This document shows, piece after piece, positions 1 through 64,000 of a stretch of 64,000 nucleotides of DNA. Positions within the stretch are counted from its first letter, which is position 1. Each line of letters starts with the position of its first letter. The stretch spans positions 2,542,001 through 2,606,000 of the forward strand of contig NZ_CP019067.1 of NCBI RefSeq assembly GCF_001989615.1. The letters are read 5' to 3'. Source of the DNA: Halorientalis sp. IM1011. Lineage in GTDB: Archaea; Halobacteriota; Halobacteria; Halobacteriales; Haloarculaceae. The notes beneath the pieces were generated by a model. The model worked only from the letters and a program-made list of their open reading frames with translations. It had not been told where the DNA came from and made no database searches. The translations under genes and the position numbers were made by a program.

Positions 1-422
1 ACCGAGCCCAGTCCCACCTGCCGGACGAGGCCGACGAGTCCGCCGACGAAGTCGATCTTCTCGCCCAGTCCGGCGATGGCAGCGATGTACTCGCCGAATC
101 CGACCATGTAGAAGGCGGAGGCGAAGGCCAGCCCGAGCCAGTTGGCCCAGCCGGCGATCGAGCCGAACAGGGGGCCCAGTGCGTGGTTGACGTAGTAGTA
201 CGCGCCGCCCGATTTGGGCATCGCGGTCCCGAGTTCGCTGGCCGATAAGGCCGTGAGCAGGGCGATCCCACCGCCGACGAGGAAGGCGACGACGGCGAAG
301 GATCCGGACAGCTGGATCGCGTCGCCCGGCAACACGAAGATGCCCGCGCCGATCATTGTCCCGACGCCGATGGTCAGCGCGGCCAGCGGCCCCAGGTCCT
401 TGGCGAGTTCCTCGTCGCTCAT
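1..422 (-). CDS. APC-superfamily amino acid permease, N-terminal part
   Basis: Inner-membrane amino acid/polyamine-type transporter, only the first ~140 residues of which lie in the window. The reading frame is open to base 1, so the gene is cut by the window edge and not broken. After a short acidic start (MSDEELAKDLG) comes the TM1 motif GVGTMIGAGIF, the backbone-binding helix break of the APC fold, followed by further hydrophobic segments with glycine/serine-rich turns and a GGAYYYV segment typical of TM3. The ATG overlaps the stop of the upstream UspA gene (ATGA), so the two are translationally coupled. A permease plus UspA pair is common in haloarchaea. The substrate cannot be read from this fragment. 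Confidence 0.85.
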   Translation of the reverse strand, partial: MSDEELAKDLGPLAALTIGVGTMIGAGIFVLPGDAIQLSGSFAVVAFLVGGGIALLTALSASELGTAMPKSGGAYYYVNHALGPLFGSIAGWANWLGLAFASAFYMVGFGEYIAAIAGLGEKIDFVGGLVGLVRQVGLGS

Positions 423-853
423 CCATCCCCTCCGTCGGTCTCCTCGTCAGGGAGGACCACGACGGGCCGATCCGTCTCGGTGATCAGGTCCAGCGCCACG
501 TCGCCGGTCAACAACTGGACCCACCGGCTCCCGCCCCGCGGCGTGAAGACGATAGCCGTCGCGTCGATCTCGTCGGCCACGTCGAAGATCGTCTCGGCCA
601 CGTCCGTGCCGTAGGCGATCTCGGTCTCGACGCCCTCGCCCAGTTCCTCGCGGACGACGGCGAAGATCTTCTCGGCCTCCTCCTCGCGCTGTTCGACGGA
701 GGCCTTGTCGACAGCGCCGCCGGCCTTCTCGATCACGTGGACGGCGACGACGCGGTCGGCGTCTGCTCCGTACGAATCGAACGCTCGCGCGGTGGTCCGT
801 GCGTCATCCCTGCTCGCGACCGGCAGGAGGACCCGATCGAAGAGGTCGGTCAT
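419..853 (-). CDS. UspA-family universal stress protein
   Basis: Cytoplasmic alpha/beta nucleotide-binding protein of about 144 residues, the normal single-Usp length. It starts with the typical FDRVLLPVA strand, and near the C-terminus has PRGGSRWVQLLTGDVA, a variant of the G-2x-G-9x-G ATP-loop, then PVVVLP. I chose the ATG at 853 (MTDLFDR) over one seven codons upstream because the Usp fold begins there. Its stop overlaps the ATG of the APC permease, so a regulatory or energy-sensing role for that transporter is likely. This is inference from context. Confidence 0.85.
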   Translation of the reverse strand: MTDLFDRVLLPVASRDDARTTARAFDSYGADADRVVAVHVIEKAGGAVDKASVEQREEEAEKIFAVVREELGEGVETEIAYGTDVAETIFDVADEIDATAIVFTPRGGSRWVQLLTGDVALDLITETDRPVVVLPDEETDGGDG

Positions 854-1054
854 CGTGGTCCGTCCGCGCGCCACCGTTCGGTCGGTCCGATTCCCCTTTC
901 TCGTGACCGAATCCGTCCCATCATGTGCGGGACTGATAGTCGACCGACCTTAACTTCTCGGACATGCGGTCTCGACTGCGGGACCGGAGGAAGGGAAATT
1001 CTCTTGAGTAGCCCGCCGGAAGGGACTCCCAATGACGGGTGCTGGTGATCGACC

Positions 1055-2386
1055 GTGCGGGTAATCATCGTCGGCGCGGGGCAGGTCGGTTCGAGTATCG
1101 CGGCCAGCCTCGCGTCCGATCACGACGTGGTGGTGATCGACACCGATCCCGCGCGCGTAGACGAACTCACCTACTCACACGACGTGCTCCCGATCGAGGG
1201 CGACGGGACGGATCTGGACACGCTCGAAGAGGCGGGCGTGGGCGGGGCGGACATGCTCATCGCCAGCACGGACAGCGACGAGACGAACATCGTCACCTGC
1301 GGCGTGTCGGCCATCGTCGGCGACCCCTTCACAATCGCCCGGGTGAAACAACCGCAGTACCTCCGCGCCTGGGAGCAGCGTCGCGGGGCCTTCGACGTGG
1401 ACTTCATGGTCTGTACGGACCTGCTGGCGGCCAAATCCATCGTCGGCGTGATCGGCCTCGCGACGGCCCAGGACGTGGACATGTTCGCCGACGGGCTGGT
1501 CCAGATGACCGAGTTCGAGATCCCGGCGGAGAGTCCGGTGGCCGGCCAGACCGTCGCGGAGGCCGACCGCTTCGACTCGCTGACCTTCGCCGCCATCCTC
1601 CGGGACGACGAGGTCCTCGTCCCGACGGGTGAGACGGTCATCGAGGCCGACGACGACGTCGTCGCGATCGGGAGTCCCGAGAGCATGCGCGAGTTCAGCA
1701 CCGCGGTCGCGCCGCAGGCGGACGAGGCCAACGACGTGGTGGTCGTCGGCGGTGGCGAGATCGGGTATCAGGTCGCGCGCCTGCTGGAAGAGAGCGGATA
1801 CAAGCCCCGACTGTTCGAGCGCGACGAGGGCCGCGCCCGCTGGCTCGCCGAGAACCTCCCGAACACGACGGTCCTCAACGGGGACGCAACGGATCAGGAA
1901 CTGCTCGAACGCGAGAGCGTCGGTAAGGCGGACGTGCTGGTCTCGGCGCTGGACAACGACCAGAAGAACCTCCTCTCGACGCTCATCGCCAAGCGGATGG
2001 GGACGGCACGGACCGTCGCGGTCGTCAACACCGGCGAGTTCACGGAACTGTTCGAGGCCGTCGGGGTCGACGTGGCGGTCAGTCCGCGCGAGGCGACCGC
2101 CGAGGAGATCACCCGGTTCACCCGGGCGCGCCGCGCCGAGAACGTCGCCATCATCGAGGGCGACTGCGCCGAGGTCATCGAACTGGAGGTCGACGCCGAG
2201 AGCGCGCTCGTGGATCGCCCGATCCAGGAGTCGATGGCAGAACTCCCCGACGGGGTGGTCGTCGGGGCGATCACGCGGGGCCACTCGCTCATCAAACCGC
2301 GTGGTGACACCGTGATCGAGCGGGGCGACCACGTCGTCGTGTTCAGCGACGCCGACGCGCTCTCGGAAGTGACCGAGAAACTGTGA
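1055..2386 (+). CDS. trkA: TrkA: NAD-binding regulatory subunit of Trk K+ uptake
   Basis: Cytoplasmic gating-ring subunit of the Trk potassium transporter, 443 residues. Two RCK units are visible, each a Rossmann TrkA-N domain followed by a TrkA-C domain: the first dinucleotide motif is GAGQVG (residues 7-12), the second GGGEIG (about residue 233). Each strand-2 acidic residue that binds the ribose of NAD is present (VVIDTD, RLFERD). The start is GTG, confirmed because the Rossmann strand begins immediately (VRVIIVGAG). Its stop overlaps the GTG of trkH by four bases (GTGA), so this is an operon. K+ uptake is central for a salt-in halophile. Confidence 0.93.
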   Translation: MRVIIVGAGQVGSSIAASLASDHDVVVIDTDPARVDELTYSHDVLPIEGDGTDLDTLEEAGVGGADMLIASTDSDETNIVTCGVSAIVGDPFTIARVKQPQYLRAWEQRRGAFDVDFMVCTDLLAAKSIVGVIGLATAQDVDMFADGLVQMTEFEIPAESPVAGQTVAEADRFDSLTFAAILRDDEVLVPTGETVIEADDDVVAIGSPESMREFSTAVAPQADEANDVVVVGGGEIGYQVARLLEESGYKPRLFERDEGRARWLAENLPNTTVLNGDATDQELLERESVGKADVLVSALDNDQKNLLSTLIAKRMGTARTVAVVNTGEFTELFEAVGVDVAVSPREATAEEITRFTRARRAENVAIIEGDCAEVIELEVDAESALVDRPIQESMAELPDGVVVGAITRGHSLIKPRGDTVIERGDHVVVFSDADALSEVTEKL

Positions 2387-3876
2387 GCCCCGTTGCGGTC
2401 GACTGGCGGACGAGCGCGACACTCATCGGCACGGTGCTGAAGGCCCTGACCCTGCCACTGGCCGCGACCGCTGCCGTCGCAGCGTGGTACGGCGAGGCGG
2501 TCGTCCCGTTCCTGATTCCACTCGTGTTGACGATTTCTGCCGGCTTCTCGCTGGAACGGTTCGACCGGCGCGACCTCGGACTCAGGGAGTCGTACCTGAT
2601 GGTCGCGCTGACGTGGCTGGCCATCGCGCTCGTCGGTGCGATCCCGTTCGTCCTCGCCGGCCAGGGCGTGCTAGCCGATCCCGTGAACGCGATGTTCGAG
2701 TCGATGAGCGGCGTCACGACCACCGGGGCGACGGTGATCGACTCCTTCGACGCCCACGGGAAGTCGATCCACCTCTGGCGGTCGCTGCTCCAGTGGATGG
2801 GTGGGCTCGGTATACTCGTGCTCGCCGTGGCCGTCCTCTCACAGATCTCGGTCGGTGGCGCACAGCTCATGGAGACCGAGACACAGACCCAGGATCTCAC
2901 GAAACTCACGCCACGGATCGAGGAGACGGCGCGACTCCTCGGGATGATCTACGTCGGCCTGACGGCGCTGATGGTGCTGTCGTGGCTGGCCCTGCACGCG
3001 GCCGGGCTGGCCCCGAACGTGACGGTGTATCAGGCGGTGGCCCACGCCTTCACCGCGGTCTCGACGGCCGGTTTCTCTCCCCAGCCTGCGAGTCTCGGCT
3101 ACTTCTCCCCGGCGGTCCAGTGGGTGACGATCCTGTTCATGTTCACCGGTGCGACGAACTTCGTCCTCCTCTATTTCCTGCTCAAGGGGGATCCGAGCCG
3201 GCTCAGAGAGAGCGACGAGTTCCAGTTTTACCTCGCGATCGTCCTCGGGGCGGCCGGGCTGACCGCCGTCTTTCTGGCCGGCGGCGGGCAGTTCGACCGC
3301 GTCGAACCGCTGGCCCGGCACGCGCTCTTTCAGGTCGTCTCCATCGTCACGACGACGGGCTATGCGACGGTCGACTTCAACCTGTGGTCGGCGGGCGCGA
3401 AGCACATCCTGTTCCTGGGGATGTTCGTCGGCGGGATGGCCGGCAGCACGACCTGCTCGATCAAGACGCTGCGCTGGCTGGTCGTCGTCAAGTCACTGCG
3501 GCGGGACCTGTTTACGGAGATTCACCCCGAGGCGATCCGCCCCGTCCGGCTCAGCGGGTCCTCGGTCGACGAGGAGACGATCAAGGACATCTACGCGTAC
3601 GTCCTCCTGAGTCTCGTCATCTTCGCCCTGCTGACGGTCTTCGTCGTCACCGACGCGACCCGGGTGGCCGGCGGCGTCGGCGAGTTCGAGGCGATGGGTG
3701 CGGCCGCCTCGACCTTCCTCAACATCGGGCCGGCCTTCGGTGCCGCCGGCCCCTACGGGAGCTACCTTCACTTCCCGGACACGACGAAACTGGCGATGAT
3801 CGTCCTGATGTGGGTGGGCCGCATCGAGATCATCCCCGTTCTGGTGATCCTGACGCCCGCGTACTGGCGGTCCTGA
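2383..3876 (+). CDS. trkH: TrkH-family potassium transporter, first copy
   Basis: Membrane-embedded K+-translocating subunit, 497 residues, with about ten hydrophobic spans arranged as four M1-P-M2 repeats. Selectivity-filter-like loops can be seen: SGVTTTGAT (about residue 105), STAGFSPQ (about residue 228), TTTGYATVDF (about residue 323) and LNIGPAFG (about residue 447), each with the conserved filter glycine. The start is GTG inside the end of trkA. The first residues already enter a hydrophobic helix (TSATLIGTVLKAL), as in the family. Works with the TrkA encoded just upstream. One oddity is the segment GSTTCSIKTLRW, where the second TrkH has GSTGGGIKVVRW: the glycine pair is replaced by Thr-Cys. 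Confidence 0.92.
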   Translation: MSPVAVDWRTSATLIGTVLKALTLPLAATAAVAAWYGEAVVPFLIPLVLTISAGFSLERFDRRDLGLRESYLMVALTWLAIALVGAIPFVLAGQGVLADPVNAMFESMSGVTTTGATVIDSFDAHGKSIHLWRSLLQWMGGLGILVLAVAVLSQISVGGAQLMETETQTQDLTKLTPRIEETARLLGMIYVGLTALMVLSWLALHAAGLAPNVTVYQAVAHAFTAVSTAGFSPQPASLGYFSPAVQWVTILFMFTGATNFVLLYFLLKGDPSRLRESDEFQFYLAIVLGAAGLTAVFLAGGGQFDRVEPLARHALFQVVSIVTTTGYATVDFNLWSAGAKHILFLGMFVGGMAGSTTCSIKTLRWLVVVKSLRRDLFTEIHPEAIRPVRLSGSSVDEETIKDIYAYVLLSLVIFALLTVFVVTDATRVAGGVGEFEAMGAAASTFLNIGPAFGAAGPYGSYLHFPDTTKLAMIVLMWVGRIEIIPVLVILTPAYWRS

Positions 3877-3919
3877 CGGAGACCTGACCCCGGGGCGGTC
3901 GGCCCAAGCCGATGGATTC

Positions 3920-5512
3920 ATGTCGACCTGTCGAGTGACGGCAGACGTGTCTCGCGTCACGTCACGCGTTCCGGGGACGCCCTTCGAGTGGCGCGCGAGT
4001 CTGAGCCTCCTCGGGACCGTCGTCAAGTTCTTCTCGCTGACGATGCTGTTGCCGCTGCTCGTCGCGGTCGTCTACCGCGAGGACGTCTGGGTCTTCGCGG
4101 TCTCGCTGGTAATCGGTGTGACCGCGGGGCTGGCGCTGGAACGACTCGACTCGGACCCGGACCTCGGAGCCCGGGAAGCGCTCCTGCTCGTCTCGCTGTC
4201 GTGGCTGGCCGCCGCGGTCGTCGCGGCGATTCCCTTCTTCCTCGCGGGGCAGGGGACCGCTTCGACGCTCGCGAACCCCGTCAACGCGCTGTTCGAGGCG
4301 ACCAGCGGCGTGACGACGACCGGCGCGACGGTACTGGGACAGATCGGACTGGAGCGCCACTCCCACGCCGTCATGCTGTGGCGACAGCTCATCCAGTGGC
4401 TCGGCGGCATGGGGATCATCGTGCTGATGATCGCCATCCTCCCCGAGGTCGCGGTCAACGGCGCGCAGTTGATGCAAAACGAGGCCCCCGGGCCGGAACT
4501 GCAGAAGCTCACGCCCCGGATCGCCGAGACCGCGCGGGCGCTGTGGCTCATCTACGTCGGGTTCACCCTCCTGTTGATGCTGTTGCTCTACGGCCTGAGC
4601 TTCACCGAATTCGCGCCGCGGATGGACCTCTACAACGCCATCGCGCACGGCTTCTCGACGCTGCCGACCGGCGGGTTCTCCCCGCAGGCCCAGAGCATCG
4701 CGTACTTCAGCGCGGTCGTGCAGTGGGTGTTCATCCCCTTCATGGTCGTCGCCGGGGTCAACTTCGCGCTGTTCTGGCACGTCCTCCGGGGCGAGTTCGA
4801 CGCGATCTTCGAGAACACCGAGTTTCGCGCGTACGTGGGTGCGATCGCGGTCGTCGTCGCCGTGCTGGCGTTCGTCCTCTATCGCGGCGCGGCCCCCGCA
4901 CTCGGTGATCTGGGCGGCGCGACCGACGGCGTCGCCGAGAACGCACTGCGGCAGGCGGCGTTCCAGATCGCGTCCCTGTTGAATTCGACGGGGTTCGCCA
5001 CGTCGAACTTCGCCGAGTGGGACACCCACGGGAAGATGATCCTGCTGTTCGCGATGTTCATCGGTGGCTCGGCCGGGTCGACCGGTGGTGGGATCAAGGT
5101 GGTCCGCTGGCTGGTGACGATCAAGGCCCTCCGCCGGGAACTGTACACGACCGCCCGACCCGACGTGGTTCAGCCGGTCAAACTCGGCGGGAACGTCGTC
5201 GACGAGGATGCGGTCCGGGGCATCCTGGTGTTCACCGTGCTGTACTTCGTCCTCATGGGTGTCTCGGCGGTGTTCCTCAGTCTCGACGCGGCCCGGATCG
5301 GCTTCGACATCTCGACGCTTGAGGCGTTCAGCGCGGCACTGGCGACCATCGGGAACATCGGTCCCGGATTCGGCGTGGTCGGTCCGTTCGGGAGCTATCT
5401 GGAATTCTCGCCCGTCTCGAAGCTCTGGATGACGTTCCTGATGTGGATCGGGCGGCTCGAAATCGTCCCAGTACTCGCCCTCTTCGTCATCACCCTCGAA
5501 GACGGCGCCTGA
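3920..5512 (+). CDS. trkH: TrkH-family potassium transporter, second copy
   Basis: Second K+-translocating subunit, 530 residues, homologous along its length to the gene before it but clearly diverged. Filter loops are SGVTTTGATVLG, LPTGGFSPQ, NSTGFATSNF and GNIGPGFG. The canonical GSAGSTGGGIKV segment is present. It follows the first trkH by 43 bases in the same direction, so probably one transcription unit with a single trkA serving two pores. The ATG at 3920 gives a short polar N-terminal extension (about 20 residues) before the first helix. A GTG a few codons downstream (VTADVSRV) is a possible alternative. Confidence 0.92.
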   Translation: MSTCRVTADVSRVTSRVPGTPFEWRASLSLLGTVVKFFSLTMLLPLLVAVVYREDVWVFAVSLVIGVTAGLALERLDSDPDLGAREALLLVSLSWLAAAVVAAIPFFLAGQGTASTLANPVNALFEATSGVTTTGATVLGQIGLERHSHAVMLWRQLIQWLGGMGIIVLMIAILPEVAVNGAQLMQNEAPGPELQKLTPRIAETARALWLIYVGFTLLLMLLLYGLSFTEFAPRMDLYNAIAHGFSTLPTGGFSPQAQSIAYFSAVVQWVFIPFMVVAGVNFALFWHVLRGEFDAIFENTEFRAYVGAIAVVVAVLAFVLYRGAAPALGDLGGATDGVAENALRQAAFQIASLLNSTGFATSNFAEWDTHGKMILLFAMFIGGSAGSTGGGIKVVRWLVTIKALRRELYTTARPDVVQPVKLGGNVVDEDAVRGILVFTVLYFVLMGVSAVFLSLDAARIGFDISTLEAFSAALATIGNIGPGFGVVGPFGSYLEFSPVSKLWMTFLMWIGRLEIVPVLALFVITLEDGA

Positions 5513-5518
5513 CTCCCG

Positions 5519-5929
5519 TCACTTCTCGACCCGGAGGTCGTACCCCTCCGATCGCTCGAACACGTCGAGAAACAGGCGATCCAGAAAGTCCGCGGCGTGT
5601 TTCGGGTCCGCGATGGCCGAGCAGTGAATCTCACCGTCGGGGGCTTTGCGCGTGGCTGGCTGGGCGATCTTGAAGACGTGGAAGTCCTCGAGCAGGGCGT
5701 CCAGCCGGTCGCGTTCGTCGCCGTCGACCCACACTGTAATCTCGCGGTCGCGGTACTCGACGGCCGGCCGGTCGTCGGAGGGGGTGGACCCGCTGTCCGC
5801 GGCCTCGTCGCCGCTCGACGAACCGGCGACGAACCGGACGGGCGACTCGCTGCCGGCTTTGCGGTGGGCGACGATGGCCTTCGCGATGGCCGTCCGTCTC
5901 TCGGCCGCGTCGCTCCCCTCGGCGGTCAT
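5519..5929 (-). CDS. hypothetical haloarchaeal protein
   Basis: Acidic cytoplasmic protein of about 136 residues with no membrane span or signal. The N-terminal half is Ser/Asp/Ala-rich and probably disordered (RRTAIAKAIVAHRKAGSES, then GSSSGDEAADSGS). The C-terminal half looks folded: REITVWVDGDERDRLDALLEDF, then SAIADPKHAADFLDRLFLDVFE. I do not recognise the family. The ATG at 5929 (MTAEGSD) was preferred to one nine codons upstream. It is convergent with trkH, with stops six bases apart, and divergent from adk. Confidence 0.6.
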   Translation of the reverse strand: MTAEGSDAAERRTAIAKAIVAHRKAGSESPVRFVAGSSSGDEAADSGSTPSDDRPAVEYRDREITVWVDGDERDRLDALLEDFHVFKIAQPATRKAPDGEIHCSAIADPKHAADFLDRLFLDVFERSEGYDLRVEK

Positions 5930-6035
5930 ACCGGAATCGAGGACGGCCAGGGACAAAAGCGGGGTCCTTCGTGGAGGTCGGGGTGGTCAACTCGAGAGCA
6001 ACAGGTAGAAGTTCCGTGGTGGAGAAGCCGAGCAC

Positions 6036-6683
6036 ATGGCAGACGCACACGTGTTGATTCTGGGACCGCCGGGCGCAGGCAAGGGGACACAGAGCAGCCG
6101 CATCGCCGAGCGGTTCGACGTGGAACACGTCACCACCGGGGACGCGCTGCGGGCGAACAAGGACATGGACATCTCGGACATGGACACCGAGTACGACACG
6201 CCCCGCGAGTACATGGAGGCGGGTGACCTCGTGCCCGACGCCGTCGTGAACGCCATCGTCGAGGAGGCGCTCCAGAGCGCGGACGGCTACGTGCTGGACG
6301 GCTACCCGCGCAACATGGAGCAGGCCGACGAACTCGAAGACATGACCGACCTCGACGTGATCCTCTCGCTTTCGGTCAGCCGCGAGGAACTCGTCGACCG
6401 GCTGACCGGCCGCCGGGTCTGTGACGACTGCGGGACGAACTTCCACGTCGAGTTCGACCAGCCCGAGGAAGAGGGCGTCTGTGACGAGTGTGGTGGGGAG
6501 TTGATCCAGCGTGACGACGACAACGAGGAGTCGGTGAACAACCGCCTCGACGTGTTCGAGGACAACACCGCGCCCGTCATCGACCACTACCGCGACCACG
6601 ACGGCTTCGTCGAGATCGACGGCGAACAGACTCCCGACGAGGTGTGGGCGGACATCGAGGACGCCATCGAAGCGCAGAGCTGA
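6036..6683 (+). CDS. adk: adenylate kinase
   Basis: Catalyses AMP + ATP = 2 ADP in the cytoplasm. 215 residues, the long zinc-lid type. The P-loop GPPGAGKG lies at residues 10-17, the AMP-binding stretch [10 protein letters not shown] follows, then [13 protein letters not shown] and the LID domain with four cysteines (VCDDCGTNF and VCDECGG) that bind structural zinc. The C-terminal [20 protein letters not shown] carries the usual arginine. In archaea adk sits after secY at the end of the ribosomal superoperon and before the DUF106, cmk and cbf5 genes, which is the order seen here. Confidence 0.97.
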
Positions 6684-6762
6684 CCGGATCGACGCCGTCG
6701 GCCGGTCGTTTTCCGAGGACAGAGTAAAAGCTTGATTAGCGGTGGTGCCTAGAGTCCCGACA

Positions 6763-7653
6763 ATGCCACGTACCGCCGAGAAAGTAGAGTCGCTCGCCCG
6801 CGAGGACGGCGAGTTGCTGGACGCGCTCGAGGTCGTGCTCGACGCCGCCGAGTCCGAGGGGACCGTCGAGTGGAGCGACGTCAGCGACGAGATGACCAGC
6901 GGCCAGTGGGGTCGCCTCATCGAGAAGGGCCTGCTGGTCGACGCCGACGGATCCGGGTTCGTCGTCGACGACCCCGACGGCGTCCGCGACGCGCTCTCCG
7001 ACGACGAGGTGAGCGATGCGGCCGCCGACGGCGACGAGGAGTCCTCGTGGTCGAGCTACGACAAACTGGCCGGTGTCGGTGCGCTGGGGATGATGGCAGG
7101 CTACTCGCTGCCGTCGGTCCGCAACGTCATCGGCGGGACGCTCGACGTTCTATTCGGGCCGCTGGAAGCGATGCTCCCCTTCTACGTCGTCGTCATGGTG
7201 CTCGCCATGCTCACGGGCCTGTACTCGACGCTGTTGCAGGCCAACCTGATGGACATGGACAAGATGAGCGAGTACCAGGAGCAGATGCAGGAGATTCAGG
7301 AGCGCCGCAAGGACGCCAAGGAACGCGGCGACGAGGAAGCGCTGGACCGCATACAGCAGGAACAGATGGACGCCATGGGCGACCAGATGGGGATGTTCAA
7401 AGAGCAGATCCGACCGATGGTCTGGATCATGCTGCTCACCATCCCCGTGTTCCTGTGGATGTACTGGATGCTGCTCTCGCCCAGCCAGTCGATCCACCCC
7501 CAGACGATCACGCTGCCGCTGATCGGAACGACGAGCTGGACGGAGGGTGTTCTCGGCCCGCTGCAGGCCTGGATCCTCTGGTACTTCCTCTGCTCGATGG
7601 GCTTCACCCAGATCATCCGGAAGTCGCTGAACATCCAGACGACGCCGACCTGA
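6763..7653 (+). CDS. DUF106 membrane insertase (EMC3/Oxa1 superfamily)
   Basis: Membrane protein of about 296 residues. The first ~95 residues are acidic and soluble and may form a small winged-helix-like unit (GTVEWSDVSDEMTSGQWGRLIEKGLLV). Then come TM helices (about 125-150), a charged coiled-coil hairpin (KMSEYQEQMQEIQERRKDAKERGDEEALD) and two further TM segments. This TM/coiled-coil/TM order is that of the archaeal Get1/EMC3/YidC-like insertases, which help insert membrane proteins. Its place between adk and cmk is the conserved archaeal context. The ATG at 6763 follows a TATA-like AGTAAAAGC at 6723-6731. Confidence 0.85.
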   Translation: MPRTAEKVESLAREDGELLDALEVVLDAAESEGTVEWSDVSDEMTSGQWGRLIEKGLLVDADGSGFVVDDPDGVRDALSDDEVSDAAADGDEESSWSSYDKLAGVGALGMMAGYSLPSVRNVIGGTLDVLFGPLEAMLPFYVVVMVLAMLTGLYSTLLQANLMDMDKMSEYQEQMQEIQERRKDAKERGDEEALDRIQQEQMDAMGDQMGMFKEQIRPMVWIMLLTIPVFLWMYWMLLSPSQSIHPQTITLPLIGTTSWTEGVLGPLQAWILWYFLCSMGFTQIIRKSLNIQTTPT

Positions 7654-7657
7654 GTCC

Positions 7658-8710
7658 TCACCCGTTTTCGACGCTTACGTCTTCGCCGCTGACCAGCGCT
7701 GGGACCACCTCGCGGGCGAAGTGGATCGCCACCACCAGCAGTATCGGCCCCAGAAAGATTCCGTACCAGCCGAAGGCGATCGACGCCAGCACGTACGTCA
7801 ACAGAAGCAGCCCCATGTGAAGACCCCCCTTCGAGAGGTACGATCGGACGAACACGTCCGGAACGAAATCGACGGCGACGAACGTGACGACGACGAAGAC
7901 GACGGGGAACCACAGGCCGGCCTCCGCGCGCAGGCTCCGGACGACCAGCGACAGCGCGTAGGGCACCCAGATCAGCTTCATCCCGACCGCAGGCACCAGC
8001 GTGAAGATACCGGTCAACAGTCCCAGCAGGATCGGAAACCTGATCGCGAGGGGTGCCGGGGCGACGGCCCCGAGTGCGGCGTAGACACCGGTCGCAACGG
8101 CAGCCGTGACGCCGATCACCAGCAGGTTCCCCGTGTAGATGCTCGTCAGGTCGGCGTCGACGCGTTCCGCGAAGGCGACGGATCCCGACGAGTCCCCGAA
8201 CGTGTCGCGGAACCAGTCGGCGATGCGGTCCCCGTCACACAGCAGGTAATACGCCACGGTGACGGCGACGAACAGTCTGATCCCCCACGTCGTCGCGAGG
8301 CCGAGATAGCCCGCGGCCCGGCCCAGGTTGCCACCGAGGAGTCCGAGCAGCGCCTGCGGTTCGGTCAGCGACGCCACGTCGAGATACGGAGCGAGTAGCG
8401 ATCGGTACCGGGCCAGGTTCGCGTGGGCGGCGAAGCGGTCGAGTGCCCGCACGGCTACCAGCCCGGCGTACCCCAGCACAGCTAGGATCGGGACGCCGAC
8501 CAGCCCCAGCGTGACCGCGGCGCTGAGGTCGCTTCGCCCGAACCGCCGCTCGATCGCCCGGTACGCCGGCCGCACCGCGTAGTAGAGGAAGACGCCGACT
8601 GCCAGCGCGCCGACGAACGATACCAGCACGTAGGCGACCAGCGCCGCCACGGCGAGGCCGACGAGCGCCCAGGCCGCCCGCGCACGGCTCACCGTCCATG
8701 ATACCTCCAT
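7658..8710 (-). CDS. AI-2E family (PerM-like) membrane transporter
   Basis: Polytopic membrane protein of 350 residues with about eight hydrophobic spans: two at the N-terminus ([19 protein letters not shown]), a soluble loop from about residue 120 to 200, and a long C-terminal block ending in a glycine-rich pair of helices ([19 protein letters not shown]). This is the layout of the UPF0118/AI-2E family, for which export of various small solutes or Na+(Li+)/H+ exchange has been proposed. The substrate here is unknown. It interrupts the adk-DUF106-cmk-cbf5 series on the opposite strand. The start at 8710 (MEVSW) was chosen because upstream codons are polar and unlike the family. Confidence 0.85.
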
Positions 8711-8844
8711 GGATACGGTGAGGGCTGCCACCCCCAAAAGCCCGGGTCTGGAACGGACAGCAGGTCGCCCGGCCGTCGTTCCCCGGCGGTGCAGTTCGCA
8801 GACCAGTGTGGCGGTTCGCCGGGTTTCGGCCGAAGACACAACCT

Positions 8845-8850
8845 CTTTTA
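8845..8850 (+). promoter_or_regulatory. TATA-like box of cmk
   Basis: CTTTTA centred about 26 bases before the cmk ATG, the spacing of a haloarchaeal TATA box for a leaderless transcript. No Shine-Dalgarno is visible between box and start. Confidence 0.5.
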
Positions 8851-8872
8851 CCGCGACCAACGCAGGACTGAT

Positions 8873-9451
8873 ATGCTGATTACCGTCTCCGGCCCCGCGG
8901 GCAGCGGGAAGAGTACGCTCGCCGCGGGACTCGCCGACGCGCTCGGGTACGAGCACGTCAGTGGGGGTGACATCTTCCGCGCGCTCGCCGACGACCGCGG
9001 CTACTCGCTGGTCGAGTTCAACGAACTCGCCGAGGAGGACGACCAGATCGACCGCGATCTGGACCGCCGGCTCCGCGAGACCGCCCGTGAGTCGACCGAG
9101 CTGGTCCTGGAATCGCGACTCGCCGGCTGGATGGCCGCCGAGTACGCCGACCTCCGGGTCTGGCTCGACGCACCCCTCGACGTGCGAGCCGACCGCATCG
9201 CCGACCGGGAGGACAAACCCCTCGACGAGGTGCTCGAAGAGACTCGCGCCCGCGCCGCCAGTGAGGCCCAGCGCTATCGGGAGTACTACAACATCGACAT
9301 CGAGGACCGCTCGATCTACGATTTAACTGTGAACACCGCCCGCTGGGACGCCGACGCCTGCCTCTCGCTCGTGCTGTCGGCCGCCGAGTCCTACGACCCG
9401 GATCCCGACGAGGGTAAATACCCCGTCGAGGGCGTCCGCTACGAGTTCTGA
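8873..9451 (+). CDS. cmk: cytidylate kinase
   Basis: Phosphorylates (d)CMP with ATP. 192 residues, the short archaeal form. P-loop GPAGSGKST at residues 7-15, then [14 protein letters not shown] (the CMP-binding region), [12 protein letters not shown], the lid-like RIADREDKP, and [26 protein letters not shown], a stretch typical of archaeal CMK. The ATG at 8873 begins directly with the first beta strand. The stop overlaps the cbf5 start by one base (TGATG), so the two genes are co-translated. In many archaea ribosomal proteins L34e and L14e lie between cmk and cbf5; they are absent here. Confidence 0.95.
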
Positions 9452-10353
9452 TGGTCGACCGCCCCGGTCCCGACGACCGATCCGTCGCCGACCTGCTCCA
9501 GTTCGGCGTCGTCAACCTCGACAAACCGCCCGGCCCCTCCGCCCACCAGGTCGCCGCGTGGGTCCGGGACATGGTCGCCGACGCCGTGCCGGGCGGCATC
9601 GACGGCGTCGCCCACGCCGGTACGCTCGACCCCAAGGTCACTGGCTGTCTGCCGCTCCTGCTCGGCGACGCCACCCGCGCCGCCCAGGTGTTCGACGACG
9701 CCGTCAAGGAGTACGTCGCCGTCCTCGAACTCCACGCACAGGCCCCCGTCGACCTCGAATCGGTCGCCGCCGAGTTCGAGGGTCGGATCTACCAGAAACC
9801 GCCTCGCAAGAGCGCCGTCAAGCGCCAGCTCCGGGTCCGGGAGATTTACGATCTCGACGTGCTGGAGGTGGAGGACCGCCGCGCACTCCTGCGGGTTCGC
9901 TGTGAGAGCGGCACGTACGTCCGCAAACTCTGTCACGACCTCGGGCTGGCGCTGGGGACCGGCGCGCACATGGGCCACCTGCGCCGGGCCTCTACTGGCC
10001 AGTTCGACGACCGCGACTTGGTGACGCTCGAGGACCTCGCCGACGCGCTGGCGTGGTGGACCGAGGACGGCGACGACGGGCCTTTGCGAGAGATAGTTCA
10101 GCCCGCCGAGCAGGCCCTGGAACCGTTACCGGCCGTGACCATCGCTCCCAGTGCCGCCGCACAGGTCGCCGAGGGCGCGCCGGTGTACGCACCGGGCGTG
10201 ATCGACTCCGCTCTCGACGCCGACGACGTGGCGGATCGACCGCTCGCCGCCTGCTACACCCCGAACGGGACGGCGATCTGTCTCGGTCGGCTGGTGGGTG
10301 ACCCCGACGGTGATTCGGGGACCGTCGTCGAGTTAGAACGCGTACTGGTCTGA
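9451..10353 (+). CDS. cbf5: Cbf5/TruB-type pseudouridine synthase
   Basis: Catalytic subunit of the H/ACA guide-RNA pseudouridylation complex; archaeal Cbf5 also modifies tRNA U55. 300 residues. Motif I is NLDKPPGPSAHQV (about residue 25) and the catalytic motif HAGTLDPKVTGCLPL (about residue 53) holds the essential Asp. Further conserved stretches are IYQKPPRKSAVKRQLRVR and the ESGTYVRKLCHDLG loop. The C-terminal ~80 residues form the PUA domain (VTIAPSAAAQVAEGAPVYAPGV...TAICLGRL). It shares TGATG with cmk upstream and ends shortly before tRNA-Pro. Confidence 0.95.
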   Translation: MVDRPGPDDRSVADLLQFGVVNLDKPPGPSAHQVAAWVRDMVADAVPGGIDGVAHAGTLDPKVTGCLPLLLGDATRAAQVFDDAVKEYVAVLELHAQAPVDLESVAAEFEGRIYQKPPRKSAVKRQLRVREIYDLDVLEVEDRRALLRVRCESGTYVRKLCHDLGLALGTGAHMGHLRRASTGQFDDRDLVTLEDLADALAWWTEDGDDGPLREIVQPAEQALEPLPAVTIAPSAAAQVAEGAPVYAPGVIDSALDADDVADRPLAACYTPNGTAICLGRLVGDPDGDSGTVVELERVLV

Positions 10354-10400
10354 GCGCAAAACGACACCCTTAATCCGGGGACCCTCCTCTTCCCGAGTGC

Positions 10401-10471
10401 GGGACCGTGGGGTAGCGGTATCCTCGGCGCATGGGGTGCGTCGGACCTGAGTTCGAATCTCGGCGGTCCCA
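10401..10471 (+). tRNA. tRNA-Pro (anticodon GGG)
   Basis: Complete cloverleaf without intron. Acceptor stem GGGACCG (10401-10407) pairs with CGGTCCC (10464-10470), followed by discriminator A. The D arm spans 10410-10424. The anticodon stem GGCGC/GCGTC encloses loop ATGGGGT with anticodon GGG at 10433-10435, reading CCC/CCU proline codons. The T arm is CTGAG-TTCGAAT-CTCGG (10447-10463). CCA is not encoded, as usual in haloarchaea. It starts 47 bases after cbf5. Confidence 0.95.
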
Positions 10472-10473
10472 CT

Positions 10474-10697
10474 TTTCACGCGACGCAAGCGATGGAGCGG
10501 AGCGACCGAGCGTCGCGAGCGTGAAACGTGGGACGACGGAAGACGAACGGAGTGAGTCTTCCGGTAGTCCCACTCCCACTTTTTACTTCGTCGGGTAGCG
10601 GCTTCGCCGCTACCGCTCCTCGTAAAAACTTGGGGAAAAACTGCCGGCCGCGAGCGATGCTCGCGGCCGGTGAACCGCGCTCACTTCGTTCGCGCGG
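10474..10697. repeat. cluster of five inverted repeats between tRNA-Pro and vapBC
   Basis: A 346-base gap without a convincing gene is filled by successive hairpins. (1) 10474-10526: TTTCACGC/GCGTGAAA outer arms with GACG/CGTC inside. (2) 10530-10571: GGGAC/GTCCC and GGAAGAC/GTCTTCC arms. (3) 10594-10614: GGTAGCGGC/GCCGCTACC, loop TTC, perfect 9 bp. (4) 10644-10670: CCGGCCGCGAGC/GCTCGCGGCCGG, loop GAT, perfect 12 bp. (5) 10675-10697: CCGCGC/GCGCGG. Four different stems in a row are unlikely by chance even at this GC content. They could act as terminators of tRNA-Pro, be extragenic palindromes, or mark a recombination site. Bases 10698-10790 hold nothing further that I recognise. Confidence 0.75.
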
Positions 10698-10792
10698 ATG
10701 CTTGTGCATAGAACGTTCTTCGGCCCCAAAACACGGGATTCGGCGTCGGAAATACGAAAGAGTCGAGTGGCTAAGAGCGGCACAAGACGTTT

Positions 10793-10820
10793 GTATACAG
10801 CTTGCATACGCTCGTGTATG
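10793..10820 (+). promoter_or_regulatory. candidate VapB operator at first TA module
   Basis: GTATAC (10793-10798) is followed by CATAC (10805-10809) and its inverted copy GTATG (10816-10820), the latter including the antitoxin ATG. Inverted repeats over the start of an antitoxin gene are the usual autorepression site of VapBC. The GTGTAT half-site is also in the operator of the second module. Confidence 0.45.
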
Positions 10821-11021
10821 AGCACGAGCATCCGCGTGTCGGACGAGACGAAGGCCCTGCTGGAGCGGTTGAAGCGGGACGACGAGACGTTCGACGAACT
10901 CCTGCACCGGATCGCCAGCGAGGAAGAGCCGATCAGAGCCGGTGCGTGGTCGGACCAAGAGGGTGAACGCGCCAAGGAGCGGATCCGCGAATCGCGCGAG
11001 CAGTGGGACGACCGCCGATGA
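10818..11021 (+). CDS. VapB-like antitoxin
   Basis: Small protein of 67 residues. The N-terminal STSIRVSDETKALLERLKRDDETFDELLHRIASEE is a ribbon-helix-helix-like DNA-binding unit (strand, then two helices) and the C-terminal acidic/basic tail (EGERAKERIRESREQWDDRR) is the toxin-binding part. Haloarchaea carry many such short antitoxins beside PIN toxins. The ATG at 10818 lies inside the inverted repeat of its own control region. Its stop overlaps the toxin ATG (ATGA), the normal TA arrangement that keeps antitoxin in excess. Confidence 0.82.
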   Translation: MSTSIRVSDETKALLERLKRDDETFDELLHRIASEEEPIRAGAWSDQEGERAKERIRESREQWDDRR

Positions 11022-11410
11022 CGTTTCTGGATTCGTCGGCTATCATCGACTACCTGCGGGACGTCGATCACGTGGTCGAGTACCTCGACGGCCGAGAACC
11101 GTTCTTCACCTCCACCATCTGTGTCTACGAGGTTATCGACGGGCGACTCGGCTCGGGCGAGACTGACGTGACCGGACTCCGGGAAGATTTCGGTGGTGTG
11201 CAGGCACTCGACCTCTCCGAGAACATCGCCCTCGAAGCTCTCCGGATTCAGGACGAACTGATGAACGACGGTCACCGGCTGACCACGCCAGACGCCCTGA
11301 TCGCCGCGACCGCCCGCTCGACGGGAGACGAACTCGTCGTCGCCGACGCCGACTTCGAGACCGACCACCTGACCGGCCTGCTGGACGTCACGAACCTGCG
11401 CGATAGGTGA
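11018..11410 (+). CDS. VapC-family PIN-domain toxin
   Basis: Predicted RNase of 130 residues, neutralised by the antitoxin just upstream. The PIN acidic residues are in place: Asp5 in FLDSSAIIDYL, the Glu of VYEVIDG (about residue 37), the Asp of TTPDALIAATA (about residue 93) and Asp of VVADADFE (about residue 111). VapC toxins cut tRNA or rRNA. The specific target here is not readable. The start at 11018 overlaps the antitoxin stop. Downstream it faces a second, unrelated VapBC pair. Confidence 0.85.
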   Translation: MTFLDSSAIIDYLRDVDHVVEYLDGREPFFTSTICVYEVIDGRLGSGETDVTGLREDFGGVQALDLSENIALEALRIQDELMNDGHRLTTPDALIAATARSTGDELVVADADFETDHLTGLLDVTNLRDR

Positions 11411-11476
11411 CCCGCTCGTTTTCACGTGGCGGGAAATACGACTGGGTGTACGACGAGAGCGATCGCCTCTCTGGAA

Positions 11477-11650
11477 TCAGTCGTCGTGCTCCTCTATCTC
11501 TCGATGTGTGATAAAAAATAGAGCTATCCCCACTACAGTTCCGAGCATTGCGCCTGCCATTCCAAACAGAGCACCGCCGCCAATCATACTGACGAGGAGC
11601 ACGAACAGAACCGCGAACGGAGATGGAGCATCATCAGTCGTCACACTCAC
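11477..11650 (-). CDS. small membrane protein between the two TA modules
   Basis: A 57-residue reading frame with GTG start at 11650 (a second GTG lies at 11644), too short for many gene callers. It encodes a short polar N-terminus (SVTTDDAPSP), one hydrophobic span (FAVLFVLLVSMIGGGALFG), a second with small residues (MAGAMLGTVVGIALFFI) and a charged tail (THREIEEHDD). The GxxxG/A pattern suggests a helical hairpin or oligomer. Codon third positions are less GC-rich than in neighbours, hinting at foreign origin. It occupies most of the 308-base gap between the vapC genes. It points toward the first toxin. Function unknown. Confidence 0.6.
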   Translation of the reverse strand: MSVTTDDAPSPFAVLFVLLVSMIGGGALFGMAGAMLGTVVGIALFFITHREIEEHDD

Positions 11651-11719
11651 TAACTGAAATTACACTCTGGTAACTGTTTCTGGAACGGTACCAGTGAGTC
11701 GAACGTTTTTTCGACTCGA

Positions 11720-12115
11720 TCAGAACGTTTCGACAGGTACACCGAGTTGCTGGAAATCCGTCGTGTTGTCTGTCACGACGGCCTCACCGGTGATATCGGC
11801 GAGTGCGGCCACCATCGCATCGACCATATCGGCTCCGGAGTCTCCACCCTCGGTTGGATCGGCCTGTGCGAATAGCCGCCCCGCCCGTTTCGCCATCTCC
11901 GCGTCGAGTTCCGTAACCGAATACATGCGGCTCAGGTTCTCGATGCACCGCAGCTCCTCGTGGTCGAGAGCGAATTCAGCACCGTATTCCAACTCTGCCA
12001 ACACTGGGGTCGGGATCCGCTGAATTTCGTGCTCAGCTTTCAGTTCCCGAGCCTTCCTGTGGGCGGCTTCGTCCCCACTAAACAGGTCGATGAGATAGTT
12101 GGTATCAAGAATCAT
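11720..12115 (-). CDS. VapC-family PIN-domain toxin, second module
   Basis: Predicted PIN RNase of 131 residues. Acidic active-site residues: Asp4 (MILDTNYLIDL), Glu of PVLAELEYG (about residue 41), Asp pair of GADMVDAMVAALA (about residues 96-99) and Asp of VVTDNTTDF (about residue 114). The start overlaps the antitoxin gene by 11 bases. It differs strongly in sequence from the toxin at 11018-11410, so the two modules are separate acquisitions and not a tandem duplication. Confidence 0.87.
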   Translation of the reverse strand: MILDTNYLIDLFSGDEAAHRKARELKAEHEIQRIPTPVLAELEYGAEFALDHEELRCIENLSRMYSVTELDAEMAKRAGRLFAQADPTEGGDSGADMVDAMVAALADITGEAVVTDNTTDFQQLGVPVETF

Positions 12116-12338
12116 CGACCATCCGCTCCCGAACGTCTCGCGCGCTCGACCGATCCATCTCCGCGATCCGATCTTTCATCTCTTCGCCTTTTTCTGCCGA
12201 GATTACCCCAGCGACGAGGTCGGGATCGGGTGCCGGCGCGCCGGTTAGTCGGACGAGTGCCTCGCCCATCGTCTCGCTATCTTCCTTCTCCGTCTTGAGG
12301 TAGTCGTGAAACCACTCGTCGACCCTGACCGTCTTCAT
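12105..12338 (-). CDS. VapB-like antitoxin, second module
   Basis: 77 residues. It opens with MKTVRVDEWFHDYLKTEKEDSETMGEALVRLTG, a strand followed by helices in the ribbon-helix-helix manner, then an acidic toxin-binding tail (EMKDRIAEMDRSSARDVRERMVDDS). The ATG at 12338 begins two bases after a perfect 16-base palindrome, which fixes the start and indicates a leaderless, self-repressed transcript. Overlaps the toxin gene by 11 bases. Confidence 0.82.
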   Translation of the reverse strand: MKTVRVDEWFHDYLKTEKEDSETMGEALVRLTGAPAPDPDLVAGVISAEKGEEMKDRIAEMDRSSARDVRERMVDDS

Positions 12339-12339
12339 T

Positions 12340-12355
12340 GTGTATTCGAATACAC
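12340..12355. promoter_or_regulatory. perfect 16-bp palindromic operator of second TA module
   Basis: GTGTATTCGAATACAC reads the same on both strands and ends two bases before the antitoxin ATG. It would cover the transcription start of a leaderless mRNA. This is the expected place for autorepression by the VapB-VapC complex. Confidence 0.7.
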
Positions 12356-12562
12356 GGCAAAGCCTCAAGAAAATTGCGGGGGTCACGACGGCGTGACCGA
12401 GACCCGGGAGGACGCCCGATCGAGTGCTAGCCAATCACATCCCGGAAAATCCGGAAACACCCCCAGTAAGCCCTTTTAGATGCCCGCCGTCGGTCGATAT
12501 GGGGGACGCCGTCGCGGCGTCTCGCCCAGTCCGCACCTGCCGACGGACACACCAAGAGAGCC

Positions 12563-12643
12563 ATGTCCCGAAATTCAAGCGGCCCCGACGGGTCACGGAG
12601 GGCACAGCGCGACGAGTACCGGCACCGGGGGGTAGGTCGATGA
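12563..12643 (+). CDS. possible 26-residue micro-protein
   Basis: Starts MSRNSSGPDG and is rich in Ser, Gly and Arg. Its stop overlaps the ATG of the following small membrane protein (ATGA), the coupling used throughout this genome. The alternative is that bases 12499-12640 are the 5' part of one longer frame starting MGDAVAAS, whose ATG at 12499 lies 25 bases after a TATA-like TTTTAG (12473-12478). The two readings exclude each other and I cannot decide from one sequence. Confidence 0.3.
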   Translation: MSRNSSGPDGSRRAQRDEYRHRGVGR

Positions 12644-12759
12644 TGCTCGTCGCCTATCTCCTCGCGGGGACGGTCGTCCTGCTGGTCGGGACGGTACTGG
12701 TCGCCATCGCGAAGGCGAACAGGGACGTCGAGATCGACCTCACCCTGATCCGGCTGTGA
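12640..12759 (+). CDS. 39-residue single-span membrane protein
   Basis: One hydrophobic segment (LVAYLLAGTVVLLVGTVLVAI) followed by a short charged tail (AKANRDVEIDLTLIRL). The ATG at 12640 is preceded by a G-rich stretch that could act as ribosome site. If translation starts at the in-frame ATG at 12499, the protein has 86 residues with a basic N-terminal extension. Short single-span proteins of this kind are common but mostly uncharacterised in haloarchaea. Confidence 0.5.
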   Translation: MMLVAYLLAGTVVLLVGTVLVAIAKANRDVEIDLTLIRL

Positions 12760-12854
12760 GCGCTCGGCGGTGACTCGCTCGATACGTCGACCCGGACAAG
12801 CCGACCTTACTCCCAGACACGCCGTCCGTAACTAACACCCGAGCGACCGTTACG

Positions 12855-13898
12855 ATGGGCATGATGCGCCGATTCGGACGGCTCTCCGCAGGACACGTGG
12901 TGGCGGTGGTCACGATTACGCTACTGGCACTCGCCGTTCTCCCCGCCAGCACTGCCGCACAGGCGACGCCGGTCGATACCTGTCGGTCGATCACCGAACC
13001 CGGGGAGTACCGACTCGCCGGAACCCTCTCGGGGAATGGCTCCACTCCCTGCCTCAGGATCACCGCCAGCGACGTGGCGCTCGACGGCCAGGCCAACGCC
13101 GTCGTCGGCAACGACTCCGACGCCGTCGGCGTGCTGGTCGAACCCACAGGCAACGATACGCTGACGAACGTCACCGTCTCGAATCTCACGACGAGGGGGT
13201 GGAAGATCGGTCTCACGTACCGCGGTGGCGTGGCGACCGGCTCCGTCCGGAACGTCACGGCCGCGGCCAACCGGGACGGTATCGTGATCGACCCGGAACT
13301 CCGGTTCCAGGCCGCGAGCGACACCGTCGAGTTGATCGACAACCGCGCGGTCGACAACGAGCGCTGGGGGGTCGCCCTCCGGCCCGGTGCGGACGCCGAC
13401 CGCGTCACCGGGACCACGCTCCGGAACAACGAGATCGGGGTCGTTGCGGCCGACGTCCGGACCCTCTCGCTGGCAGACACCCGCGCCACGAACAACACCT
13501 GGGGCGTCGTGATGGGTGACGTAACGGCGTCCACACTCCGGAACACGACGGTCCGGGAGAACGCCCAGGACGGCCTGCGGGCCAGCAACGGATTCGACGA
13601 CAGCCGACTGCTGGACACCACCGCTCGGGCCAACGGCGGTGCCGGCCTGCGACTCGGTCCCGCGAACAACGCCAGCCTCCGGAACGCGACGGCGACCGAC
13701 AACGGTGAGAGCGGGCTCGCCCTCCGGGATGCCGCCGACGTGCGGGCGACAACGCTGGTCGTCACCGACAACGAGGGGTGGGGACTGGACTTCGACGGCG
13801 TATCCGACGCGCTGCTGGTGGACGTGACGACCGGTCGGAACGCCGCCGGGTTCTACACCGCGACCGACAGCGGCAACGTGACGATCCGGCTGAACTGA
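12855..13898 (+). CDS. exported right-handed beta-helix (NosD-like) protein
   Basis: 347 residues. A Sec signal peptide is clear: MMRRFGRL, a hydrophobic core VVAVVTITLLALAVLP and ASTAAQA as cleavage region. The mature part starts VDTCRSITEPGEYRLAG and then repeats short parallel-beta-helix rungs with Asn/Thr turns (SNLTTRGWKIGL, TNNTWGVVMGD, ENAQDGLRASN, DNGESGLALRD), as in periplasmic copper-binding/NosD and carbohydrate-binding beta-helix families. Two cysteines (CRSI and PCLR) could form a disulfide. No C-terminal PGF-type anchor is seen. Many N-x-S/T sequons suggest N-glycosylation. Surface or secreted; ligand unknown. Confidence 0.82.
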   Translation: MGMMRRFGRLSAGHVVAVVTITLLALAVLPASTAAQATPVDTCRSITEPGEYRLAGTLSGNGSTPCLRITASDVALDGQANAVVGNDSDAVGVLVEPTGNDTLTNVTVSNLTTRGWKIGLTYRGGVATGSVRNVTAAANRDGIVIDPELRFQAASDTVELIDNRAVDNERWGVALRPGADADRVTGTTLRNNEIGVVAADVRTLSLADTRATNNTWGVVMGDVTASTLRNTTVRENAQDGLRASNGFDDSRLLDTTARANGGAGLRLGPANNASLRNATATDNGESGLALRDAADVRATTLVVTDNEGWGLDFDGVSDALLVDVTTGRNAAGFYTATDSGNVTIRLN

Positions 13899-13922
13899 CG
13901 ACCTGTCACAGGACTATTCGCC

Positions 13923-14141
13923 CTACTCGAGAAACAGGAGGAAGATACTGGGTGCGACGAGCAGGACGAGCCCGACGACCATCAGAGCCGCCGGCAGGAC
14001 GAGCAACGACATATCGGCGACGAGCCACATCCCCGCCCCCGCGAGTAGCACCAGCAGCCCGATGATGCGGACGATCCAGGCCATCGCGCCTTCTAACCCA
14101 AAGTCGGCTGCCACCTCGGCTACTTCGATGATTTCGTCCAT
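13923..14141 (-). CDS. small membrane protein, two spans
   Basis: 72 residues: acidic cytoplasmic start (MDEIIEVAEVAADFGLEG), then two hydrophobic spans (WIVRIIGLLVLLAGAGMWLV and LLVLPAALMVVGLVLLVAPSIFLLFL). The ATG at 14141 was chosen because a TATAAG box lies about 31 bases upstream. It is convergent with the beta-helix gene. No function can be assigned. Confidence 0.65.
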   Translation of the reverse strand: MDEIIEVAEVAADFGLEGAMAWIVRIIGLLVLLAGAGMWLVADMSLLVLPAALMVVGLVLLVAPSIFLLFLE

Positions 14142-14169
14142 GGCAATCCGGGCATGGATTATCCATACA

Positions 14170-14175
14170 CTTATA
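14170..14175 (-). promoter_or_regulatory. TATA box of the 72-residue membrane protein
   Basis: TATAAG on the minus strand about 31 bases before the ATG at 14141, in a locally AT-rich stretch (14150-14210). Confidence 0.5.
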
Positions 14176-14255
14176 TCTGATTGGAGGACTATTTCACGGG
14201 TTGTCAATTTCACACGAGCCGTCGGCTCGCGGCGAGAACCGCGGTCGCGCGGACG

Positions 14256-16001
14256 TCAGTCCTGCTTCGCGCCGGGATTCGTCACTGCGCCGTTGGCCGC
14301 CGAGTCGAACATCTCGCCGTACTTCGCCAGCACACCGTTCGTGTAGTTGGGTTCGGGCAGGTCCCGCTCGTCGAGGCGGCGCTCGATCTCCGCCTCGGAG
14401 AGGTCCACCGACAGTTCGAGGTCGTCGATGTCGATGGTGATCGTGTCGCCGTCCTCAAGCGCAGCGATGGGGCCGCCGACGTAGGCCTCGGGTGCGACGT
14501 GGCCGATGGAGAAGCCACGGGTCGCGCCGGAGAAGCGGCCGTCCGTAAAGAGCGCCACGTCCTCGGCGTGGCCCTGTCCCGCGACGGCGGAGGTGACGCC
14601 CAGCATCTCCCGCATCCCGGGGCCGCCGCGGGGCCCCTCGTTGCGGATGCCGATCACGTCGCCGCTCTCGACGTTGCCCTCCTGGACGTACTGCATGGCG
14701 TTTTCCTCGTCCTCGAAGATCCGGACGGGCCCCTCGTGGTGGAGGTGGTCCTCGCCGGTGATCTTGATGACCGCGCCGCCCGGGGCGAGGTTCCCCGTCA
14801 GGATGCGGATGGCCCCGCGCTCGTGGATCGGGTCGTCCACGGTTTCGAGGAAGTCGGCGTCCAGATCCGAAATCTCCGGCGGGTCGTAGGCCTCGATGGC
14901 CTCCGCCATGGTCTCGCCGGTCACGGTCAGGGCGTCGCCGTGGAGCAGGTCGGCGTCGAGCAGTTCACGGAGGACGACCGGCACGCCGCCGACCTCGTGG
15001 AGGTCGTTCATCACCCGCTCGCCGCCGGGCTGGAGGTCCGCGATCTTGGGCGTGCGGGCGCTGATGCGGTTGAAGTCCTCGATGTCGAGCTCGACGCCGG
15101 CCTCGGCGGCCATCGCCAGCAGGTGGAGGACGGCGTTCGTCGACCCGCCGACCGCGACCTGCAGCGCGATGGCGTTCTCGAAGGACTCACGCGTGAGGAA
15201 GTCGGAGGGCTTGCGCCGCTCCCGGACGACCTCGACGGCGAGTTCGCCGGCCTCGCGGGCCACCTCGTAGCGGCTCTCGTCCTCGGCGGGCGGTGAGGCC
15301 GAGCCAAGCGGTGCGAAGCCCAATGCTTCCGAGATGGAGGCCATCGTGTTGGCGGTGAACATCCCGCCGCAGGACCCTGCGCCGGGGCAGGCGTTGCGTT
15401 CGAGATCGTCGAGTTCGTCCTCGCTCATCTCGCCGTCGGCGACCGCACCGACACCCTCGAAGACGTTCTGGATGGTGACTTCGCGGCCGTCGTGCTCGCC
15501 GGGCATGATCGACCCACCGTAGAGGAACACGGAGGGGAGATCCGTCCGGATCGAGGCCATCATCATCCCGGGCATGTTCTTGTCACAGCCGCCGATCGTC
15601 ACGAGGCCGTCCATGCGCTCGCCGAAGGCGACGAGCTCCACGGAGTCGGCGATGACCTCTCGGCTGATGAGGGAGGCCTTCATCCCCTCGGTCCCCATCG
15701 AGATGGCGTCGGAGATCGTGATGGTACCGAACTCGATGGGCATCCCCTCGCCCTCGTCGATACCTTCGTAGGCGGAGTTCGCCACGTCGTCCAGATGGAC
15801 GTTACAGGGCGTGATGTCGGCGGCGGGGTTGGCGACGCCGACCATGGGCGAGGAGAGGTCCTCGTCGTCGTAGCCCATCGCGCGGAACATCGCGCGGTGG
15901 GGTGCCTTGTCTCGGCCCTCGGTGACTTCCTTGCTCGGGAGGTCGTCGGGCTTGCCCGACCCTGTCCGCTCGGCGTCGGGTTCCTGCGGTTGCTGGCTCA
16001 T
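14256..16001 (-). CDS. ilvD: dihydroxy-acid dehydratase
   Basis: Dehydrates 2,3-dihydroxy-isovalerate and -methylvalerate to the 2-oxo acids in valine/isoleucine synthesis. 581 residues, normal for the IlvD/Edd family. The Fe-S ligands are seen as Cys66 (DITPCNVHL), Cys139 (GGCDKNMPG) and Cys211 ([15 protein letters not shown]). The C-terminal domain has [12 protein letters not shown] and TDGRFSG, both hallmark motifs of the active site. Start at 16001 (MSQQPQE), with an AGTTAAAGC box 28 bases upstream, gives the usual short acidic tail. It stands alone; ilvBNC and leu genes are not in the window. Confidence 0.96.
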
Positions 16002-16024
16002 GGCCGTAGGATTGCCACCCTGGC

Positions 16025-16033
16025 GCTTTAACT
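16025..16033 (-). promoter_or_regulatory. TATA-like box of ilvD
   Basis: AGTTAAAGC on the minus strand, centred 28 bases before the ilvD ATG; consistent with a leaderless transcript. Confidence 0.5.
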
Positions 16034-16126
16034 TCCCGGATTCCGGGACCGGATGGTCGTTTCGTCCCCGAACCGGTTCGGCCGGAACCCGCAACTGCCA
16101 TGCCGGCCGAGTGAATATCTCGCTCC

Positions 16127-17095
16127 ATGTCCGTTCGCGTCGCCGCCGGAGCGCGCCTGCACTTCGGCTTCCAGAACCTCTCTTTGGCCCGCGAACGCCT
16201 CTACGGGGGCGTCGGCGTCGCCCTCGACGAACCGCGGGTCGTGATCGAGGCCGAACCCGCAGAGGGCGTCCACTGCGACGACGGGGCCGTGGCCGCCCAC
16301 ACCCGAACGGCGGTCGACCTGCTCGACGTGGCCGGCGTCGACCTGACCGTCGTGGAGCGGCTGCCCCGCCACGTCGGTCTGGGGAGCGGCACGCAACTCG
16401 CGATGGCGACGCTCGCGGCGGTCGCGGCCGCCCACGACCGCGAGCCGCGACTCCGCGAGCGCGCCCCGGCGCTGGGCCGTGGCGGCCGCAGCGGCGTCGG
16501 CGTCGCGGTCGCAGAGCGCGGTGGCTTCGTCGTCGACGGCGGCCACCCGACAGAACTGTTCACGGCCGCGCCGCCCGCCGACGGCGCGTGGACGGTGCCG
16601 CCGGTGACCGCCCACCACGAACTCCCGACCGACTGGCGGTTCGTCGTCGTCGTCCCCGACACCGATCCGGGCCGAAGCGGCGACGCCGAAGACGAGAGTA
16701 TGCGCACCGTCGTCGAACGCGCCGATCCGGGTATCGCCGACGAGATCGGCGGCGTCCTCCTCCGGCGGGTCCTCCCCGCCGCCGCCGAGGGCGACCGGAC
16801 GACGTTCGGCGCAGGCGTCGCCAAACTCGGCCGGCTCAACGGGGCCTGGTACGCCGACGAGCAGGGCGGCGTCTACCGCCCGCCCGCGGGCCGGATCGTC
16901 GACGAACTCTCCGGGTGTCCCGCGGTTACCGGCACCGGCCAGTCCTCGTGGGGCCCGGCGGTCTACGCGCTGACCGACGCCGGGATGGCCGAGGACGCCC
17001 GGTCGGCCGCCCGGGACGCCCTCGACGCCGTCGGCGTCGACGGCCGGATCGTCGTGACCGCCCCCGCCAATTGCGGGCTCGAGATCGACGCCTGA
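16127..17095 (+). CDS. beta-RFAP-synthase-like GHMP-family protein
   Basis: 322 residues. The start [17 protein letters not shown], the [10 protein letters not shown] segment and the central glycine-rich [20 protein letters not shown] are the motifs of the GHMP-fold beta-ribofuranosylaminobenzene 5'-phosphate synthase family. That enzyme joins p-hydroxybenzoate or p-aminobenzoate to PRPP in methanopterin synthesis. [23 protein letters not shown] and the C-terminal [12 protein letters not shown] also match the family. The ATG at 16127 lies 31 bases after a gaatatc box. Haloarchaea are not methanogens and generally use folates, so the real product is uncertain; a pterin/folate variant is possible. 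Confidence 0.78.
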
Positions 17096-17158
17096 TTCCG
17101 CGTTTCGACGGTCGAACACGCCGCAAGTAGTAAACGGGCCCGCCCACTCGTTGGGGGC

Positions 17159-17995
17159 ATGGACCGCATCCCCTTCGGTATCCGACAGTTGGATACGATC
17201 ATCGACGGGGGGACACCGCCGGGTAGCGTCGTCCTGCTCTCGGGCGAAGCGGGGGCCGGCTCCCGGGAGTTCATGTACACGAGCGCGATCATCAACGGGC
17301 TCGCCAACGCGGATCCGGAACTCCACGACCTCTACTACGGCGACATCGCGACCGGCGCGAGCGTGACCGACGGAATCCACTACATCTCCTTCACCGCCGA
17401 CAGCGACCAGCTCTACCGGGAGATGAATCGCACGATGGACACCGAGATCGTCGAGTCGGGGTTCGAGGCCGTCGAGTTCGTCGACATGGCCGAGTCGTAC
17501 TTCCACAAGAGCAGCGTCCCGCGGGACTGGTATGCAGAGGAGACCGGCCACATCCGGGACATGGCCGGCCGCCACGACCGCGAGGACCTCTTCACTGCCC
17601 TCGGGGCGTACCTCAACGAACACGCGCAGGGCAATCTGGTCGTGCTGGATTCGCTGTCGGACCTGATCAGCGCCGTCGGTGAGGGCCGGGACTGGTCGGA
17701 CATCGTCTACCTCGTCAAGGGGCTCCAGAAGGCCGCTCACTCCTGGAACGGGCTGATCCTCGTCCACGTCAACCACGAGACGGTCACGCCCGAACAGCAC
17801 GGCCAGCTCGTCGACGCCGCCAACGGGACGATGACCTTCGAGTGGGAACAGGGCGGCTCCGAACGCGCCCGGACCTTGGTGTTCAAGAAGTTCCGTGGCG
17901 TCCTCTCGCGGATCGAGGACGAGAACATCATCCGCTTCGAGACCGAGATCGGCGACGCCGGCTTCGACATCAGCGACGTCCGGAAGATCCGTTGA
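17159..17995 (+). CDS. RecA/KaiC-like ATPase homologue with degenerate Walker A
   Basis: 278 residues. The opening IPFGIRQLDTIIDGGTPPGSVVLLSGE is that of KaiC/RadA-type RecA-fold proteins. The P-loop, however, reads GEAGAGSR (residues 29-36): the Lys is replaced by Ser and the following Ser/Thr by Arg. The Walker B strand NLVVLDSLSDL (about residue 160) and later strands (LILVHVNHE) are kept. Haloarchaeal genomes often annotate this type as 'HTR-like'. ATP binding is doubtful, so a regulatory role is likely. It follows the GHMP gene by 63 bases in the same direction. Confidence 0.72.
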   Translation: MDRIPFGIRQLDTIIDGGTPPGSVVLLSGEAGAGSREFMYTSAIINGLANADPELHDLYYGDIATGASVTDGIHYISFTADSDQLYREMNRTMDTEIVESGFEAVEFVDMAESYFHKSSVPRDWYAEETGHIRDMAGRHDREDLFTALGAYLNEHAQGNLVVLDSLSDLISAVGEGRDWSDIVYLVKGLQKAAHSWNGLILVHVNHETVTPEQHGQLVDAANGTMTFEWEQGGSERARTLVFKKFRGVLSRIEDENIIRFETEIGDAGFDISDVRKIR

Positions 17996-18095
17996 CACCT
18001 TCGGTCGCATTCTCCTGCTCGACCTCGATTTCCGGCGCGAGCGTTCCGATTTCCCGCCCATCCGTTGTTATACGAGTTGATAAAATGTGGCAAAC

Positions 18096-18103
18096 GCTTA
18101 ACT
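18096..18103 (+). promoter_or_regulatory. TATA-like box of the RHH/coiled-coil gene
   Basis: GCTTAACT centred 28 bases before the ATG at 18128, within an AT-richer stretch; leaderless spacing. Confidence 0.5.
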
Positions 18104-18127
18104 GGCGAAGGGGCCAACAGCGAGTGA

Positions 18128-19072
18128 ATGGCCAGTGAGTCGACAGACGAGCCGGTGACGGTGTCGCTCCCGCCGGAGTTGGCAGCCTGGGTCGACGAGC
18201 AGGCCACCGAGCGCGGCACCGACCGCGAGACCGTCCTCGCCCAGTTGCTCGCCGCTCACCGCGCCACCGACGACCTCGACGCCGAGAATCCCGAAGCGCT
18301 GGCCGAGATCGTCGACGTGGAAGCCGCCGTCGACGACGTTCTCACGGACCGAATTCCCGGCATCGCCCAGACCGTCGCCGAGCAGCTGGCGGTCGAGGAT
18401 CAGGTCCAGGAGGCCGTCGAACGACACCTCCAGGACGCCCTCGAAGACCGACTCACAGAGCTCTCACAGTCCGCGGCCGACCGCGCCACCGAACAGGTCG
18501 GCGGTCGAGTCGACGACCGGATCGACGCGGTCGAGGACGACTTCATGGAGAAGGTCCAGGACGTGCGCCAGCGCGTCATCCAGGTCAAACAGGAGGCCGA
18601 CGCGAAGGCACCGGCCGACCACGATCACCCCGACCTGGCCGACAGGATCGACGGACTCGCCGGGGAAATCGAGACGGTCGAAGACGACGTCGAGGCGCTC
18701 CGGGCCCAGATCGAGGATCGCACCGACGACAACGCGGCCCGACTCGACGACCTCGACGAGACCGTCGGCGACCTCGAAGAGAAAGTTCGGACGGTGGCTC
18801 ACGTCGTCCGTGATCTACGGGACGACACCCGAATGGGCTCGAAACGGGCGACTTCCGTCGAGGCGATCAAACGCCGTGCCGCCGAACTCGACGTGGACCG
18901 CGCGAAGTGTTCGGTCTGTGGCGAGGGGGTCCAGATCGGACTGCTGACCGATCCCGAGTGCCCACACTGCGAGGCCGTCGTCACCGACGTCGAACCCAAG
19001 GACGGCTTCTTCGGCAGTCCGAAACTCGTCAAGGCCCAGGGCATCGAGGCTCCGGAGGAAAGCGATGGCTGA
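18128..19072 (+). CDS. ribbon-helix-helix / coiled-coil / zinc-ribbon protein
   Basis: 314 residues in three parts. Residues 1-45 (EPVTVSLPPELAAWVDEQATERGTDRETVLAQLL, quoted here as one RHH unit) look like a CopG-type DNA-binding fold. Residues about 50-240 are highly charged heptad-rich helix, with repeated ADRATEQV, DDRIDAVEDDF and ARLDDLDETVGDLEEKV segments. The C-terminus is a zinc ribbon (KCSVCGEGV and CPHCEAVV). The acidic protein that follows overlaps it by eight bases, so the pair is co-translated and probably interacts. Long coiled coil between a DNA-binding head and a zinc knuckle recalls chromosome-organising or partition adaptors, but no known function is established. Confidence 0.7.
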   Translation: MASESTDEPVTVSLPPELAAWVDEQATERGTDRETVLAQLLAAHRATDDLDAENPEALAEIVDVEAAVDDVLTDRIPGIAQTVAEQLAVEDQVQEAVERHLQDALEDRLTELSQSAADRATEQVGGRVDDRIDAVEDDFMEKVQDVRQRVIQVKQEADAKAPADHDHPDLADRIDGLAGEIETVEDDVEALRAQIEDRTDDNAARLDDLDETVGDLEEKVRTVAHVVRDLRDDTRMGSKRATSVEAIKRRAAELDVDRAKCSVCGEGVQIGLLTDPECPHCEAVVTDVEPKDGFFGSPKLVKAQGIEAPEESDG

Positions 19073-19679
19073 GGACGAGGACGACCCCTTCGACGCCTTC
19101 GAGGCGCCCGACGAGAGCGACGACCCCTTCGAGGAGCTGGACGGGCCCGACGACGGCGATGCTGGCGTGGACGAAGCCGCCGTGGACGACACTCCCACCG
19201 ACACCCCGCCGGGCCACCTCCCGGACGACCCCTTCGACCACGCCGACGCACCCGACGCCGACGGAGCCGCCGAAGTCGACTCACCGACGCCCGACGAAGC
19301 GGGCGGTGACGGCTCGACGGAACCGACCGACGACCCTTTCGCGGAGTTCTCGACACCCCGGCGGGACGAGGGGGACGACCCCTTCGACGCCTTCGAGTCG
19401 GCCGGCGTCGACGAGATCGACCCCGACGCCGTCTGGGAGGACCTGGAGAGCGGTGGTCCCGACACCGAGGAACGGACCTACTCGGAGGTGTCGAAACACC
19501 GGTTCTGTGAGGGGTGTGAACACTTCAGTCCGCCGCCCGAGATCGAGTGTACCTACGAGGGGGCGGCGATCGTCGAGTTTCTGGACACGGAGACGGTGCG
19601 GCTGCTGAACTGTCCGGTCGTCGCCGAACAGCGCGCGCTGGAGGGGGGCGGCGTCGGACTCGGTGACGAGTCAGAGTGA
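19065..19679 (+). CDS. acidic protein with DPF repeats and C-terminal Cys motif
   Basis: 204 residues. The first ~130 are extremely acidic and contain repeated DPFDAFE/DPFEEL/DPFAEF units (at about residues 6, 20, 55, 87, 102), probably disordered binding motifs. The C-terminal ~65 residues look folded, with HRFCEGCEHFSPPPEIECTYEG and LLNCPVV as four possible zinc ligands. It overlaps the RHH/coiled-coil gene upstream by eight bases. Its 3' end also overlaps the convergent response-regulator gene by nine bases. I know no characterised homologue; a partner or effector of the upstream protein is the simplest idea. Confidence 0.72.
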   Translation: MAEDEDDPFDAFEAPDESDDPFEELDGPDDGDAGVDEAAVDDTPTDTPPGHLPDDPFDHADAPDADGAAEVDSPTPDEAGGDGSTEPTDDPFAEFSTPRRDEGDDPFDAFESAGVDEIDPDAVWEDLESGGPDTEERTYSEVSKHRFCEGCEHFSPPPEIECTYEGAAIVEFLDTETVRLLNCPVVAEQRALEGGGVGLGDESE

Positions 19680-20258
19680 CGAGCGTGTTCCCCGGTCGAC
19701 CGACCGGTGAGTTTCGACTATCTCCTCGAAGTCGTCCATCGACTCCCTGAGCTCCTCGCTGCGGGTCACGGCCTGGCGCTTGAGTCGCTGGAACTCTTCG
19801 TGATCTTCGAGTTCGCTCGGCTGGAGTTCCGACTCCAGGACGGAGAGCTTCGAGAGCAGGCTGAAAAACTCCTCCAGTTTCGGGTCGGTTCCGCTGCGGT
19901 CGACGTGCTGGTCGAGCGTGGTCCGGAGCGTCTCCCTGTCGACCGGTTTGCAGAGGTAGTCGTCGAAGTCCATCTCCAGGATGTTGAGGTCGGGATCGAC
20001 CGCGGTCACCATGATGATCGGGAAGTCGAAGCCGCGGTCGCGAAGCTCCGCGAGGACCTCGTCGCCGTGGATGTCGGGCATCCGGCGGTCCAGTAGCATG
20101 GCGTCGGTCGTCGCGTCGGCCTTCTCGAGGGCCGCCTCGCCGCCGAACGCCAGTTCCGTGTCGTAGTCGTCCCGGAGCTTCAGCGCGTAGGCCTCCGCGA
20201 CGTCTTCTTCGTCGTCGACGACGAGAACGTTCGGCGCGGTACTTGACTCGGGAGACAC
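19671..20258 (-). CDS. response regulator with HalX domain
   Basis: 195 residues. Receiver domain at residues 9-125 with acidic pair Asp15/Asp16 (VVDDEED), phospho-acceptor Asp57 (MLLDRRMPDIHG), Thr of MVTAVD and Lys104 (CKPVD). The C-terminal ~70 residues (LEEFFSLLSKLSVLESE...LKRQAVTRSEELRESMDDFEEIVETH) form the helical HalX domain, seen in haloarchaeal regulators without a DNA-binding domain. The start is GTG (VSPESS). A histidine kinase is divergent, 130 bases away, and may be its partner. Confidence 0.9.
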   Translation of the reverse strand: MSPESSTAPNVLVVDDEEDVAEAYALKLRDDYDTELAFGGEAALEKADATTDAMLLDRRMPDIHGDEVLAELRDRGFDFPIIMVTAVDPDLNILEMDFDDYLCKPVDRETLRTTLDQHVDRSGTDPKLEEFFSLLSKLSVLESELQPSELEDHEEFQRLKRQAVTRSEELRESMDDFEEIVETHRSVDRGTRSSL

Positions 20259-20388
20259 TGTCGCTGTGAATCGTATCGGAGGCGCGCTGATATACCTTTT
20301 TGCGGTTTCGGAACACGAGCCGCCGACTCACTGTTCGTAACGGCCCACACCTACTCTAAGGCCGTGGCCGAATTCCGGACCGACAGGT

Positions 20389-21399
20389 ATGAACGAGGGG
20401 GACGAAGCCGACGACCTGCTCGACGCCCATCCCGACCCCGTGGTGCAGTACGGCAACGGGGCCGAGGGCATCGTCGTCGAGGCGATCAACCCCGCGTTCC
20501 GGCAGACCTTCGCCGCCGACGGGGCCGAAGTATCTCTGCGGGCGACGCTGGCCGCCGAGGACGCCCTCCCGGCGGTCGCGGACGCGATCCAGTCGGGCGA
20601 TCCCCTCGACCGCGAGACCGTCTGTGATACGACCGGGGGAGAGCGGCGCTTCCGACTGCGCAACGTCCCGACCGAGGACGGCGGCTACCTCCTTTACACC
20701 GCACTCGGCGACGGCCACGACGAGCGAGACCTTCAGGCCGAGCTCGACCGCCTCGAAGAGCGCAACGAGCGTCTGGAGACCTTCGCCAGCGTCGTCTCCC
20801 ACGATCTCCGGAACCCACTGGAGGTCGCCGAAACCTACCTCGACGCGGCCCGCGAGAGCGGCGACGACACGGACTTCGACCGCGTCGCGGACGCACTGGC
20901 CCGGATGCGTACCCTGATCGAGGACGTCCTCGAACTCGCCCGCGAGGGTCGGGTCATCGACGACCGGGAGCGGACGACGCTCGAATCCGTCGGAACAGCC
21001 GCCTGGGAGACCGTCGACGGCGACGAAGCCACACTGACCGTCGAGAACGGAAGCGCGACCCTCCGGACCGATCCCGACCGCCTCCAGCAGGCGCTGGCGA
21101 ACCTCTTTCGCAACAGCGTGGAACACGGGTCGGCCGACGCGTCGATCAGGATCGGCGCGCTCGGCAACGCCGACGGCACCGGATTCTTCGTCGAAGACGA
21201 CGGCCCCGGCATCCCCGAGAGTGATCGCGAGGAGGTGTTCGAGCCCGGCGTCACGACCGATCAGGACGGCACCGGTCTCGGCCTCGCCATCGTCGAACGC
21301 GTCGTCGACGCCCACGGCTGGACGGTCTCGGCCACCGAGAGCGATGCGGGAGGTGCGCGGTTCGAAATCGAGGGCGTCGAGTCGCTGCAACCGCTCTGA
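20389..21399 (+). CDS. PAS-type sensor histidine kinase, soluble
   Basis: 336 residues without membrane spans. Residues 1-110 form a PAS-like sensor (DPVVQYGNGAEGIVVEAINPAF). A short coiled coil precedes the HisKA box FASVVSHDLRNPL with phospho-acceptor His138. The HATPase domain shows an N box (NLFRNSVEHG), DDGPGIPESD (G1) and TGLGLAIVERVV (G2). As no sensor loop is exported it must sense a cytoplasmic cue. It is divergent from the HalX response regulator, which could be its target. Confidence 0.9.
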   Translation: MNEGDEADDLLDAHPDPVVQYGNGAEGIVVEAINPAFRQTFAADGAEVSLRATLAAEDALPAVADAIQSGDPLDRETVCDTTGGERRFRLRNVPTEDGGYLLYTALGDGHDERDLQAELDRLEERNERLETFASVVSHDLRNPLEVAETYLDAARESGDDTDFDRVADALARMRTLIEDVLELAREGRVIDDRERTTLESVGTAAWETVDGDEATLTVENGSATLRTDPDRLQQALANLFRNSVEHGSADASIRIGALGNADGTGFFVEDDGPGIPESDREEVFEPGVTTDQDGTGLGLAIVERVVDAHGWTVSATESDAGGARFEIEGVESLQPL

Positions 21400-21452
21400 A
21401 CCAGTCGAAAGAGCCAAGTGTGAGTCGGGGCCGAGTTTGGGCAACTCCGAAC

Positions 21453-21776
21453 ATGCAATTCTGTGACGACTGCGGGTCCATGATGCACGCCGACGGCGAC
21501 GTGATGGTCTGTTCGTCCTGTGGCGCCGAACAGGTAAAAGACGAGGCCGCCGCAGAGAAGTTCGTCTCGACGGAGGAACAGAGCGGCGACGAACTGATCG
21601 AGACCGAGGAGGGCGACAGCTTCGAGGGCAAACCCACCGCCGACGACGTGACCTGCGAGGAGTGTGGCCACGGCAAGGCATGGTACACGATCAAACAGAC
21701 CGGCTCGGCCGACGAACCGCCGACTCGGTTCTTCAAGTGTCAGGACTGCGGGAATCGCTGGCGCGAGTACAACTGA
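21453..21776 (+). CDS. tfs: transcription factor S (TFS)
   Basis: 107 residues. TFS reactivates stalled archaeal RNA polymerase by stimulating transcript cleavage. An N-terminal zinc ribbon is formed by Cys4/Cys7 (FCDDCGSM) and Cys20/Cys23 (VCSSCG). The C-terminal TFIIS-type ribbon is CEECGHGKAWY and FKCQDCGNRW, and carries the acidic tip SADEPPTRFF whose Asp-Glu pair enters the polymerase active site. The ATG at 21453 is the first residue of the ribbon. Confidence 0.95.
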   Translation: MQFCDDCGSMMHADGDVMVCSSCGAEQVKDEAAAEKFVSTEEQSGDELIETEEGDSFEGKPTADDVTCEECGHGKAWYTIKQTGSADEPPTRFFKCQDCGNRWREYN

Positions 21777-21794
21777 GCGCCCGAGTAGCCAATT

Positions 21795-22028
21795 TTACGA
21801 CTCGTCACCGAGGGCGGCCAGCGGCGAGGCACCGCCCACGATCGCCGCACCGGCCAGGATCGCGGCCGCGAGAACGACGAAGTCGCCGCTCGGCGAGTAG
21901 CCGGCTAAGCCGGCCCCCGCCCGCACGATGAACACCGTCACGAAGAAACTGAGGATCGCGAACACGAGCAACACCAGCGATGCGATGATACTACCGACGA
22001 GTCCACCGACCGAATCGAGAATTCCCAT
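21795..22028 (-). CDS. small membrane protein, two spans
   Basis: 77 residues with two long hydrophobic segments (LVGSIIASLVLLVFAILSFFVTVFIV and FVVLAAAILAGAAIVGG) separated by a short Gly-rich loop with YSPSGD. The start MGILDSVGGLVG resembles short amphipathic leader helices of other haloarchaeal membrane peptides. The gene is convergent with tfs. No function can be assigned. Confidence 0.65.
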   Translation of the reverse strand: MGILDSVGGLVGSIIASLVLLVFAILSFFVTVFIVRAGAGLAGYSPSGDFVVLAAAILAGAAIVGGASPLAALGDES

Positions 22029-22117
22029 TACCTCTCGGGCGACTCCCGCCCGACAGATAAGCGTGGTGACGGTTCGACGTGCCACCGGCCCAGCCCCCGA
22101 GCTTCACCGCTCACCCC

Positions 22118-22417
22118 TCACTTCACACCCGTCCAGTGACAGGTCGGACAGCCGAACACGCCCTGCCCGTTGACCGTCTCGCCCCCACAGGAGGGACAGG
22201 CGAACTGCCCACCGTCGGTGACGACGACCTTCTCGTCGGTGGTCGCGTCCGTTTCCTCCGTCGTTTCGGTGGTCGTGTCGGTCCGGAGCGTACTCGCCAG
22301 TTTCGGGTGACAGTCCGCACAGACCCAGCGCTGGTCCCGATGGGTGACGGTCTCGGTGATCGCGCGGTGTCTCCAGACGTGCAGTACGTCGTCTTCACAG
22401 CTGTCGCATTCTACCAT
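22118..22417 (-). CDS. double zinc-ribbon protein
   Basis: 99 residues. Two Cys4 modules flank a Thr/Glu/Asp-rich linker: the first is ECDSCEDDV with VCADCH, the second FACPSCGGE with FGCPTCHW. Such small zinc proteins often act as RNA, DNA or protein adaptors. The ATG at 22417 lies 29 bases after a TTTTTACTATA box on the same strand, supporting a leaderless start. Confidence 0.7.
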   Translation of the reverse strand: MVECDSCEDDVLHVWRHRAITETVTHRDQRWVCADCHPKLASTLRTDTTTETTEETDATTDEKVVVTDGGQFACPSCGGETVNGQGVFGCPTCHWTGVK

Positions 22418-22440
22418 GCTTACCTCAACGAGTGTCCTGG

Positions 22441-22451
22441 TATAGTAAAAA
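22441..22451 (-). promoter_or_regulatory. TATA-like box of the zinc-ribbon gene
   Basis: TTTTTACTATA on the minus strand, centred 29 bases before the ATG at 22417. The AT-rich stretch 22436-22505 is unusual for this window and likely holds the divergent control region. Confidence 0.5.
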
Positions 22452-22604
22452 TCTTGCCCTGAATGTACAGCAATACACTCCAGAATAGATATATTGTCCT
22501 TATATTCTCCCATGTACGGCTACGGACGTTGGACTCGCTCGTGTGAAATTCGAAGATCCGAAAATCCGACCGTGACGAACGCGGATAGTCGGGCGGTCGT
22601 CCGA

Positions 22605-23468
22605 TCAGGGGCCGATGGCGATCCAGGCGAGAAAGACGGCGAGCCCGCCCAGCGAGGTACTGAGGACGGCGTGGATCCGGAGGCGATCGAGCAGTTCGTG
22701 GGCGTGATCGGAGACCTGTGCGACCTCGCCGACCTCGCCGCCGATCTCACAGCGGGGGAGAAAGTCCATGGCGACGTGGAGGAAGACGCCGGCGGCGAAG
22801 CCGAAGACGGCTGCGTTGAGTGCTGGAATGGCTGGCAGGGAGAGCAGAGCGGTCGGAATGCCCGTGACGCCGACGCCCGCCGCGGGGAGCAGGATGACCG
22901 AGGCCGACCGACCGTCGGCGGCCAGTCGGCGCGCCGCGGCGTAGCCGGCCGGTCCCTTGTGCGAGACGATGGACAACCCGAGCAGGAGGCCCAGTTCCGG
23001 CATCGCCGCGTACACCAGACCGATGATCGCGCCGGCCGAGAGCGCGTGGGCCGATAGCTGGACCGCCGTGTCGTCGAACGTCGCGTTGAGGTGTGAGAGC
23101 CGGTGGCCGAGGACGTGCGAGCCGAAGCCGACGAGGATGCCGGCAGCGATACCGAAACCGCCGATCCGCGGGTCGAAACTCATCGCCTGGGGCACCAGAA
23201 AGACAGCCGCGCTCGTGATCATCGCGCCGCTGGCGAGGCCGTAGCCCCAGACCAACCGCCGTGCGCCGCCGGTCTCGGCCGCCCGGACGCCCAGCGGGAT
23301 CGACCCCGCCATCGCCGCGAACGCGACCCACGAGATCACCAGCACCTTCCACAGCCCCGCGAGCACCGCCAGTCCGGAGAGCGCCACCAGCACACCTACG
23401 CCGGCCAGGCCCACCAGCGACGGGCGCGTCCCGGAGTTAATAATTTTGGGACCAGTGTTATTAGACAT
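22605..23468 (-). CDS. ZIP-family metal transporter
   Basis: Inner-membrane divalent metal transporter, 287 residues with about eight spans, the ZIP layout. Conserved-helix features: GHRLSHL before TM4, SAHALSAGAIIG in TM4, SHKGPAGYAAAR in TM5 and LHVAMDFLP near TM7. The usual TM4 metal motif HNxPEG is altered here (H-A-L-S-A-G), while TM5 keeps H..P.G. Start at 23468 (MSNNTGPK) follows a very AT-rich 60 bases (23430-23500), a likely regulated promoter. The metal is unknown; Zn or Mn are the usual ZIP substrates. Confidence 0.82.
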   Translation of the reverse strand: MSNNTGPKIINSGTRPSLVGLAGVGVLVALSGLAVLAGLWKVLVISWVAFAAMAGSIPLGVRAAETGGARRLVWGYGLASGAMITSAAVFLVPQAMSFDPRIGGFGIAAGILVGFGSHVLGHRLSHLNATFDDTAVQLSAHALSAGAIIGLVYAAMPELGLLLGLSIVSHKGPAGYAAARRLAADGRSASVILLPAAGVGVTGIPTALLSLPAIPALNAAVFGFAAGVFLHVAMDFLPRCEIGGEVGEVAQVSDHAHELLDRLRIHAVLSTSLGGLAVFLAWIAIGP

Positions 23469-23537
23469 GTGGCTATAGAACTAGCGATGATAACAATAAA
23501 ACCTCCGATCCGGGGGCTGACCGGGACAGCGACGCCG

Positions 23538-24230
23538 TCAGCGGGTCGCGCGCTTCCAGTCGTCCAGGTCGAGGACGCCGCCGTCGAGGTCCTCGGCGGG
23601 GACGTCGGTCGCCGCCCAGCGGAACATCGGGGCGACCTCCTCGGGGTCGCGGCCACGGCCCTCGGTCAGATCGGTCGCGACCACGCCGGGGTCGACGATT
23701 CCCACTGGTTGGTCGATGTCCGCCGCGAACCCGCGGGCGACGGCCTCGGCGGTCGCCTTCGAGACGGCGTAGGAACCGTATCCGGGTTCGGCCTCCCGGG
23801 CGACACCCCCCGAGGTGACGAGTACGCGCGCGTCGGCTGCCAGATGTGGGAGCGACTCGCGGATCGTGGCGAAGGTCCCCCGGCCGTTCGTCCGCACGTG
23901 GTCGTCGAAAGCCGCGTAGGACTCCGACGCGAGCGGCGTCCCGCCCGGTGAGCCGTGGTAGATGCCGGCGTTGGCGACGACGGTGTCGATCTCGCCGCCT
24001 TCGCGGGCTGCGGTCTCCAGCAACCGCTCCACGTCGAACTCGTCGCGCACGTCCGCCCGCTGGGTCGTCACGGTCCCGTCGGCCGATTCGACCGCCTCCT
24101 CGAGGGCGGCGAACTCGTCGGTCTCGCGTGCACAGGCGACGACGTGTGCGCCCGCGGCGGCGAACTCCCGGACGATTGCGGCACCGATACCCCTGCTCGC
24201 GCCGGTGACGACGGCCGTGTCCTCGTTCAT
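23538..24230 (-). CDS. short-chain dehydrogenase/reductase
   Basis: NAD(P)-dependent oxidoreductase, 230 residues. Cofactor motif TGASRGIGAA at residues 10-19, then NAGIY (the NNAG equivalent), the catalytic Ser in LVTSGG and the YAVSK pair with Tyr/Lys (about residues 150-154), and the post-catalytic PGVVATDL. The ATG at 24230 was preferred to one nine codons upstream because the Rossmann strand starts at once. Substrate unknown. Divergent from crtD. Confidence 0.9.
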   Translation of the reverse strand: MNEDTAVVTGASRGIGAAIVREFAAAGAHVVACARETDEFAALEEAVESADGTVTTQRADVRDEFDVERLLETAAREGGEIDTVVANAGIYHGSPGGTPLASESYAAFDDHVRTNGRGTFATIRESLPHLAADARVLVTSGGVAREAEPGYGSYAVSKATAEAVARGFAADIDQPVGIVDPGVVATDLTEGRGRDPEEVAPMFRWAATDVPAEDLDGGVLDLDDWKRATR

Positions 24231-24304
24231 GCTATCCCCATGGGTCGGAACCCACATCCCCGTTTCGTGTGCCCGGTTCCCGCACCCAACTGGTCAGCCC
24301 CTTC

Positions 24305-24311
24305 TTTTATT
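24305..24311 (+). promoter_or_regulatory. TATA-like box of the crtD-lyeJ-cruF operon
   Basis: TTTTATT centred 29 bases before the crtD ATG, the leaderless spacing seen across the window. One promoter can serve all three genes because they overlap. Confidence 0.5.
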
Positions 24312-24336
24312 CGGGTTCCGGCCCCTATTTTTCCCA

Positions 24337-25851
24337 ATGAGTTCGCTCGCTGGAACGGACATCGACGTGGTCGGCGGTGGGTTCGGGGGACTCTCGACCG
24401 CGTGTTACCTCGCCGACGCCGGTGCGGACGTGCGCGTCCTCGAGAAAAACGAGCAACTGGGCGGCCGCGCCAGCCGGCTCGAAGCCGAGGGCTTTCGCTT
24501 CGACATGGGTCCCTCGTGGTATCTGATGCCCGACGTGTTCGAGCGCTTCTTCGGCCACTTCGGGAAGTCGACCGACGACTACTACGATCTCGAACGGCTG
24601 GATCCCCACTACCGTATCTTCTTCAAAGACGGTGACGAGATCGACGTGTCCGCCGACCGCGCCGAAGTAAGAGAGCTGTTCGCCGAGTACGAGGACGGCG
24701 GCGGCGAGGCCTTCGACGCCTACCTCGAAGAGAGCGAGTCGAACTACGAACTCGCGATGGAGAACTTCGTCTACGAGGACCGCCCGCGTCTGCGCGACTG
24801 GATCGATCTGGACGTGATGCGGGCCGCGCCGGTCGGGCTGAAGCTGCTGGGCAACATGCAGGGCCACGTCGAGGACTACTTCGAGAACCCCAAACTCCAG
24901 CAGATCATGCAGTACACCCTCGTCTTCCTCGGCGGGGCACCCCACAACACGCCGGCGCTGTACAACATGATGAGCCACGTCGATTTCAACCTCGGCGTCC
25001 ACTACCCCGTCGGCAAGGACGGCCGGGACAACGGCTACGGCGCGGTCGTCGACGCCCTCGTCGACCTCGGCGAGGAACTCGGTGTCGAGTACGTCACCGA
25101 CGCACCCGTCGCCGAGATCACCCGCCGGAAGGACGGCTTCCTTCTCGCCACCGAGGACGGGACCGAATACGGTCCGGATCTCGTGGTCAGCGACGCCGAC
25201 TACGCCCACACCGAGCAGGAACTGCTCCCCGAACACGAACGCCAGTACGACGCCGACTACTGGGAGAGCAAGACCTACGCTCCCTCCGCGTTCCTGCTCT
25301 ATCTCGGTATCGAGGGCGACGTGGACGAACTCGCCCACCACACGCTCGTCCTCCCGGAGGACTGGGATCCCCACTTCGAGAAGATATTCGACGAGCCGTC
25401 CTGGCCCGAGGATCCGGCCTACTACGTCTGTGTGCCCTCCGAGACAGATCCGACGACCGTCCCCGAGGAAGATACCGACGCGTACAGCAACCTGTTCGTC
25501 CTCGTCCCCATCGCGCCCGGACTGGACGACGACGAGGCCACCCGACAGCGCTACCGCGACGAGATCCTCGCCGACCTCGCCGAGAACACCGGCGTCGACC
25601 TGCGCGACCGGATCGCCTTCGAGGAACGGTTCTCGGTCTCCGAGTTCGCCGACCGGTACAACTCGATCCAGGGCACGGCGCTGGGGCTGGCCCACACGCT
25701 GCGACAGACCTCCCTCCTGCGCCCGCCCCACCGGTCGTCGGCCGTGGACGGCCTCTACTTCACGGGATCGTTCACGACGCCCGGCATCGGCGTCCCGATG
25801 TGTCTCATCAGCGGCGAACACACCGCCAACGCCGTGATCGACGACAGATGA
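24337..25851 (+). CDS. crtD: carotenoid 3,4-desaturase CrtD (CrtI family)
   Basis: FAD enzyme of bacterioruberin synthesis, 504 residues, homologous to phytoene desaturases. The N-terminal FAD motif is DVVGGGFGGLSTACYLADAG, followed by LEKNEQLGGRAS. The C-terminal family signature is GLYFTGSFTTPGIGVPMCLISGE. Assignment to CrtD and not phytoene desaturase rests on context: the order crtD-lyeJ-cruF is that characterised in Haloarcula japonica, where CrtD adds the 3,4-double bonds of C50 intermediates. Overlaps lyeJ by four bases (ATGA). Membrane-associated enzyme. Confidence 0.9.
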   Translation: MSSLAGTDIDVVGGGFGGLSTACYLADAGADVRVLEKNEQLGGRASRLEAEGFRFDMGPSWYLMPDVFERFFGHFGKSTDDYYDLERLDPHYRIFFKDGDEIDVSADRAEVRELFAEYEDGGGEAFDAYLEESESNYELAMENFVYEDRPRLRDWIDLDVMRAAPVGLKLLGNMQGHVEDYFENPKLQQIMQYTLVFLGGAPHNTPALYNMMSHVDFNLGVHYPVGKDGRDNGYGAVVDALVDLGEELGVEYVTDAPVAEITRRKDGFLLATEDGTEYGPDLVVSDADYAHTEQELLPEHERQYDADYWESKTYAPSAFLLYLGIEGDVDELAHHTLVLPEDWDPHFEKIFDEPSWPEDPAYYVCVPSETDPTTVPEEDTDAYSNLFVLVPIAPGLDDDEATRQRYRDEILADLAENTGVDLRDRIAFEERFSVSEFADRYNSIQGTALGLAHTLRQTSLLRPPHRSSAVDGLYFTGSFTTPGIGVPMCLISGEHTANAVIDDR

Positions 25852-26744
25852 GCGACAGCGCCGTCCGCGCCCGACTCGAATCGGTCGCCGGCTACCTCCC
25901 CTCCGAGGAGAGTCGACTGGGCTACCTGTTCTGGCTCTCCCGCCCGCGGTTCTGGCTCTACCTCGGCGGGCCGGTCATCGTCGGCGCGGCGTACGCCGCC
26001 GACAGCGTGGCCGACCTGTTCTCACCGCTCGCCATCCTCCTGCTGGCGTACTTCACGATCCCCGCGAACGTCTTCCTCTACGGCGTCAACGACGCCTTCG
26101 ACGCCGACGTCGACGAGGCCAACCCGAAGAAAGACGAGCGGGAAGTGCGCTATCGGGGCGACCGCTGGATCGCCGCCGTCGTCGTCGCGAGCGGTGTCCT
26201 CGGCGGACTGTTCGCGCTCGGCTTACCCCGGGCGGCGACGCTCGTGCTCGCGCTGTGGTTCTTCCTGGCCGTCGAGTACAGCGCGCCACCGCTGCGGTTC
26301 AAGACCACGCCGCTGCTCGACTCCGTCTCGAACGGCCTGTACATCCTCCCGGGCGTGATCGCCTTCACCGCGGTGGCCGGTGAGCTGCCGCCCCTCGCCG
26401 CCATCGTCGCCGGCTGGCTCTGGACGATGGGGATGCACACCTTCTCTGCCATCCCGGACATCGAACCCGACCGCGAGGCCGGCATCCGGACCACGGCGAC
26501 CGTGCTGGGCGAGCGACGCACCTACTACTACTGTGCGGGCTGCTGGCTGGCGGCCGCGGTCGCCTTCGCGACCGTCCACGTCCTGTTCGGTGCCCTCCTG
26601 CTCCTGTATCCCGTGCTCGTGTTCGGCATCGCCTTCTCCCGGATCGACGTGGACGACGCTTACTGGTGGTACCCCGCGATCAACACCCTGATCGGCATGA
26701 CGATGACCATCGGCGGCCTCTGGATCCTGGTGTATGGCGGTTGA
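25848..26744 (+). CDS. lyeJ: lycopene elongase/1,2-hydratase
   Basis: UbiA-family prenyltransferase of 298 residues that adds two C5 units to lycopene, giving the C50 skeleton of bacterioruberin. Eight or nine membrane spans. The two Asp-rich metal motifs are seen as NDAFDADVDEANPKK (first, about residue 80) and DIEPDREAGIRT (second, about residue 205). SRPRFWLYLGG near the N-terminus is typical. The ATG at 25848 overlaps the crtD stop, and the 3' end overlaps cruF by 11 bases. Confidence 0.93.
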   Translation: MSDSAVRARLESVAGYLPSEESRLGYLFWLSRPRFWLYLGGPVIVGAAYAADSVADLFSPLAILLLAYFTIPANVFLYGVNDAFDADVDEANPKKDEREVRYRGDRWIAAVVVASGVLGGLFALGLPRAATLVLALWFFLAVEYSAPPLRFKTTPLLDSVSNGLYILPGVIAFTAVAGELPPLAAIVAGWLWTMGMHTFSAIPDIEPDREAGIRTTATVLGERRTYYYCAGCWLAAAVAFATVHVLFGALLLLYPVLVFGIAFSRIDVDDAYWWYPAINTLIGMTMTIGGLWILVYGG

Positions 26745-27585
26745 GACGCCCACCCGAGCGGCCGTCGAGGCCCGACTGGACGACCTCGTCCGCGAGAACC
26801 GCTTCACCATCGCCGTCGTCTTCCCCGCCGTCGGCGCGGTCATGCTGCTCGCCAGCGCCGAAGCCCTGCTCCCCGGCCCGCTCGAGTTCAACCCGTATCT
26901 CGTCCTCTTCGGGACCTTCGTCATGCGCCTCCCGCTGATCGCCGGCGTCGCACCGCTGCTGGACCGCCGAGCGACCGCCGCCCTGCTCGCGCTGACGGCC
27001 TACTCCTACGGCATCGAGTACGTGGGCGTCACCACGGGGTGGCCCTACGGATTCTTCGAGTACGGCGTCGAACTCGGCCCGATGCTTTTGGACACCGTCC
27101 CGATCGGTCTGCCGATCTTCTTCTTCCCGCTGGTCCTCAACAGCTACCTGCTCTCGCTCCTCCTGCTGGGCGACCGGGCGAGTCGCTGGGCGATCCGCCT
27201 GCCTGCGGTGATCGCGACCGTCCTGCTGGTCGATCTGGTGCTGGACCCCGGTGCGGTGGCGCTGGGATTCTGGGCCTACGACGGCGGCGGGGCCTACTAC
27301 GGCGTCCCGTGGTCGAACTACCTCGGCTGGGTCCTCTCGGCGACGGTCGCCGTCGGCCTCTTCGATCTGGCTTTCGACTGGACGGAACTGGTCGCCCGCG
27401 TCCGGTCGTGTGCGTTCATGCTCGACGACCTGGTGAGTTTCGTGATCCTCTGGGGGCTGATAAACGCCTACTTCGGGAACTGGGTGCCCGTGGCGCTGGC
27501 GGGCCTGTTTTTCGGCAGCCTCGTGAAGATCGACCGCTTCGACTTCGGGGTTCTCCGGACTGCGCCCGGCTTTCACCGGGGGTAG
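26734..27585 (+). CDS. cruF: bisanhydrobacterioruberin hydratase CruF
   Basis: Membrane carotenoid 1',2'-hydratase of the CruF family, 283 residues, about seven spans. It adds water to the terminal isoprenoid double bonds and finishes bacterioruberin. Family stretches: YSYGIEYVGVTTGWPYGFFEYG, and VDLVLDPGAVALGFWAY, then YYGVPWSNYLGW. Third gene of a tight operon with crtD and lyeJ. The start codon ATG at 26734 lies inside the lyeJ gene. Confidence 0.92.
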   Translation: MAVETPTRAAVEARLDDLVRENRFTIAVVFPAVGAVMLLASAEALLPGPLEFNPYLVLFGTFVMRLPLIAGVAPLLDRRATAALLALTAYSYGIEYVGVTTGWPYGFFEYGVELGPMLLDTVPIGLPIFFFPLVLNSYLLSLLLLGDRASRWAIRLPAVIATVLLVDLVLDPGAVALGFWAYDGGGAYYGVPWSNYLGWVLSATVAVGLFDLAFDWTELVARVRSCAFMLDDLVSFVILWGLINAYFGNWVPVALAGLFFGSLVKIDRFDFGVLRTAPGFHRG

Positions 27586-27640
27586 CGGTCAGGTTCGTCG
27601 GGACCGAAAGAAATTCAACACTCAGTGTCGGTCTCCCAAT

Positions 27641-27868
27641 ATGGCACAGACTGCGTCGATGGACTACCAGACGTACGCGAAGGGTGGCTTCTTCCTCGGA
27701 GTCGCCCTCCTCGTGATCGGGATCGCCGGCTCCGTCGTCGGCCACGCCTTCTTCGAACCGTTGCCCGCCTGGGAGAACACGCTCTTTCTCGCCGCGGAGT
27801 TCTCCGGCCTGATCATCGGCTTCTTTTCGCCGATCCTGTTCGGCATCGTCCTCCCGCTGATCGAGTAG
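27641..27868 (+). CDS. small conserved haloarchaeal membrane protein
   Basis: 75 residues with two hydrophobic spans (GGFFLGVALLVIGIAGSVVG and FSGLIIGFFSPILFGIVLPL) and a start rich in polar residues (MAQTASMDYQTYAKG). The second ATG (MDYQTYAKG) is a possible alternative start. It lies directly behind the carotenoid operon and one base from the crtB stop on the other strand, so it may be linked to carotenoid or membrane physiology. No function is known to me. Confidence 0.72.
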   Translation: MAQTASMDYQTYAKGGFFLGVALLVIGIAGSVVGHAFFEPLPAWENTLFLAAEFSGLIIGFFSPILFGIVLPLIE

Positions 27869-27869
27869 G

Positions 27870-28826
27870 CTACTGCGTGGGGGTCCACTCCGGCGGTTCC
27901 GGCCCGGGTGCTGGACTCGGGGCGTCCCCGATCGTCGAGACGCGCTCGAAGACGGCCTCGGGGTCCTTGTTCCAGTGCCAGTGCCAGCGCGTCTTCGCGA
28001 TCAGCCAGAGCTTCCGCGTCGTCGAGAGATCCGGCGTCTCCGAGAGCACGTCGTAGTCCCGCTCCCGGATCAGGCGGTGGTGGTCGGCGTACAGCACCGC
28101 CGCCAGCAGGACGGCGAACTGGCAGTCCTCGGGGAGGTACTTGATCCCGGCGACCCCTTCGCGGTACAGCTTCTCGGCGCGAGCCATCTCGTGGATCATC
28201 GCCGACCGGAACCCGTCGCTCATCTCCAGGTTCTCGATCTCGGACTCGGTGACGCCGTACTGGTCGAGGGTCTCCCGTGGCAGGTAGATCCGATCGCGAT
28301 CCACGACGTCCTCGCGCACGTCGCGCAGGAAGTTCGAGAGCTGGAACGCCTCCCCGAGCGCACGGGCGTGTGGCCGCGCCACGTCCGGGTCCTCGACGTC
28401 CATGATCCCGGTCATCATGTAGCCGACGGCCGACGCGGAGCCGCGCATGTACGCCTCGAGTTCGTCGTAGGTCTCGTAGCGGTGTTTCTCGATGTCGGTC
28501 GCCATCGCGTCGACGAACAGGTCTACGTCGTCTTCGGTGACGTCCGTCTCGCGGCGCACGTCGTCGAACGCCTGCAGGACCGGGTCGTCGGTCTCGCGAC
28601 GACCCAGCGCGGCCTCGCGGAACCGTTCCAGTCGGTCGCGTTGCTCGGCGGGCGAGAGGTCGTTGTCCTCGTCGTCGACGACCTCGTCCGCGATCCGGAA
28701 GAACGCGTACAGGACGTACGTCTTGTGGCGGATCCGCTCGGGAAACAGCCGCGTCGCGTAGTAGAACGTCTTGCCCGTCCGCCGGTGAATCTGCCGGCTC
28801 GCTTCGAGTGAGTCGTTCGTTACCAT
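27870..28826 (-). CDS. crtB: phytoene synthase
   Basis: Condenses two geranylgeranyl diphosphate molecules to phytoene. 318 residues. First Asp motif DEVVDDED (residues 47-54), second NFLRDVREDVVDRDRIYLP (about residue 170), both Mg-binding and typical of squalene/phytoene synthases. Also SFYYATRL-like TFYYATRLFP at residues 20-29 and YMRGSASAVGYMM. Squalene synthase is the alternative, but position beside the bacterioruberin genes favours phytoene synthase. Convergent with the small membrane gene. Confidence 0.92.
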   Translation of the reverse strand: MVTNDSLEASRQIHRRTGKTFYYATRLFPERIRHKTYVLYAFFRIADEVVDDEDNDLSPAEQRDRLERFREAALGRRETDDPVLQAFDDVRRETDVTEDDVDLFVDAMATDIEKHRYETYDELEAYMRGSASAVGYMMTGIMDVEDPDVARPHARALGEAFQLSNFLRDVREDVVDRDRIYLPRETLDQYGVTESEIENLEMSDGFRSAMIHEMARAEKLYREGVAGIKYLPEDCQFAVLLAAVLYADHHRLIRERDYDVLSETPDLSTTRKLWLIAKTRWHWHWNKDPEAVFERVSTIGDAPSPAPGPEPPEWTPTQ

Positions 28827-28977
28827 GCTCTGTCCGGTATCGGTCGACGGCCGGCGCGCTCACTGGGGGGACTGGGGTGGGGATCAGACACGTTGTCGTA
28901 TATTGGGAAGCCACAGGCTTAACGACGGTACCTTACTGGTTGGTATCAGACCCGTTCGATCCCGCACAGGTTCGGAA

Positions 28978-28988
28978 AGCGTTTTTGC
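28978..28988 (+). promoter_or_regulatory. TATA-like box of the 90-residue helical protein
   Basis: AGCGTTTTTGC centred about 27 bases before the ATG at 29011. The 184-base gap up to crtB also contains GGCTTAACG (28917-28925), which may be another promoter element; no gene is seen in that gap. Confidence 0.45.
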
Positions 28989-29010
28989 ACGCCTTTCTCG
29001 AAGGGTACGT

Positions 29011-29283
29011 ATGGCCCGACCACAGCTCGAAACCGCAGCAGCGGACCTCCGGACAGCAAGCGACGCCACGAACGGCGATGCGAGCGACCGACTGACGGAA
29101 CTGGCCGACCAGCTCGACGACCTCGCGACCCGGGAGTCCGGCCCCGATCACGGCCGACTGGCCCGCATCCAGTCCGCGCTCGCCGATCTCGGCGACGAGG
29201 TGGGTGAGGCGGCCGGTGACGCCATCGACGACGCCAACGACGCGATCAACGCCTACCGCGAGACCATCGAGGGCGGCGTCTGA
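29011..29283 (+). CDS. small helical protein, paralogue A1
   Basis: 90 residues, acidic, all helix by pattern, no cysteines or spans. It shares a layout with the next gene: an N-terminal A..LR.AS segment, a central DRLTELADQLDDL, then GRLARIQSALADLG, and an end with DAINAYRETIE. I read the pair as a duplicated haloarchaeal family of unknown function (resembling the DUF7553 type, not checked). A TATA-like box lies 27 bases upstream. Confidence 0.68.
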   Translation: MARPQLETAAADLRTASDATNGDASDRLTELADQLDDLATRESGPDHGRLARIQSALADLGDEVGEAAGDAIDDANDAINAYRETIEGGV

Positions 29284-29332
29284 GTCCCGGAACTTCTTTC
29301 CTGACCGGAGACGGAGTGCCGATAGAGGGGAC

Positions 29333-29599
29333 ATGCGACAGGAACGGACGGGGATCGCGAAGGCACACCGCCAGCTACTGCTCGCGTCGGAACTGACAGT
29401 CGACCGCCGGCTGGCCGAACGGCTGGCCGATCTGGCCCATCAGGTCGGCGAACTGCCCGCCGACGGCCAGCACCGCGGGACCGTCCGCACCATCGAGGCG
29501 CAGCTTCGGGATCTGGGTCGGGACGACCATCCCGACGTGCGCGCGGCTGTCGACCGCGCCCGGACACTGCTCGTCGCCTACCGCGATCGGCCCGACTGA
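29333..29599 (+). CDS. small helical protein, paralogue A2
   Basis: 88 residues. It aligns by eye to the gene before: AHRQLLLASELTVDRRLAERLADLAHQVGEL, then GTVRTIEAQLRDLG and ARTLLVAYRDRPD, against DRLTELADQ, RIQSALADLG and INAYRETIE. It is more basic than its neighbour. Fifty bases separate the two genes and both read in the same direction, so a local duplication with divergence is likely. Function unknown. Confidence 0.65.
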   Translation: MRQERTGIAKAHRQLLLASELTVDRRLAERLADLAHQVGELPADGQHRGTVRTIEAQLRDLGRDDHPDVRAAVDRARTLLVAYRDRPD

Positions 29600-29632
29600 C
29601 TGTCCGTCCGCAGCGATCTGCCGTCCCGAGGA

Positions 29633-29642
29633 GTTTTTGTAC
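29633..29642 (+). promoter_or_regulatory. TATA-like box of VGD-repeat paralogue B1
   Basis: GTTTTTGTAC centred 28 bases before the ATG at 29665; leaderless spacing. Confidence 0.5.
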
Positions 29643-29664
29643 TCACGACGAACTACTCGCGCCC

Positions 29665-30192
29665 ATGTCAGGGGACGAAGGGATCGCGGGCCGTGACCGT
29701 GCGGAGATCGCCGAGCGAGTGCGGGCCGTCATCGCCGCGGAACTGAGTGAGGACGAAGCCGAGGAGATCGCACGGAGCGTCGCTCGCGCGATCGGCGAGT
29801 ACGTCGAAGACGAGGACGACGCTGAACGCCTCGTCAGGCAGGTCGGCGACGAGATCGTCGACAGACTCGACGGCGAGGCGGCCGACGATCTGATCGAAGC
29901 CGTCGCGGACATCGTGATGGACAATCTGCCCGGGCTCAGACACTCGGTCGTGATCCGCCGGTCCGTCCGCCGGATCGTCACACGACTCACCAGCGGCCGC
30001 TCGGAGGCCATCGTCCAGCAGGTCGGCGACGAGATCGTCGCGACGCTGATCGAGAACGGCCACGCCGAAGAGCTGGTCGACGCGTCACTGGAGATCGCCA
30101 TCGAGGCCGCCATCGAGGGCGGCTACGCCGAGGAACTGATCCGGGAGATCTTCGACGACGGCGTCACCCAGATCATCGAAGCGGACGGCTGA
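29665..30192 (+). CDS. VGD-repeat helical protein, paralogue B1
   Basis: 175 residues, acidic, soluble, built from repeated amphipathic helices. A repeat of about 35 residues recurs: RQVGDEIVDRLDGEAADDLIEAV, later QQVGDEIVATLIENGHAEELVDA, with a basic middle segment VIRRSVRRIVTRLTSGRS. The pattern 'VGDxIVxxLIExGHAEELV' alternates with 'AxxIAxxxxxGYAEELI'. The following gene is a clear paralogue. Heat-like or Armadillo-like solenoid folding is possible, but the repeat could also be a membrane-surface binding helix. No family known to me. Confidence 0.7.
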   Translation: MSGDEGIAGRDRAEIAERVRAVIAAELSEDEAEEIARSVARAIGEYVEDEDDAERLVRQVGDEIVDRLDGEAADDLIEAVADIVMDNLPGLRHSVVIRRSVRRIVTRLTSGRSEAIVQQVGDEIVATLIENGHAEELVDASLEIAIEAAIEGGYAEELIREIFDDGVTQIIEADG

Positions 30193-30239
30193 TCCGGTGG
30201 TCCGGACGCCGAACCCCCGCCCCACATGTGAGCGAGAAT

Positions 30240-30249
30240 CTTTACTTTT
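30240..30249 (+). promoter_or_regulatory. TATA-like box of VGD-repeat paralogue B2
   Basis: CTTTACTTTT centred 27 bases before the ATG at 30272. It decides the start: the upstream GTG at 30197 lies before the box and is unlikely. Confidence 0.55.
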
Positions 30250-30271
30250 CGATGGCCCGGTGGCCGAACAC

Positions 30272-30853
30272 ATGGGTGAGGCGTACCAGATCGAGTTCGA
30301 CGACACGGAACGGGCAGCAGTCGCAGAGACGATCAGGACGGGGATCGGCGACCAGCTGGACGACGACGAGATGGTCGAGGCCGTCGGCGCGCTGATCGCG
30401 GCCCGGGTCCACGGGGCCGACGACGACGCGGCCGTCGTCTCGGCGGTCGGCGACCGCATCGTCCACCACCTCGTCGAGGGCGGTCACTCCGACGCCATCG
30501 TGCAGGAGGTCGCAGATATCGTCATGGAGGAGCTTCCCTTCGGCGGAATGTTGATCAAACGCGCCGTCAAGCGCATCGTGAAGGGGCTGATGGGGCGCTC
30601 GGATCGCGTCGTCGAGGGCGTCGGCGACGTAATCGTCGAGAAACTGATCGAGGGCGGCCACGCCGACGACCTCGTCGAGGAGACGGTCGTCTACGTCGTC
30701 CAGCGCGCCATCGCGGAGGGGTACGCCGACGACCTCGTCGACGGGACCCTCGACGCCGGCCTCGACAACCTCGACGAACACGAGGGGATCGCCCCCATCG
30801 CCGCGTCCGTCGAGCGGGAGTTCCCGTCGAACGAACCCGCGTCCGCGGACTGA
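30272..30853 (+). CDS. VGD-repeat helical protein, paralogue B2
   Basis: 193 residues from the ATG at 30272. It repeats the architecture of its upstream neighbour: SAVGDRIVHHLVEGGHSDAIVQEVADIVMEELP, then a basic hinge MLIKRAVKRIVKGLMGRSD, then EGVGDVIVEKLIEGGHADDLVEE and QRAIAEGYADDLVDG. The central basic stretch is more positive than in B1 (KRAVKRIVKG) and could bind nucleic acid or lipid. Tandem paralogues with separate promoters suggest distinct expression of two related subunits. Function unknown. Confidence 0.7.
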   Translation: MGEAYQIEFDDTERAAVAETIRTGIGDQLDDDEMVEAVGALIAARVHGADDDAAVVSAVGDRIVHHLVEGGHSDAIVQEVADIVMEELPFGGMLIKRAVKRIVKGLMGRSDRVVEGVGDVIVEKLIEGGHADDLVEETVVYVVQRAIAEGYADDLVDGTLDAGLDNLDEHEGIAPIAASVEREFPSNEPASAD

Positions 30854-30939
30854 GTACCGGCCACAGGAGCTGACGTGGCCCCGTTCAGCCGTCCCGCTCG
30901 CCCGGGCCTTCATGGCGATGGGGCACGATCACTGACTCG

Positions 30940-31953
30940 ATGCGAACCGCAGCGTTCACCGATCTCACCGGGCCGGACGGCGTCTCGATCGTCGAGCAAC
31001 CGACACCCGAACCCGACCGCGGGGAGGCGACGGTCGCCGTCGAGGCGGCGGCGATCAACCGCCACGACCTCTGGATCCTCGAAGGCGACTCCGCGATGGT
31101 CGACGCGGCCGATCTCCCCTTCGTCAGCGGCCTCGACGTGGCTGGGACCGTCGAGGACGTAGGCGAGGGCGTCACGGGCGTCGAGCCCGGCGACCGCGTG
31201 GTCCTCTGTCCCAACGAGACCTGCGGAACCTGTCGCTACTGCCGGGAGGGACCGGAGAACCGCTGTGAGAACTTCGCCCTCTTCCACGGCGGGCTCGCCG
31301 AGACGGCCCGCGTCCGGGCCGACCGCCTCGTCGCCCTCCCCGACGACGTGGGGATGGTCGAGGCCGCTGCGCTCCCGACGGCCTACATGACCGCCTTCCA
31401 CATGCTCCGCCGGATCGAGGCCGGCCCGGGTGATCTCCTCTTCGTCCCGGGCGTGACTGGCGGCGTCGGCGTCGCGGGCGTCCAATTCGCGGACGCGCTC
31501 GGCGCGCACAGCGTCGGCACGTCGTCCTCGCAGGCGAAACTCGATCGCGTCGAATCGCTCGGCCTCGACCACGCGGTCGAAGGCACCGACCCGGACGCGA
31601 TCCGGGAGGCGGTCGGCGATATCGGCCCCGTCGACGGCGTGCTCAACCACCTCGGTGGCGAGTACACGCAACTGGGTCTCGACGTCCTGAAACGCGGCGG
31701 CCGGATGGCGATCTGTGGCCGGACCGCCGCCGGCACCTCCGAGATCGACATCCCGGATCTCTTCCTCGGTCACAAGCGGGTCATCGGGAGCACGATGGGG
31801 ACGCAGGGCGACCTGGAGCGGATCGTCGGTCTCGTCGCCGACGGCGCGTTCACGCCGGAGGTAGACGAGACGTATCCCCTCGCCGAGACTGGCGCGGCGT
31901 TCGCGGCGATGCGGAACCGCGACAGCGTCGGGAAACTCGTCGTCACGCCGTGA
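30940..31953 (+). CDS. MDR-family (zinc-type alcohol dehydrogenase-like) oxidoreductase
   Basis: 337 residues of the medium-chain dehydrogenase fold. The structural-zinc lobe is intact (CPNETCGTCRYCREG...RC, four Cys at about residues 88-105). The NAD(P) motif is VTGGVGVAGVQFA (about residue 170). The catalytic zinc ligands are not: the usual Cys is replaced in AINRHDLW and the GHE motif is GLDVAG. So it resembles quinone-oxidoreductase-type members that keep only the structural zinc. Substrate unknown. Confidence 0.85.
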   Translation: MRTAAFTDLTGPDGVSIVEQPTPEPDRGEATVAVEAAAINRHDLWILEGDSAMVDAADLPFVSGLDVAGTVEDVGEGVTGVEPGDRVVLCPNETCGTCRYCREGPENRCENFALFHGGLAETARVRADRLVALPDDVGMVEAAALPTAYMTAFHMLRRIEAGPGDLLFVPGVTGGVGVAGVQFADALGAHSVGTSSSQAKLDRVESLGLDHAVEGTDPDAIREAVGDIGPVDGVLNHLGGEYTQLGLDVLKRGGRMAICGRTAAGTSEIDIPDLFLGHKRVIGSTMGTQGDLERIVGLVADGAFTPEVDETYPLAETGAAFAAMRNRDSVGKLVVTP

Positions 31954-32127
31954 TTCGTTAGGGTTCGGTCTGGACGAGCCCACGACCGCTGTATCACGTC
32001 GACCTGAAAGCGACACTCCCGACAGTCAGGCTCCATCGAAGTCGTATTACATGATTTTAGTAGATGGGACGAGACCGAGAGATATGGACACACGACAATC
32101 GAACAGCCGTAGCTGCCAGCCCCACCG

Positions 32128-33459
32128 ATGGTAAACGTCGCGCTGTCGCTGGCACAGGTGGCCGTTGCGCTGGCGCTCGTGGTGCTCAACGGCTTCTTCG
32201 TCGCTGCAGAGTTCGCCTTCGTACGGATACGGGGGACGTCGGTCGATCAACTCGCCGAGGAGGGACGCCCGGGCGCGGGGACGCTTCAGGAGGTGATGAC
32301 GAACCTCGACGACTATCTCGCGACGACGCAGCTCGGCATCACCATCGCCTCGCTCGGGTTGGGGTGGGTCGGCGAACCGGCCGTGGCGTCGCTCATAGAG
32401 CCCGTGCTGGCGCCGGTGCTCCCGGCGAGTCTCATCCATCTGGTCGCCTTCGCGATCGGCTTCAGTATCATCACCTTCCTCCACGTCGTCTTCGGTGAAC
32501 TCGCGCCGAAGACGCTCGCGATCGCCAAGACCGAGCGACTCTCCCTGTACCTCGCCCCGCCGATGAAGGTCTTCTACTACATCCTCTACCCGGGAATCGT
32601 CGTCTTCAACGGGGCCGCCAACGCGTTCACCCGAGCACTCGGCGTGCCACCCGCGTCCGAGACGGACGAGACGCTCGGCGAGCGGGAACTCCTCCGGGTC
32701 CTGACTCGATCCGGCGAGGAAGGGGACATCGACGCTGCGGAAGTGACGATGATCGAGCGGGTCTTCGATCTCGACGACATCGTGGTGCGGGAGGTCATGG
32801 TTCCACGACCGGACGTGGTGAGCGTTCCGGCGGATGCCCCGCTTTCGGACCTCCAGTCGACCGTCCTCGAAGCCGGCCATACCCGTTATCCCGTTCTCGA
32901 TGCCGACGACGGCGATCAGGTTGTCGGGTTCGTCGACGTCAAGGACGTGCTACGAGCCGAAGTGGAGAGCGGGGAGGCCGAAGTGGTCGGCGACATCGCT
33001 CGTGATATCGTCGTCACCCCCGAGACGATGGCACTGAGCGATCTCCTGCGACAGTTCCGGGAGGATCGACAACAGATGGTCGCCGTCATCGACGAATGGG
33101 GGGCCTTCGAGGGGATCGCGACGGTCGAAGACGTCGTCGAGGCACTCGTCGGGGACCTCCGGGACGAGTTCGATATGGACGAGCGTGAACACTCGATTCG
33201 CCAGCACGACGACGACGGGTACGACGTCGACGGCGGCGTCCCGTTGTCGAAGATCAACGACGTGATCGAGGGCGACCTCACGAGTGACGAGGTCGAAACC
33301 ATCGGTGGACTGGTACTCGAACACCTCGACCGTGCACCGGAGCGTGGCGATCAGGTCGAGGTCGCCGGACACGTCGTGGAGGTGACGAGCGTCGACGGAA
33401 CCCGGATTTCGACGGTCTGGGTCCACGAACGCGAGACGGACGAACCGGCAGAAGACTGA
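32128..33459 (+). CDS. CNNM/CorC-type membrane protein with CBS pair
   Basis: 443 residues. DUF21 (CNNM) membrane domain at residues 1-190 with spans VALALVVLNGFFVAAEFAFV, LIHLVAFAIGFSIITFLHVVFGELAPKTLA and one more; the motif VFGELAPKTLA is a family hallmark. CBS pair follows (about 205-335: VMVPRPDVVSVPADAPLSD and MALSDLLRQFREDRQQMVAVIDEWG). The C-terminal ~80 residues are the CorC_HlyC transporter-associated domain. Members act in Mg2+/Co2+ or Na+ transport and are gated by adenine nucleotides. TATA-like GATTTTAGTA (32051-32060) suggests a leader of about 50 bases. Confidence 0.9.
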   Translation: MVNVALSLAQVAVALALVVLNGFFVAAEFAFVRIRGTSVDQLAEEGRPGAGTLQEVMTNLDDYLATTQLGITIASLGLGWVGEPAVASLIEPVLAPVLPASLIHLVAFAIGFSIITFLHVVFGELAPKTLAIAKTERLSLYLAPPMKVFYYILYPGIVVFNGAANAFTRALGVPPASETDETLGERELLRVLTRSGEEGDIDAAEVTMIERVFDLDDIVVREVMVPRPDVVSVPADAPLSDLQSTVLEAGHTRYPVLDADDGDQVVGFVDVKDVLRAEVESGEAEVVGDIARDIVVTPETMALSDLLRQFREDRQQMVAVIDEWGAFEGIATVEDVVEALVGDLRDEFDMDEREHSIRQHDDDGYDVDGGVPLSKINDVIEGDLTSDEVETIGGLVLEHLDRAPERGDQVEVAGHVVEVTSVDGTRISTVWVHERETDEPAED

Positions 33460-33474
33460 GTGCAGGGCGCGGAG

Positions 33475-33479
33475 TTTTT
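33475..33479 (+). terminator. short T-run after the CorC-type gene
   Basis: TTTTT sixteen bases after the stop at 33459, the kind of pyrimidine run that archaeal RNA polymerase uses for termination. The convergent gene starts its stop at 33500. Confidence 0.3.
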
Positions 33480-33499
33480 CGGTGGAGTCCGTCGGTAAT

Positions 33500-34726
33500 T
33501 CAGTCGTCCAGTACCTTTTCGGCCAGAATCGGCACGAAGGTGCCGATGTCGGTGACCATCCCGACGGCCTGTGCGCTGCCGCGGTCGAGCAACTGGGTGA
33601 CGGTGGCGGGATTGATGTCGACGCAGACGACCCGGGTCGTCGAGGGCAGGCAGTTCCCGACGGCGACGGAGTGGAGCAGGGTCGACAGCATGAGGACCAT
33701 GTCGGCCTCGTGGGCCTGCTCGCGGATGGCGTTCTGGGCCTCGACGGCGTCGGTGATGGTGTCGGGGAGGGGGCCGTCGTCGCGGATCGACCCCGCGAGC
33801 ACGAACGGGCGGTCGTTGTCGACGCACTCGTACATGACGCCGGACTCGATAGTGCCGGACTCGACGGCCTCCTCGATACCGCCCTCGCGGATCACCTCGG
33901 AGATGGTGTAGATGTGGTGTTTGTGACCCTTCCGGGGGTGGTCGAGGCTCTCGGTGTCCATGCCCAGCGAGGTGCCGTAGAGGTCGCGCTCGATGTCGTG
34001 GACGGCGAAGCCGTTGCCCGCGGAGATCATGTCGACGTACCCCTCCCTGACGAGGCGCGCGAGGTCCTCACGCGCGCCGGAGTGGATCAGCGCCGGGCCA
34101 CAGACCGCGAGGACCTTGCCGCCCTCGGCCTTGGTCTCCTCGATGGCCTCGGCGATGTTGGCGATGGTCGTCTCGGAGGGCCGCTCCGAGGAGACGCCGC
34201 CCTGCATGAACCCGAAGGCACCCTCGGAGTCACGGGGGCGCTCGGGCGGACTGACGCGGATGCCCGCCTCGCCGGTGACGATCGTGTCGCCTTCCTCGAC
34301 GGCGTTGAGGACCTTGGTGTAGGCGCGGGGGTCGTCGCCGTCTTCCACTACGACGGCACAGTCCATCTCGATATTCTCGACCTCGATCCACTCGCCCTCG
34401 TAGCGGATCTCGGTGGGGTGGTTGGTCGTCGAGTAGAAGCCCGTGGGGACGACCTGATCGGCCGGGGCGGGTTCGAGACGGGCGTCGTTGGGGTCGGCGG
34501 GGTTCGCGCCGTTCTGGTGGAGTTCGTGGACGATGGACTGCAGGTCCGCTTCGGAGTCGGCGGTCACGAGCAGTTTCGCGTAGGACTGTTCGTCCTTGTG
34601 GCGACCGATGTCGAACTCCTCGACGGAGAAGGACCCGCCCAGATCCATGACGATGCCGAAACAGGTCTGCATCATCCCGGAGTCGATGATGTGTCCCTGC
34701 AACTCGACTTCCCGAGAAACAGTCAT
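33500..34726 (-). CDS. TIGR00300-family protein (archaeal ornithine cyclodeaminase type)
   Basis: 408 residues. Starts SREVELQGHIIDSGMMQTCFGIVMDLGGSFSV, the LOR/SDH N-terminal domain, and ends in a Rossmann-like part with LAVCGPALIHSGAREDL, LVREGYVDMISAGNGFAVHDIER and VCVDINPATVTQLLDRGSAQAVG. This matches the TIGR00300 family. Its Methanococcus member and the C-terminal domain of cyanobacterial AgrE/ArgZ have been reported to make proline from ornithine. The domain assignment is firm; the reaction for this protein is inferred. A TATA-like GACTTATCAC lies 25 bases upstream of the ATG. Confidence 0.8.
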   Translation of the reverse strand: MTVSREVELQGHIIDSGMMQTCFGIVMDLGGSFSVEEFDIGRHKDEQSYAKLLVTADSEADLQSIVHELHQNGANPADPNDARLEPAPADQVVPTGFYSTTNHPTEIRYEGEWIEVENIEMDCAVVVEDGDDPRAYTKVLNAVEEGDTIVTGEAGIRVSPPERPRDSEGAFGFMQGGVSSERPSETTIANIAEAIEETKAEGGKVLAVCGPALIHSGAREDLARLVREGYVDMISAGNGFAVHDIERDLYGTSLGMDTESLDHPRKGHKHHIYTISEVIREGGIEEAVESGTIESGVMYECVDNDRPFVLAGSIRDDGPLPDTITDAVEAQNAIREQAHEADMVLMLSTLLHSVAVGNCLPSTTRVVCVDINPATVTQLLDRGSAQAVGMVTDIGTFVPILAEKVLDD

Positions 34727-34746
34727 GGTGGGCCAATGGATACCCG

Positions 34747-34756
34747 GTGATAAGTC
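34747..34756 (-). promoter_or_regulatory. TATA-like box of the TIGR00300 gene
   Basis: GACTTATCAC on the minus strand, centred 25 bases before the ATG at 34726. Confidence 0.5.
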
Positions 34757-34778
34757 GATTACGCGTCCTCGGCCCGAC

Positions 34779-35165
34779 CTAGTCGTCGATCCGGCGGTTC
34801 ACGTCCCAGTCGACGCCGTCGGCGCTGTCCCGGAGGCGGTCGAAGAACTGCCGGAGGCCGCCCGATTCCGTGGCGGGCAGGACGTGCAACCGGATCCGGG
34901 CGTTCCGGACGCTCACCCGGAACACGTCGCCGGTCGCCTCGTCGTGGACCAGATACAGCGGCATCGGCAGGTCGAACCAGTCCCCGTAGGTGTACCCCTC
35001 GCCGTCGAGGACGTCCTCGACGAGTCCACGGAGCCACGCGTCCTCGCGCTCGGGGGCCGGAACGAGCGAGAAGACGGTCCCGCCCTCGTACTCGACGCCG
35101 CCACCCCGGGGGTAGCGTCGCTCCGGCCGACTCGGGATGGCGAAGGGGTCGTCGTCGACTGTCAT
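34779..35165 (-). CDS. hypothetical haloarchaeal protein
   Basis: 128 residues, acidic, soluble. Aromatic-rich core EGGTVFSLVPAPEREDAWLRGLVEDVLDGEGYTYGDWFDLPMPLYLVHDEATGDVFRVSVRN, then VRNARIRLHVLPATESGGLRQFFDRLRD (short stretches only are listed to mark the fold). The pattern of alternating strands and two helices suggests one alpha/beta domain. No catalytic motif or homologue is recognised. Same direction as the histidine kinase upstream, 88 bases away. Confidence 0.65.
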   Translation of the reverse strand: MTVDDDPFAIPSRPERRYPRGGGVEYEGGTVFSLVPAPEREDAWLRGLVEDVLDGEGYTYGDWFDLPMPLYLVHDEATGDVFRVSVRNARIRLHVLPATESGGLRQFFDRLRDSADGVDWDVNRRIDD

Positions 35166-35252
35166 GCCGCGTTCACCCTCCTCTACGTCGGCTTCCGATT
35201 TAAGTACGGGGCCGGTACCGGTCGTGTGGCGGTGGCCGTCGGGGGTGGTCGA

Positions 35253-37754
35253 TCACTGGACGCCGGCCCGGCCGGGTTCGTCGTCGACAGGCGGGGGTGC
35301 GCTATCGAGGACGAGTCGGACGACGCTGCCACCCCCTTCGGGGGCCTCGAAGACGACTTCCCCGCCGGAGTCGCGGGTGATCCAGGTGACCAGCCACAGC
35401 CCGAGGCCGCTGGCGTGATCCAGCGGTGTCTCGCTGCCGTTCCCGACGACGCGTCGCTCCTTCTCGGGGATACCCGGGCCGTCGTCGGCCACGGTCACGG
35501 TGACCGATCCGTCGTCGTCCGACACCGACACCGTGACCCGGGGGTCGTCGGTGTGTTCGATGCTGTTCTCGATGAGGTTCTCGACGGCCGTGTCGATCAG
35601 CGACGTGGCCTCGACCCAGGCGTGGTCCGGCAGGTCCGTCTCGATACGTGCGTCGGGATACTGCTCGCGGAACCGTTCGACCTGCGTCGCGAGCAACTCC
35701 CCGAGGTCGACGGGTTTGCGCGTCCGTTCGTGGTTGGCCAGCGTCCGCTCGATCTCGCGGGCCTTCTCGCTGAGGCTGTTGATCCCCTCGGCCCGATCGA
35801 CGATGGTGTCGAGTTTCCCCTGCGTCGCGGCGTCCGAGCGGTCCCGCGCGATCAGTTCGGCGTTGGCCATGATGACGTGCATGCTGTTGCGCAGGTCGTG
35901 GCGCAGCGCCCGGTTGAGGACGGTCAACCGTCGTTCCCGTTCCTTGCGGTCGGTCACGTCGCGGAGGACGCCGACGGAGCCACGGAACTGGCCGTCCTCG
36001 TCCAGCAGGAGCGCGACGTGGTTCTCCCCGGGGATCGGATCCCCGTCGGCGGGTTCGAGGTCCATCTCGTAGATCCCCTTCTCCCGGTCGCCGGTCAGGA
36101 GGTCGCGGATCAGTTCGCGGCCCCGCTCGATGTCGCGTTCGTCCATACAGATCGAACAGTGTTCGCCCACCAGGTCGTCCTCGGGGAGCCCCATCACCTC
36201 GCTGGCCGTGTCGTTGAGGGCGACGAAGTAGCCGTCTTCGTCGATCGCATAGACGCTGTCGGGCACCGCGTTGAGCATCGTCTCGTACAGTTCCAGTTCG
36301 CGCTCCCGTTCCTTCCGGTCGGCGATGTCCCGGACGATCGCCATCTCGCCCGTCTCGCCCTGGTACTGGACGAACGTCGTGCTGACTTCCACGGGCACTC
36401 GCTCGCCGTCGAGCGTCACGAGTTCGATCTCGTAGCGGCCGGTGTCGTCGTCCCGGCGATCCGCTGCGTTGCGACGGACGATATCGTGGTCCTCCGGCGC
36501 GACCACGTCGAGCACCCCCATCCCTTCGATCTCCGCGCGGGTCCCACCCAGCAGGGCGGCCAGTTGCTCGTTGACGAACTCGAGTGTCAGGTCTCTCGCG
36601 ATCGAGATCCCGTCGTTGGCCTCGGTCAACAGCGTGGAGTAGAGCTGTTCCTGCTCTTTCCGGTCGGAAATGTCCCGGACGATGCCCGCCGTCCCGCGGA
36701 ACTGTCCGTCGTCGTCGGTCAGCGTGGCGAGGTGGACCTCACACGGGACCGTCTCGCCGTCCCCGTCGGGGAGGTCGAGCTCGACGGTCGCGCTGTCCCG
36801 GTCGGGGTCGGACCGGAGCTCCTCCAGAACCGCTCTCCCCCGGGCGTTCACCTCGTCGGGAACCATCTCCGTGGGATCTTTGCCGAGCAACTCCTCGGCC
36901 GACGAGCCGGTCCGGGACTCGTGGGCCTCGTTCGCGAACGTGAATCGGCCGTCCTCGTCGAGGGCGAACACAAGGTCGTCGACGGCCTCGACGATGGTCT
37001 CGTACATCCGGAGGTCCCGCTCGCGTTCCTCGCGCTCGGTCACGTCCCTGATACTGATCACCGTGCCACCGACGGCCGGGTCGTCGACGAAGCTCTGCCC
37101 TCTGGTTTCGACCCAGCGCCACCCACCGTCTTCGTGTTCAGCGCGGTAGACCGCGCTGACGGTCTCTCCGGGATTCGCCAGGCTGCTCGCCAGTCGGTCG
37201 AGCACGTCGTCACGGTCATCGGGGTGGATGAGCTCCGTCCCGCGCCGGCCGACCAGTTCCGACGGCCTGTACCCCAGGACCGACTCGATTCGGGGGCTGA
37301 CGTACTGGATCGTCGCGTCGGGATCGACGATCGCGATTGCGTCGGTGGCCTGTTCGACCAGTTTCCGGTAGCGCCGCTGGGCCGTGCTGACGGTCTCGAT
37401 GGCCGCGAGTACTCGCTCCCAGAGATCCGCCGCGTCGGCGATCGTTTCCGCCGGGAGGTACTCGTCGACGCCGGCCGAGACCGCTGCCCGGGCCAGGTCG
37501 TCGCCGCCCGACTCGGGGATCAGGACGAACGCCACGTCTTCGAATTGCTGTCTGACCGTCCGGCAGAGGTCGACGCCGCTCCCGTCGGGGAGCGTCGCTT
37601 CGCTGACCACACAGACGACGTCACCGATCCTGTCGGTCGCCTCGGTGACCGTCTCGACACGCTCTATGACCGAGGCGTCGCCGCTCTCCTCCCGCAACGA
37701 CGCTGCCCGAGCGCTGTCGGTCCCCACGTACAGCACCACCCGACCGGGCCTCAT
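35253..37754 (-). CDS. multi-PAS sensor histidine kinase with receiver-like domain
   Basis: 833 residues without membrane spans. An N-terminal receiver-like domain (RVVLYVGTDSARAAS...VVSEATLPDGSG) lacks the phospho-acceptor Asp: Glu stands at its place, so it is probably a pseudo-receiver. Four PAS domains follow (about 130-255, 255-380, 380-495, 495-620), each ending in a RDV/RDI(S/T)DRKE box with PAC character. The third ends KERERELELYE and the fourth has a cysteine pair (HCSICMDE). HisKA: NRALRHDLRNSMHVI (His about 630), HATPase with DDGPGIPEKE and SGLGLWLVTW. The start at 37754 was chosen because a TATA-like GTTTTTGTGC at 37781-37790 would put transcription start near 37761. Confidence 0.88.
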   Translation of the reverse strand: MRPGRVVLYVGTDSARAASLREESGDASVIERVETVTEATDRIGDVVCVVSEATLPDGSGVDLCRTVRQQFEDVAFVLIPESGGDDLARAAVSAGVDEYLPAETIADAADLWERVLAAIETVSTAQRRYRKLVEQATDAIAIVDPDATIQYVSPRIESVLGYRPSELVGRRGTELIHPDDRDDVLDRLASSLANPGETVSAVYRAEHEDGGWRWVETRGQSFVDDPAVGGTVISIRDVTEREERERDLRMYETIVEAVDDLVFALDEDGRFTFANEAHESRTGSSAEELLGKDPTEMVPDEVNARGRAVLEELRSDPDRDSATVELDLPDGDGETVPCEVHLATLTDDDGQFRGTAGIVRDISDRKEQEQLYSTLLTEANDGISIARDLTLEFVNEQLAALLGGTRAEIEGMGVLDVVAPEDHDIVRRNAADRRDDDTGRYEIELVTLDGERVPVEVSTTFVQYQGETGEMAIVRDIADRKERERELELYETMLNAVPDSVYAIDEDGYFVALNDTASEVMGLPEDDLVGEHCSICMDERDIERGRELIRDLLTGDREKGIYEMDLEPADGDPIPGENHVALLLDEDGQFRGSVGVLRDVTDRKERERRLTVLNRALRHDLRNSMHVIMANAELIARDRSDAATQGKLDTIVDRAEGINSLSEKAREIERTLANHERTRKPVDLGELLATQVERFREQYPDARIETDLPDHAWVEATSLIDTAVENLIENSIEHTDDPRVTVSVSDDDGSVTVTVADDGPGIPEKERRVVGNGSETPLDHASGLGLWLVTWITRDSGGEVVFEAPEGGGSVVRLVLDSAPPPVDDEPGRAGVQ

Positions 37755-37849
37755 GTGATGCTGAGACATATCGGTGTAGCGCACAAAAACCTGTGGCCGA
37801 GTTCGTCACCCGAAGCCCGCTGCCGGCGGTTCCGAGACGGACCGGCCAG

Positions 37850-38362
37850 CTACCCGAACAGGTCCTCGTGGCGCTGGGCGAGGTTCGTGTAGTCGCCGGA
37901 ACTGTACGCCTCGAAGACGGCGTCGGGGTCGATGGTCGTCTCCGACAGCGGCGTGACCGTGGCCGGCATCCCGCGGACGAACGAGCGGGCCGGCACCTCG
38001 TACCCCTCCGGGACCACCGTGCCCGAGGCGACGATGCTCCCCTCGCCGATGACCGACTCCGTCACCGTGGAGTTGAACCCCACGAGCGCGCCGTCCTCGA
38101 CGGCGGTGTCGTTGAGCACTGCGCCGTGGCCGACCATCACCTGCTCGCCGACCGTCGAGGCGTGGAGGACGGCGTTGTCCCCCACGTGGGACTGCGCGCC
38201 GACCCGGACCGGTCCCACGTCCCCGCGAAGGACGACGCCGGGCCAGACGCTGGCGTCCGCCGCGACCGTCACGTCCCCGACGACCGTCGCCTCGCGACTG
38301 ACGCGTGCCGTCCCGTCGATTGCCGGTTCCTCCCCCTCGAACGCGTACTGGCGGGAGTCCAT
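37850..38362 (-). CDS. gamma-carbonic anhydrase-like hexapeptide protein
   Basis: 170 residues of left-handed beta-helix, recognisable by repeated hexapeptides (VVGDVT, VVLRGD, VGDNAV, VMVGHG, VVPEGY). The gamma-class signature is visible: the LRGD loop, HVGDNAVLH and MVGHGAVL supply the three His ligands. Family members bind Zn2+ or Fe2+ in a trimer; some are real CO2 hydratases (Cam), others are CamH/PaaY type of unknown role. The ATG at 38362 (MDSRQYAFEG) gives the normal length. TATA-like GGTTTTGGG lies about 27 bases upstream. Confidence 0.87.
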   Translation of the reverse strand: MDSRQYAFEGEEPAIDGTARVSREATVVGDVTVAADASVWPGVVLRGDVGPVRVGAQSHVGDNAVLHASTVGEQVMVGHGAVLNDTAVEDGALVGFNSTVTESVIGEGSIVASGTVVPEGYEVPARSFVRGMPATVTPLSETTIDPDAVFEAYSSGDYTNLAQRHEDLFG

Positions 38363-38409
38363 GGTGTGGGGTACGGTACTACTTCCCAAAACCGTTGGGC
38401 ACCGAGCGA

Positions 38410-38727
38410 TCAGTCGTCCTCGTCGTCGCCGGGCAAGCGGCGGATGGCTCGCATCCATCGCTGTTTGGCCGCCTGCTCGGGGTAGGCGACGGGATCCCAC
38501 GCGATGTCCTCGTCCGTGCCGAGATGCTCCGGTTCCCGACCGGTCCGCCGTCGCCACACCCCCACACCACCCGCGATCAGCAAGGACGTGATCAGGATGG
38601 TGAGGGCGACGTTCGAGGGACCTCCTACCGGGGACACCTGAAATACCAGAACCGGGACGAGCGCGATCGCCGTGACCGCCCAGAGGAGATAGTAGAGGAC
38701 TGCCCCGGAGATCTCGATACGCCCCAT
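38410..38727 (-). CDS. membrane protein, two spans
   Basis: 105 residues. Two hydrophobic spans (AVLYYLLWAVTAIALVPVLVFQV and NVALTILITSLLIAGGVGVWR), then a soluble acidic/basic tail (TGREPEHLGTDEDIAWDPVAYPEQAAKQRWMRAIRRLPG). The start at 38727 (MGRIEISGAV) is the most probable. No known function. Confidence 0.7.
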   Translation of the reverse strand: MGRIEISGAVLYYLLWAVTAIALVPVLVFQVSPVGGPSNVALTILITSLLIAGGVGVWRRRTGREPEHLGTDEDIAWDPVAYPEQAAKQRWMRAIRRLPGDDEDD

Positions 38728-38852
38728 CTCTGTGTCGCCTTTCGACCGACGGACCGATAGGTCTTGTGACAGGAACCCGTCGTCGGCGGCCGAGAGACTC
38801 CCCGCCGTCGGAGACCGGACCATCTAAACCGTCGGGACGGGAATCCGCGCCC

Positions 38853-39572
38853 ATGAGACTCGCACGCGCGGAGACGCCGGACGGGATCGTCGAAGGCGAA
38901 TACGCCGACGGCGCGATCGAGACCGACGACGGCACCTACGAACTCGGCGAGGACGCGGACCTGCTCGCGCCCTGTGATCCCGACGCGCTGTTCTGTGTCG
39001 GGCGCAACTTCGGCGAGAAGGTCGACCAGATGGACTACGACATCCCCGACGTTCCGGACTGGTTCATCAAACCGCCCCACAGCCTCCACCCGCCCGAACG
39101 GCCCATCCCTTACCCCGAGTGGACTGAGGAGCTGACCTACGCCGGCGAACTCGCCGCCGTGATCGACGAGCCCTGTCACGACATCACAGAGGACGAGGTC
39201 GACGACGTGCTCCGGGGCTATACGATCCTCAACGACATGGACGCGCTGGATCAGGAGCGCCGGACAGCCCGCAAGGCCTTCGACGGCTCCGGGCCGCTCG
39301 GCCCCTGGATCGAGACCGACTACGAACCGGTGGGCAAGGAGATGGAGACCCACATCAACGGGGAGCGTCGCCAGCACGACAACACCGAGAACATGTTCAA
39401 CAAGCCCCGCGAGACCGTCGCCTTCCTCAGCGAGCGCTACACCTTCCGCCCGGGCGACGTGATCTCCTTCGGCAGCCCCGCCAACCCTGGCCTCGTCGAA
39501 CCCGGTGACGAGATCGAGATCCGCTACGAGGGCATCGGCACCCTCCGGAACACGATCGCCGAGAACCAGTAA
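38853..39572 (+). CDS. fumarylacetoacetate hydrolase (FAH) family enzyme
   Basis: 239 residues with one FAH domain. Motif CVGRNFGEKVDQM at residues 48-60, and the metal ligands in WTEELTYAGELAAVI (EE.E pattern) and ILNDMDALDQER (Asp), as in the FAH/2-hydroxyhepta-2,4-diene-1,7-dioate isomerase class. The C-terminal DVISFGSPANPG and PGDEIEIRYEGIGTL are standard. Reaction is likely C-C hydrolysis or isomerisation of a small beta-dicarbonyl acid; substrate unknown. A TATA-like ATCTAAACC lies 27 bases upstream. Confidence 0.9.
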   Translation: MRLARAETPDGIVEGEYADGAIETDDGTYELGEDADLLAPCDPDALFCVGRNFGEKVDQMDYDIPDVPDWFIKPPHSLHPPERPIPYPEWTEELTYAGELAAVIDEPCHDITEDEVDDVLRGYTILNDMDALDQERRTARKAFDGSGPLGPWIETDYEPVGKEMETHINGERRQHDNTENMFNKPRETVAFLSERYTFRPGDVISFGSPANPGLVEPGDEIEIRYEGIGTLRNTIAENQ

Positions 39573-39581
39573 CGCCCGCTG

Positions 39582-40025
39582 CTATTCTTCGTCGTCGCCG
39601 ATGTCGACCACCAGCGTCGGTCGGCCGACACGCTCGACGACGCGTTCGGTGACGCTACCGAGCGAGGCTACCCGGTCCCGGCCGGTCCGGCCGTGAGTGC
39701 CCATCGCGACCAGATCGGCGTCGATCTCCTCGGCGTAGCTCGTGATCTCGGTGTGGGGAATCCCTTCGCGGCGCTCGCGGACGATCTCGACGCCGGCGTT
39801 CGCGCCCGCGGTCTCGGCGGCGGAAAGCGCGGCATCGCCCTCCTCCTCCAGCGTGGCGATCACGTCGTCCTGGGTGTCCTCGTCGGCCGCGAGGTACAGT
39901 CTGCGGTCGACGACGTACAGCGCGTGGACCGTCGCGTCGTTGTCGGCCGCGATGTGGAGCGCGTGATCGAGCGTCTCGTCGGTGCCGGCGCTGCCGTCGG
40001 TCGGAACGAGTATCCGGTCGTACAT
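39582..40025 (-). CDS. UspA-family universal stress protein, second copy
   Basis: 147 residues. Begins MYDRILVPTDGS and ends VGRPTLVVDIGD, with the ATP-binding loop MGTHGRTGRDRVASLGSVTERVV in the complete G-2x-G-9x-GS form, unlike the variant loop of the Usp at 419-853. So this one is probably ATP-binding. The ATG at 40025 was preferred to one far upstream. It is convergent with the FAH gene. Confidence 0.92.
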   Translation of the reverse strand: MYDRILVPTDGSAGTDETLDHALHIAADNDATVHALYVVDRRLYLAADEDTQDDVIATLEEEGDAALSAAETAGANAGVEIVRERREGIPHTEITSYAEEIDADLVAMGTHGRTGRDRVASLGSVTERVVERVGRPTLVVDIGDDEE

Positions 40026-40177
40026 ATCTGGGCGGTTCTCCGGGCGCACACTTGAAACACACCCCCGATCCCCCACGCCGTGACCGGCGCATGACACAAC
40101 GTCGCACAACGAACCAAGAGTTTACACTGTTAGCCCGTGAGCAGCCATTTCTTCACGAAAGAACCACCAATTTTAGT

Positions 40178-40185
40178 AAGGAGGG
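40178..40185 (+). promoter_or_regulatory. strong Shine-Dalgarno before the MTH865-like gene
   Basis: AAGGAGGG with seven bases to the ATG at 40193. Most genes in this window show no such site and seem leaderless, so this mRNA has a real leader. A TATA-like GAGTTTACAC at 40117-40126 would give a leader of about 45 bases. Confidence 0.65.
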
Positions 40186-40192
40186 TTACGAC

Positions 40193-40453
40193 ATGACGAA
40201 TATGGTCGACAAAGACGACCTGCGAGAGCAGCTGATCGACGCCTTCGAAGGAGCAGACTACCCGGTCAACAGCCCGATGGACCTCGTTCCGGCCCTGCCG
40301 AACGGTCCGTCCACCACGTTCGAGTCCGGTGACTTCAGCATGACCGCCATGGAGCTCAACCAGAAGGGCGGCGGCGGGGACTTCCCCTACGACGACGTCG
40401 ACTCGCTGGTCGGCGACATCATGGACGGCCTCGAAGACGAAGGCTACGTCTAA
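40193..40453 (+). CDS. MTH865-family small protein
   Basis: 86 residues, very acidic. The sequence DDLREQLIDAFEGADYPVNSPMDLVPALPNGPSTTF matches the MTH865-like fold, a small helical protein solved from Methanothermobacter, of unknown function. GDFSMTAMELNQ and DFPYDDVDSLVGDIMDGL follow. The start at 40193 (MTNMVDKDD) is fixed by the Shine-Dalgarno seven bases upstream. A clear T6 run follows the gene. Strong ribosome site and terminator suggest high expression. Confidence 0.87.
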   Translation: MTNMVDKDDLREQLIDAFEGADYPVNSPMDLVPALPNGPSTTFESGDFSMTAMELNQKGGGGDFPYDDVDSLVGDIMDGLEDEGYV

Positions 40454-40471
40454 CGCCGCGAACCGATCCCG

Positions 40472-40477
40472 TTTTTT
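40472..40477 (+). terminator. T6 run after the MTH865-like gene
   Basis: TTTTTT nineteen bases after the stop at 40453, in an otherwise GC-rich gap; a probable pyrimidine-run terminator. Confidence 0.45.
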
Positions 40478-40552
40478 CCTGACCCGACCGATCAGCGGCC
40501 GCTACGGTCGGTAGGCAGAACCCGTATCAACGTCCGACCCGTACCGGCTGGT

Positions 40553-40960
40553 ATGTCACAGGACGCCGAGCGTGACCTGCCAGAGAGCGACGCGGAGTGG
40601 CGCGAGGTCCTCGACGACGAGGCCTACAAAATCCTCCGGGAGGCCGGTACCGAACCGAAGTTCAGCGGCGAGTACGTCGACAAGAAAGACGACGGTGCCT
40701 ACGTCTGTGCGGGCTGTGGGACGGAACTGTTCGACTCGGAGACGAAATTCGAGTCGGGATCGGGGTGGCCGAGCTTCTACGACGCGGCGAAGGACAACAT
40801 CGAGACCCGGGTGGACACCAGCCACGGGATGCGCCGGACGGAAGTCGTCTGTGCCACCTGTGAGGGCCACCTCGGCCACGTCTTCGAGGACGGGCCGGAG
40901 CCGACGGGCAAACGCTACTGCATCAATTCGGCTGCACTGGAGTTCGACCCGTCGGAGTAG
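40553..40960 (+). CDS. msrB: peptide-methionine (R)-S-oxide reductase
   Basis: Repairs oxidised methionine (R form) in the cytoplasm. 135 residues, single MsrB domain. Zinc Cys: Cys52/Cys55 (VCAGCGTEL) and Cys100/Cys103 ([13 protein letters not shown]). Catalytic Cys123 in [24 protein letters not shown] is the substrate-binding loop. No MsrA gene is adjacent. The ATG at 40553 is the only sensible start. Confidence 0.96.
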
Positions 40961-41053
40961 TCGCCGCGAAACCTGTTGGAGCAGTATAGCTTATACGTGA
41001 TGATGCATTGACCTGTCTCTGTGGTCGTCGCGGATCGGTCAGGGGATCGGGGG

Positions 41054-42220
41054 ATGTCAGGGTTCGACGCAGTTACGGAGTGGGGAAGCGGTGCACGGGG
41101 GCGTATCGAGCGACTCGTATCGTCGACTCCGCGGGGCGGTCCCGCAGTCGTGGGTATCGTCGGCATCGGACTGTTTCTGGCCACCCTGCTGAACTTCTTC
41201 CGGGAACTCCAGCAGTTCGGGTTCGGGTTGCCACAGGTTGCGGCGGTCCTGTTCGGGGCCTGGCTGTCGGCCGTCGTCGTCTACGGTGCCCTCTACCTCT
41301 ACGACAGCGAGTACACACCCGGTCAACGCTGGCTGGTCGCGGCCGCCTCGCTGGCCGGGGTCGTGTTCGTCTACCTCGTGATGTACGTCACCGTCTTCGT
41401 CCGCCCCTCGGTCGGGCTCCGAATCGGCGGCCCGACGCTCCAGTTGCTCGCCAGTGCCCACGCGGGCGCCGTCGCCGGCTATCTGATCGGCCTCCTCTAC
41501 GTCAAAGCCCGGAACGACGCTCACCAGGCCCGGCAGGTCGGCCAGCAACTGGAGTTCATGCACTCGATCCTCCGTCACGACGTACTCAACAGCATGACGG
41601 TGGTGCGGGCCCGCGCCGAACACCTCGACCAGCAACTCGACGGGACCCACCGGGAGTCCCTGGACGCCATCCTGAACCAGACCGAGAGCGTCATCGACCT
41701 CTCACAGCGGGCCCGCGCGACGGTCGACGCGCTGGCGGCGAACGCCGACGTGACGCCCGAACCGGTCGACCTCTCGGCCGTGTTGCGCGAGGAGATCGCC
41801 ACGGTCCGGTCGACCTACGACGCCCTGACCGTGACCGCCGACGTCTCCGACGACGTGGTGGTCCGGGCCGACGACATGTTGCCCGCCGTCTTCGGCAACC
41901 TGCTCTCCAACGCCGTCCAGCACAACGACGCCGACGACCCGCGCATCCACGTCACCGTCCGGGCCGGCGCCGAGTCCGTCGAGGTCCGCATCAGCGACAA
42001 CGGTCCCGGAATCGCCGACGACGAGAAGGAGGTCATCTTCGAGCAGGGCCACAGTTCCAGCGGCGGCGGGTTCGGCCTCTTTTTCGTCCGCACGATGCTG
42101 GACCACTACGGCGGGTCGATCCACGTCGAGGACAACCAGCCGCGGGGCTCCGTGTTCGTCGTCTCCCTCCCGCGGGCCGAACGGGAGCAGACATCCGCCT
42201 TCGCCGGCGTCGGCGTCTGA
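41054..42220 (+). CDS. membrane histidine kinase
   Basis: 388 residues. Four membrane spans at about residues 30-50, 60-82, 92-115 and 130-150 with hardly any external loop, suggesting it senses membrane state or an intramembrane cue. HisKA box SILRHDVLNSMTVV with His175. HATPase domain with N box (GNLLSNAVQHN), DNGPGIADDE (G1) and GGFGLFFVRTML (G2). The ATG at 41054 follows a G-rich stretch; a GTG at 41021 is a possible earlier start. No response regulator is adjacent. Sequence is unlike the other two kinases in the window. Confidence 0.87.
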   Translation: MSGFDAVTEWGSGARGRIERLVSSTPRGGPAVVGIVGIGLFLATLLNFFRELQQFGFGLPQVAAVLFGAWLSAVVVYGALYLYDSEYTPGQRWLVAAASLAGVVFVYLVMYVTVFVRPSVGLRIGGPTLQLLASAHAGAVAGYLIGLLYVKARNDAHQARQVGQQLEFMHSILRHDVLNSMTVVRARAEHLDQQLDGTHRESLDAILNQTESVIDLSQRARATVDALAANADVTPEPVDLSAVLREEIATVRSTYDALTVTADVSDDVVVRADDMLPAVFGNLLSNAVQHNDADDPRIHVTVRAGAESVEVRISDNGPGIADDEKEVIFEQGHSSSGGGFGLFFVRTMLDHYGGSIHVEDNQPRGSVFVVSLPRAEREQTSAFAGVGV

Positions 42221-42300
42221 GCGCCGGACAAACTGTCGGATTCGCTTGACAAGCTTTAGGCCACAGTCTCCCGTCTGTTCGGACTCGTGAGATCCGACCC

Positions 42301-42909
42301 GTGTCCGAGACGCTCCTGACCGTCCTCCCGCTGGCCGTCGTGATGGTAGCCGGCCCCCAGTTCCTGAGCGCCGTCTTTCTCGCCACGAGTCACCACTGGC
42401 GGCGGGCCTCGCTCGCGTACCTGCTGGGGGCGACGGTGTCGATCTCGCTCGTGGTCTCGGCTGTCTACGCGACCGGCATCGGCATCGCCGGCCGGACCCA
42501 GTCGCGGCCCCTCCTCGAGGTCGTCGTCGTCGCCATTCTCGCCGCGATGGGCTACGTCTTCTGGACTCGCGAGACGGCCGACCCCCCGACCTGGATGAGC
42601 CACCTGGAGACGGCGACGCCCCGCTTCGCCTTCCGGCTGGGCTTCCTGTTGCTCGGATTCTTCCCGACGGATATCTTGACCTCGGCGGCCGTCGGCTCCT
42701 ATCTCGCGGCCGAGGGGCGGCCCGTGACGGACGCGCTCGCGTTCGTCGCCGCCACTCTCCTGTTGCTCGCGCTCCCCCCGCTGTCCGTCCTCGTGCTGGG
42801 CGAGCGGGCCGACCGTCTGCTGCCCGCGGTCCGGAACTGGATGACGACCAACGCGTGGCTGGTCAACGAGATCGTCCTCCTCGTGTTCCTGGTCCTCGCA
42901 CTCACCTGA
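42301..42909 (+). CDS. GAP-family (LysE-like) membrane transporter
   Basis: 202 residues, about six spans, starting at GTG (VSETLLTVLPLAVVMVAGPQFLSAVFLATS). The layout, with a short polar loop RETADPPTWMSHLETATPR in the middle, resembles GAP/Sap proteins of the LysE export superfamily. A TATA-like GCTTTAGG at 42252-42259 lies about 45 bases upstream. The exported molecule is not predictable. Start somewhat uncertain. Confidence 0.65.
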   Translation: MSETLLTVLPLAVVMVAGPQFLSAVFLATSHHWRRASLAYLLGATVSISLVVSAVYATGIGIAGRTQSRPLLEVVVVAILAAMGYVFWTRETADPPTWMSHLETATPRFAFRLGFLLLGFFPTDILTSAAVGSYLAAEGRPVTDALAFVAATLLLLALPPLSVLVLGERADRLLPAVRNWMTTNAWLVNEIVLLVFLVLALT

Positions 42910-43009
42910 GAGACGGATCGGGTCGCGGCGGCCGGTGCTATCGCTCGGCGGGTAGCGTCGAAAGAAATCGAAGTGGGCTGTGTCGCTCGAAGCGACGGTA
43001 CGAAACGAG

Positions 43010-43204
43010 TTACGTCCGAACGACGTTCGACGCGCGCGGGCCCTTCTCGGCCTGCTCGATGTCGAACTCGATCTCGGTCCCCTCGGTGAGGTCCTCGCCG
43101 CCAACGTCCTCCATGTGGAAGAAAACGTCCTCGTCCGCGTCCTCTGTGTCAATAAAGCCGTAACCGCCCGTGTCGTTGAAGAAATCAACCTTACCGTTTG
43201 CCAT
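43010..43204 (-). CDS. cspA: cold-shock-domain protein
   Basis: Single cold-shock OB fold of 64 residues that binds single-stranded nucleic acid. RNP1-like motif GGYGFIDT and RNP2-like VFFHMEDV are clear, as is GKVDFFNDTGGYGF at the start. ASNVV near the end is typical. Acidic surface as in haloarchaeal Csp. ATG at 43204, preceded by GGCTTAACC about 31 bases upstream. Confidence 0.96.
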   Translation of the reverse strand: MANGKVDFFNDTGGYGFIDTEDADEDVFFHMEDVGGEDLTEGTEIEFDIEQAEKGPRASNVVRT

Positions 43205-43230
43205 TGCGAATAGACGAACGCCGACTACAC

Positions 43231-43239
43231 GGTTAAGCC
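43231..43239 (-). promoter_or_regulatory. TATA-like box of cspA
   Basis: GGCTTAACC on the minus strand, centred 31 bases before the cspA ATG. The rest of the gap to 43491 holds no gene; ATATTTAACGG (43368-43378) and CACTTTACC (43461-43469) are further TATA-like elements on the plus strand, the latter about 27 bases before the eIF1A start. Confidence 0.45.
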
Positions 43240-43491
43240 TTCCGTATACGTTTTCTCGATCGGCGAAAATCTATACGAACGTGCTGCAGAACGCGAGAAA
43301 TCTGGAACTACGGCCACGTACGGTCGGTTCTGTCGCGTCTGGTGTCCGATCCGTCACGAAATGGGGGATATTTAACGGTCTCGGCAGTTCCCGGTGGCCG
43401 CTGGCTTCGATCACCGTCACGCGCTCAGCCGTGTGGTACGTGCTATCGAATCTTCCGGATCACTTTACCGTCTTCGGCTCGTATTAAAGGT

Positions 43492-43776
43492 GTGAGTGAA
43501 GAAACAGGGCGACGGAATCTCCGGATGCCCAACGACGACGAGCTGTTCGCGGTCGTGACCGAACACAACGGTGGGAACCACGTCCGCGTGCAGTGTGAAG
43601 ACGGCGAAAACCGAATGGGCCGGATCCCCGGCCGCATGAAATACCGGACCTGGATCAGCGAGGGCGACGTGGTACTCGTCGAACCCTGGGACTGGCAGGA
43701 CGAGAAGGCGAACATCGAGTGGCGGTACGACGGGCAGGACGCCGATCAGCTCCGCGCCGAAGGCCACATCGACTAA
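43492..43776 (+). CDS. eif1A: translation initiation factor eIF1A
   Basis: Stimulates 40S/30S-type initiation complex assembly. 94 residues from the GTG at 43492. The motif [17 protein letters not shown] at the start (in which MPNDDE is an internal ATG at 43525) is the usual haloarchaeal eIF1A N-terminus, so the GTG is preferred. OB-fold hallmarks: [38 protein letters not shown]. The preceding bases ATTAAAGG could help ribosome binding. Confidence 0.95.
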
Positions 43777-43887
43777 TTCCCTTATCCGATCTCGATAGCT
43801 GCGTCGCCGAGATACATCTTCACACCGTCGCGGCTGTGTTCCTGGTCGCTCCGACGAGGCTATACGTGTCCGCGCTCGTTGTCCTCT

Positions 43888-44511
43888 GTGGATTCTCACG
43901 ACGTTCGCCGAGAGTGGGCCGGCCGGTCCGGCGAGTATTCCCCGGAGTATTACGCCCACTACGGTCCGGACAAGAGAAGCGAGTCGCTGCGCGCGACCTT
44001 CGCGGAGCACCTCGACCCGGACGCCCGCGTGCTGGAACTGGGCTGTAGTTCCGGCCGCCACCTCGCGCACCTCCTCGATCACGGCTTCGAGAACCTCGAG
44101 GGCATCGAGATCAACGCCGACGCGTTCGAGACCATGGAGGACGCCTACCCGGACCTCGCGGCCGCGGGCACCTTCTACTGCGACGCCATCGAGAACGTCG
44201 TCGAGGACTTCGAGGACGACCGCTTCGACGCCGTCTTCTCCGTCGAGACGCTCCAGCACATCCATCCCGACGCCGACTGGGTGTTCGCCGAACTCGCCCG
44301 GATCACCAGCAGCCTCCTCGTCACGATCGAGAACGAGGGCGACGAGGGGGACGAGAATGGGGACGTGAACTACGTCCACGACGACTTCCCGCTGTACTAT
44401 CGGGACTGGAACCGGGTGTTCACCGACCTCGGGTTCGACCAGATCGACGTCGAACACGGCGAGCGCGACACCGTCCGGACGTTCCGCGTGCCGGAGTCGG
44501 TCGATCGCTGA
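43888..44511 (+). CDS. class I SAM-dependent methyltransferase
   Basis: 207 residues. SAM motif I VLELGCSSGRHLAHLL (about residue 50), motif II EGIEINADAFETM and motif post-II DAVFSVETLQHIHP. YYAHYGPDKRSESL near the N-terminus. The methyl acceptor is not predictable. Start GTG at 43888; a TTG three codons upstream is also possible. It lies 111 bases after eIF1A. Confidence 0.87.
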   Translation: MDSHDVRREWAGRSGEYSPEYYAHYGPDKRSESLRATFAEHLDPDARVLELGCSSGRHLAHLLDHGFENLEGIEINADAFETMEDAYPDLAAAGTFYCDAIENVVEDFEDDRFDAVFSVETLQHIHPDADWVFAELARITSSLLVTIENEGDEGDENGDVNYVHDDFPLYYRDWNRVFTDLGFDQIDVEHGERDTVRTFRVPESVDR

Positions 44512-44531
44512 GCGGTCGGCCCGCTCGGTCG

Positions 44532-44918
44532 CTACTCGTCGGTGCTCCCGCTCTCCGAGAGATCGCTCCCTTCACGCTCGTCCAGTGCGTCGAGGTCCCG
44601 CTGGTCGTTGAACTCGTCTTCGGGTCCCGCCTGGCCAGTCAGTTCCCCGTAGAGTGCCTCGCGGGCCTCCGCCGCGGACTCGAAGCGCTCGTCGACGAGT
44701 CGGTCGAAGACGCTGCCGAGGCTCTCGGTCTCGTTGGGGAGATCCAGTTGCTGATCCGCGTACTCGGTGGCCAGTTCCTCGCTCGTGACCGGGTACTTCT
44801 GCTCGCCGAGCAGTTCGGCCGCCTCGTTCAGCATGTCCTCGACGCTCTCGCTCCGGTCGTGCTGGCGGTGTCGTGCGTTCTCGCTCACGCTGTCGTGGTC
44901 GGGCTGTTCGTCGGCCAT
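44532..44918 (-). CDS. DUF5789-type acidic protein
   Basis: 128 residues, highly acidic and soluble. The central block VEDMLNEAAELLGEQKYPVTSEELATEYADQ, with KYPVTSEELA, matches the haloarchaeal DUF5789 type, which has a small helix-turn-helix-like unit. The remaining C-terminus (DQRDLDALDEREGSDLSESG) is disordered. Function unknown. Convergent with the methyltransferase. The ATG at 44918 was chosen (MADEQPDHD). Confidence 0.72.
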   Translation of the reverse strand: MADEQPDHDSVSENARHRQHDRSESVEDMLNEAAELLGEQKYPVTSEELATEYADQQLDLPNETESLGSVFDRLVDERFESAAEAREALYGELTGQAGPEDEFNDQRDLDALDEREGSDLSESGSTDE

Positions 44919-45034
44919 CGCGCGCGGTACGGGACCCAACCGGAAAAGGCGTGTGCGGACTCTCCACTGGCTGACGGGAGTACGGACGGCTTACCCGACA
45001 CCGACGTTCGTGGGACTCCCCGATCTATCGTCCG

Positions 45035-45886
45035 TCAGTCGTCGCTGTCCGTCCCGGATTCGTCGATATCGAGCTCGGCCGTGTCCTCACCCACGAGCGC
45101 GATGTGGCCGTAGTTGAGTCCCGCGACGAACACCGAGCCACCGACGACGTTCCCGACGGTCGTCACGAGGAGAAAGCGGCCGAACTCCACGAGGGTGACG
45201 CCGGTGCCGAGGAACGCGGCCCCGAGTACCTCCGTTGTCCCGAGGATCGCGTGGTGGAACGGCCCGAAGCCGATGGTACTCGTAACGACGAGGATGATCA
45301 GTATCTGGCCGACGGTGTCCCGACTCGCTGCGACCAGCCACGTCGTCAACCCCATCAACCAGCCGGCGACGACACCCGAGAGGAGGATCGCCCACGACGA
45401 GTTGGCGAGCAGCGACCGTGCGAGACTGTCGAACGCCGACGCGGCGACGATGTCGAGTGCCGGACCGAGGACTGCGATGAGGCCGGCGAACAGCGCACAG
45501 CCGACGAGGTTGCCGACGTAGACGACCCCCCACAGCCGACCCAGTTGCCGGAGACTCGTTCGACCGTCCAGCAGGGGCAACACGGCCAGCGTCGTGTGTG
45601 CTGTGAACAGTTCCGTCTGCCCGAGGACGACGAAGAGGAACGCGATCGAGGAGGCCGCCGCGAGCACGAACCGCTCGACGAACACCGAGGGAAAGGTCGG
45701 CGAGAACGTCAGCACCATGCCCATGAACAGCGCCCCGAAGCTGAGGTTCAGCCCGGCCGAGAGCCCGGAGACGAGCAGTCCCTTACTGGGCCGGTCGAGT
45801 TCCCGAACGGCGTTTTCCATCTCCCGTTCGAGGATGTTGCTGTAGGAGAGCGATCCTCCGGACGGCTCGTCGGAACTATCACTCAC
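45035..45886 (-). CDS. formate/nitrite transporter (FNT) family channel
   Basis: Pentameric membrane channel for small anions, 283 residues from the GTG at 45886. Six spans with the FNT pattern: LLVSGLSAGLNLSFGALFMGMV, the TM2-TM3 segment QTELFTAHTTL, NLVGCALFAGLI, and TM5 GFGPFHHAILGTTEVL, in which the central His of FNT channels stands. The C-terminal DSGTDSDD-type tail is acidic. Substrate (formate, nitrite, lactate or others) cannot be told. An ATG at 45991 or 46003 upstream would give a longer N-terminus, but it lies within the control region discussed below. Confidence 0.82.
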   Translation of the reverse strand: MSDSSDEPSGGSLSYSNILEREMENAVRELDRPSKGLLVSGLSAGLNLSFGALFMGMVLTFSPTFPSVFVERFVLAAASSIAFLFVVLGQTELFTAHTTLAVLPLLDGRTSLRQLGRLWGVVYVGNLVGCALFAGLIAVLGPALDIVAASAFDSLARSLLANSSWAILLSGVVAGWLMGLTTWLVAASRDTVGQILIILVVTSTIGFGPFHHAILGTTEVLGAAFLGTGVTLVEFGRFLLVTTVGNVVGGSVFVAGLNYGHIALVGEDTAELDIDESGTDSDD

Positions 45887-45928
45887 GATCGAAATCCCCC
45901 TATATCGGGCCGGTACTGGTCCCCCTTC

Positions 45929-45952
45929 GGACCGTCGGTATATCGACGGTCC
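45929..45952. promoter_or_regulatory. 9-bp inverted repeat upstream of the FNT gene
   Basis: GGACCGTCG (45929-45937), spacer GTATAT and CGACGGTCC (45944-45952), a perfect 9-bp inverted repeat. The spacer and its surround form a TATA-like centre (CGATATACCG on the minus strand), so a dimeric repressor bound here would block the FNT promoter. The 310 bases from 45887 to 46196 contain no gene I can support. Confidence 0.55.
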
Positions 45953-46196
45953 GCAAAAAGGTATGGGAGGAATATCGGCCTCGGCACTCATAGGGTTCGT
46001 CACGGCCGGGTCGTCAGGCCGGCTCGGAACCGCACGATCGTCATCGGCCGATTCGACGTAGACGGACCGGCCCCAAGTCGGTTTCTCTTATACTGCCGGA
46101 CAGAAGCTCGTACCCGTCAGCGGCCGTGTCGGCGGGAACCTATCGCTACCCTCGTTCTCGATACACGCCGGTTGCGACATGGTCTGTCCGACAGTA

Positions 46197-46859
46197 TCAG
46201 GCGATGTCCCAGCGGTCGGCGGTGACGCCGTCGACGCCGGCGGCCCGCAGGTCGGCGATCTCCTCGGAGGTCTTGGCGGCCTTCCAGGCGATCACGTTCA
46301 GCCCTTGGCCGTGGGCCCGCTCGACCACGTCGGTGTCGATACAGAGGTCGTAGTGGGGGTGGACGGCGTCACAGCCCATCTCGACTGCGGTCTGCAGGTT
46401 CGCGGTCGGGTCTTCGGCGAACAGATACCCGGTCTGGACGGACCAGTCGAGGTTCAGGACCGATTCGAGTGCGGCGGGCTGGAACGACGAGATGGCCGCG
46501 TCGACGCTGTGGTCGGCGAGTACTTCGCGCACGTCTGCGGCGAGGCCGGTCTCTTTGAGTTCCAGTTGCGCGCCGACGCCCGGCGGGACCGCGTCGAGGA
46601 CGGCCCCGAGGCGGGGGATCGGTTCGCCCGAGCCGGCCACGTCGAGCGCGCGGAGTTCGGCGAGGGTGAGGTCGGCGACGCGACCCGTCCCGTCGGTCAA
46701 TTCGTCGACGTACTCGTCGTGGAAGACGACGAGTTCACCGGAGCCACAGCGGCGCACGTCGACTTCGACCGCGTCGACGTATCGACCGGCGCGTTCGACC
46801 GCAGCGACGGTATTTTCCGGACACTGATCGGCGCATCCCCGGTGACCGATGATCTCCAT
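46197..46859 (-). CDS. glpQ: glycerophosphodiester phosphodiesterase
   Basis: Hydrolyses glycerophosphodiesters to glycerol phosphate and an alcohol. 220 residues, single GDPD domain. Start MEIIGHRGCADQCPENTVAAVERA is the canonical GHRG..PENT motif. VEVDVRRCGSGELVVFHDEYVDELTDGTG has the metal acidic pair (EVDV) and the catalytic His (VVFHD). AQLELKETG and the C-terminal VIAWKAAKT complete the TIM barrel. No signal peptide. Upstream lie a nucleotidyltransferase and a CDP-glycerol-transferase-like gene on the same strand; the three may act together on a glycerophosphate polymer or lipid headgroup. Confidence 0.92.
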   Translation of the reverse strand: MEIIGHRGCADQCPENTVAAVERAGRYVDAVEVDVRRCGSGELVVFHDEYVDELTDGTGRVADLTLAELRALDVAGSGEPIPRLGAVLDAVPPGVGAQLELKETGLAADVREVLADHSVDAAISSFQPAALESVLNLDWSVQTGYLFAEDPTANLQTAVEMGCDAVHPHYDLCIDTDVVERAHGQGLNVIAWKAAKTSEEIADLRAAGVDGVTADRWDIA

Positions 46860-47001
46860 CACCCGAGGCAAGGGATAGGACGAGGTTAACTGTGTCGCAA
46901 GCCGCGCCACCCGGTGGTAGTCGTCGGCTGTGTATTTCGGTCCCGACAGGGCCGCTATCGCGGAGTAAGTGCCGATGAAGGGGTGTATTCGGATGCTACC
47001 A

Positions 47002-47691
47002 TCACGTTCCGACGTCGAGTTCGTCGGACGGGTTCAGGGGGAGTTTGCTCCGCGCTGCGATCCGGTCTCTGGGATAGTTGATCTCGATGTGGTGGGTGGG
47101 CGGGATGGTCACGGCCTGGGTCGGGACGGTGGTGTAGAGTCCGGGGTACCACTCCCGTCGATTGGCGGCGAGCCAGTCCCGTGCGGCGCGGAGGTTCGAC
47201 CGGTCGAGCACGCCCACACCCGCGTGCTGGCGGCCGGTAATGAGACCGTAGTCCGTGACGCGGTCGCGGTCGTCACACCGGATCGCAGTCGCTTCGGCCT
47301 GTCTCCCCGGGAGGCAGGCGACGACGTTGCGTTCGTCCGTGGCTGCGTTGCGCGCACACAGGCGACCGACGGCGCTCTCGGTCACGATCACGTCGCCGTT
47401 GACCACGAGCACGTCGTCGTCGATACGCTGGAGGCCGCGGCGGAGCGACTCGGCGTTCTCGTAGTCGGCCCAGTCCTCCAGCACGACCGTGCGAGCGTCC
47501 CCCACCTCGTCGCGAACGTTCTCGTAAGCGTGGCCTAACACGACCGTGACGGCGTCCGTGTGGGGGTCGATGGCCTCCCGCTGGCGCTCGTACAGCGTCC
47601 GCCCCGCCAGATCCATGAACGCCTTCGGCACGTCCGCGGTCGCGCCGCCCATTCGGCTGCCTTCGCCGGCCGCGAGGATCACTGCGTGCAT
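47002..47691 (-). CDS. NTP:sugar/alditol-phosphate nucleotidyltransferase
   Basis: 229 residues. N-terminal signature MHAVILAAGEGSRM with VPKAFMDLAGRTL is the nucleotidyltransferase GT-A fold of MobA/GlmU/RfbA enzymes. VVNGDVIVTESAVG is the metal-binding Asp region (D-x-I variant). The residue pattern suits CTP- or NTP-dependent activation of a small phosphate. It overlaps the transferase gene upstream by 13 bases, so the pair is a co-translated unit. The substrate is inferred from the neighbouring CDP-glycerol-transferase-like gene, not from the protein itself. Confidence 0.82.
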   Translation of the reverse strand: MHAVILAAGEGSRMGGATADVPKAFMDLAGRTLYERQREAIDPHTDAVTVVLGHAYENVRDEVGDARTVVLEDWADYENAESLRRGLQRIDDDVLVVNGDVIVTESAVGRLCARNAATDERNVVACLPGRQAEATAIRCDDRDRVTDYGLITGRQHAGVGVLDRSNLRAARDWLAANRREWYPGLYTTVPTQAVTIPPTHHIEINYPRDRIAARSKLPLNPSDELDVGT

Positions 47692-48674
47692 GCGACCACC
47701 TCCTGGGCCGCCCGCTCGCCGGCACGACCGTCCATCGGTATCCCCAGGTCCGTCACCGTCTCATCGACCCGCTTTGCGACCTCCCGTGGGTATCCCTCCT
47801 CGTACACCCGTTCGACGGTCGATAGCGCGAGGTCGTCGGTCTGGACGCCCACCGCCGGAATCTCGTGGTCGGCGGCGGTGGCGGTCAACTGGATCAGTGG
47901 CCGGCCCGTGTGGAGCCACTCGGTGACGACGCCCGAGCAGTCCGAGAGCAACACGTCGGCCCACAGCAGGCTCTCCCGGGGCGTCGACGCGTCGTCGAAG
48001 GTGACGTTCGGCAACTCCTCGATCCGGTCGCGACAGCGCTCGGTCACCGAGCGGCCCGGTTCCTCGACCCGGTCCATCGGGTGGGGGCGAAAGCGCAAGG
48101 CGAAGTCGGAACCCGCGAACGTGTCGAGCACGGCCTCGGCGGTCTCGAGATAACAGCCGCCGCCGTAGTTGTGGTTGGTCGGCGCGTACAGCACCCGTCG
48201 CTTCCGGGGCGGGTCGCTGTCGACGAGGGCGTCCGCTTCCGGGATGCCGACCGTCGCGACTCGGACCGATTCGGGGAATCCCTCTCGATACCGGTCGGCC
48301 CACCGGTCGCCGGGGGCCAGCGCGACGGTCAGCGTGTCAGCGAGATCCCGGGTCGTGGTGGCTGTCTCGCCGCGTCCCAGTGACGCCCCGTGGCGGAGAT
48401 GAACCACCGGATACCGCTCGTGGTAGGTCGGTTCGTCGTCGAGGACGGCCGACTCGAAGCGGTGGTTCTTGACGATCACGTCGGGGTCGATCTCGTCGAT
48501 CGCTGCGTCGAGGGCGGCCGCCGAGTCGATCGGTCGGTGATCGGGAAGTGGGTCCTCGTCGCTCGCAGCGGCACCCAGAGGCAACACCGCGGACTCCTCG
48601 GGGACGTGTGTGTCGATCGCGGCGAACGTTTTCCGCATGAACTGCCGGTCGAATGTGTACAGAACGTTGACCAT
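47679..48674 (-). CDS. CDP-glycerol glycerophosphotransferase-like (TagB/TagF family) protein
   Basis: 331 residues, GT-B-like two-domain layout. C-terminal domain has VLYAPTNHNYGGG (the family's APT-like loop), FALRFRPHPMDRVEE (RxHP motif) and LLSDCSGVVTEWLHTGRPLIQL (the SD.S...E motif), as in teichoic-acid type polymerases. The N-terminal acceptor domain has VVHLRHGASLGRG. No signal or long span. In bacteria these enzymes build poly-glycerol phosphate. In haloarchaea surface polymers of that type are not well described. The gene start ATG at 48674 follows an AT-rich leader of about 70 bases. Confidence 0.75.
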   Translation of the reverse strand: MVNVLYTFDRQFMRKTFAAIDTHVPEESAVLPLGAAASDEDPLPDHRPIDSAAALDAAIDEIDPDVIVKNHRFESAVLDDEPTYHERYPVVHLRHGASLGRGETATTTRDLADTLTVALAPGDRWADRYREGFPESVRVATVGIPEADALVDSDPPRKRRVLYAPTNHNYGGGCYLETAEAVLDTFAGSDFALRFRPHPMDRVEEPGRSVTERCRDRIEELPNVTFDDASTPRESLLWADVLLSDCSGVVTEWLHTGRPLIQLTATAADHEIPAVGVQTDDLALSTVERVYEEGYPREVAKRVDETVTDLGIPMDGRAGERAAQEVVACTQ

Positions 48675-48850
48675 GGTACGATTGATACCGCGGATACCTG
48701 TCTGTCGATGCCACCGCCGTAGCCGGACGTACGGAAACTCAATCTACATATGCTACCATAGTCATTAATTTTTTCGCGTGACTAATAGACGAATGAACAC
48801 TACAACGCGGGAACCGAACGGTACCGAGGCGATAACCGATCCGTGACCGA

Positions 48851-49885
48851 TCAGTCCGCGATCCGTTCGCGAGCGGCGGCGACCAGGAGGGGGAGGGTGA
48901 TCGTCGCGTCGGCGTAGACGGAGGCGTTGCGGGCGGCTGTCTCCAGTTTCCCCCACGACCGGGCCTCCTCCAGGGTGGCCCCCGAGAGGCCGCCGGTCTG
49001 GGGCGGGTCCATCGTCAACTGGACCGCCAGGTCGTAGGCCTCGGGCGCGACGAGCATCGTCTGGAGGACGTAGTTCTTCGGGACGCCGCCGCCGACGACC
49101 AGTGCGCCCGTCCGGTCTGCGTCGAAGGCCTGGTCGGTGAGCGTGTCCATGTCCGACAGCGCGTCCAGGGTGAAGTCGGAGGTCTGGTTGTACATCCACG
49201 CTTGCAGGCCCAGCACGGAGTCCTGTACCGCCGGACAGTAGATCGGCACGTCGGACTCGTAGGCCGCGGCGGCGATGCCGGGATCCTCGTCGATCCCTTC
49301 GCGCTCGTTGACCGCGGCGTTGGCCTCGCCCAACTTCTCGGTCAGTCGCTGGATGCCGACGGTTCCCTCCTCGGCCAGCGGCGGGAACACCTCCTCGCGG
49401 AGATGTGACTCGAACAGGGCGAAGTGCTCCTGTGGGAGATAGACGTTGTAGATCCGATCGACGCCCTCCTCACGCAGTTGCTCGTCGTGTTCGCGCTCGT
49501 GCTCTTCGTCCGGCACGTGGCCGTGGTGGTGTTTGCCGCCGATCCCTTCGATGGTGTCGTGGGTGAGGTTCGCACCGGTGGTCACCAGCGCGTCGACGTG
49601 GCCGTCCCGGATCAGGTCCGCGACGATCCGACGCATCCCGCTGGGGACCATCGCGCCCGCAAGCCCCATCATCACGGTCACGTCGTCGCCGAGCATCTCG
49701 GCGTAGATGTCGACGGCCTCGTGGAGGTCCGCCGCACCGACGCCCGCCTCGCCGTACTCCTCGGCCAGTTCGCCCACCGTCATCCCCGCCCGCGCCTCGG
49801 CGTGACCGATGGGATCGTGGTGGAACGCTTCCCGCGGTGGCTGTTCGTGCGCTCCGTCGGCGTCGCCGCTCTCGTCGTCGCTCAT
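48851..49885 (-). CDS. dys: deoxyhypusine synthase
   Basis: Transfers an aminobutyl (or, in haloarchaea, agmatine-derived) group to a lysine of eIF5A. 344 residues. NAD-binding stretch AGAMVPSGMRRIVADLI and VDALVTTGANLTHDTIE; CPAVQDSVLGLQAWMY with the substrate-binding region. The catalytic Lys is in ARSWGKLE (canonical SWGK). VGGGVPKNYVLQTML also fits. The extended acidic/His-rich N-terminus (HEQPPREAFHHDP) is typical of haloarchaea. eIF5A is 5.4 kb away, together with the agmatinase homologue that finishes the modification. Confidence 0.96.
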   Translation of the reverse strand: MSDDESGDADGAHEQPPREAFHHDPIGHAEARAGMTVGELAEEYGEAGVGAADLHEAVDIYAEMLGDDVTVMMGLAGAMVPSGMRRIVADLIRDGHVDALVTTGANLTHDTIEGIGGKHHHGHVPDEEHEREHDEQLREEGVDRIYNVYLPQEHFALFESHLREEVFPPLAEEGTVGIQRLTEKLGEANAAVNEREGIDEDPGIAAAAYESDVPIYCPAVQDSVLGLQAWMYNQTSDFTLDALSDMDTLTDQAFDADRTGALVVGGGVPKNYVLQTMLVAPEAYDLAVQLTMDPPQTGGLSGATLEEARSWGKLETAARNASVYADATITLPLLVAAARERIAD

Positions 49886-50037
49886 TGGGCCTCACTGGCC
49901 GCCGAACGCGCTAAAAGTCCGCGATTGTCGCCGACCGGCAGGCCGGATCGTGCGTCGGCGGTCGACACCGCCCTACCCTCCCGGACGCAGGAGCGGACGA
50001 ATCGCCGTTTCCTATCACCGATTGTGACAGAAAATAA

Positions 50038-50045
50038 ACTTATAT
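50038..50045 (+). promoter_or_regulatory. TATA box of the 169-residue hypothetical gene
   Basis: ACTTATAT centred 26 bases before the ATG at 50068, giving a leaderless mRNA. Confidence 0.55.
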
Positions 50046-50067
50046 CGCGTCGCGTCCGAGTGAGCGT

Positions 50068-50577
50068 ATGGCCGAGACCGTCACCGAGTACGAACATCTC
50101 GCCGCGAAGAAACGCCAGCGCCGGGGCAACGCCGAACTGGCGACGGTGACCGACGTGGCCGTCGGCCGCGAGCGCGTGGTCCTGACTGCCACATTCGAGT
50201 GGGCTCCCGATCCCGTACGCCTCTCCTACGACCTCGACGCCGACCGGGACGTGCTGAAACTCGAACGGCTGACCGAGACGGCTGGCTTCGACTTCGAGCA
50301 GGTCGCCTTCCTCGAAGGTGAGTCGATCGAGTTGACCTACACCGGCGACGAGTGGGTCCCGAGCGCCCACCGGGCGCAGATCGAGGGCGCGGGCTCGGCC
50401 TCCGAGACCTTCCGGACCGAGTTGCGCCTGCTGACCCGCGAACTCGCCCGCGCACCCAACCTCCCGCGCCGAGGGATCGAGGCGATGCGGACCGCGTCGA
50501 CCCGCCAGCTCGTCGTCGGCGTGATCCTCGTCAAGAAGTTGCTGATCGCCGGCCTGCTGGTCTGGCTCCTCGTCTGA
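50068..50577 (+). CDS. hypothetical protein with C-terminal membrane anchor
   Basis: 169 residues. A soluble alpha/beta-like domain (ELATVTDVAVGRERVVLTATFEW...VRLSYDLDADRDVLKLERLTE) is followed by a single C-terminal membrane span (VVGVILVKKLLIAGLLVWLLV). The basic N-terminus (AAKKRQRRGN) could touch nucleic acid or membrane. Tail-anchored topology is clear; no family recognised. It is convergent with ychF, with stops five bases apart. Confidence 0.68.
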   Translation: MAETVTEYEHLAAKKRQRRGNAELATVTDVAVGRERVVLTATFEWAPDPVRLSYDLDADRDVLKLERLTETAGFDFEQVAFLEGESIELTYTGDEWVPSAHRAQIEGAGSASETFRTELRLLTRELARAPNLPRRGIEAMRTASTRQLVVGVILVKKLLIAGLLVWLLV

Positions 50578-50582
50578 GTCCG

Positions 50583-51770
50583 CTAGTTCGTCGTGACGAC
50601 CTCCAGCACGTCACGGTGATCGAGTTCCGTGTCGGCCCCGACCTGCCGGCCCGAGCGGGCGTCGATCCCGTGGAGGAATCCGTCGCCGATATCGGAGTGG
50701 AGGAAGTAGGCGAACTCCTCGGCGGTCGCGCGCTCGGGCAGGACGAAACAGTCCTGCAGGAACTCGCCGTTATCGCGGGGACTGCCGTCGCCCGGGAAGA
50801 TCGCCTTCGCGCCGAACTCCTCGAACAGCGCCGTCTCCAGCGCTGTCTGGACGCCGGTCCCCTCGAACTCCTCGACGAATCCACGGATCTGTTCGAGACC
50901 GGCGGCCTGCTCGTCGCTCACGTCGCCGACGAGCTCGAAGTCGGCCGCCCCGGGGCGGTACTCGACCGCGCCGCCCTCGTCGGCGGTCTTCAGCGCCTTC
51001 TCGGCGTGGGCCGACACCGGAACCACCGTCAGGTGGTCGTAGTCGGGATCGGTCGTGATTTCCTCGTAGTTGTCCTGCGCGGCGGGCGTGTCCATCTTGT
51101 TCGCCGCGATCACCATCGGCTTGGTCCGCTTGCGGATCTCGCGAGCCAGTTCCTCTCTGTCTTCCTCGTCCCACGCGTCGGGATCGAGTTCCAGATCCAG
51201 CGAGAGGATCACCTGCTTGATCTCGTCCTCGTTCGTTCGGAAGGCGCTCATCTGCTCGGCCAGTTCGACCTCGATGTCCCCGTCCTCGCCGTGATAGCCC
51301 GAGCGGTAGCGCTCGATGCCCTTCTCAAGGACGTCGAGATACCACATGTCGAGTTCGTTCTCGAGGAAGTCGATGTCCTCTCGCGGGTCGTGATCCTCCG
51401 TCGGTTCGCCCTCGATGTCCGTCTCGCCCGAGAAGTCCACGACGTGGACCAGCACGTCCGCCTCGTTCAGATCTGTGAGGAACTGGTTACCCAGCCCGCG
51501 CCCTTCGTGGGCCCCCGGGACGAGGCCAGCCACGTCGACCAGTTTGACGGGGACGTAGCGAGTCCCTTCCCGGCAGTAACCGTGGTTGGGCGTACACTCG
51601 TGGCCGAACTCAGGGGCCGCACACTCCACCCGGACGTAGGCCTCCCCCACGCTCGGGTCGATGGTCGTGAACGGGTAGGCCCCCTCGGGCACGTCGTTCA
51701 TCGTCGCCGCGTTGAAAAACGTCGACTTCCCCACGGAGGGCTTGCCGACGAGACCGATCCGATAACTCAT
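50583..51770 (-). CDS. ychF: YchF-family GTPase
   Basis: 395 residues, Obg/YchF type NTPase linked to ribosomes. G1 is [13 protein letters not shown] (residues 9-21), G2/G3 region TTIDPSVG and [22 protein letters not shown], and G4 NKMD at about residue 231. The C-terminal TGS domain starts around 310 ([26 protein letters not shown]). YchF proteins usually carry an altered G4 and prefer ATP; here the canonical NKMD indicates GTP. TATA-like CCATTTAGCG at 51792-51802. Confidence 0.93.
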
Positions 51771-51791
51771 TACCTCCCGTACTATCGAGCC

Positions 51792-51802
51792 GCGCTAAAT
51801 GG
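51792..51802 (-). promoter_or_regulatory. TATA-like box of ychF
   Basis: CCATTTAGCGC on the minus strand, centred 28 bases before the ATG. GGGAGGTA directly abuts the ATG but is too close to act as a normal Shine-Dalgarno. Confidence 0.45.
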
Positions 51803-51880
51803 TTTTGAATTTGATAGGTTGTGCGTGAGAATCACTCGCAGTCGTCGAATCGGAACTCACGGCGGAACCTGGACCGGCAA

Positions 51881-52165
51881 CTACGACTCGACCGAGGCCC
51901 CGACCGCGTCGGCGATCGCCTGGAGGTCGGCCTTCCGGAACGTGGAGTCGTCCGCCGTCTCCGACGACTCCGCGATGCCGACCTCTGCCCGGATCCGTCG
52001 GCGCATCCGCGTGGTCGACGGCCGCTCCGTCTCGTCGACATCGACGTCGAGCGCCTCACAGATGGCCTGTAACTCCTCCTTCGTGAACGACGCGTCGACC
52101 TCCCGTTCGAAGCGACCTGTCGTCACTCGAATCGCGTTCTGAATCTCGTGGACGGTCGGACTCAT
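51881..52165 (-). CDS. small protein with duplicated helix motif
   Basis: 94 residues, acidic, soluble. Two copies of a helix motif stand at residues about 26-46 and 72-92: SFTKEELQAICEALDVDVDE and TFRKADLQAIADAVGASVES, both with the LQAI core followed by an A[LV] pair. Between them are basic residues (TTRMRRRIRAEVGIAE). This may be a duplicated SAP-like or helical DNA-binding motif. The ATG at 52165 (MSPTVHE) is preferred. Function unknown. Confidence 0.65.
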   Translation of the reverse strand: MSPTVHEIQNAIRVTTGRFEREVDASFTKEELQAICEALDVDVDETERPSTTRMRRRIRAEVGIAESSETADDSTFRKADLQAIADAVGASVES

Positions 52166-52262
52166 GTGTGTCTCCTCTCCTGGCGCGTCCCTCAAGCTTC
52201 CTACTCGGTCGCACTGAAACGGTGAGACGTTCCGGAGTGGACCCAGTGTGGGGGAGTCGATC

Positions 52263-52667
52263 CTACGCGGTCGAGGGGTCCTCGACGTCCGAGAGGTAGG
52301 CCGTGAGGTCCGTCGTCGAGAGCATTCCGATGACGCCTTCCTCGTCGTCGACGACGGGGAGGTGCTGGATATCGAACGTGATCATCTTGTCCGCGGCGTC
52401 GCGGATGGAGTCCTGTGCGTCGACGGTGACGACCTGATCGCTCATGTACGTCTCGACGGTCGTGTTCGCCTTCGGCTGGCTCTTGGCGACGATGCGGACG
52501 AAGTCTGTACTCGTGAGAATACCCTTCAACTGATTGTGAGTGTCGACGACGACGAGCGAGCCGATCTGCTTTTCCAGCAGGATGTCGGCAGCCTCCTCGA
52601 CCAGCGTGTCCGGCGAAACGGTAACCGTACCCGACGACATCAGGCGCGCGACGAAAATATCGTCCAT
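52263..52667 (-). CDS. CBS-domain-pair protein
   Basis: 134 residues, two CBS motifs with no partner domain. First: RLMSSGTVTVSPDTLVEEAADILLEKQIGSLVVVD; second: DQVVTVDAQDSIRDAADKMITFDIQHLPVVD. Single CBS pairs bind AMP, ATP or S-adenosyl derivatives and regulate partners. The final GVIGMLSTTDLTAYL is a normal end. A leader of AAGGGT precedes the ATG. Target protein unknown. Confidence 0.92.
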   Translation of the reverse strand: MDDIFVARLMSSGTVTVSPDTLVEEAADILLEKQIGSLVVVDTHNQLKGILTSTDFVRIVAKSQPKANTTVETYMSDQVVTVDAQDSIRDAADKMITFDIQHLPVVDDEEGVIGMLSTTDLTAYLSDVEDPSTA

Positions 52668-52804
52668 ACCCTTACCCTGGGCGGTCAGCCTGTAATGTCT
52701 ATTGGTACCCCGACGACCGAACGTCGAGTTCTCGCGACGTTGCGGTACTCGCTACGAACGCCCCCGAGATGATTCGTTTCAGTTCTTCGACCCACTGATC
52801 AGGC

Positions 52805-53572
52805 TCACAGCCCCGTCGGATGATCGACGAACGTCGTCTCGAGGCCCCACGATTCGGCCAGTTCCGCCAGATTCCGGACCCCGACGGTCTCGGTGCCGTA
52901 GTGCCCGCCCAGGACGACGGTGATCCCGGCCTCACGAGCCTCGTGGTACACCTGCTGTTTGCCTTCGCCCGTGACGAGGGCATCGGCACCCGCGTCGACG
53001 GCCTCGTCCAGCCAGTCGACGCCGCTGCCGGTGACGATCGCTATCTCTTCGATCTCGTCAGGTCCGAAGTCGAGCACCTGCACGCCCTGCCCGCCGTGAT
53101 CGAGTTCCGCGGTCAGCAGGTCCCGCAGTTCCTCGGCGGTGAACGACTCGACCGCAGTTCCGCGCTGGCCGACGTACTCCGGTCCCATCTCGCCGAACGG
53201 TTCCCGCTCGTCGAGGTCGAGCAGGTCGGCCACCCCGGCGGCGTTGCCCAGTTCCTGGTGGCCGTCTAGCGGCAGGTGCGAGACGTACAGCGGCAGGTCG
53301 TGTTCGTAGTGTGGTTCGAGTCTGTCGTAGAACCGGCCAGTGACGCGCTCGACGCTGCCGAAGACGTAGCCGTGGTGGGTCACGAGCATATCCGCGCCCG
53401 CCTCGACGGCGGCCTCGGCGGTCGCCGCCGCGGCGTCGACCGCGAACGCGACGTGGTCGATCTCCCCTTCGACCGACCCGACCTGAAGTCCGTTGGGGCT
53501 GGCGTCGAGGTCGGCGTACGCGTCGGTCCGCAACTCCTCGTCCAGTCGCGCGCAGAAGTCGCTGCAGTCCAT
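52805..53572 (-). CDS. Nif3-like dinuclear metal protein
   Basis: 255 residues, NIF3/DUF34 family, which forms hexameric rings with two metals. Metal ligands: THHGYVF (His-His), YVSHLPLDGH (His, Asp) and GGHYGTETVGV (His, Glu). Proposed GTP cyclohydrolase I type 2 activity is disputed, and the family is also linked to metal insertion or stress. ATG at 53572. Same direction as the genes on both sides. Confidence 0.92.
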   Translation of the reverse strand: MDCSDFCARLDEELRTDAYADLDASPNGLQVGSVEGEIDHVAFAVDAAAATAEAAVEAGADMLVTHHGYVFGSVERVTGRFYDRLEPHYEHDLPLYVSHLPLDGHQELGNAAGVADLLDLDEREPFGEMGPEYVGQRGTAVESFTAEELRDLLTAELDHGGQGVQVLDFGPDEIEEIAIVTGSGVDWLDEAVDAGADALVTGEGKQQVYHEAREAGITVVLGGHYGTETVGVRNLAELAESWGLETTFVDHPTGL

Positions 53573-53625
53573 ACCCGCCCTTCGCGGCCCCGGGTGGTAG
53601 TGGTTACGTCACGGTCGTCGCCCGC

Positions 53626-54393
53626 TCACTCCTCGGAGCGGACGAGTTTCCCCTTCTGCTCGCCGACGTAGCCCTCGCTGACCAGCGCGTCGAGCACGTC
53701 TTCACAGTCCTGCTGGGGGATGGCGTAGGCGTTCGACGCCACGACCTCGATCTCCTCGCGCTCGACCGGGAACTCGCGGTTCTGGAGCAGCTTGATGACC
53801 TTCTGGGCCGCCGGCGTCGAGAGGAGCGACGGCTGATCTGTTCCCTCCGACCCGTCGCTCTCGTCCCTGTCCGTTTCCTCGGCCGTCTCCGCGTCTGTTG
53901 CCATCTCCGCCTCGTCGTCAGGACTGGTTTCGGCTTCGCCCGATTCGGATTCGACGGTCTCCGATCCCTCGGACGCGTCGGGTTCGCCTTCATCCGCGAC
54001 TGTTCCGGGTTCGCTCCCGTTCGGCACTGCGTCTTCCGCCTCGCCCTCCCGCTCGTCCTCGCCATCTGCTACTGCAGTCGCCTCACCTGTGGGTTCGACG
54101 GCGTAGGCGGGGCCCTCGTCATCGTCGCTCCCCAGGTCGGCCGTCGGGTCCTCGTGGTCGGCCGAAAGCGGCGACGGCTCGGGGCCGGCGGCGAGGGGTG
54201 TGGCGGTCCGTTCGGCACCGTCGGCGGCCGACAGCGCCACGTCGAGCACTTTCGAGAGCTTCCGGCGACAGACCGGGCAGAGGTCGACCGTCGGCCGCTC
54301 GTCGGTCCCGGCGTCCTCCGGAACCACCGGATAGGGGTCGATCTGTGCGTCGAGCGCTGTGCCGCAGAAGTAACAGGACGCGAACTCTGACAT
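53626..54393 (-). CDS. zinc-ribbon / acidic linker / winged-helix protein
   Basis: 255 residues. N-terminal Cys4 (SCYFCGTAL and LCPVCRRK), a long very acidic Glu/Asp/Ser linker (about residues 75-180), and a C-terminal winged-helix-like domain (AAQKVIKLLQNREFPVEREEIEVVASNAYAIPQQDCEDVLDALVSEGYVG). Domain order suggests a transcription or chromatin adaptor. A TATA-like CTTTTAGACGG (54415-54425) is 28 bases before the ATG. It resembles in style the protein at 19065, but sequence similarity is limited to the acidic bias. Confidence 0.7.
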   Translation of the reverse strand: MSEFASCYFCGTALDAQIDPYPVVPEDAGTDERPTVDLCPVCRRKLSKVLDVALSAADGAERTATPLAAGPEPSPLSADHEDPTADLGSDDDEGPAYAVEPTGEATAVADGEDEREGEAEDAVPNGSEPGTVADEGEPDASEGSETVESESGEAETSPDDEAEMATDAETAEETDRDESDGSEGTDQPSLLSTPAAQKVIKLLQNREFPVEREEIEVVASNAYAIPQQDCEDVLDALVSEGYVGEQKGKLVRSEE

Positions 54394-54450
54394 GCTCGGG
54401 ACCCACTCGCGCCACCGTCTAAAAGCTATCCGCCGGCCGATCGCTCCCCC

Positions 54451-55260
54451 TCACTCGCCGGCGGCGTGGGCGAACACGAACGCCCGCACCAACTTCGCCC
54501 CCAGCGTCGCCGCCTGCCCGTCGTCGCGGTCGTTGACCTCCACCACGTCGAACCCCTCGGCGTGGGGTGCGACCGCCCGCACCGCGTCGTGCATCTCTGT
54601 GGGGTCGAGTCCGAACGGTTCGAGCGTCCCGGTCCCGGGCGCGAAGCCCGGATCCGCTGCGTCGATGTCCACACTCAGGTAGGTCTCTCCATCCCGCACT
54701 GCGGCGGGCGGCTCCCAGTCGGAGACCTCGGCGGGCGGAACGACGGTCACGTCGGCATCAGCGGCGCGGTCCCACTCCGCTTCGCTGCCGGTGCGAGCCC
54801 CCAGCACGATCGCCTCGTCGGCCACCGACAGCGCGTGGTGGGTGACGGTCGCGTGACTCAGCGGGTTGTTCGCGTAGGACTCGCGCAGATCGAGGTGGGC
54901 GTCGAGACAGACGAAGACGTCCGGGTCGACGGCACGGACGCCCGCGACGGTGACGGTGTGTTCCCCGCCGATGGTCAGCGGGACAGCGCCCTCATCGCGC
55001 ACGTCCTCGAGTGTTCCGCGGAGGAAGTCGAGATACTCGCTCGTGTCGTCGGTCGGACCGATGTCGCCGTGGTCGTGGACGGCGAGGTCCGTGAACCGCT
55101 GGTCGGTGTGGTGATCGTAGTCGTCGAAGGATTCGGCGAAGTGGCGGACGCGGCGCGGGCCGAACCGGGTGCCGGGCTGGAACGTCGTCGAGGCGTCCAG
55201 CGGCGCGCCGACGACGACGTATGCGGCGTCGCTCCGGTGGGCCCGAGCGCCGGGAAACAT
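54451..55260 (-). CDS. speB: agmatinase (ureohydrolase) homologue linked to eIF5A modification
   Basis: Mn-dependent ureohydrolase of 269 residues. Metal ligands are all present: GGEHT (His), LDAHLDLR (Asp, His, Asp) and SVDIDAADPGFAPGTGT (Asp, Asp). SHATVTHHAL marks the substrate pocket. Its ATG overlaps the eIF5A stop (TAATG), so they form one unit. In Haloferax volcanii the corresponding enzyme was proposed to remove urea from the agmatine-modified lysine of eIF5A, giving deoxyhypusine. That is more likely than a role in free polyamine synthesis here. No signal. Confidence 0.93.
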   Translation of the reverse strand: MFPGARAHRSDAAYVVVGAPLDASTTFQPGTRFGPRRVRHFAESFDDYDHHTDQRFTDLAVHDHGDIGPTDDTSEYLDFLRGTLEDVRDEGAVPLTIGGEHTVTVAGVRAVDPDVFVCLDAHLDLRESYANNPLSHATVTHHALSVADEAIVLGARTGSEAEWDRAADADVTVVPPAEVSDWEPPAAVRDGETYLSVDIDAADPGFAPGTGTLEPFGLDPTEMHDAVRAVAPHAEGFDVVEVNDRDDGQAATLGAKLVRAFVFAHAAGE

Positions 55261-55643
55261 TAGCTACGGACGATCTTGCGCTGTTCTTCGTACTCCAGAT
55301 ACTCGATGTCGTCGTCGGGCGAGAGATCCACATCTCCGGGGACCTTCATCGTGATCGTGTCGTAGGTGTCGAGGTCCATGACCTGCGCCACGTCGTCGCT
55401 CTCGACGTTGACGACCTGACCCTGCTTGCGCTCGATTATCGGGACCCAGATCTTCGCGTCGACGGGCTGTGAGAGGCTACGCTTCTTGCCGTCGAAGACT
55501 CCTTCACCCTCGACGCGGGCCTTCGCGCTCCCGTGTTTGCCCGGCTTGGCCGTGCTGTAGGAGTTAATCTTGCAGGGCGTGTCGTCCATCATTACGTAAC
55601 TCCCCTCGTCGAGTTCGCGAACCTCGGTCTGCTGTCTTGCCAT
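55260..55643 (-). CDS. eif5A: translation factor eIF5A
   Basis: 127 residues. Stimulates peptide bond formation at poor substrates such as polyproline. Hypusine Lys36 in [16 protein letters not shown]. Two beta-barrel domains: KV-type N-terminal SH3 and an OB C-terminal half. ATG at 55643 lies 27 bases after the box TTTATAC (55667-55673). Its stop overlaps the agmatinase start. Deoxyhypusine synthase is encoded 5.4 kb to the left. Confidence 0.97.
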
Positions 55644-55666
55644 GTCCCGCGGTATTCAGTGTACGA

Positions 55667-55673
55667 GTATAAA
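55667..55673 (-). promoter_or_regulatory. TATA box of eif5A-speB
   Basis: TTTATAC on the minus strand, centred 27 bases before the eIF5A ATG; leaderless spacing. Confidence 0.6.
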
Positions 55674-55707
55674 CGGTTTGGAAGCGACCCGTCCCGTCCA
55701 GCGGCTC

Positions 55708-56085
55708 TCAGTGCAACACGACGCCCTCGAACGCACCGGATAGCACCGTCTCCCCCTCGACCGTACACTCGATGTCGGCCGCCACCTCGTCGCGCTCTTC
55801 ACCCGCCGCCACGTCGGTCAGTTCGACCCGGCAGTGCACTTCCTGCCCGGTGTATACCGGCCGCCGGAAGTCGAACTCCATGTGGCTCGCCAGCACCTCC
55901 AGGTCGCCGCCGATCTTCGTCGGCATCGTCGCGGTCAGGAGACCGTGAACCATCAATCGTCCGTCCTCGTCGTGTTCGAGGTGGCGCGGCTGGCGATCCT
56001 CCGAGAGGTCGGCGAACTCGCGAACGTCCGACTCCGTGAAGGTGCGCTCGTAGGTGACGACTTCGCCCTCGGCGATGGCTGGCAT
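55708..56085 (-). CDS. MaoC-like hot-dog protein
   Basis: 125 residues, single hot-dog domain. The family hydratase motif is seen as ADLSEDRQPRHLEHDEDGRLMVHGLL: the usual Asn/Asp and His positions are occupied (D..R..H..D and HG). Similar proteins act as (R)-specific enoyl-CoA hydratases or as acyl-CoA-binding units. No fatty acid gene is adjacent. The start VVTYERTFTESDVREFADL is typical of MaoC. Confidence 0.85.
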   Translation of the reverse strand: MPAIAEGEVVTYERTFTESDVREFADLSEDRQPRHLEHDEDGRLMVHGLLTATMPTKIGGDLEVLASHMEFDFRRPVYTGQEVHCRVELTDVAAGEERDEVAADIECTVEGETVLSGAFEGVVLH

Positions 56086-56126
56086 GTCCCCGAGAACTGG
56101 CCCGTAATCCGTAGCCCTTTCGCCGG

Positions 56127-57992
56127 TCAGGACTCGACGTCCTCACTGTCGCCGGCCGTCACGTCGATGTCGGTCCCGCCCTCGTCGCCGCTCCCGTCCT
56201 CTACTGCGACTGGGGTCGCGTCCGACCGGTCGGCATCCTCGTCCGCATCTCCGCTCCCCTCGTCTCCCTCCTCCCCGTCGGGGCCGAACCCGGCGCCGAG
56301 ACCGATCTCGCCGACCGCGGAGCCCTCGTCGCCGAGTCCCTCCTGGCGTTCGCGCATGCTCTGGCGGGTGAACTGGGGCTGGGCGCGGATGCCGCGCTTG
56401 CTCCGGAACGACCAGTACAGCAGGCCCGCCACGAGTACCGTCGCACCGCCGGCCACACCGGCGGCTTCGACGGTGCTGAACGCGTACAGGACCGCGGTCG
56501 AGACGATGCCGGCCGACAGGGCCATTCCGTAGACCAGTCGCCTGGCCAGCGTCGCCAGCAACCCGTCGGAGTCCTCGATGTCGGCGTTGACCCGCAGGTC
56601 GTCCCGGTCGATCCGGTCGAGCGTCCGCTCCAGTTTCGGCGGCGTCCGGATCGCCGACTGGGCCGCCTGCTGGACCTCGTCTGCCCGATCCGTCACGAAC
56701 TGCCGGACGCCCGCCTCGACGTAGCCCTGATCGCCCAGGTAGTCGGTCGCGACGGCGATGAAGTCGAAGTCGGGGTCGAGCGTGACACAGACGCCTTCGA
56801 CGACTGTCGCCACGCGCAGGACAAGCGCGAGGTTGGCGGGCAGGCGCAGCGGGAACTCGTAGATGGTGTCCTCGACCTGCTGGACGATCTGCTGGACGCG
56901 GTACTGCTCGATGTCCTCGCCGCGGGCGTCGGCGATGGCCAGTTCCATCACCTCGCCCATCACCTCGCGGTCGGCGTCCGGTTTCAGCGTCCCCATCTCG
57001 ATGAGCGTGTCGAGGATGGCGTCGGTGTCCTGCTCGGCGACGGCCATGTAGAAGTCGACGATCTTCTCCTGGATGAACGCGTCCACGTACCCCGACATAC
57101 CGAAGTCGTAGAACACGAGCGTCCCGTCGTCCTGCACCGCGAGATTCCCCGGATGGGGGTCGGCGTGGAACACGCCGTCCTCGACGATCATCTGGAGGTA
57201 GACCCGCTGGAGCGTCTCGGCGACCGCCGTCCGGTCGACGCCGAGGTCGTCCAGTTCCCGGATGTTCGAGATCTTGGTCCCCTCGACGTACTCCATCGTG
57301 AGGACCCGTCCCGTCGAGCGGGACCGGTCCACGTCCGGGATGCGGACTCGCCGATCGTCGGCGAAGTTCTCGCTGATCTCTTCGAGCATCCGGCGTTCCC
57401 GGCCGTAGTCCATCTCCTGGCGGATCGTCTTGGCGAACTCGTCGGCCAGCGTCTCCAGCGAGAACGACCGCGTCTCGTCGACGAACCGCATGATGATCGG
57501 CAGCGACCACCGGATCACCCGCAGGTCGGCCTCCACGAGGTCCTCGACGCCCGGCCGGCGCACCTTCACCGCGACGGGGCCGTTCTCGGTCTCGGCGTAG
57601 TACACCTGCCCGAGACTCGCGCCGCTGATCGACTCGGTGTCGAAGTTCTCGAAGTTCTCCTCGACCGGCCCCAGTTCGCCTTCGAGGACCTGCTTGGCCT
57701 CGGCCCACGGAGCCGGGGGGACCTCGTCCTGCAGTTTGGTGAACTCGTCGATGTACTCGGGGGGCAGGACGTCCGGCCGGGTCGAGAGCAGTTGGCCGAG
57801 TTTGATGAAGGTCGGGCCCAGCGTCAACAGCGAGTCGAGCAGGGCCGCAGCTCGCTCCCGGCGCTGTTCGGCCGAGACCTGCCGGGAACTGCCGAAGAGC
57901 AGGAACCGGTTACGGTCGCGGGCGTAGGCGAGCAACAGCGGCAGGAACTGGCGTGCGACGGTGACGAACCGTCGGTACGCGCGGAGGTTCAC
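56127..57992 (-). CDS. ABC1/AarF/UbiB-family atypical kinase
   Basis: 621 residues from a GTG start. KxGQ motif GPTFIKLGQLLSTRPDVLPPEYI (about residue 60), the Ala/Ser-rich nucleotide loop SGASLGQVYYAE, VAVKVRRPG, catalytic HADPHPGNL and metal motif DFGMSG. The C-terminus has two membrane spans (about 500-545) and a long very acidic tail (from 575). UbiB-like proteins are ATPases tied to quinone lipid biology; in haloarchaea, menaquinone handling is plausible. The acidic tail after the spans is an unusual extension. Stops close to Hsp20 upstream (18 bases). Confidence 0.9.
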   Translation of the reverse strand: MNLRAYRRFVTVARQFLPLLLAYARDRNRFLLFGSSRQVSAEQRRERAAALLDSLLTLGPTFIKLGQLLSTRPDVLPPEYIDEFTKLQDEVPPAPWAEAKQVLEGELGPVEENFENFDTESISGASLGQVYYAETENGPVAVKVRRPGVEDLVEADLRVIRWSLPIIMRFVDETRSFSLETLADEFAKTIRQEMDYGRERRMLEEISENFADDRRVRIPDVDRSRSTGRVLTMEYVEGTKISNIRELDDLGVDRTAVAETLQRVYLQMIVEDGVFHADPHPGNLAVQDDGTLVFYDFGMSGYVDAFIQEKIVDFYMAVAEQDTDAILDTLIEMGTLKPDADREVMGEVMELAIADARGEDIEQYRVQQIVQQVEDTIYEFPLRLPANLALVLRVATVVEGVCVTLDPDFDFIAVATDYLGDQGYVEAGVRQFVTDRADEVQQAAQSAIRTPPKLERTLDRIDRDDLRVNADIEDSDGLLATLARRLVYGMALSAGIVSTAVLYAFSTVEAAGVAGGATVLVAGLLYWSFRSKRGIRAQPQFTRQSMRERQEGLGDEGSAVGEIGLGAGFGPDGEEGDEGSGDADEDADRSDATPVAVEDGSGDEGGTDIDVTAGDSEDVES

Positions 57993-58010
57993 CGGACGGC
58001 CACCCCGACC

Positions 58011-58373
58011 TCAGGCCTCGGCGTCCTCGATGGGGATGGACGTTTCCGGCTGGGCTCCGGCCTTGGGCAGGCGGAGTTCGAGGACGCCCCGGTCGACGGT
58101 GCCCTCGGCGTCGGCACCCGTCGCGTCGGGCGGCAGGGGGAGTTCGGCGTCCAGAAAGAGCGCGCGCTCCTCCTCGACGTACCGGAACTCCGTCGGGAGA
58201 TCCTTCTCGCGCCGCGCCTCGATCTCCAGGCGGCCGGCCGTCACCTGCACGTCGACGGTCTCGGCCGTCGCTCCCGGCAGGTCGATCACCAGGAGGTAGG
58301 CGTCCTCTGACTCCAGCAGGTCCGCGAACACCGTCTCGGGGAGGTCCCGCAACGCATCGCGCAGCGCTGACAT
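58011..58373 (-). CDS. small heat-shock protein Hsp20
   Basis: 120 residues, alpha-crystallin domain: DAYLLVIDLPGATAETVDVQVTAGRLEIEARREKD, and a final hydrophobic VLELRLPKAG. The C-terminal I-x-I motif is SIPIED, needed for oligomer formation. Holds unfolded proteins without ATP. The ATG at 58373. It lies 18 bases before the ABC1 kinase gene on the same strand, so possibly one transcript. Confidence 0.9.
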   Translation of the reverse strand: MSALRDALRDLPETVFADLLESEDAYLLVIDLPGATAETVDVQVTAGRLEIEARREKDLPTEFRYVEEERALFLDAELPLPPDATGADAEGTVDRGVLELRLPKAGAQPETSIPIEDAEA

Positions 58374-58450
58374 GCGCAGTTCTAAGGACGCATGGGCGAA
58401 AAAGCCCGCGGTCCCGTGCCGTGTCCACGTTACACACCTGTTCGCCCGAC

Positions 58451-58460
58451 GCTTTTTGCC
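58451..58460 (+). promoter_or_regulatory. TATA-like box of the moeA pair
   Basis: GCTTTTTGCC centred 28 bases before the first moeA ATG. Confidence 0.5.
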
Positions 58461-58482
58461 CGCCCCGGTCTAACTCCCGGCC

Positions 58483-59733
58483 ATGACTGACCCACGCGAG
58501 TCGGGCTTCAAGGACGTGACGCCGCTCGCCGACGCGCGCGAGCGGCTTCGCGAGGCGGTCTCGCCCCACGACCGGACCGAGACCGTCCCGCTCTCGACGG
58601 CCGCCGGCCGGACCGTCGCCGAATCCGTGGCGGCCCGCCGCGCCGTCCCGCACTACGACCGCGCGGCCATGGACGGGTTCGCCGTCCGGGCCGAGGACAC
58701 CTTCGGCGCTGGCGACCGCTCCCCCGCAGTGCTCCGACTGGGCGGCCACGCCGAGGACGGCGACGAGGTCGGCCCCGACGAGGCCGTCCGCGTCCACACC
58801 GGGAGCGAACTCCCGCCCGGAGCCGATGCGGTGGTGATGGTCGAACAAATAGACACCGTCGCGGAGGACGTCGAGATCTTCGACGCCGTCGCCGAAGGAG
58901 AGAACGTCGCGCCCGCCGGCGAGGACGTCGAATCCGGCCGCTCGCTCTACGACCCCGGCCACCAGTTGCGCCCCTCGGACATCGGCCTCCTGAAATCGAC
59001 CGGCGTCACCGAGATCGAGTGTTACCAGCCCCCGACCGTCGGCGTCGTCCCGACCGGCGAGGAACTCGTTCAAACTGATCCCGACCCGGGCGAGATCGTC
59101 GAGACCAACGGGTTGACCGTCGCCCAGTACGTCGAGCGCTGGGGTGGGGTTCCCGAGTACCGCACCGTCGTCACAGACGACGAACACGCCCTCCGGGCGG
59201 CGATCCAGCGCGACCTCACGAAGGACGTGATCGTCACTACCGGCGGCTCCTCGGTGGGCGAACGGGACCTCCTGCCCTCCGTCGTCGACGACCTCGGCGA
59301 GGTGCTGGTCCACGGGATCGGCGTCAAACCCGGCCACCCCGCCGGCTTCGGCGTCGTCGAGGACACGCCCGTGATCATGCTCCCCGGCTACCCCGTGGCC
59401 TGCATCGTCAACGCGGTCCAGCTCCTGCGCCCCGCTGTGAAGTGGGCCGGGCACATGCCGCTCGAACCCCATCCCGAGACCGAGGCCGTCCTCGACCGGA
59501 AGATCGCCAGCGAACCCGGCGTCCGGACGTTCGCCCGCGTCGAACTCGACCGGGACGGCCGCGGAATCGACGAGTCGGAGGACCCACCGCGAGCCACGCC
59601 GACCAGGGCGAGCGGCGCGGGCGTGCTCTCTTCGGTCGCGCTGGCCGACGGCTGGGTCGTCGTCCCCGAGGAACGCGAGGGGATTCCCGAGGGTGAACGC
59701 GTCGCCGTGCAGGACTGGGAGTGGTATCCATGA
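58483..59733 (+). CDS. moeA: molybdopterin molybdotransferase MoeA
   Basis: Inserts molybdate (or tungstate) into molybdopterin-AMP. 416 residues with the three MoeA domains. Hallmarks: PHYDRAAMDGFAVRA (about residue 60), GANVVMVEQ-like ADAVVMVEQ, GVVPTGEELVQ, VTTGGSSVGERDLLPSVV, and VKPGHPAGFGVV with MLPGYPVACIVN. The stop overlaps the ATG of the next gene (ATGA), and the two are homologous, so this is a duplicated moeA pair in one operon. Confidence 0.95.
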   Translation: MTDPRESGFKDVTPLADARERLREAVSPHDRTETVPLSTAAGRTVAESVAARRAVPHYDRAAMDGFAVRAEDTFGAGDRSPAVLRLGGHAEDGDEVGPDEAVRVHTGSELPPGADAVVMVEQIDTVAEDVEIFDAVAEGENVAPAGEDVESGRSLYDPGHQLRPSDIGLLKSTGVTEIECYQPPTVGVVPTGEELVQTDPDPGEIVETNGLTVAQYVERWGGVPEYRTVVTDDEHALRAAIQRDLTKDVIVTTGGSSVGERDLLPSVVDDLGEVLVHGIGVKPGHPAGFGVVEDTPVIMLPGYPVACIVNAVQLLRPAVKWAGHMPLEPHPETEAVLDRKIASEPGVRTFARVELDRDGRGIDESEDPPRATPTRASGAGVLSSVALADGWVVVPEEREGIPEGERVAVQDWEWYP

Positions 59734-61682
59734 CCGATAGGAAAGAGTTCCGCGACCTCGCGCCGCCCGAGGACGCCCACGAGGCCATCGCCTCGCTGGA
59801 TCTGGGCGGCGGGACCGAGACCGTTCCCCTCCGGGAGGCCCGGGGCCGCGTGCTCGCCGAACGGGTCGACGCCGAACTCGACGTGCCGGGGTTCGACCGC
59901 GCCTCGATGGACGGCTACGCGGTCCGGGCGCGGGACACCTTCGGCGCGGACGAGGCCGATCCCGCCGAACTCGACCTCGTGGGCGAAGTCCACGCCGGCG
60001 CGGAACCCGACGTGACCGTCGAGGAGGGCACTGCCGCCGAAATCTCGACGGGGGCGGTGATGCCGCCCGGCGCGGACTCGGTAGTGATGGTGGAGAAAAC
60101 CGACGAGGCAGAGGGTAACGACGAAGTCTTCGTCCGCACCTCGCTGGCCCCGGGCGACAACGTGATGCTCGCGGGCGCTGACGTGGCCGCCGGCGAGCGC
60201 ACGCTCGGCCCCGGAACGGAACTCACGCCCCGCGAGATCGGCCTGCTGTCGGCGCTCGGGATCGAGGAGGTGCCAGTCCGCGCGAAACCCCGCGTCGGCA
60301 TCGTCTCGACCGGCGACGAACTCGTCCGGCCCGGCGGGGACCTGAATTCGGACGCGGGCCAGATCTACGACGTCAACAGCTACACCGTCGCGACCGCCGT
60401 CGAGGAGGCCGGCGGCGAGGCCGTCCTCTACCCCCACGCCGGCGACGATTACGAGGAGATGGAGCGCATCCTCACCGAGGCCGCCGAGGAGTGTGACCTC
60501 GTCCTTTCCTCTGGGTCGACCAGCGCCTCCGCCGTCGACGTGATCTACCGCGTGATCGAGGAGCGCGGCGACCTCCTCCTGCACGGCGTCGCGGTCAAGC
60601 CCGGCAAGCCCATGCTGATCGGCCGCCTCGACGGCGGCGACTCCCCGTCGGCCTACGTCGGCCTGCCGGGATACCCCGTCTCCGCGCTCACGATCTTCAG
60701 AACCTTCGTCGCCCCCGCGATCCGCGAGGCTACAGGACTCCCCGAACCCCGAACCGCCACCGTCGACGGTCGGATGGCCGTCGAGGAGCGCTACGGGGAG
60801 GGCCGGCGTCGGCTGATGCCAGTAGGACTCGTCGAAGACGGCGCTGGCCCGGAGGGACAGCGAGCCGGAGGCGGCAACGCCGCCGGAGCGCGCGGCGACA
60901 CGCTCGTCTACCCCGTCGACAAGGGAAGCGGCGCGACGACGAGCCTCGTCGAGGCCGACGGGATCGTCGACGTGCCGCCCGAGACCGAGTACCTCGCGGC
61001 CGGCGAGTCCGTCGAGGTCCAGCTGTTCTCGCCCGACGTTCGCCCACCCTCGCTCTACGCCGTCGGCGAGGACGACCCGGCGCTCTCCCGACTTCTCGAC
61101 CGCCTCGACCGACCGCGCTACCTCTCGCTCGGGACCAGAGAGGGTCTGCGCCGCCTCCGCAACGGCGTCCCCGACGCGGCCGTCGCTGCCGGCGACCCCG
61201 AGATCGCGGCCGATCACGAAGTCCTCGGCGGCTGGACCCGCGAGTGGGGGCTCGTGGTTCCCGAGGGCAATCCCAACGACGTCAGCGATGTGGCCGCCCT
61301 CGTGGATCGCGACCTGCGGCTGATCAACCGTGGGACGGACTCCGGCCTGCGGACCGCACTGGACGACGCCGTCGCCGCGCTGGCCGAGGAGCGCGACGCC
61401 TCCCGGCGAGAGTTGACCGACGCAATCGACGGCTACGAACTCACCGTGAAAGCCCACGAGAGCCCGGCCCGGAAGGTGCTGGCCGGCGAGGCCGACGCGG
61501 GACTGGGCCTGCGAGCGACCGCCGCGAAACTCGACCTCGGGTTCGTTTCGCTGGGCGAGCAGGACGTTCGGGTGCTGGCCAATCCCGACCGGACCGGGAA
61601 AGCGGGCGTCGAGGGCCTCCGGACCGCAGTCGAGAATGTCGAGTCGGTGCTGGCCGACCTGCCGGGGTACCGGCCGGCCTGA
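59730..61682 (+). CDS. moeA: MoeA with C-terminal substrate-binding-like domain
   Basis: 650 residues. The first ~415 form a full MoeA (PGFDRASMDGYAVRA, GADSVVMVEKTD, GIVSTGDELVRPGG, LSSGSTSASAVDVIYRVIEE, VKPGKPMLIGRL). The last ~220 residues are a periplasmic-binding-protein-like domain (LGTREGLRRLRNGVPDAAVAAGDPE, GNPNDVSDVAALVDRDLRLINRGTDSGLRTALDDAV, ESPARKVLAGEADAGLGLRATAAKL), a known archaeal MoeA fusion thought to sense molybdate or tungstate. The ATG at 59730 lies within the stop of the previous gene. Confidence 0.93.
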   Translation: MTDRKEFRDLAPPEDAHEAIASLDLGGGTETVPLREARGRVLAERVDAELDVPGFDRASMDGYAVRARDTFGADEADPAELDLVGEVHAGAEPDVTVEEGTAAEISTGAVMPPGADSVVMVEKTDEAEGNDEVFVRTSLAPGDNVMLAGADVAAGERTLGPGTELTPREIGLLSALGIEEVPVRAKPRVGIVSTGDELVRPGGDLNSDAGQIYDVNSYTVATAVEEAGGEAVLYPHAGDDYEEMERILTEAAEECDLVLSSGSTSASAVDVIYRVIEERGDLLLHGVAVKPGKPMLIGRLDGGDSPSAYVGLPGYPVSALTIFRTFVAPAIREATGLPEPRTATVDGRMAVEERYGEGRRRLMPVGLVEDGAGPEGQRAGGGNAAGARGDTLVYPVDKGSGATTSLVEADGIVDVPPETEYLAAGESVEVQLFSPDVRPPSLYAVGEDDPALSRLLDRLDRPRYLSLGTREGLRRLRNGVPDAAVAAGDPEIAADHEVLGGWTREWGLVVPEGNPNDVSDVAALVDRDLRLINRGTDSGLRTALDDAVAALAEERDASRRELTDAIDGYELTVKAHESPARKVLAGEADAGLGLRATAAKLDLGFVSLGEQDVRVLANPDRTGKAGVEGLRTAVENVESVLADLPGYRPA

Positions 61683-61724
61683 TGTGGCCGGAGTGAAGTG
61701 CCGGCGACTCGTATCGCCGCGGGG

Positions 61725-62105
61725 ATGGACTGGGATCGGTTCTACGGCGTCCAGCAGTTCGCCGTCTTCGCCGTCCTCGCACACCTGCCGCTGGTCGTCG
61801 AGGCGTCGCTGTCGCTTCCGCTACTGGTCGGCTGGTACGTCACCATGCTCGCGGTCGCGTGTCTGGCGCTCGTGACGAACCTCGGGTGGCCGGCGCTGGC
61901 CCGGGAGTACGAGACCGAACTCGGTGCCCTGGAGGTCGGTCTCTGTGGCGTCGGCTGTGCCATCGTGACGGTCGTTCTGGTACAGACCCCCGACCCGACG
62001 CGGTACACGTACGGGCTGGCCGCCGTGGCTGGTGTGGCGGCGGTCGGGCTCGCGGGGGCGAGTCTTTCAAATGGACTGTCACATTTATTCCCGTGGCGTC
62101 GGTAA
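61725..62105 (+). CDS. membrane protein, four spans
   Basis: 126 residues, hydrophobic throughout: FAVFAVLAHLPLVVEASLSLPLLVGWYVTMLAVACLALVT, VGLCGVGCAIVTVVLV and LAAVAGVAAVGLAG as successive spans. The ATG at 61725 (MDWDRFYG) is preferred over the GTG at 61698. No function recognised. It follows moeA by 42 bases and is followed by another membrane gene nine bases later. Confidence 0.68.
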   Translation: MDWDRFYGVQQFAVFAVLAHLPLVVEASLSLPLLVGWYVTMLAVACLALVTNLGWPALAREYETELGALEVGLCGVGCAIVTVVLVQTPDPTRYTYGLAAVAGVAAVGLAGASLSNGLSHLFPWRR

Positions 62106-62114
62106 CCCGAACCG

Positions 62115-62531
62115 ATGGCCCCGAGCCGCTCACGCGACGTGCGATCGATGGCACTCCTCGCGGGCGTCGTCTGCGCCGCAACGACGGTTTTCGGCGTGGT
62201 CGGTTCGCCGATCACCGTCAGGATGGAGGAACCGGTGACCCTTCTCGCTGCATTCGCCTACGTCGCCATCGGCACCGGTGCCGTCGCGACCGTCTCGCTG
62301 TTCCTGTTCGTCGGCCGGTCCCTGTTGTCGCCGGGGATCGTCGGTAGCGGGTACCTCGCCGTCGTCTACGCCGGGTTTCTCGGCGCTGGTGAGACGGAGT
62401 CGCTGGTAGTCCTGTTGAGCCACTGGCCGTGGGCGTTCGCCGCGGCGCTGGGGCTTGGACTCGTCGAGTACCTGATCCGTCGCGGAATCGAACGCTGGAC
62501 CGGCCGGTTCGGTCCGCGACCGCTCGTCTGA
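62115..62531 (+). CDS. membrane protein, four spans
   Basis: 138 residues with four spans (MALLAGVVCAATTVFGVVG, LLAAFAYVAIGTGAVATVSLFLFV, IVGSGYLAVVYAGFLG, WAFAAALGLGLVEYLI) and short basic ends (GIERWTGRFGPR). Starts ten bases after the previous membrane gene, so probably co-transcribed. No family recognised; the pairing suggests a two-subunit membrane complex, unproven. Confidence 0.66.
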   Translation: MAPSRSRDVRSMALLAGVVCAATTVFGVVGSPITVRMEEPVTLLAAFAYVAIGTGAVATVSLFLFVGRSLLSPGIVGSGYLAVVYAGFLGAGETESLVVLLSHWPWAFAAALGLGLVEYLIRRGIERWTGRFGPRPLV

Positions 62532-62536
62532 GCCGG

Positions 62537-63184
62537 TCAGTCGCCCGCCGGCGACTCCCCGCCGAGTTCGGCGAAGCTCTCGATCCGGCGGTCGCCCAGT
62601 ACGCACTGGCCCCGGCGGTGGGGATCGTGGCGCTCGACGTGGATCCCGTCGAGGCCGGCGTTCCAGGCCGCACCGATGTCGTGCGGGCCGTCGCCTGCGA
62701 GGACCCCCGCGTGACCGTTGTATCCCATACCCAGATCCTCCATCGCCAACTCGACCGGTGCGGGGTCGGGTTTCCAGCCGATGTCCTCCGTACAGCAGAC
62801 CACCGTATCGAACCAGTCGCGGATGTCCAGTCGGTCCAGCACGGGATCGGTGAGGTACCGCTGGCAGTGCGTGACGAGTCCGACCGGGCCGTCGAGGTCC
62901 GCGACGAAGTCGGCGTCGTCGTAGAGGTAAGTGTGTTCCGCGCGAGCCTGGGCGTCCTCCACGTCGTGGAAGACGGTCCAGAACTCCTCGACGTCGACGC
63001 CCCACTCGCGCAACTGCTCGTCGCGCGACCCGCCGAGGCCGTGCCAGATGATCTCGGCCTCCCGGTCGGTGAACTCGCGACCGAGGCGGTCGCCGACCTC
63101 CTCGAACACGCCGCCGACGTAGTCGGGCTCGATGTCCACCAGCGTACCGTCGAGATCGAGCAACCAGAAGTCGTACGAAACCAT
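62537..63184 (-). CDS. HAD-superfamily phosphatase
   Basis: 215 residues. HAD motif I LLDLDGTLVD (residues 8-17), motif II VTHC, motif III GWKPDPAPVELA and motif IV LAGDGPHDIGAAWNAG. Cap of the small helical type between motif I and II. Likely acts on a small phosphate such as phosphoglycolate or a sugar phosphate; the specific substrate is not clear. Convergent with the membrane gene pair. Confidence 0.93.
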   Translation of the reverse strand: MVSYDFWLLDLDGTLVDIEPDYVGGVFEEVGDRLGREFTDREAEIIWHGLGGSRDEQLREWGVDVEEFWTVFHDVEDAQARAEHTYLYDDADFVADLDGPVGLVTHCQRYLTDPVLDRLDIRDWFDTVVCCTEDIGWKPDPAPVELAMEDLGMGYNGHAGVLAGDGPHDIGAAWNAGLDGIHVERHDPHRRGQCVLGDRRIESFAELGGESPAGD

Positions 63185-63288
63185 CGGAATCGGGATTCCG
63201 AAGATACGCGGTTAGTTACTAAGTGCCTTCTGTTCGTTTCGGTACCGTATACCACGACTCGGACGGACCGCACCGCGACCGAACCCCA

Positions 63289-64000
63289 TCAGACCGTCCC
63301 GACCGGTTCGCCGGCACCGATCACGAACTCACCGTCGAACCGGAGCCGCGCCAGCGCCCGCTCCCCCAGATCGAGGTCGCGGAGCCGGTCGGCCCGCGGG
63401 TGGTCGCCGAGTTCCCACGTCGCCTGGCCCGAGTAGGGCCACGCGCCGAGTCGCCCGTCCAGCGTCAACTGCTCCCGGAGGAGCGTCCCGTCCTTGACGG
63501 TGTAGGACACGCCCTCCTGGCGCTGGTCGACTGCTGGTGGGGCCTCGACGTCGAGCGTGATGACCTCTTGTCCGTCCGCCGTGACCGTCGTCCGCCGCCC
63601 GGCGACGTGGTCGTCGTGGTCGATCTCCGCGACTTCTTTCGGGTAGCCCCAGACGTCGACACCGAGGGCTTTCGCCGGTTCGGTCGTCACCGGGAGGTAC
63701 CAGACGTACCCCGACGCGCCGTGCGTGGCGAGCGACGCGAACGGCCACGAGCGCTCCCCCGCCTCGACGGCCGGAAACATGACGCTGAACTCGTCGTAGG
63801 GCGTCATCACCTCGTCGCCGATGCGGTGGTACTCGACGGCGAGGACGGTCACCGCCGCTCGCCGCGGCGTCGCCCGTATCGGTTCGAGCCCCCGCGGGAG
63901 CAGGTCGTCGACCGCCGGCCGATCGGCCGAGAAGATCGCCCCATACACCGTCGCCTCCGTCGACAACGGCACCGATACCGTCTCTCCCGTCGACAGCGTG
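63289..64000 (-). CDS. acetoacetate-decarboxylase-like protein, start outside window
   Basis: At least 237 residues; the reading frame is still open at base 64000, and the codons there (TLSTGETVSVPLSTEATVYGAIF) look like real N-terminal sequence, so the gene is cut by the window edge. ADC-fold features: VWGYPKEVAEIDHDDHVAG holds the Lys of the catalytic site (GYPKEVA). LPVTTEPAKALGVDVW and ASLATHGASGYVWYL also fit. Substrate unknown; members include real decarboxylases and lactonase-like or ketoreductase-type relatives. Confidence 0.82.
   Translation of the reverse strand, partial: TLSTGETVSVPLSTEATVYGAIFSADRPAVDDLLPRGLEPIRATPRRAAVTVLAVEYHRIGDEVMTPYDEFSVMFPAVEAGERSWPFASLATHGASGYVWYLPVTTEPAKALGVDVWGYPKEVAEIDHDDHVAGRRTTVTADGQEVITLDVEAPPAVDQRQEGVSYTVKDGTLLREQLTLDGRLGAWPYSGQATWELGDHPRADRLRDLDLGERALARLRFDGEFVIGAGEPVGTV

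Follow-up and report, generated by a model that had tools for sequence, protein, structure and literature searches.

An acidic protein family of Halorientalis and the Halorutilus family with two arms of predicted helical repeats around a basic hinge

Introduction

What does a haloarchaeal cell do with an acidic protein made of tandem helical repeats that are interrupted by a strongly basic segment? This question is raised by two neighbouring genes, here called B1 and B2, in a stretch of 64,000 nucleotides (the window) that forms part of a Halorientalis genome (G000, contig C1). We asked how the repeats are built, how the segment between them is kept, where relatives occur and which arrangement of the chain would best account for these features.

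Results

B1 and B2 are adjacent paralogues under purifying selection

B1 (29665..30192, + strand) encodes an acidic helical-repeat protein of 175 residues, and B2 (30272..30853, + strand, ATG at 30272) a paralogue of 193 residues, with net charges of -28 and -30, respectively. The two proteins share 41% identity, in agreement with the initial annotation, which had described them as tandem paralogues. Both are open frames with a 21-residue period and orthologues in other genomes, and the dN/dS ratio is 0.15-0.29 in ten B1 pairs and 0.15 in the single B2 pair (B2 against G004); B1 and B2 are real, conserved genes under purifying selection. Named records of these genes include Halorientalis persicus and H. 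regularis.

The TATA-like box that had been proposed for each gene was found in both cases, as a T-rich element about 23-32 bases 5' of the respective ATG. The box of B1 (TTTTTGTA, 29634..29641, + strand) lies in a region kept in four of the five aligned orthologues, and that of B2 (CTTTACTTTT, 30240..30249, + strand) is recognised by its sequence only. In the fifth orthologue (G007) the corresponding stretch is not comparable, because B1 has no ATG start there. At this locus (L066:7688-8566) B1 also lacks part of its N-terminal arm and B2 is reduced to a frame of 70 residues, so the pair seems to be decaying.

The arms are arrays of a 21-residue unit

Self-comparison of B1 and B2 gave the best match at an offset of 21 residues in both proteins, with a score reached by 0 of 500 shuffled sequences for B1 and by 2 of 500 for B2. 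The 35-residue repeat suggested earlier is incorrect; the motif VGDxIVxxLIExGHAxxLV does occur twice per protein, with substitutions, and covers two units of 21 residues. We mapped units in 20 proteins with a position matrix that was grown from one long relative and then refined on the same proteins as were scored, at a threshold that one shuffled window in 2,000 exceeds. Confident units number five in B1, six in B2 and 10-19 in seven longer relatives, the longest array, of up to 19 units, belonging to a protein of the Halorutilus family. The commonest residues of these units give a consensus of about x-[SA]-D-E-[LV]-V-x-D-V-[GL]-D-x-[IVA]-V-x-R-L-I-E-x-G, and the repeats align in other genes as well as in these two.

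In B1 the units occupy residues 52-92 in the N-terminal arm (29818..29940, + strand) and residues 112-174 in the C-terminal arm (29998..30186, + strand). The corresponding arms of B2 span residues 30-92 (30359..30547, + strand) and 109-171 (30596..30784, + strand). Each unit is predicted to be mostly one helix followed by a turn. AlphaFold2 models of two proteins (pTM 0.30 and 0.32) mostly place one helix of 13-20 residues in each unit, the longer model also containing two long fused helices, and no tertiary fold or arm contact is readable from them because their mean pLDDT is 46 and 49.

A basic helix separates the arms

The view that helical repeats flank a basic segment was borne out: a basic helix breaks the array once, at a fixed place, between the two arms. 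This hinge helix comprises residues 93-111 in B1 (HSVVIRRSVRRIVTRLTSG, 29941..29997, + strand) and residues 93-108 in B2 (MLIKRAVKRIVKGLMG, 30548..30595, + strand), each with a net charge of +6, and the most positive 20-residue stretch of either protein also reaches +6. The strongly positive hinge is therefore real when set against the overall charges given above. A helix of 16-19 residues breaks the array in all 16 long-type proteins tabled, where it comes after a unit ending in LPG or a variant of it, and it is basic in all long-type members.

The basic residues of the hinge lie on one face of an amphipathic helix. On a lipid-helix score with a cut-off of 1.34, ten of eleven long-type hinges pass and the eleventh reaches 1.30, in contrast to 0 of 2,808 windows outside the hinge. 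Four short relatives (123-132 residues) keep the place of the hinge, but three of them lack a cationic hinge and fail the score. A haloarchaeal group of short-chain dehydrogenases contains a basic amphipathic helix (AIDGLVLSNAVRRAVIGLMKTQAREFAP) that mimics the hinge and produces false matches, and these enzymes were rejected as members of the family.

The two arms match in length and differ in unit type

Across the family the lengths of the N- and C-terminal arms rise together, from about 61/43 to 223/205 residues, or from 2+2 to about 10+9 units. The correlation coefficient is 0.993 over nine paralogue groups (one protein per group, from the 16 tabled, with short forms left out), a value reached by 1 of 20,000 permutations. 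It is again 0.993 over 12 groups, once three of the four short forms are added, and is then reached by 1 of 100,000 permutations. Between two adjacent paralogues, G045a and G045b, the length difference is 42 residues for either arm. The frame of a further copy, G045c, reaches the end of its contig, and its final residues agree with the C-termini of related proteins. In most paralogue groups, then, the two arms agree in length. The N-terminal arm exceeds the C-terminal arm by 28 residues in B1, whose C-terminal arm falls short by about one unit, by 18-31 in the short forms and by 7-23 elsewhere. Under a stricter null, in which unit gains are dealt to either arm by a fair coin, four even contrasts are expected with P = 0.026, and by this standard the match is modest.

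The units of the two arms also differ in where they carry small residues. With the units that flank the hinge left out, position 10 is Gly or Ala in 34 of 46 N-terminal units vs. 3 of 47 C-terminal ones, and position 13 is Gly, Ala or Ser in none of the 46 vs. 36 of the 47, a comparison whose P values are too small because the units are related. The counts cover 11 of the 20 proteins, leaving aside short forms and other B1/B2 orthologues, counting both the G030 and the G057 orthologues and dropping weak N-terminal unit matches of five proteins. This shows that the arms consist of two different unit types. A unit-by-unit test of residue volume was weak (143/5,000). In all six Halorutilus-family proteins compared, units are more alike within an arm than across arms, and the arms have therefore grown separately; in B1 and B2 the likeness within arms is not consistently higher and the picture is mixed. 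The new findings are the agreement in arm length across 12 paralogue groups and the different unit types of the two arms.

The family is confined to two groups in the sets searched

Family members are present in seven of eight Halorientalis genomes, mostly at one locus, and in three of four genomes of the distant, streamlined Halorutilus line, where there are several copies; the fourth genome of that family is 64% complete. In a set of genomes drawn from the class, the family profile matched 9 of 391 and the short-form profile likewise 9 of 391, all in Halorientalis or the Halorutilus family. In a set drawn from the phylum, 2 of 392 genomes matched, namely G000 itself and G688, and the latter was discarded as a relative since its match is only a 69-residue frame. 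A wider spread within the order was rejected too: 33 of 392 genomes matched there, and the 23 that lie outside the two carrier groups were mostly short-chain dehydrogenase-like. Twenty of these 23 gave loci (L032-L051) and three gave none; the frames were read for 19 (all but L049), of which 16 resemble short-chain dehydrogenases (by eye, with two checked) and three are other frames. Searches of viral contigs (with the profile), plasmids (with B2 only) and phages (with B1 only) found no relative, and an origin from such elements was set aside.

The remaining Halorientalis genome, G001, was not counted as an eighth carrier, its match (E 3.4e-4) being a protein without the hinge. This 144-residue protein (L104:5265-5696) carries repeats of about 21 residues of the type VDxGGDVVxVAxENG, has no Pfam family and no basic hinge, and may be distantly tied to the B1/B2 family. 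In a tree of the core (94 columns), B1 joins the long forms of the Halorutilus family with support of 85/87, and B1 and B2 do not appear as a recent pair; their split may be old, or the tree may be too short to tell.

Gene neighbours give a weak link to lipids

Upstream of B1 lie two DUF7553 genes, at 29011..29283 (+ strand; PF24430, E 1.3e-26) and 29333..29599 (+ strand; PF24430, E 7.7e-8), which belong to the context and not to the family. This tandem pair sits between a crtB-like gene and B1 and is unequal in conservation. B genes stand beside DUF7553 genes and the crtB-like gene in six of the seven Halorientalis carriers. In the three sequences checked, those of the window, G001 and G003, the crtB-like synthase matches models of phytoene/squalene synthase at scores under the cut-offs, and the window also encodes phytoene desaturase, a prenyltransferase and cruF (bacterioruberin synthesis). 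In G001 and G003 the synthase and DUF7553 genes are present and the B gene is absent at that place, the B-family copy of G003 lying beside aRF1. DUF7553 was rejected as a partner common to both lineages, the match in G045 (E 0.008) being below cut-off.

Of the 11 copies in the Halorutilus family, four have a gene for an SCP2 lipid carrier no more than 4 kb away. The copies of 274/275 residues in G030 and G057 are directly downstream of it, and the short copies of G057 and G045 cluster with SCP2, acyl-CoA dehydrogenase and thioesterase genes, while the short copy of G030 has only a dehydrogenase nearby. In Halorientalis no SCP2 gene was found near the B genes, and a similar SCP2/acyl-CoA dehydrogenase cluster exists without a repeat gene. 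A paper on Halorutilus salinus reports beta-oxidation genes and does not use the word "repeat" (PMC10134839). The lipid link, which comes from gene neighbours in one lineage, is weak. For the lipid binding suggested in the initial annotation, the SCP2 genes beside some Halorutilus-family copies and the cationic amphipathic helix are weak circumstantial evidence.

A haloarchaeal cluster of this kind lies at L128:2260-9937 (about 801260-808940 of G000:C1) and also at L130 and L105, with some genes named by eye. It contains an HTH_10-type regulator, a ribonucleotide-reductase-small-chain-like gene, an 86-residue gene, a ferredoxin-like gene, two SCP2 genes and two acyl-CoA dehydrogenase genes, and looks like an uncharacterised lipid or acyl-CoA pathway. 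Its 86-residue gene in Halorientalis (L128:4213-4470), similar in appearance to the G045 gene, gave no DUF7553 match, a further ground for rejecting DUF7553 as the common partner.

Discussion

A paired-arm arrangement and its alternatives

With a probability of roughly 0.38, we favour the tentative reading that B1 and B2 are among the shorter proteins of a new acidic, all-helical, two-armed repeat family, in which the arms would pack against each other with the basic helix at the bend. That the arms are about equally long suggests such packing. The chain would bend at the LPG plus basic helix, and the N-terminal arm would lie against the C-terminal arm, within one chain or across a dimer, to give a rod whose length would depend on how many unit pairs it contains. 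Should the helices point up and down by turns along the array, the hinge helix included, unit n would have the same orientation in both arms, and on folding back a small residue of one arm could face a large one of the other. In a weaker step, the cationic amphipathic helix at the bend may make the contact, its likeliest targets being an acidic lipid surface or a partner protein, and the whole molecule may serve as a scaffold or spacer that is linked to lipid or peripheral to the membrane. The complete version, a rod of two differently evolved arms that folds back at the cationic helix, pairs unit by unit, lengthens in both arms together and docks on lipid through its basic tip as a spacer, appears unlikely to hold in all its parts. 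In short, the family is best read as a helical scaffold of paired arms whose cationic helix would make the contact.

A somewhat less likely alternative is an ordinary open alpha-solenoid that works like HEAT/ARM proteins and binds a partner protein; the basic helix would then be a single irregular unit, and few events would lie behind the arm match. In its favour, the PDB entries closest by profile are helical-repeat proteins of de novo design, the fair-coin null leaves the arm match room for chance, and two proteins match themselves somewhat better at 42 residues than at 21, as two-helix units would; in most proteins, however, the 21-residue period is the stronger, and the reciprocal swap of small and large residues between the arms is left unexplained. 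Matched arms are needed equally if the pairing takes place between two chains, which would form an antiparallel homodimer or, as B1 and B2, a heterodimer, the basic helices then lying midway along the rod. The adjacency of B1 and B2 would suit this arrangement, but a heterodimer is not required, since four genomes (G002, G003, G005 and G006) have one intact copy only, and we regard pairing between chains as unlikely.

Two further roles concern what the protein would bind. A nucleic-acid-binding protein using its basic helix is improbable: a net charge of +6 over 20 residues in so acidic a chain would favour it, but no nucleic-acid-binding family was matched at cut-off, the basic residues lie on a single amphipathic face and the charge is lost in short forms. 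A phasin-like coat of PHA granules is the least probable of all. Class III PHA synthase is above cut-off in all eight Halorientalis genomes searched, yet in G001 the synthase occurs without any repeat gene of the B1/B2 family, Halorutilus salinus (G030, 92% complete) gave no match for a PHA synthase while carrying three repeat genes, and G057 (88% complete, with repeat genes) has a sub-cut-off match only. As repeat genes and PHA synthase do not co-occur consistently, granule coating is disfavoured as a general role. Inclusion bodies taken for storage lipids have been seen in Natronomonas pharaonis, according to a haloarchaeal wax-ester paper (PMC11948995).

If the arms of the favoured paired-arm scaffold truly pair unit by unit, this would be a natural repeat protein whose two arrays evolve separately yet stay equal in number, and it would offer a simple test case for length control in repeat proteins.

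Comparison with known families

Among the members scanned, no Pfam or NCBIfam family was above cut-off, and we found no model for this gene family in either collection, in line with the initial annotation, which knew of no family with this repeat. PHROGs gave no match below E 0.001, and a profile search of the PDB gave no convincing natural match. Characterised natural solenoid families gave no match either: none of the HEAT or ARM repeat models exceeded its cut-off, and designed ARM proteins appeared at E 0.2-1 only. As the repeats also align outside B1 and B2, neither of the two outcomes that the initial annotation had named as refuting it was seen. Our literature search found no paper on a 21-residue helical repeat in archaea, nor on DUF7553. 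Judged by sequence comparison, this is a real family that is not matched to a described one.

The nearest Pfam candidate was DUF445 (PF04286), to which 8 of 15 members show weak profile similarity (best E 1.2e-5), with long runs of short acidic helices in common. Scores of 25.9 bits at best, 18.2 for B1 and 15.9 for B2 stay below the gathering cut-off of 33.8, and from one member to the next the match shifts along both profile and protein. DUF445 is a family of membrane proteins with transmembrane helices, and none of the 20 proteins has a stretch hydrophobic enough to cross a membrane (highest 19-residue Kyte-Doolittle mean 1.41). Membership was rejected on the score, the sliding register and the missing transmembrane stretch.

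The best PDB profile matches, 8cws, 8cwy and 5cwb (E 4e-5 to 7e-4), resemble the family in their near-ideal short helices in tandem. Being designed, they are not its relatives, and we know of no designed repeat protein with a central basic helix or a two-arm layout. GvpC, a gas-vesicle protein of haloarchaea, is likewise an acidic tandem helical-repeat protein, but its repeat is of about 33-40 residues rather than 21, and gas-vesicle families were not among the Pfam matches listed. In proteins of the SMC/Rad50 type, two equal arms of continuous coiled coil fold back at a central hinge and carry ATPase heads, whereas the arms described here consist of 21-residue helices in tandem and the proteins matched no ATPase domain; two equally long arms around a central hinge are what the two have in common, as an analogy of layout only.
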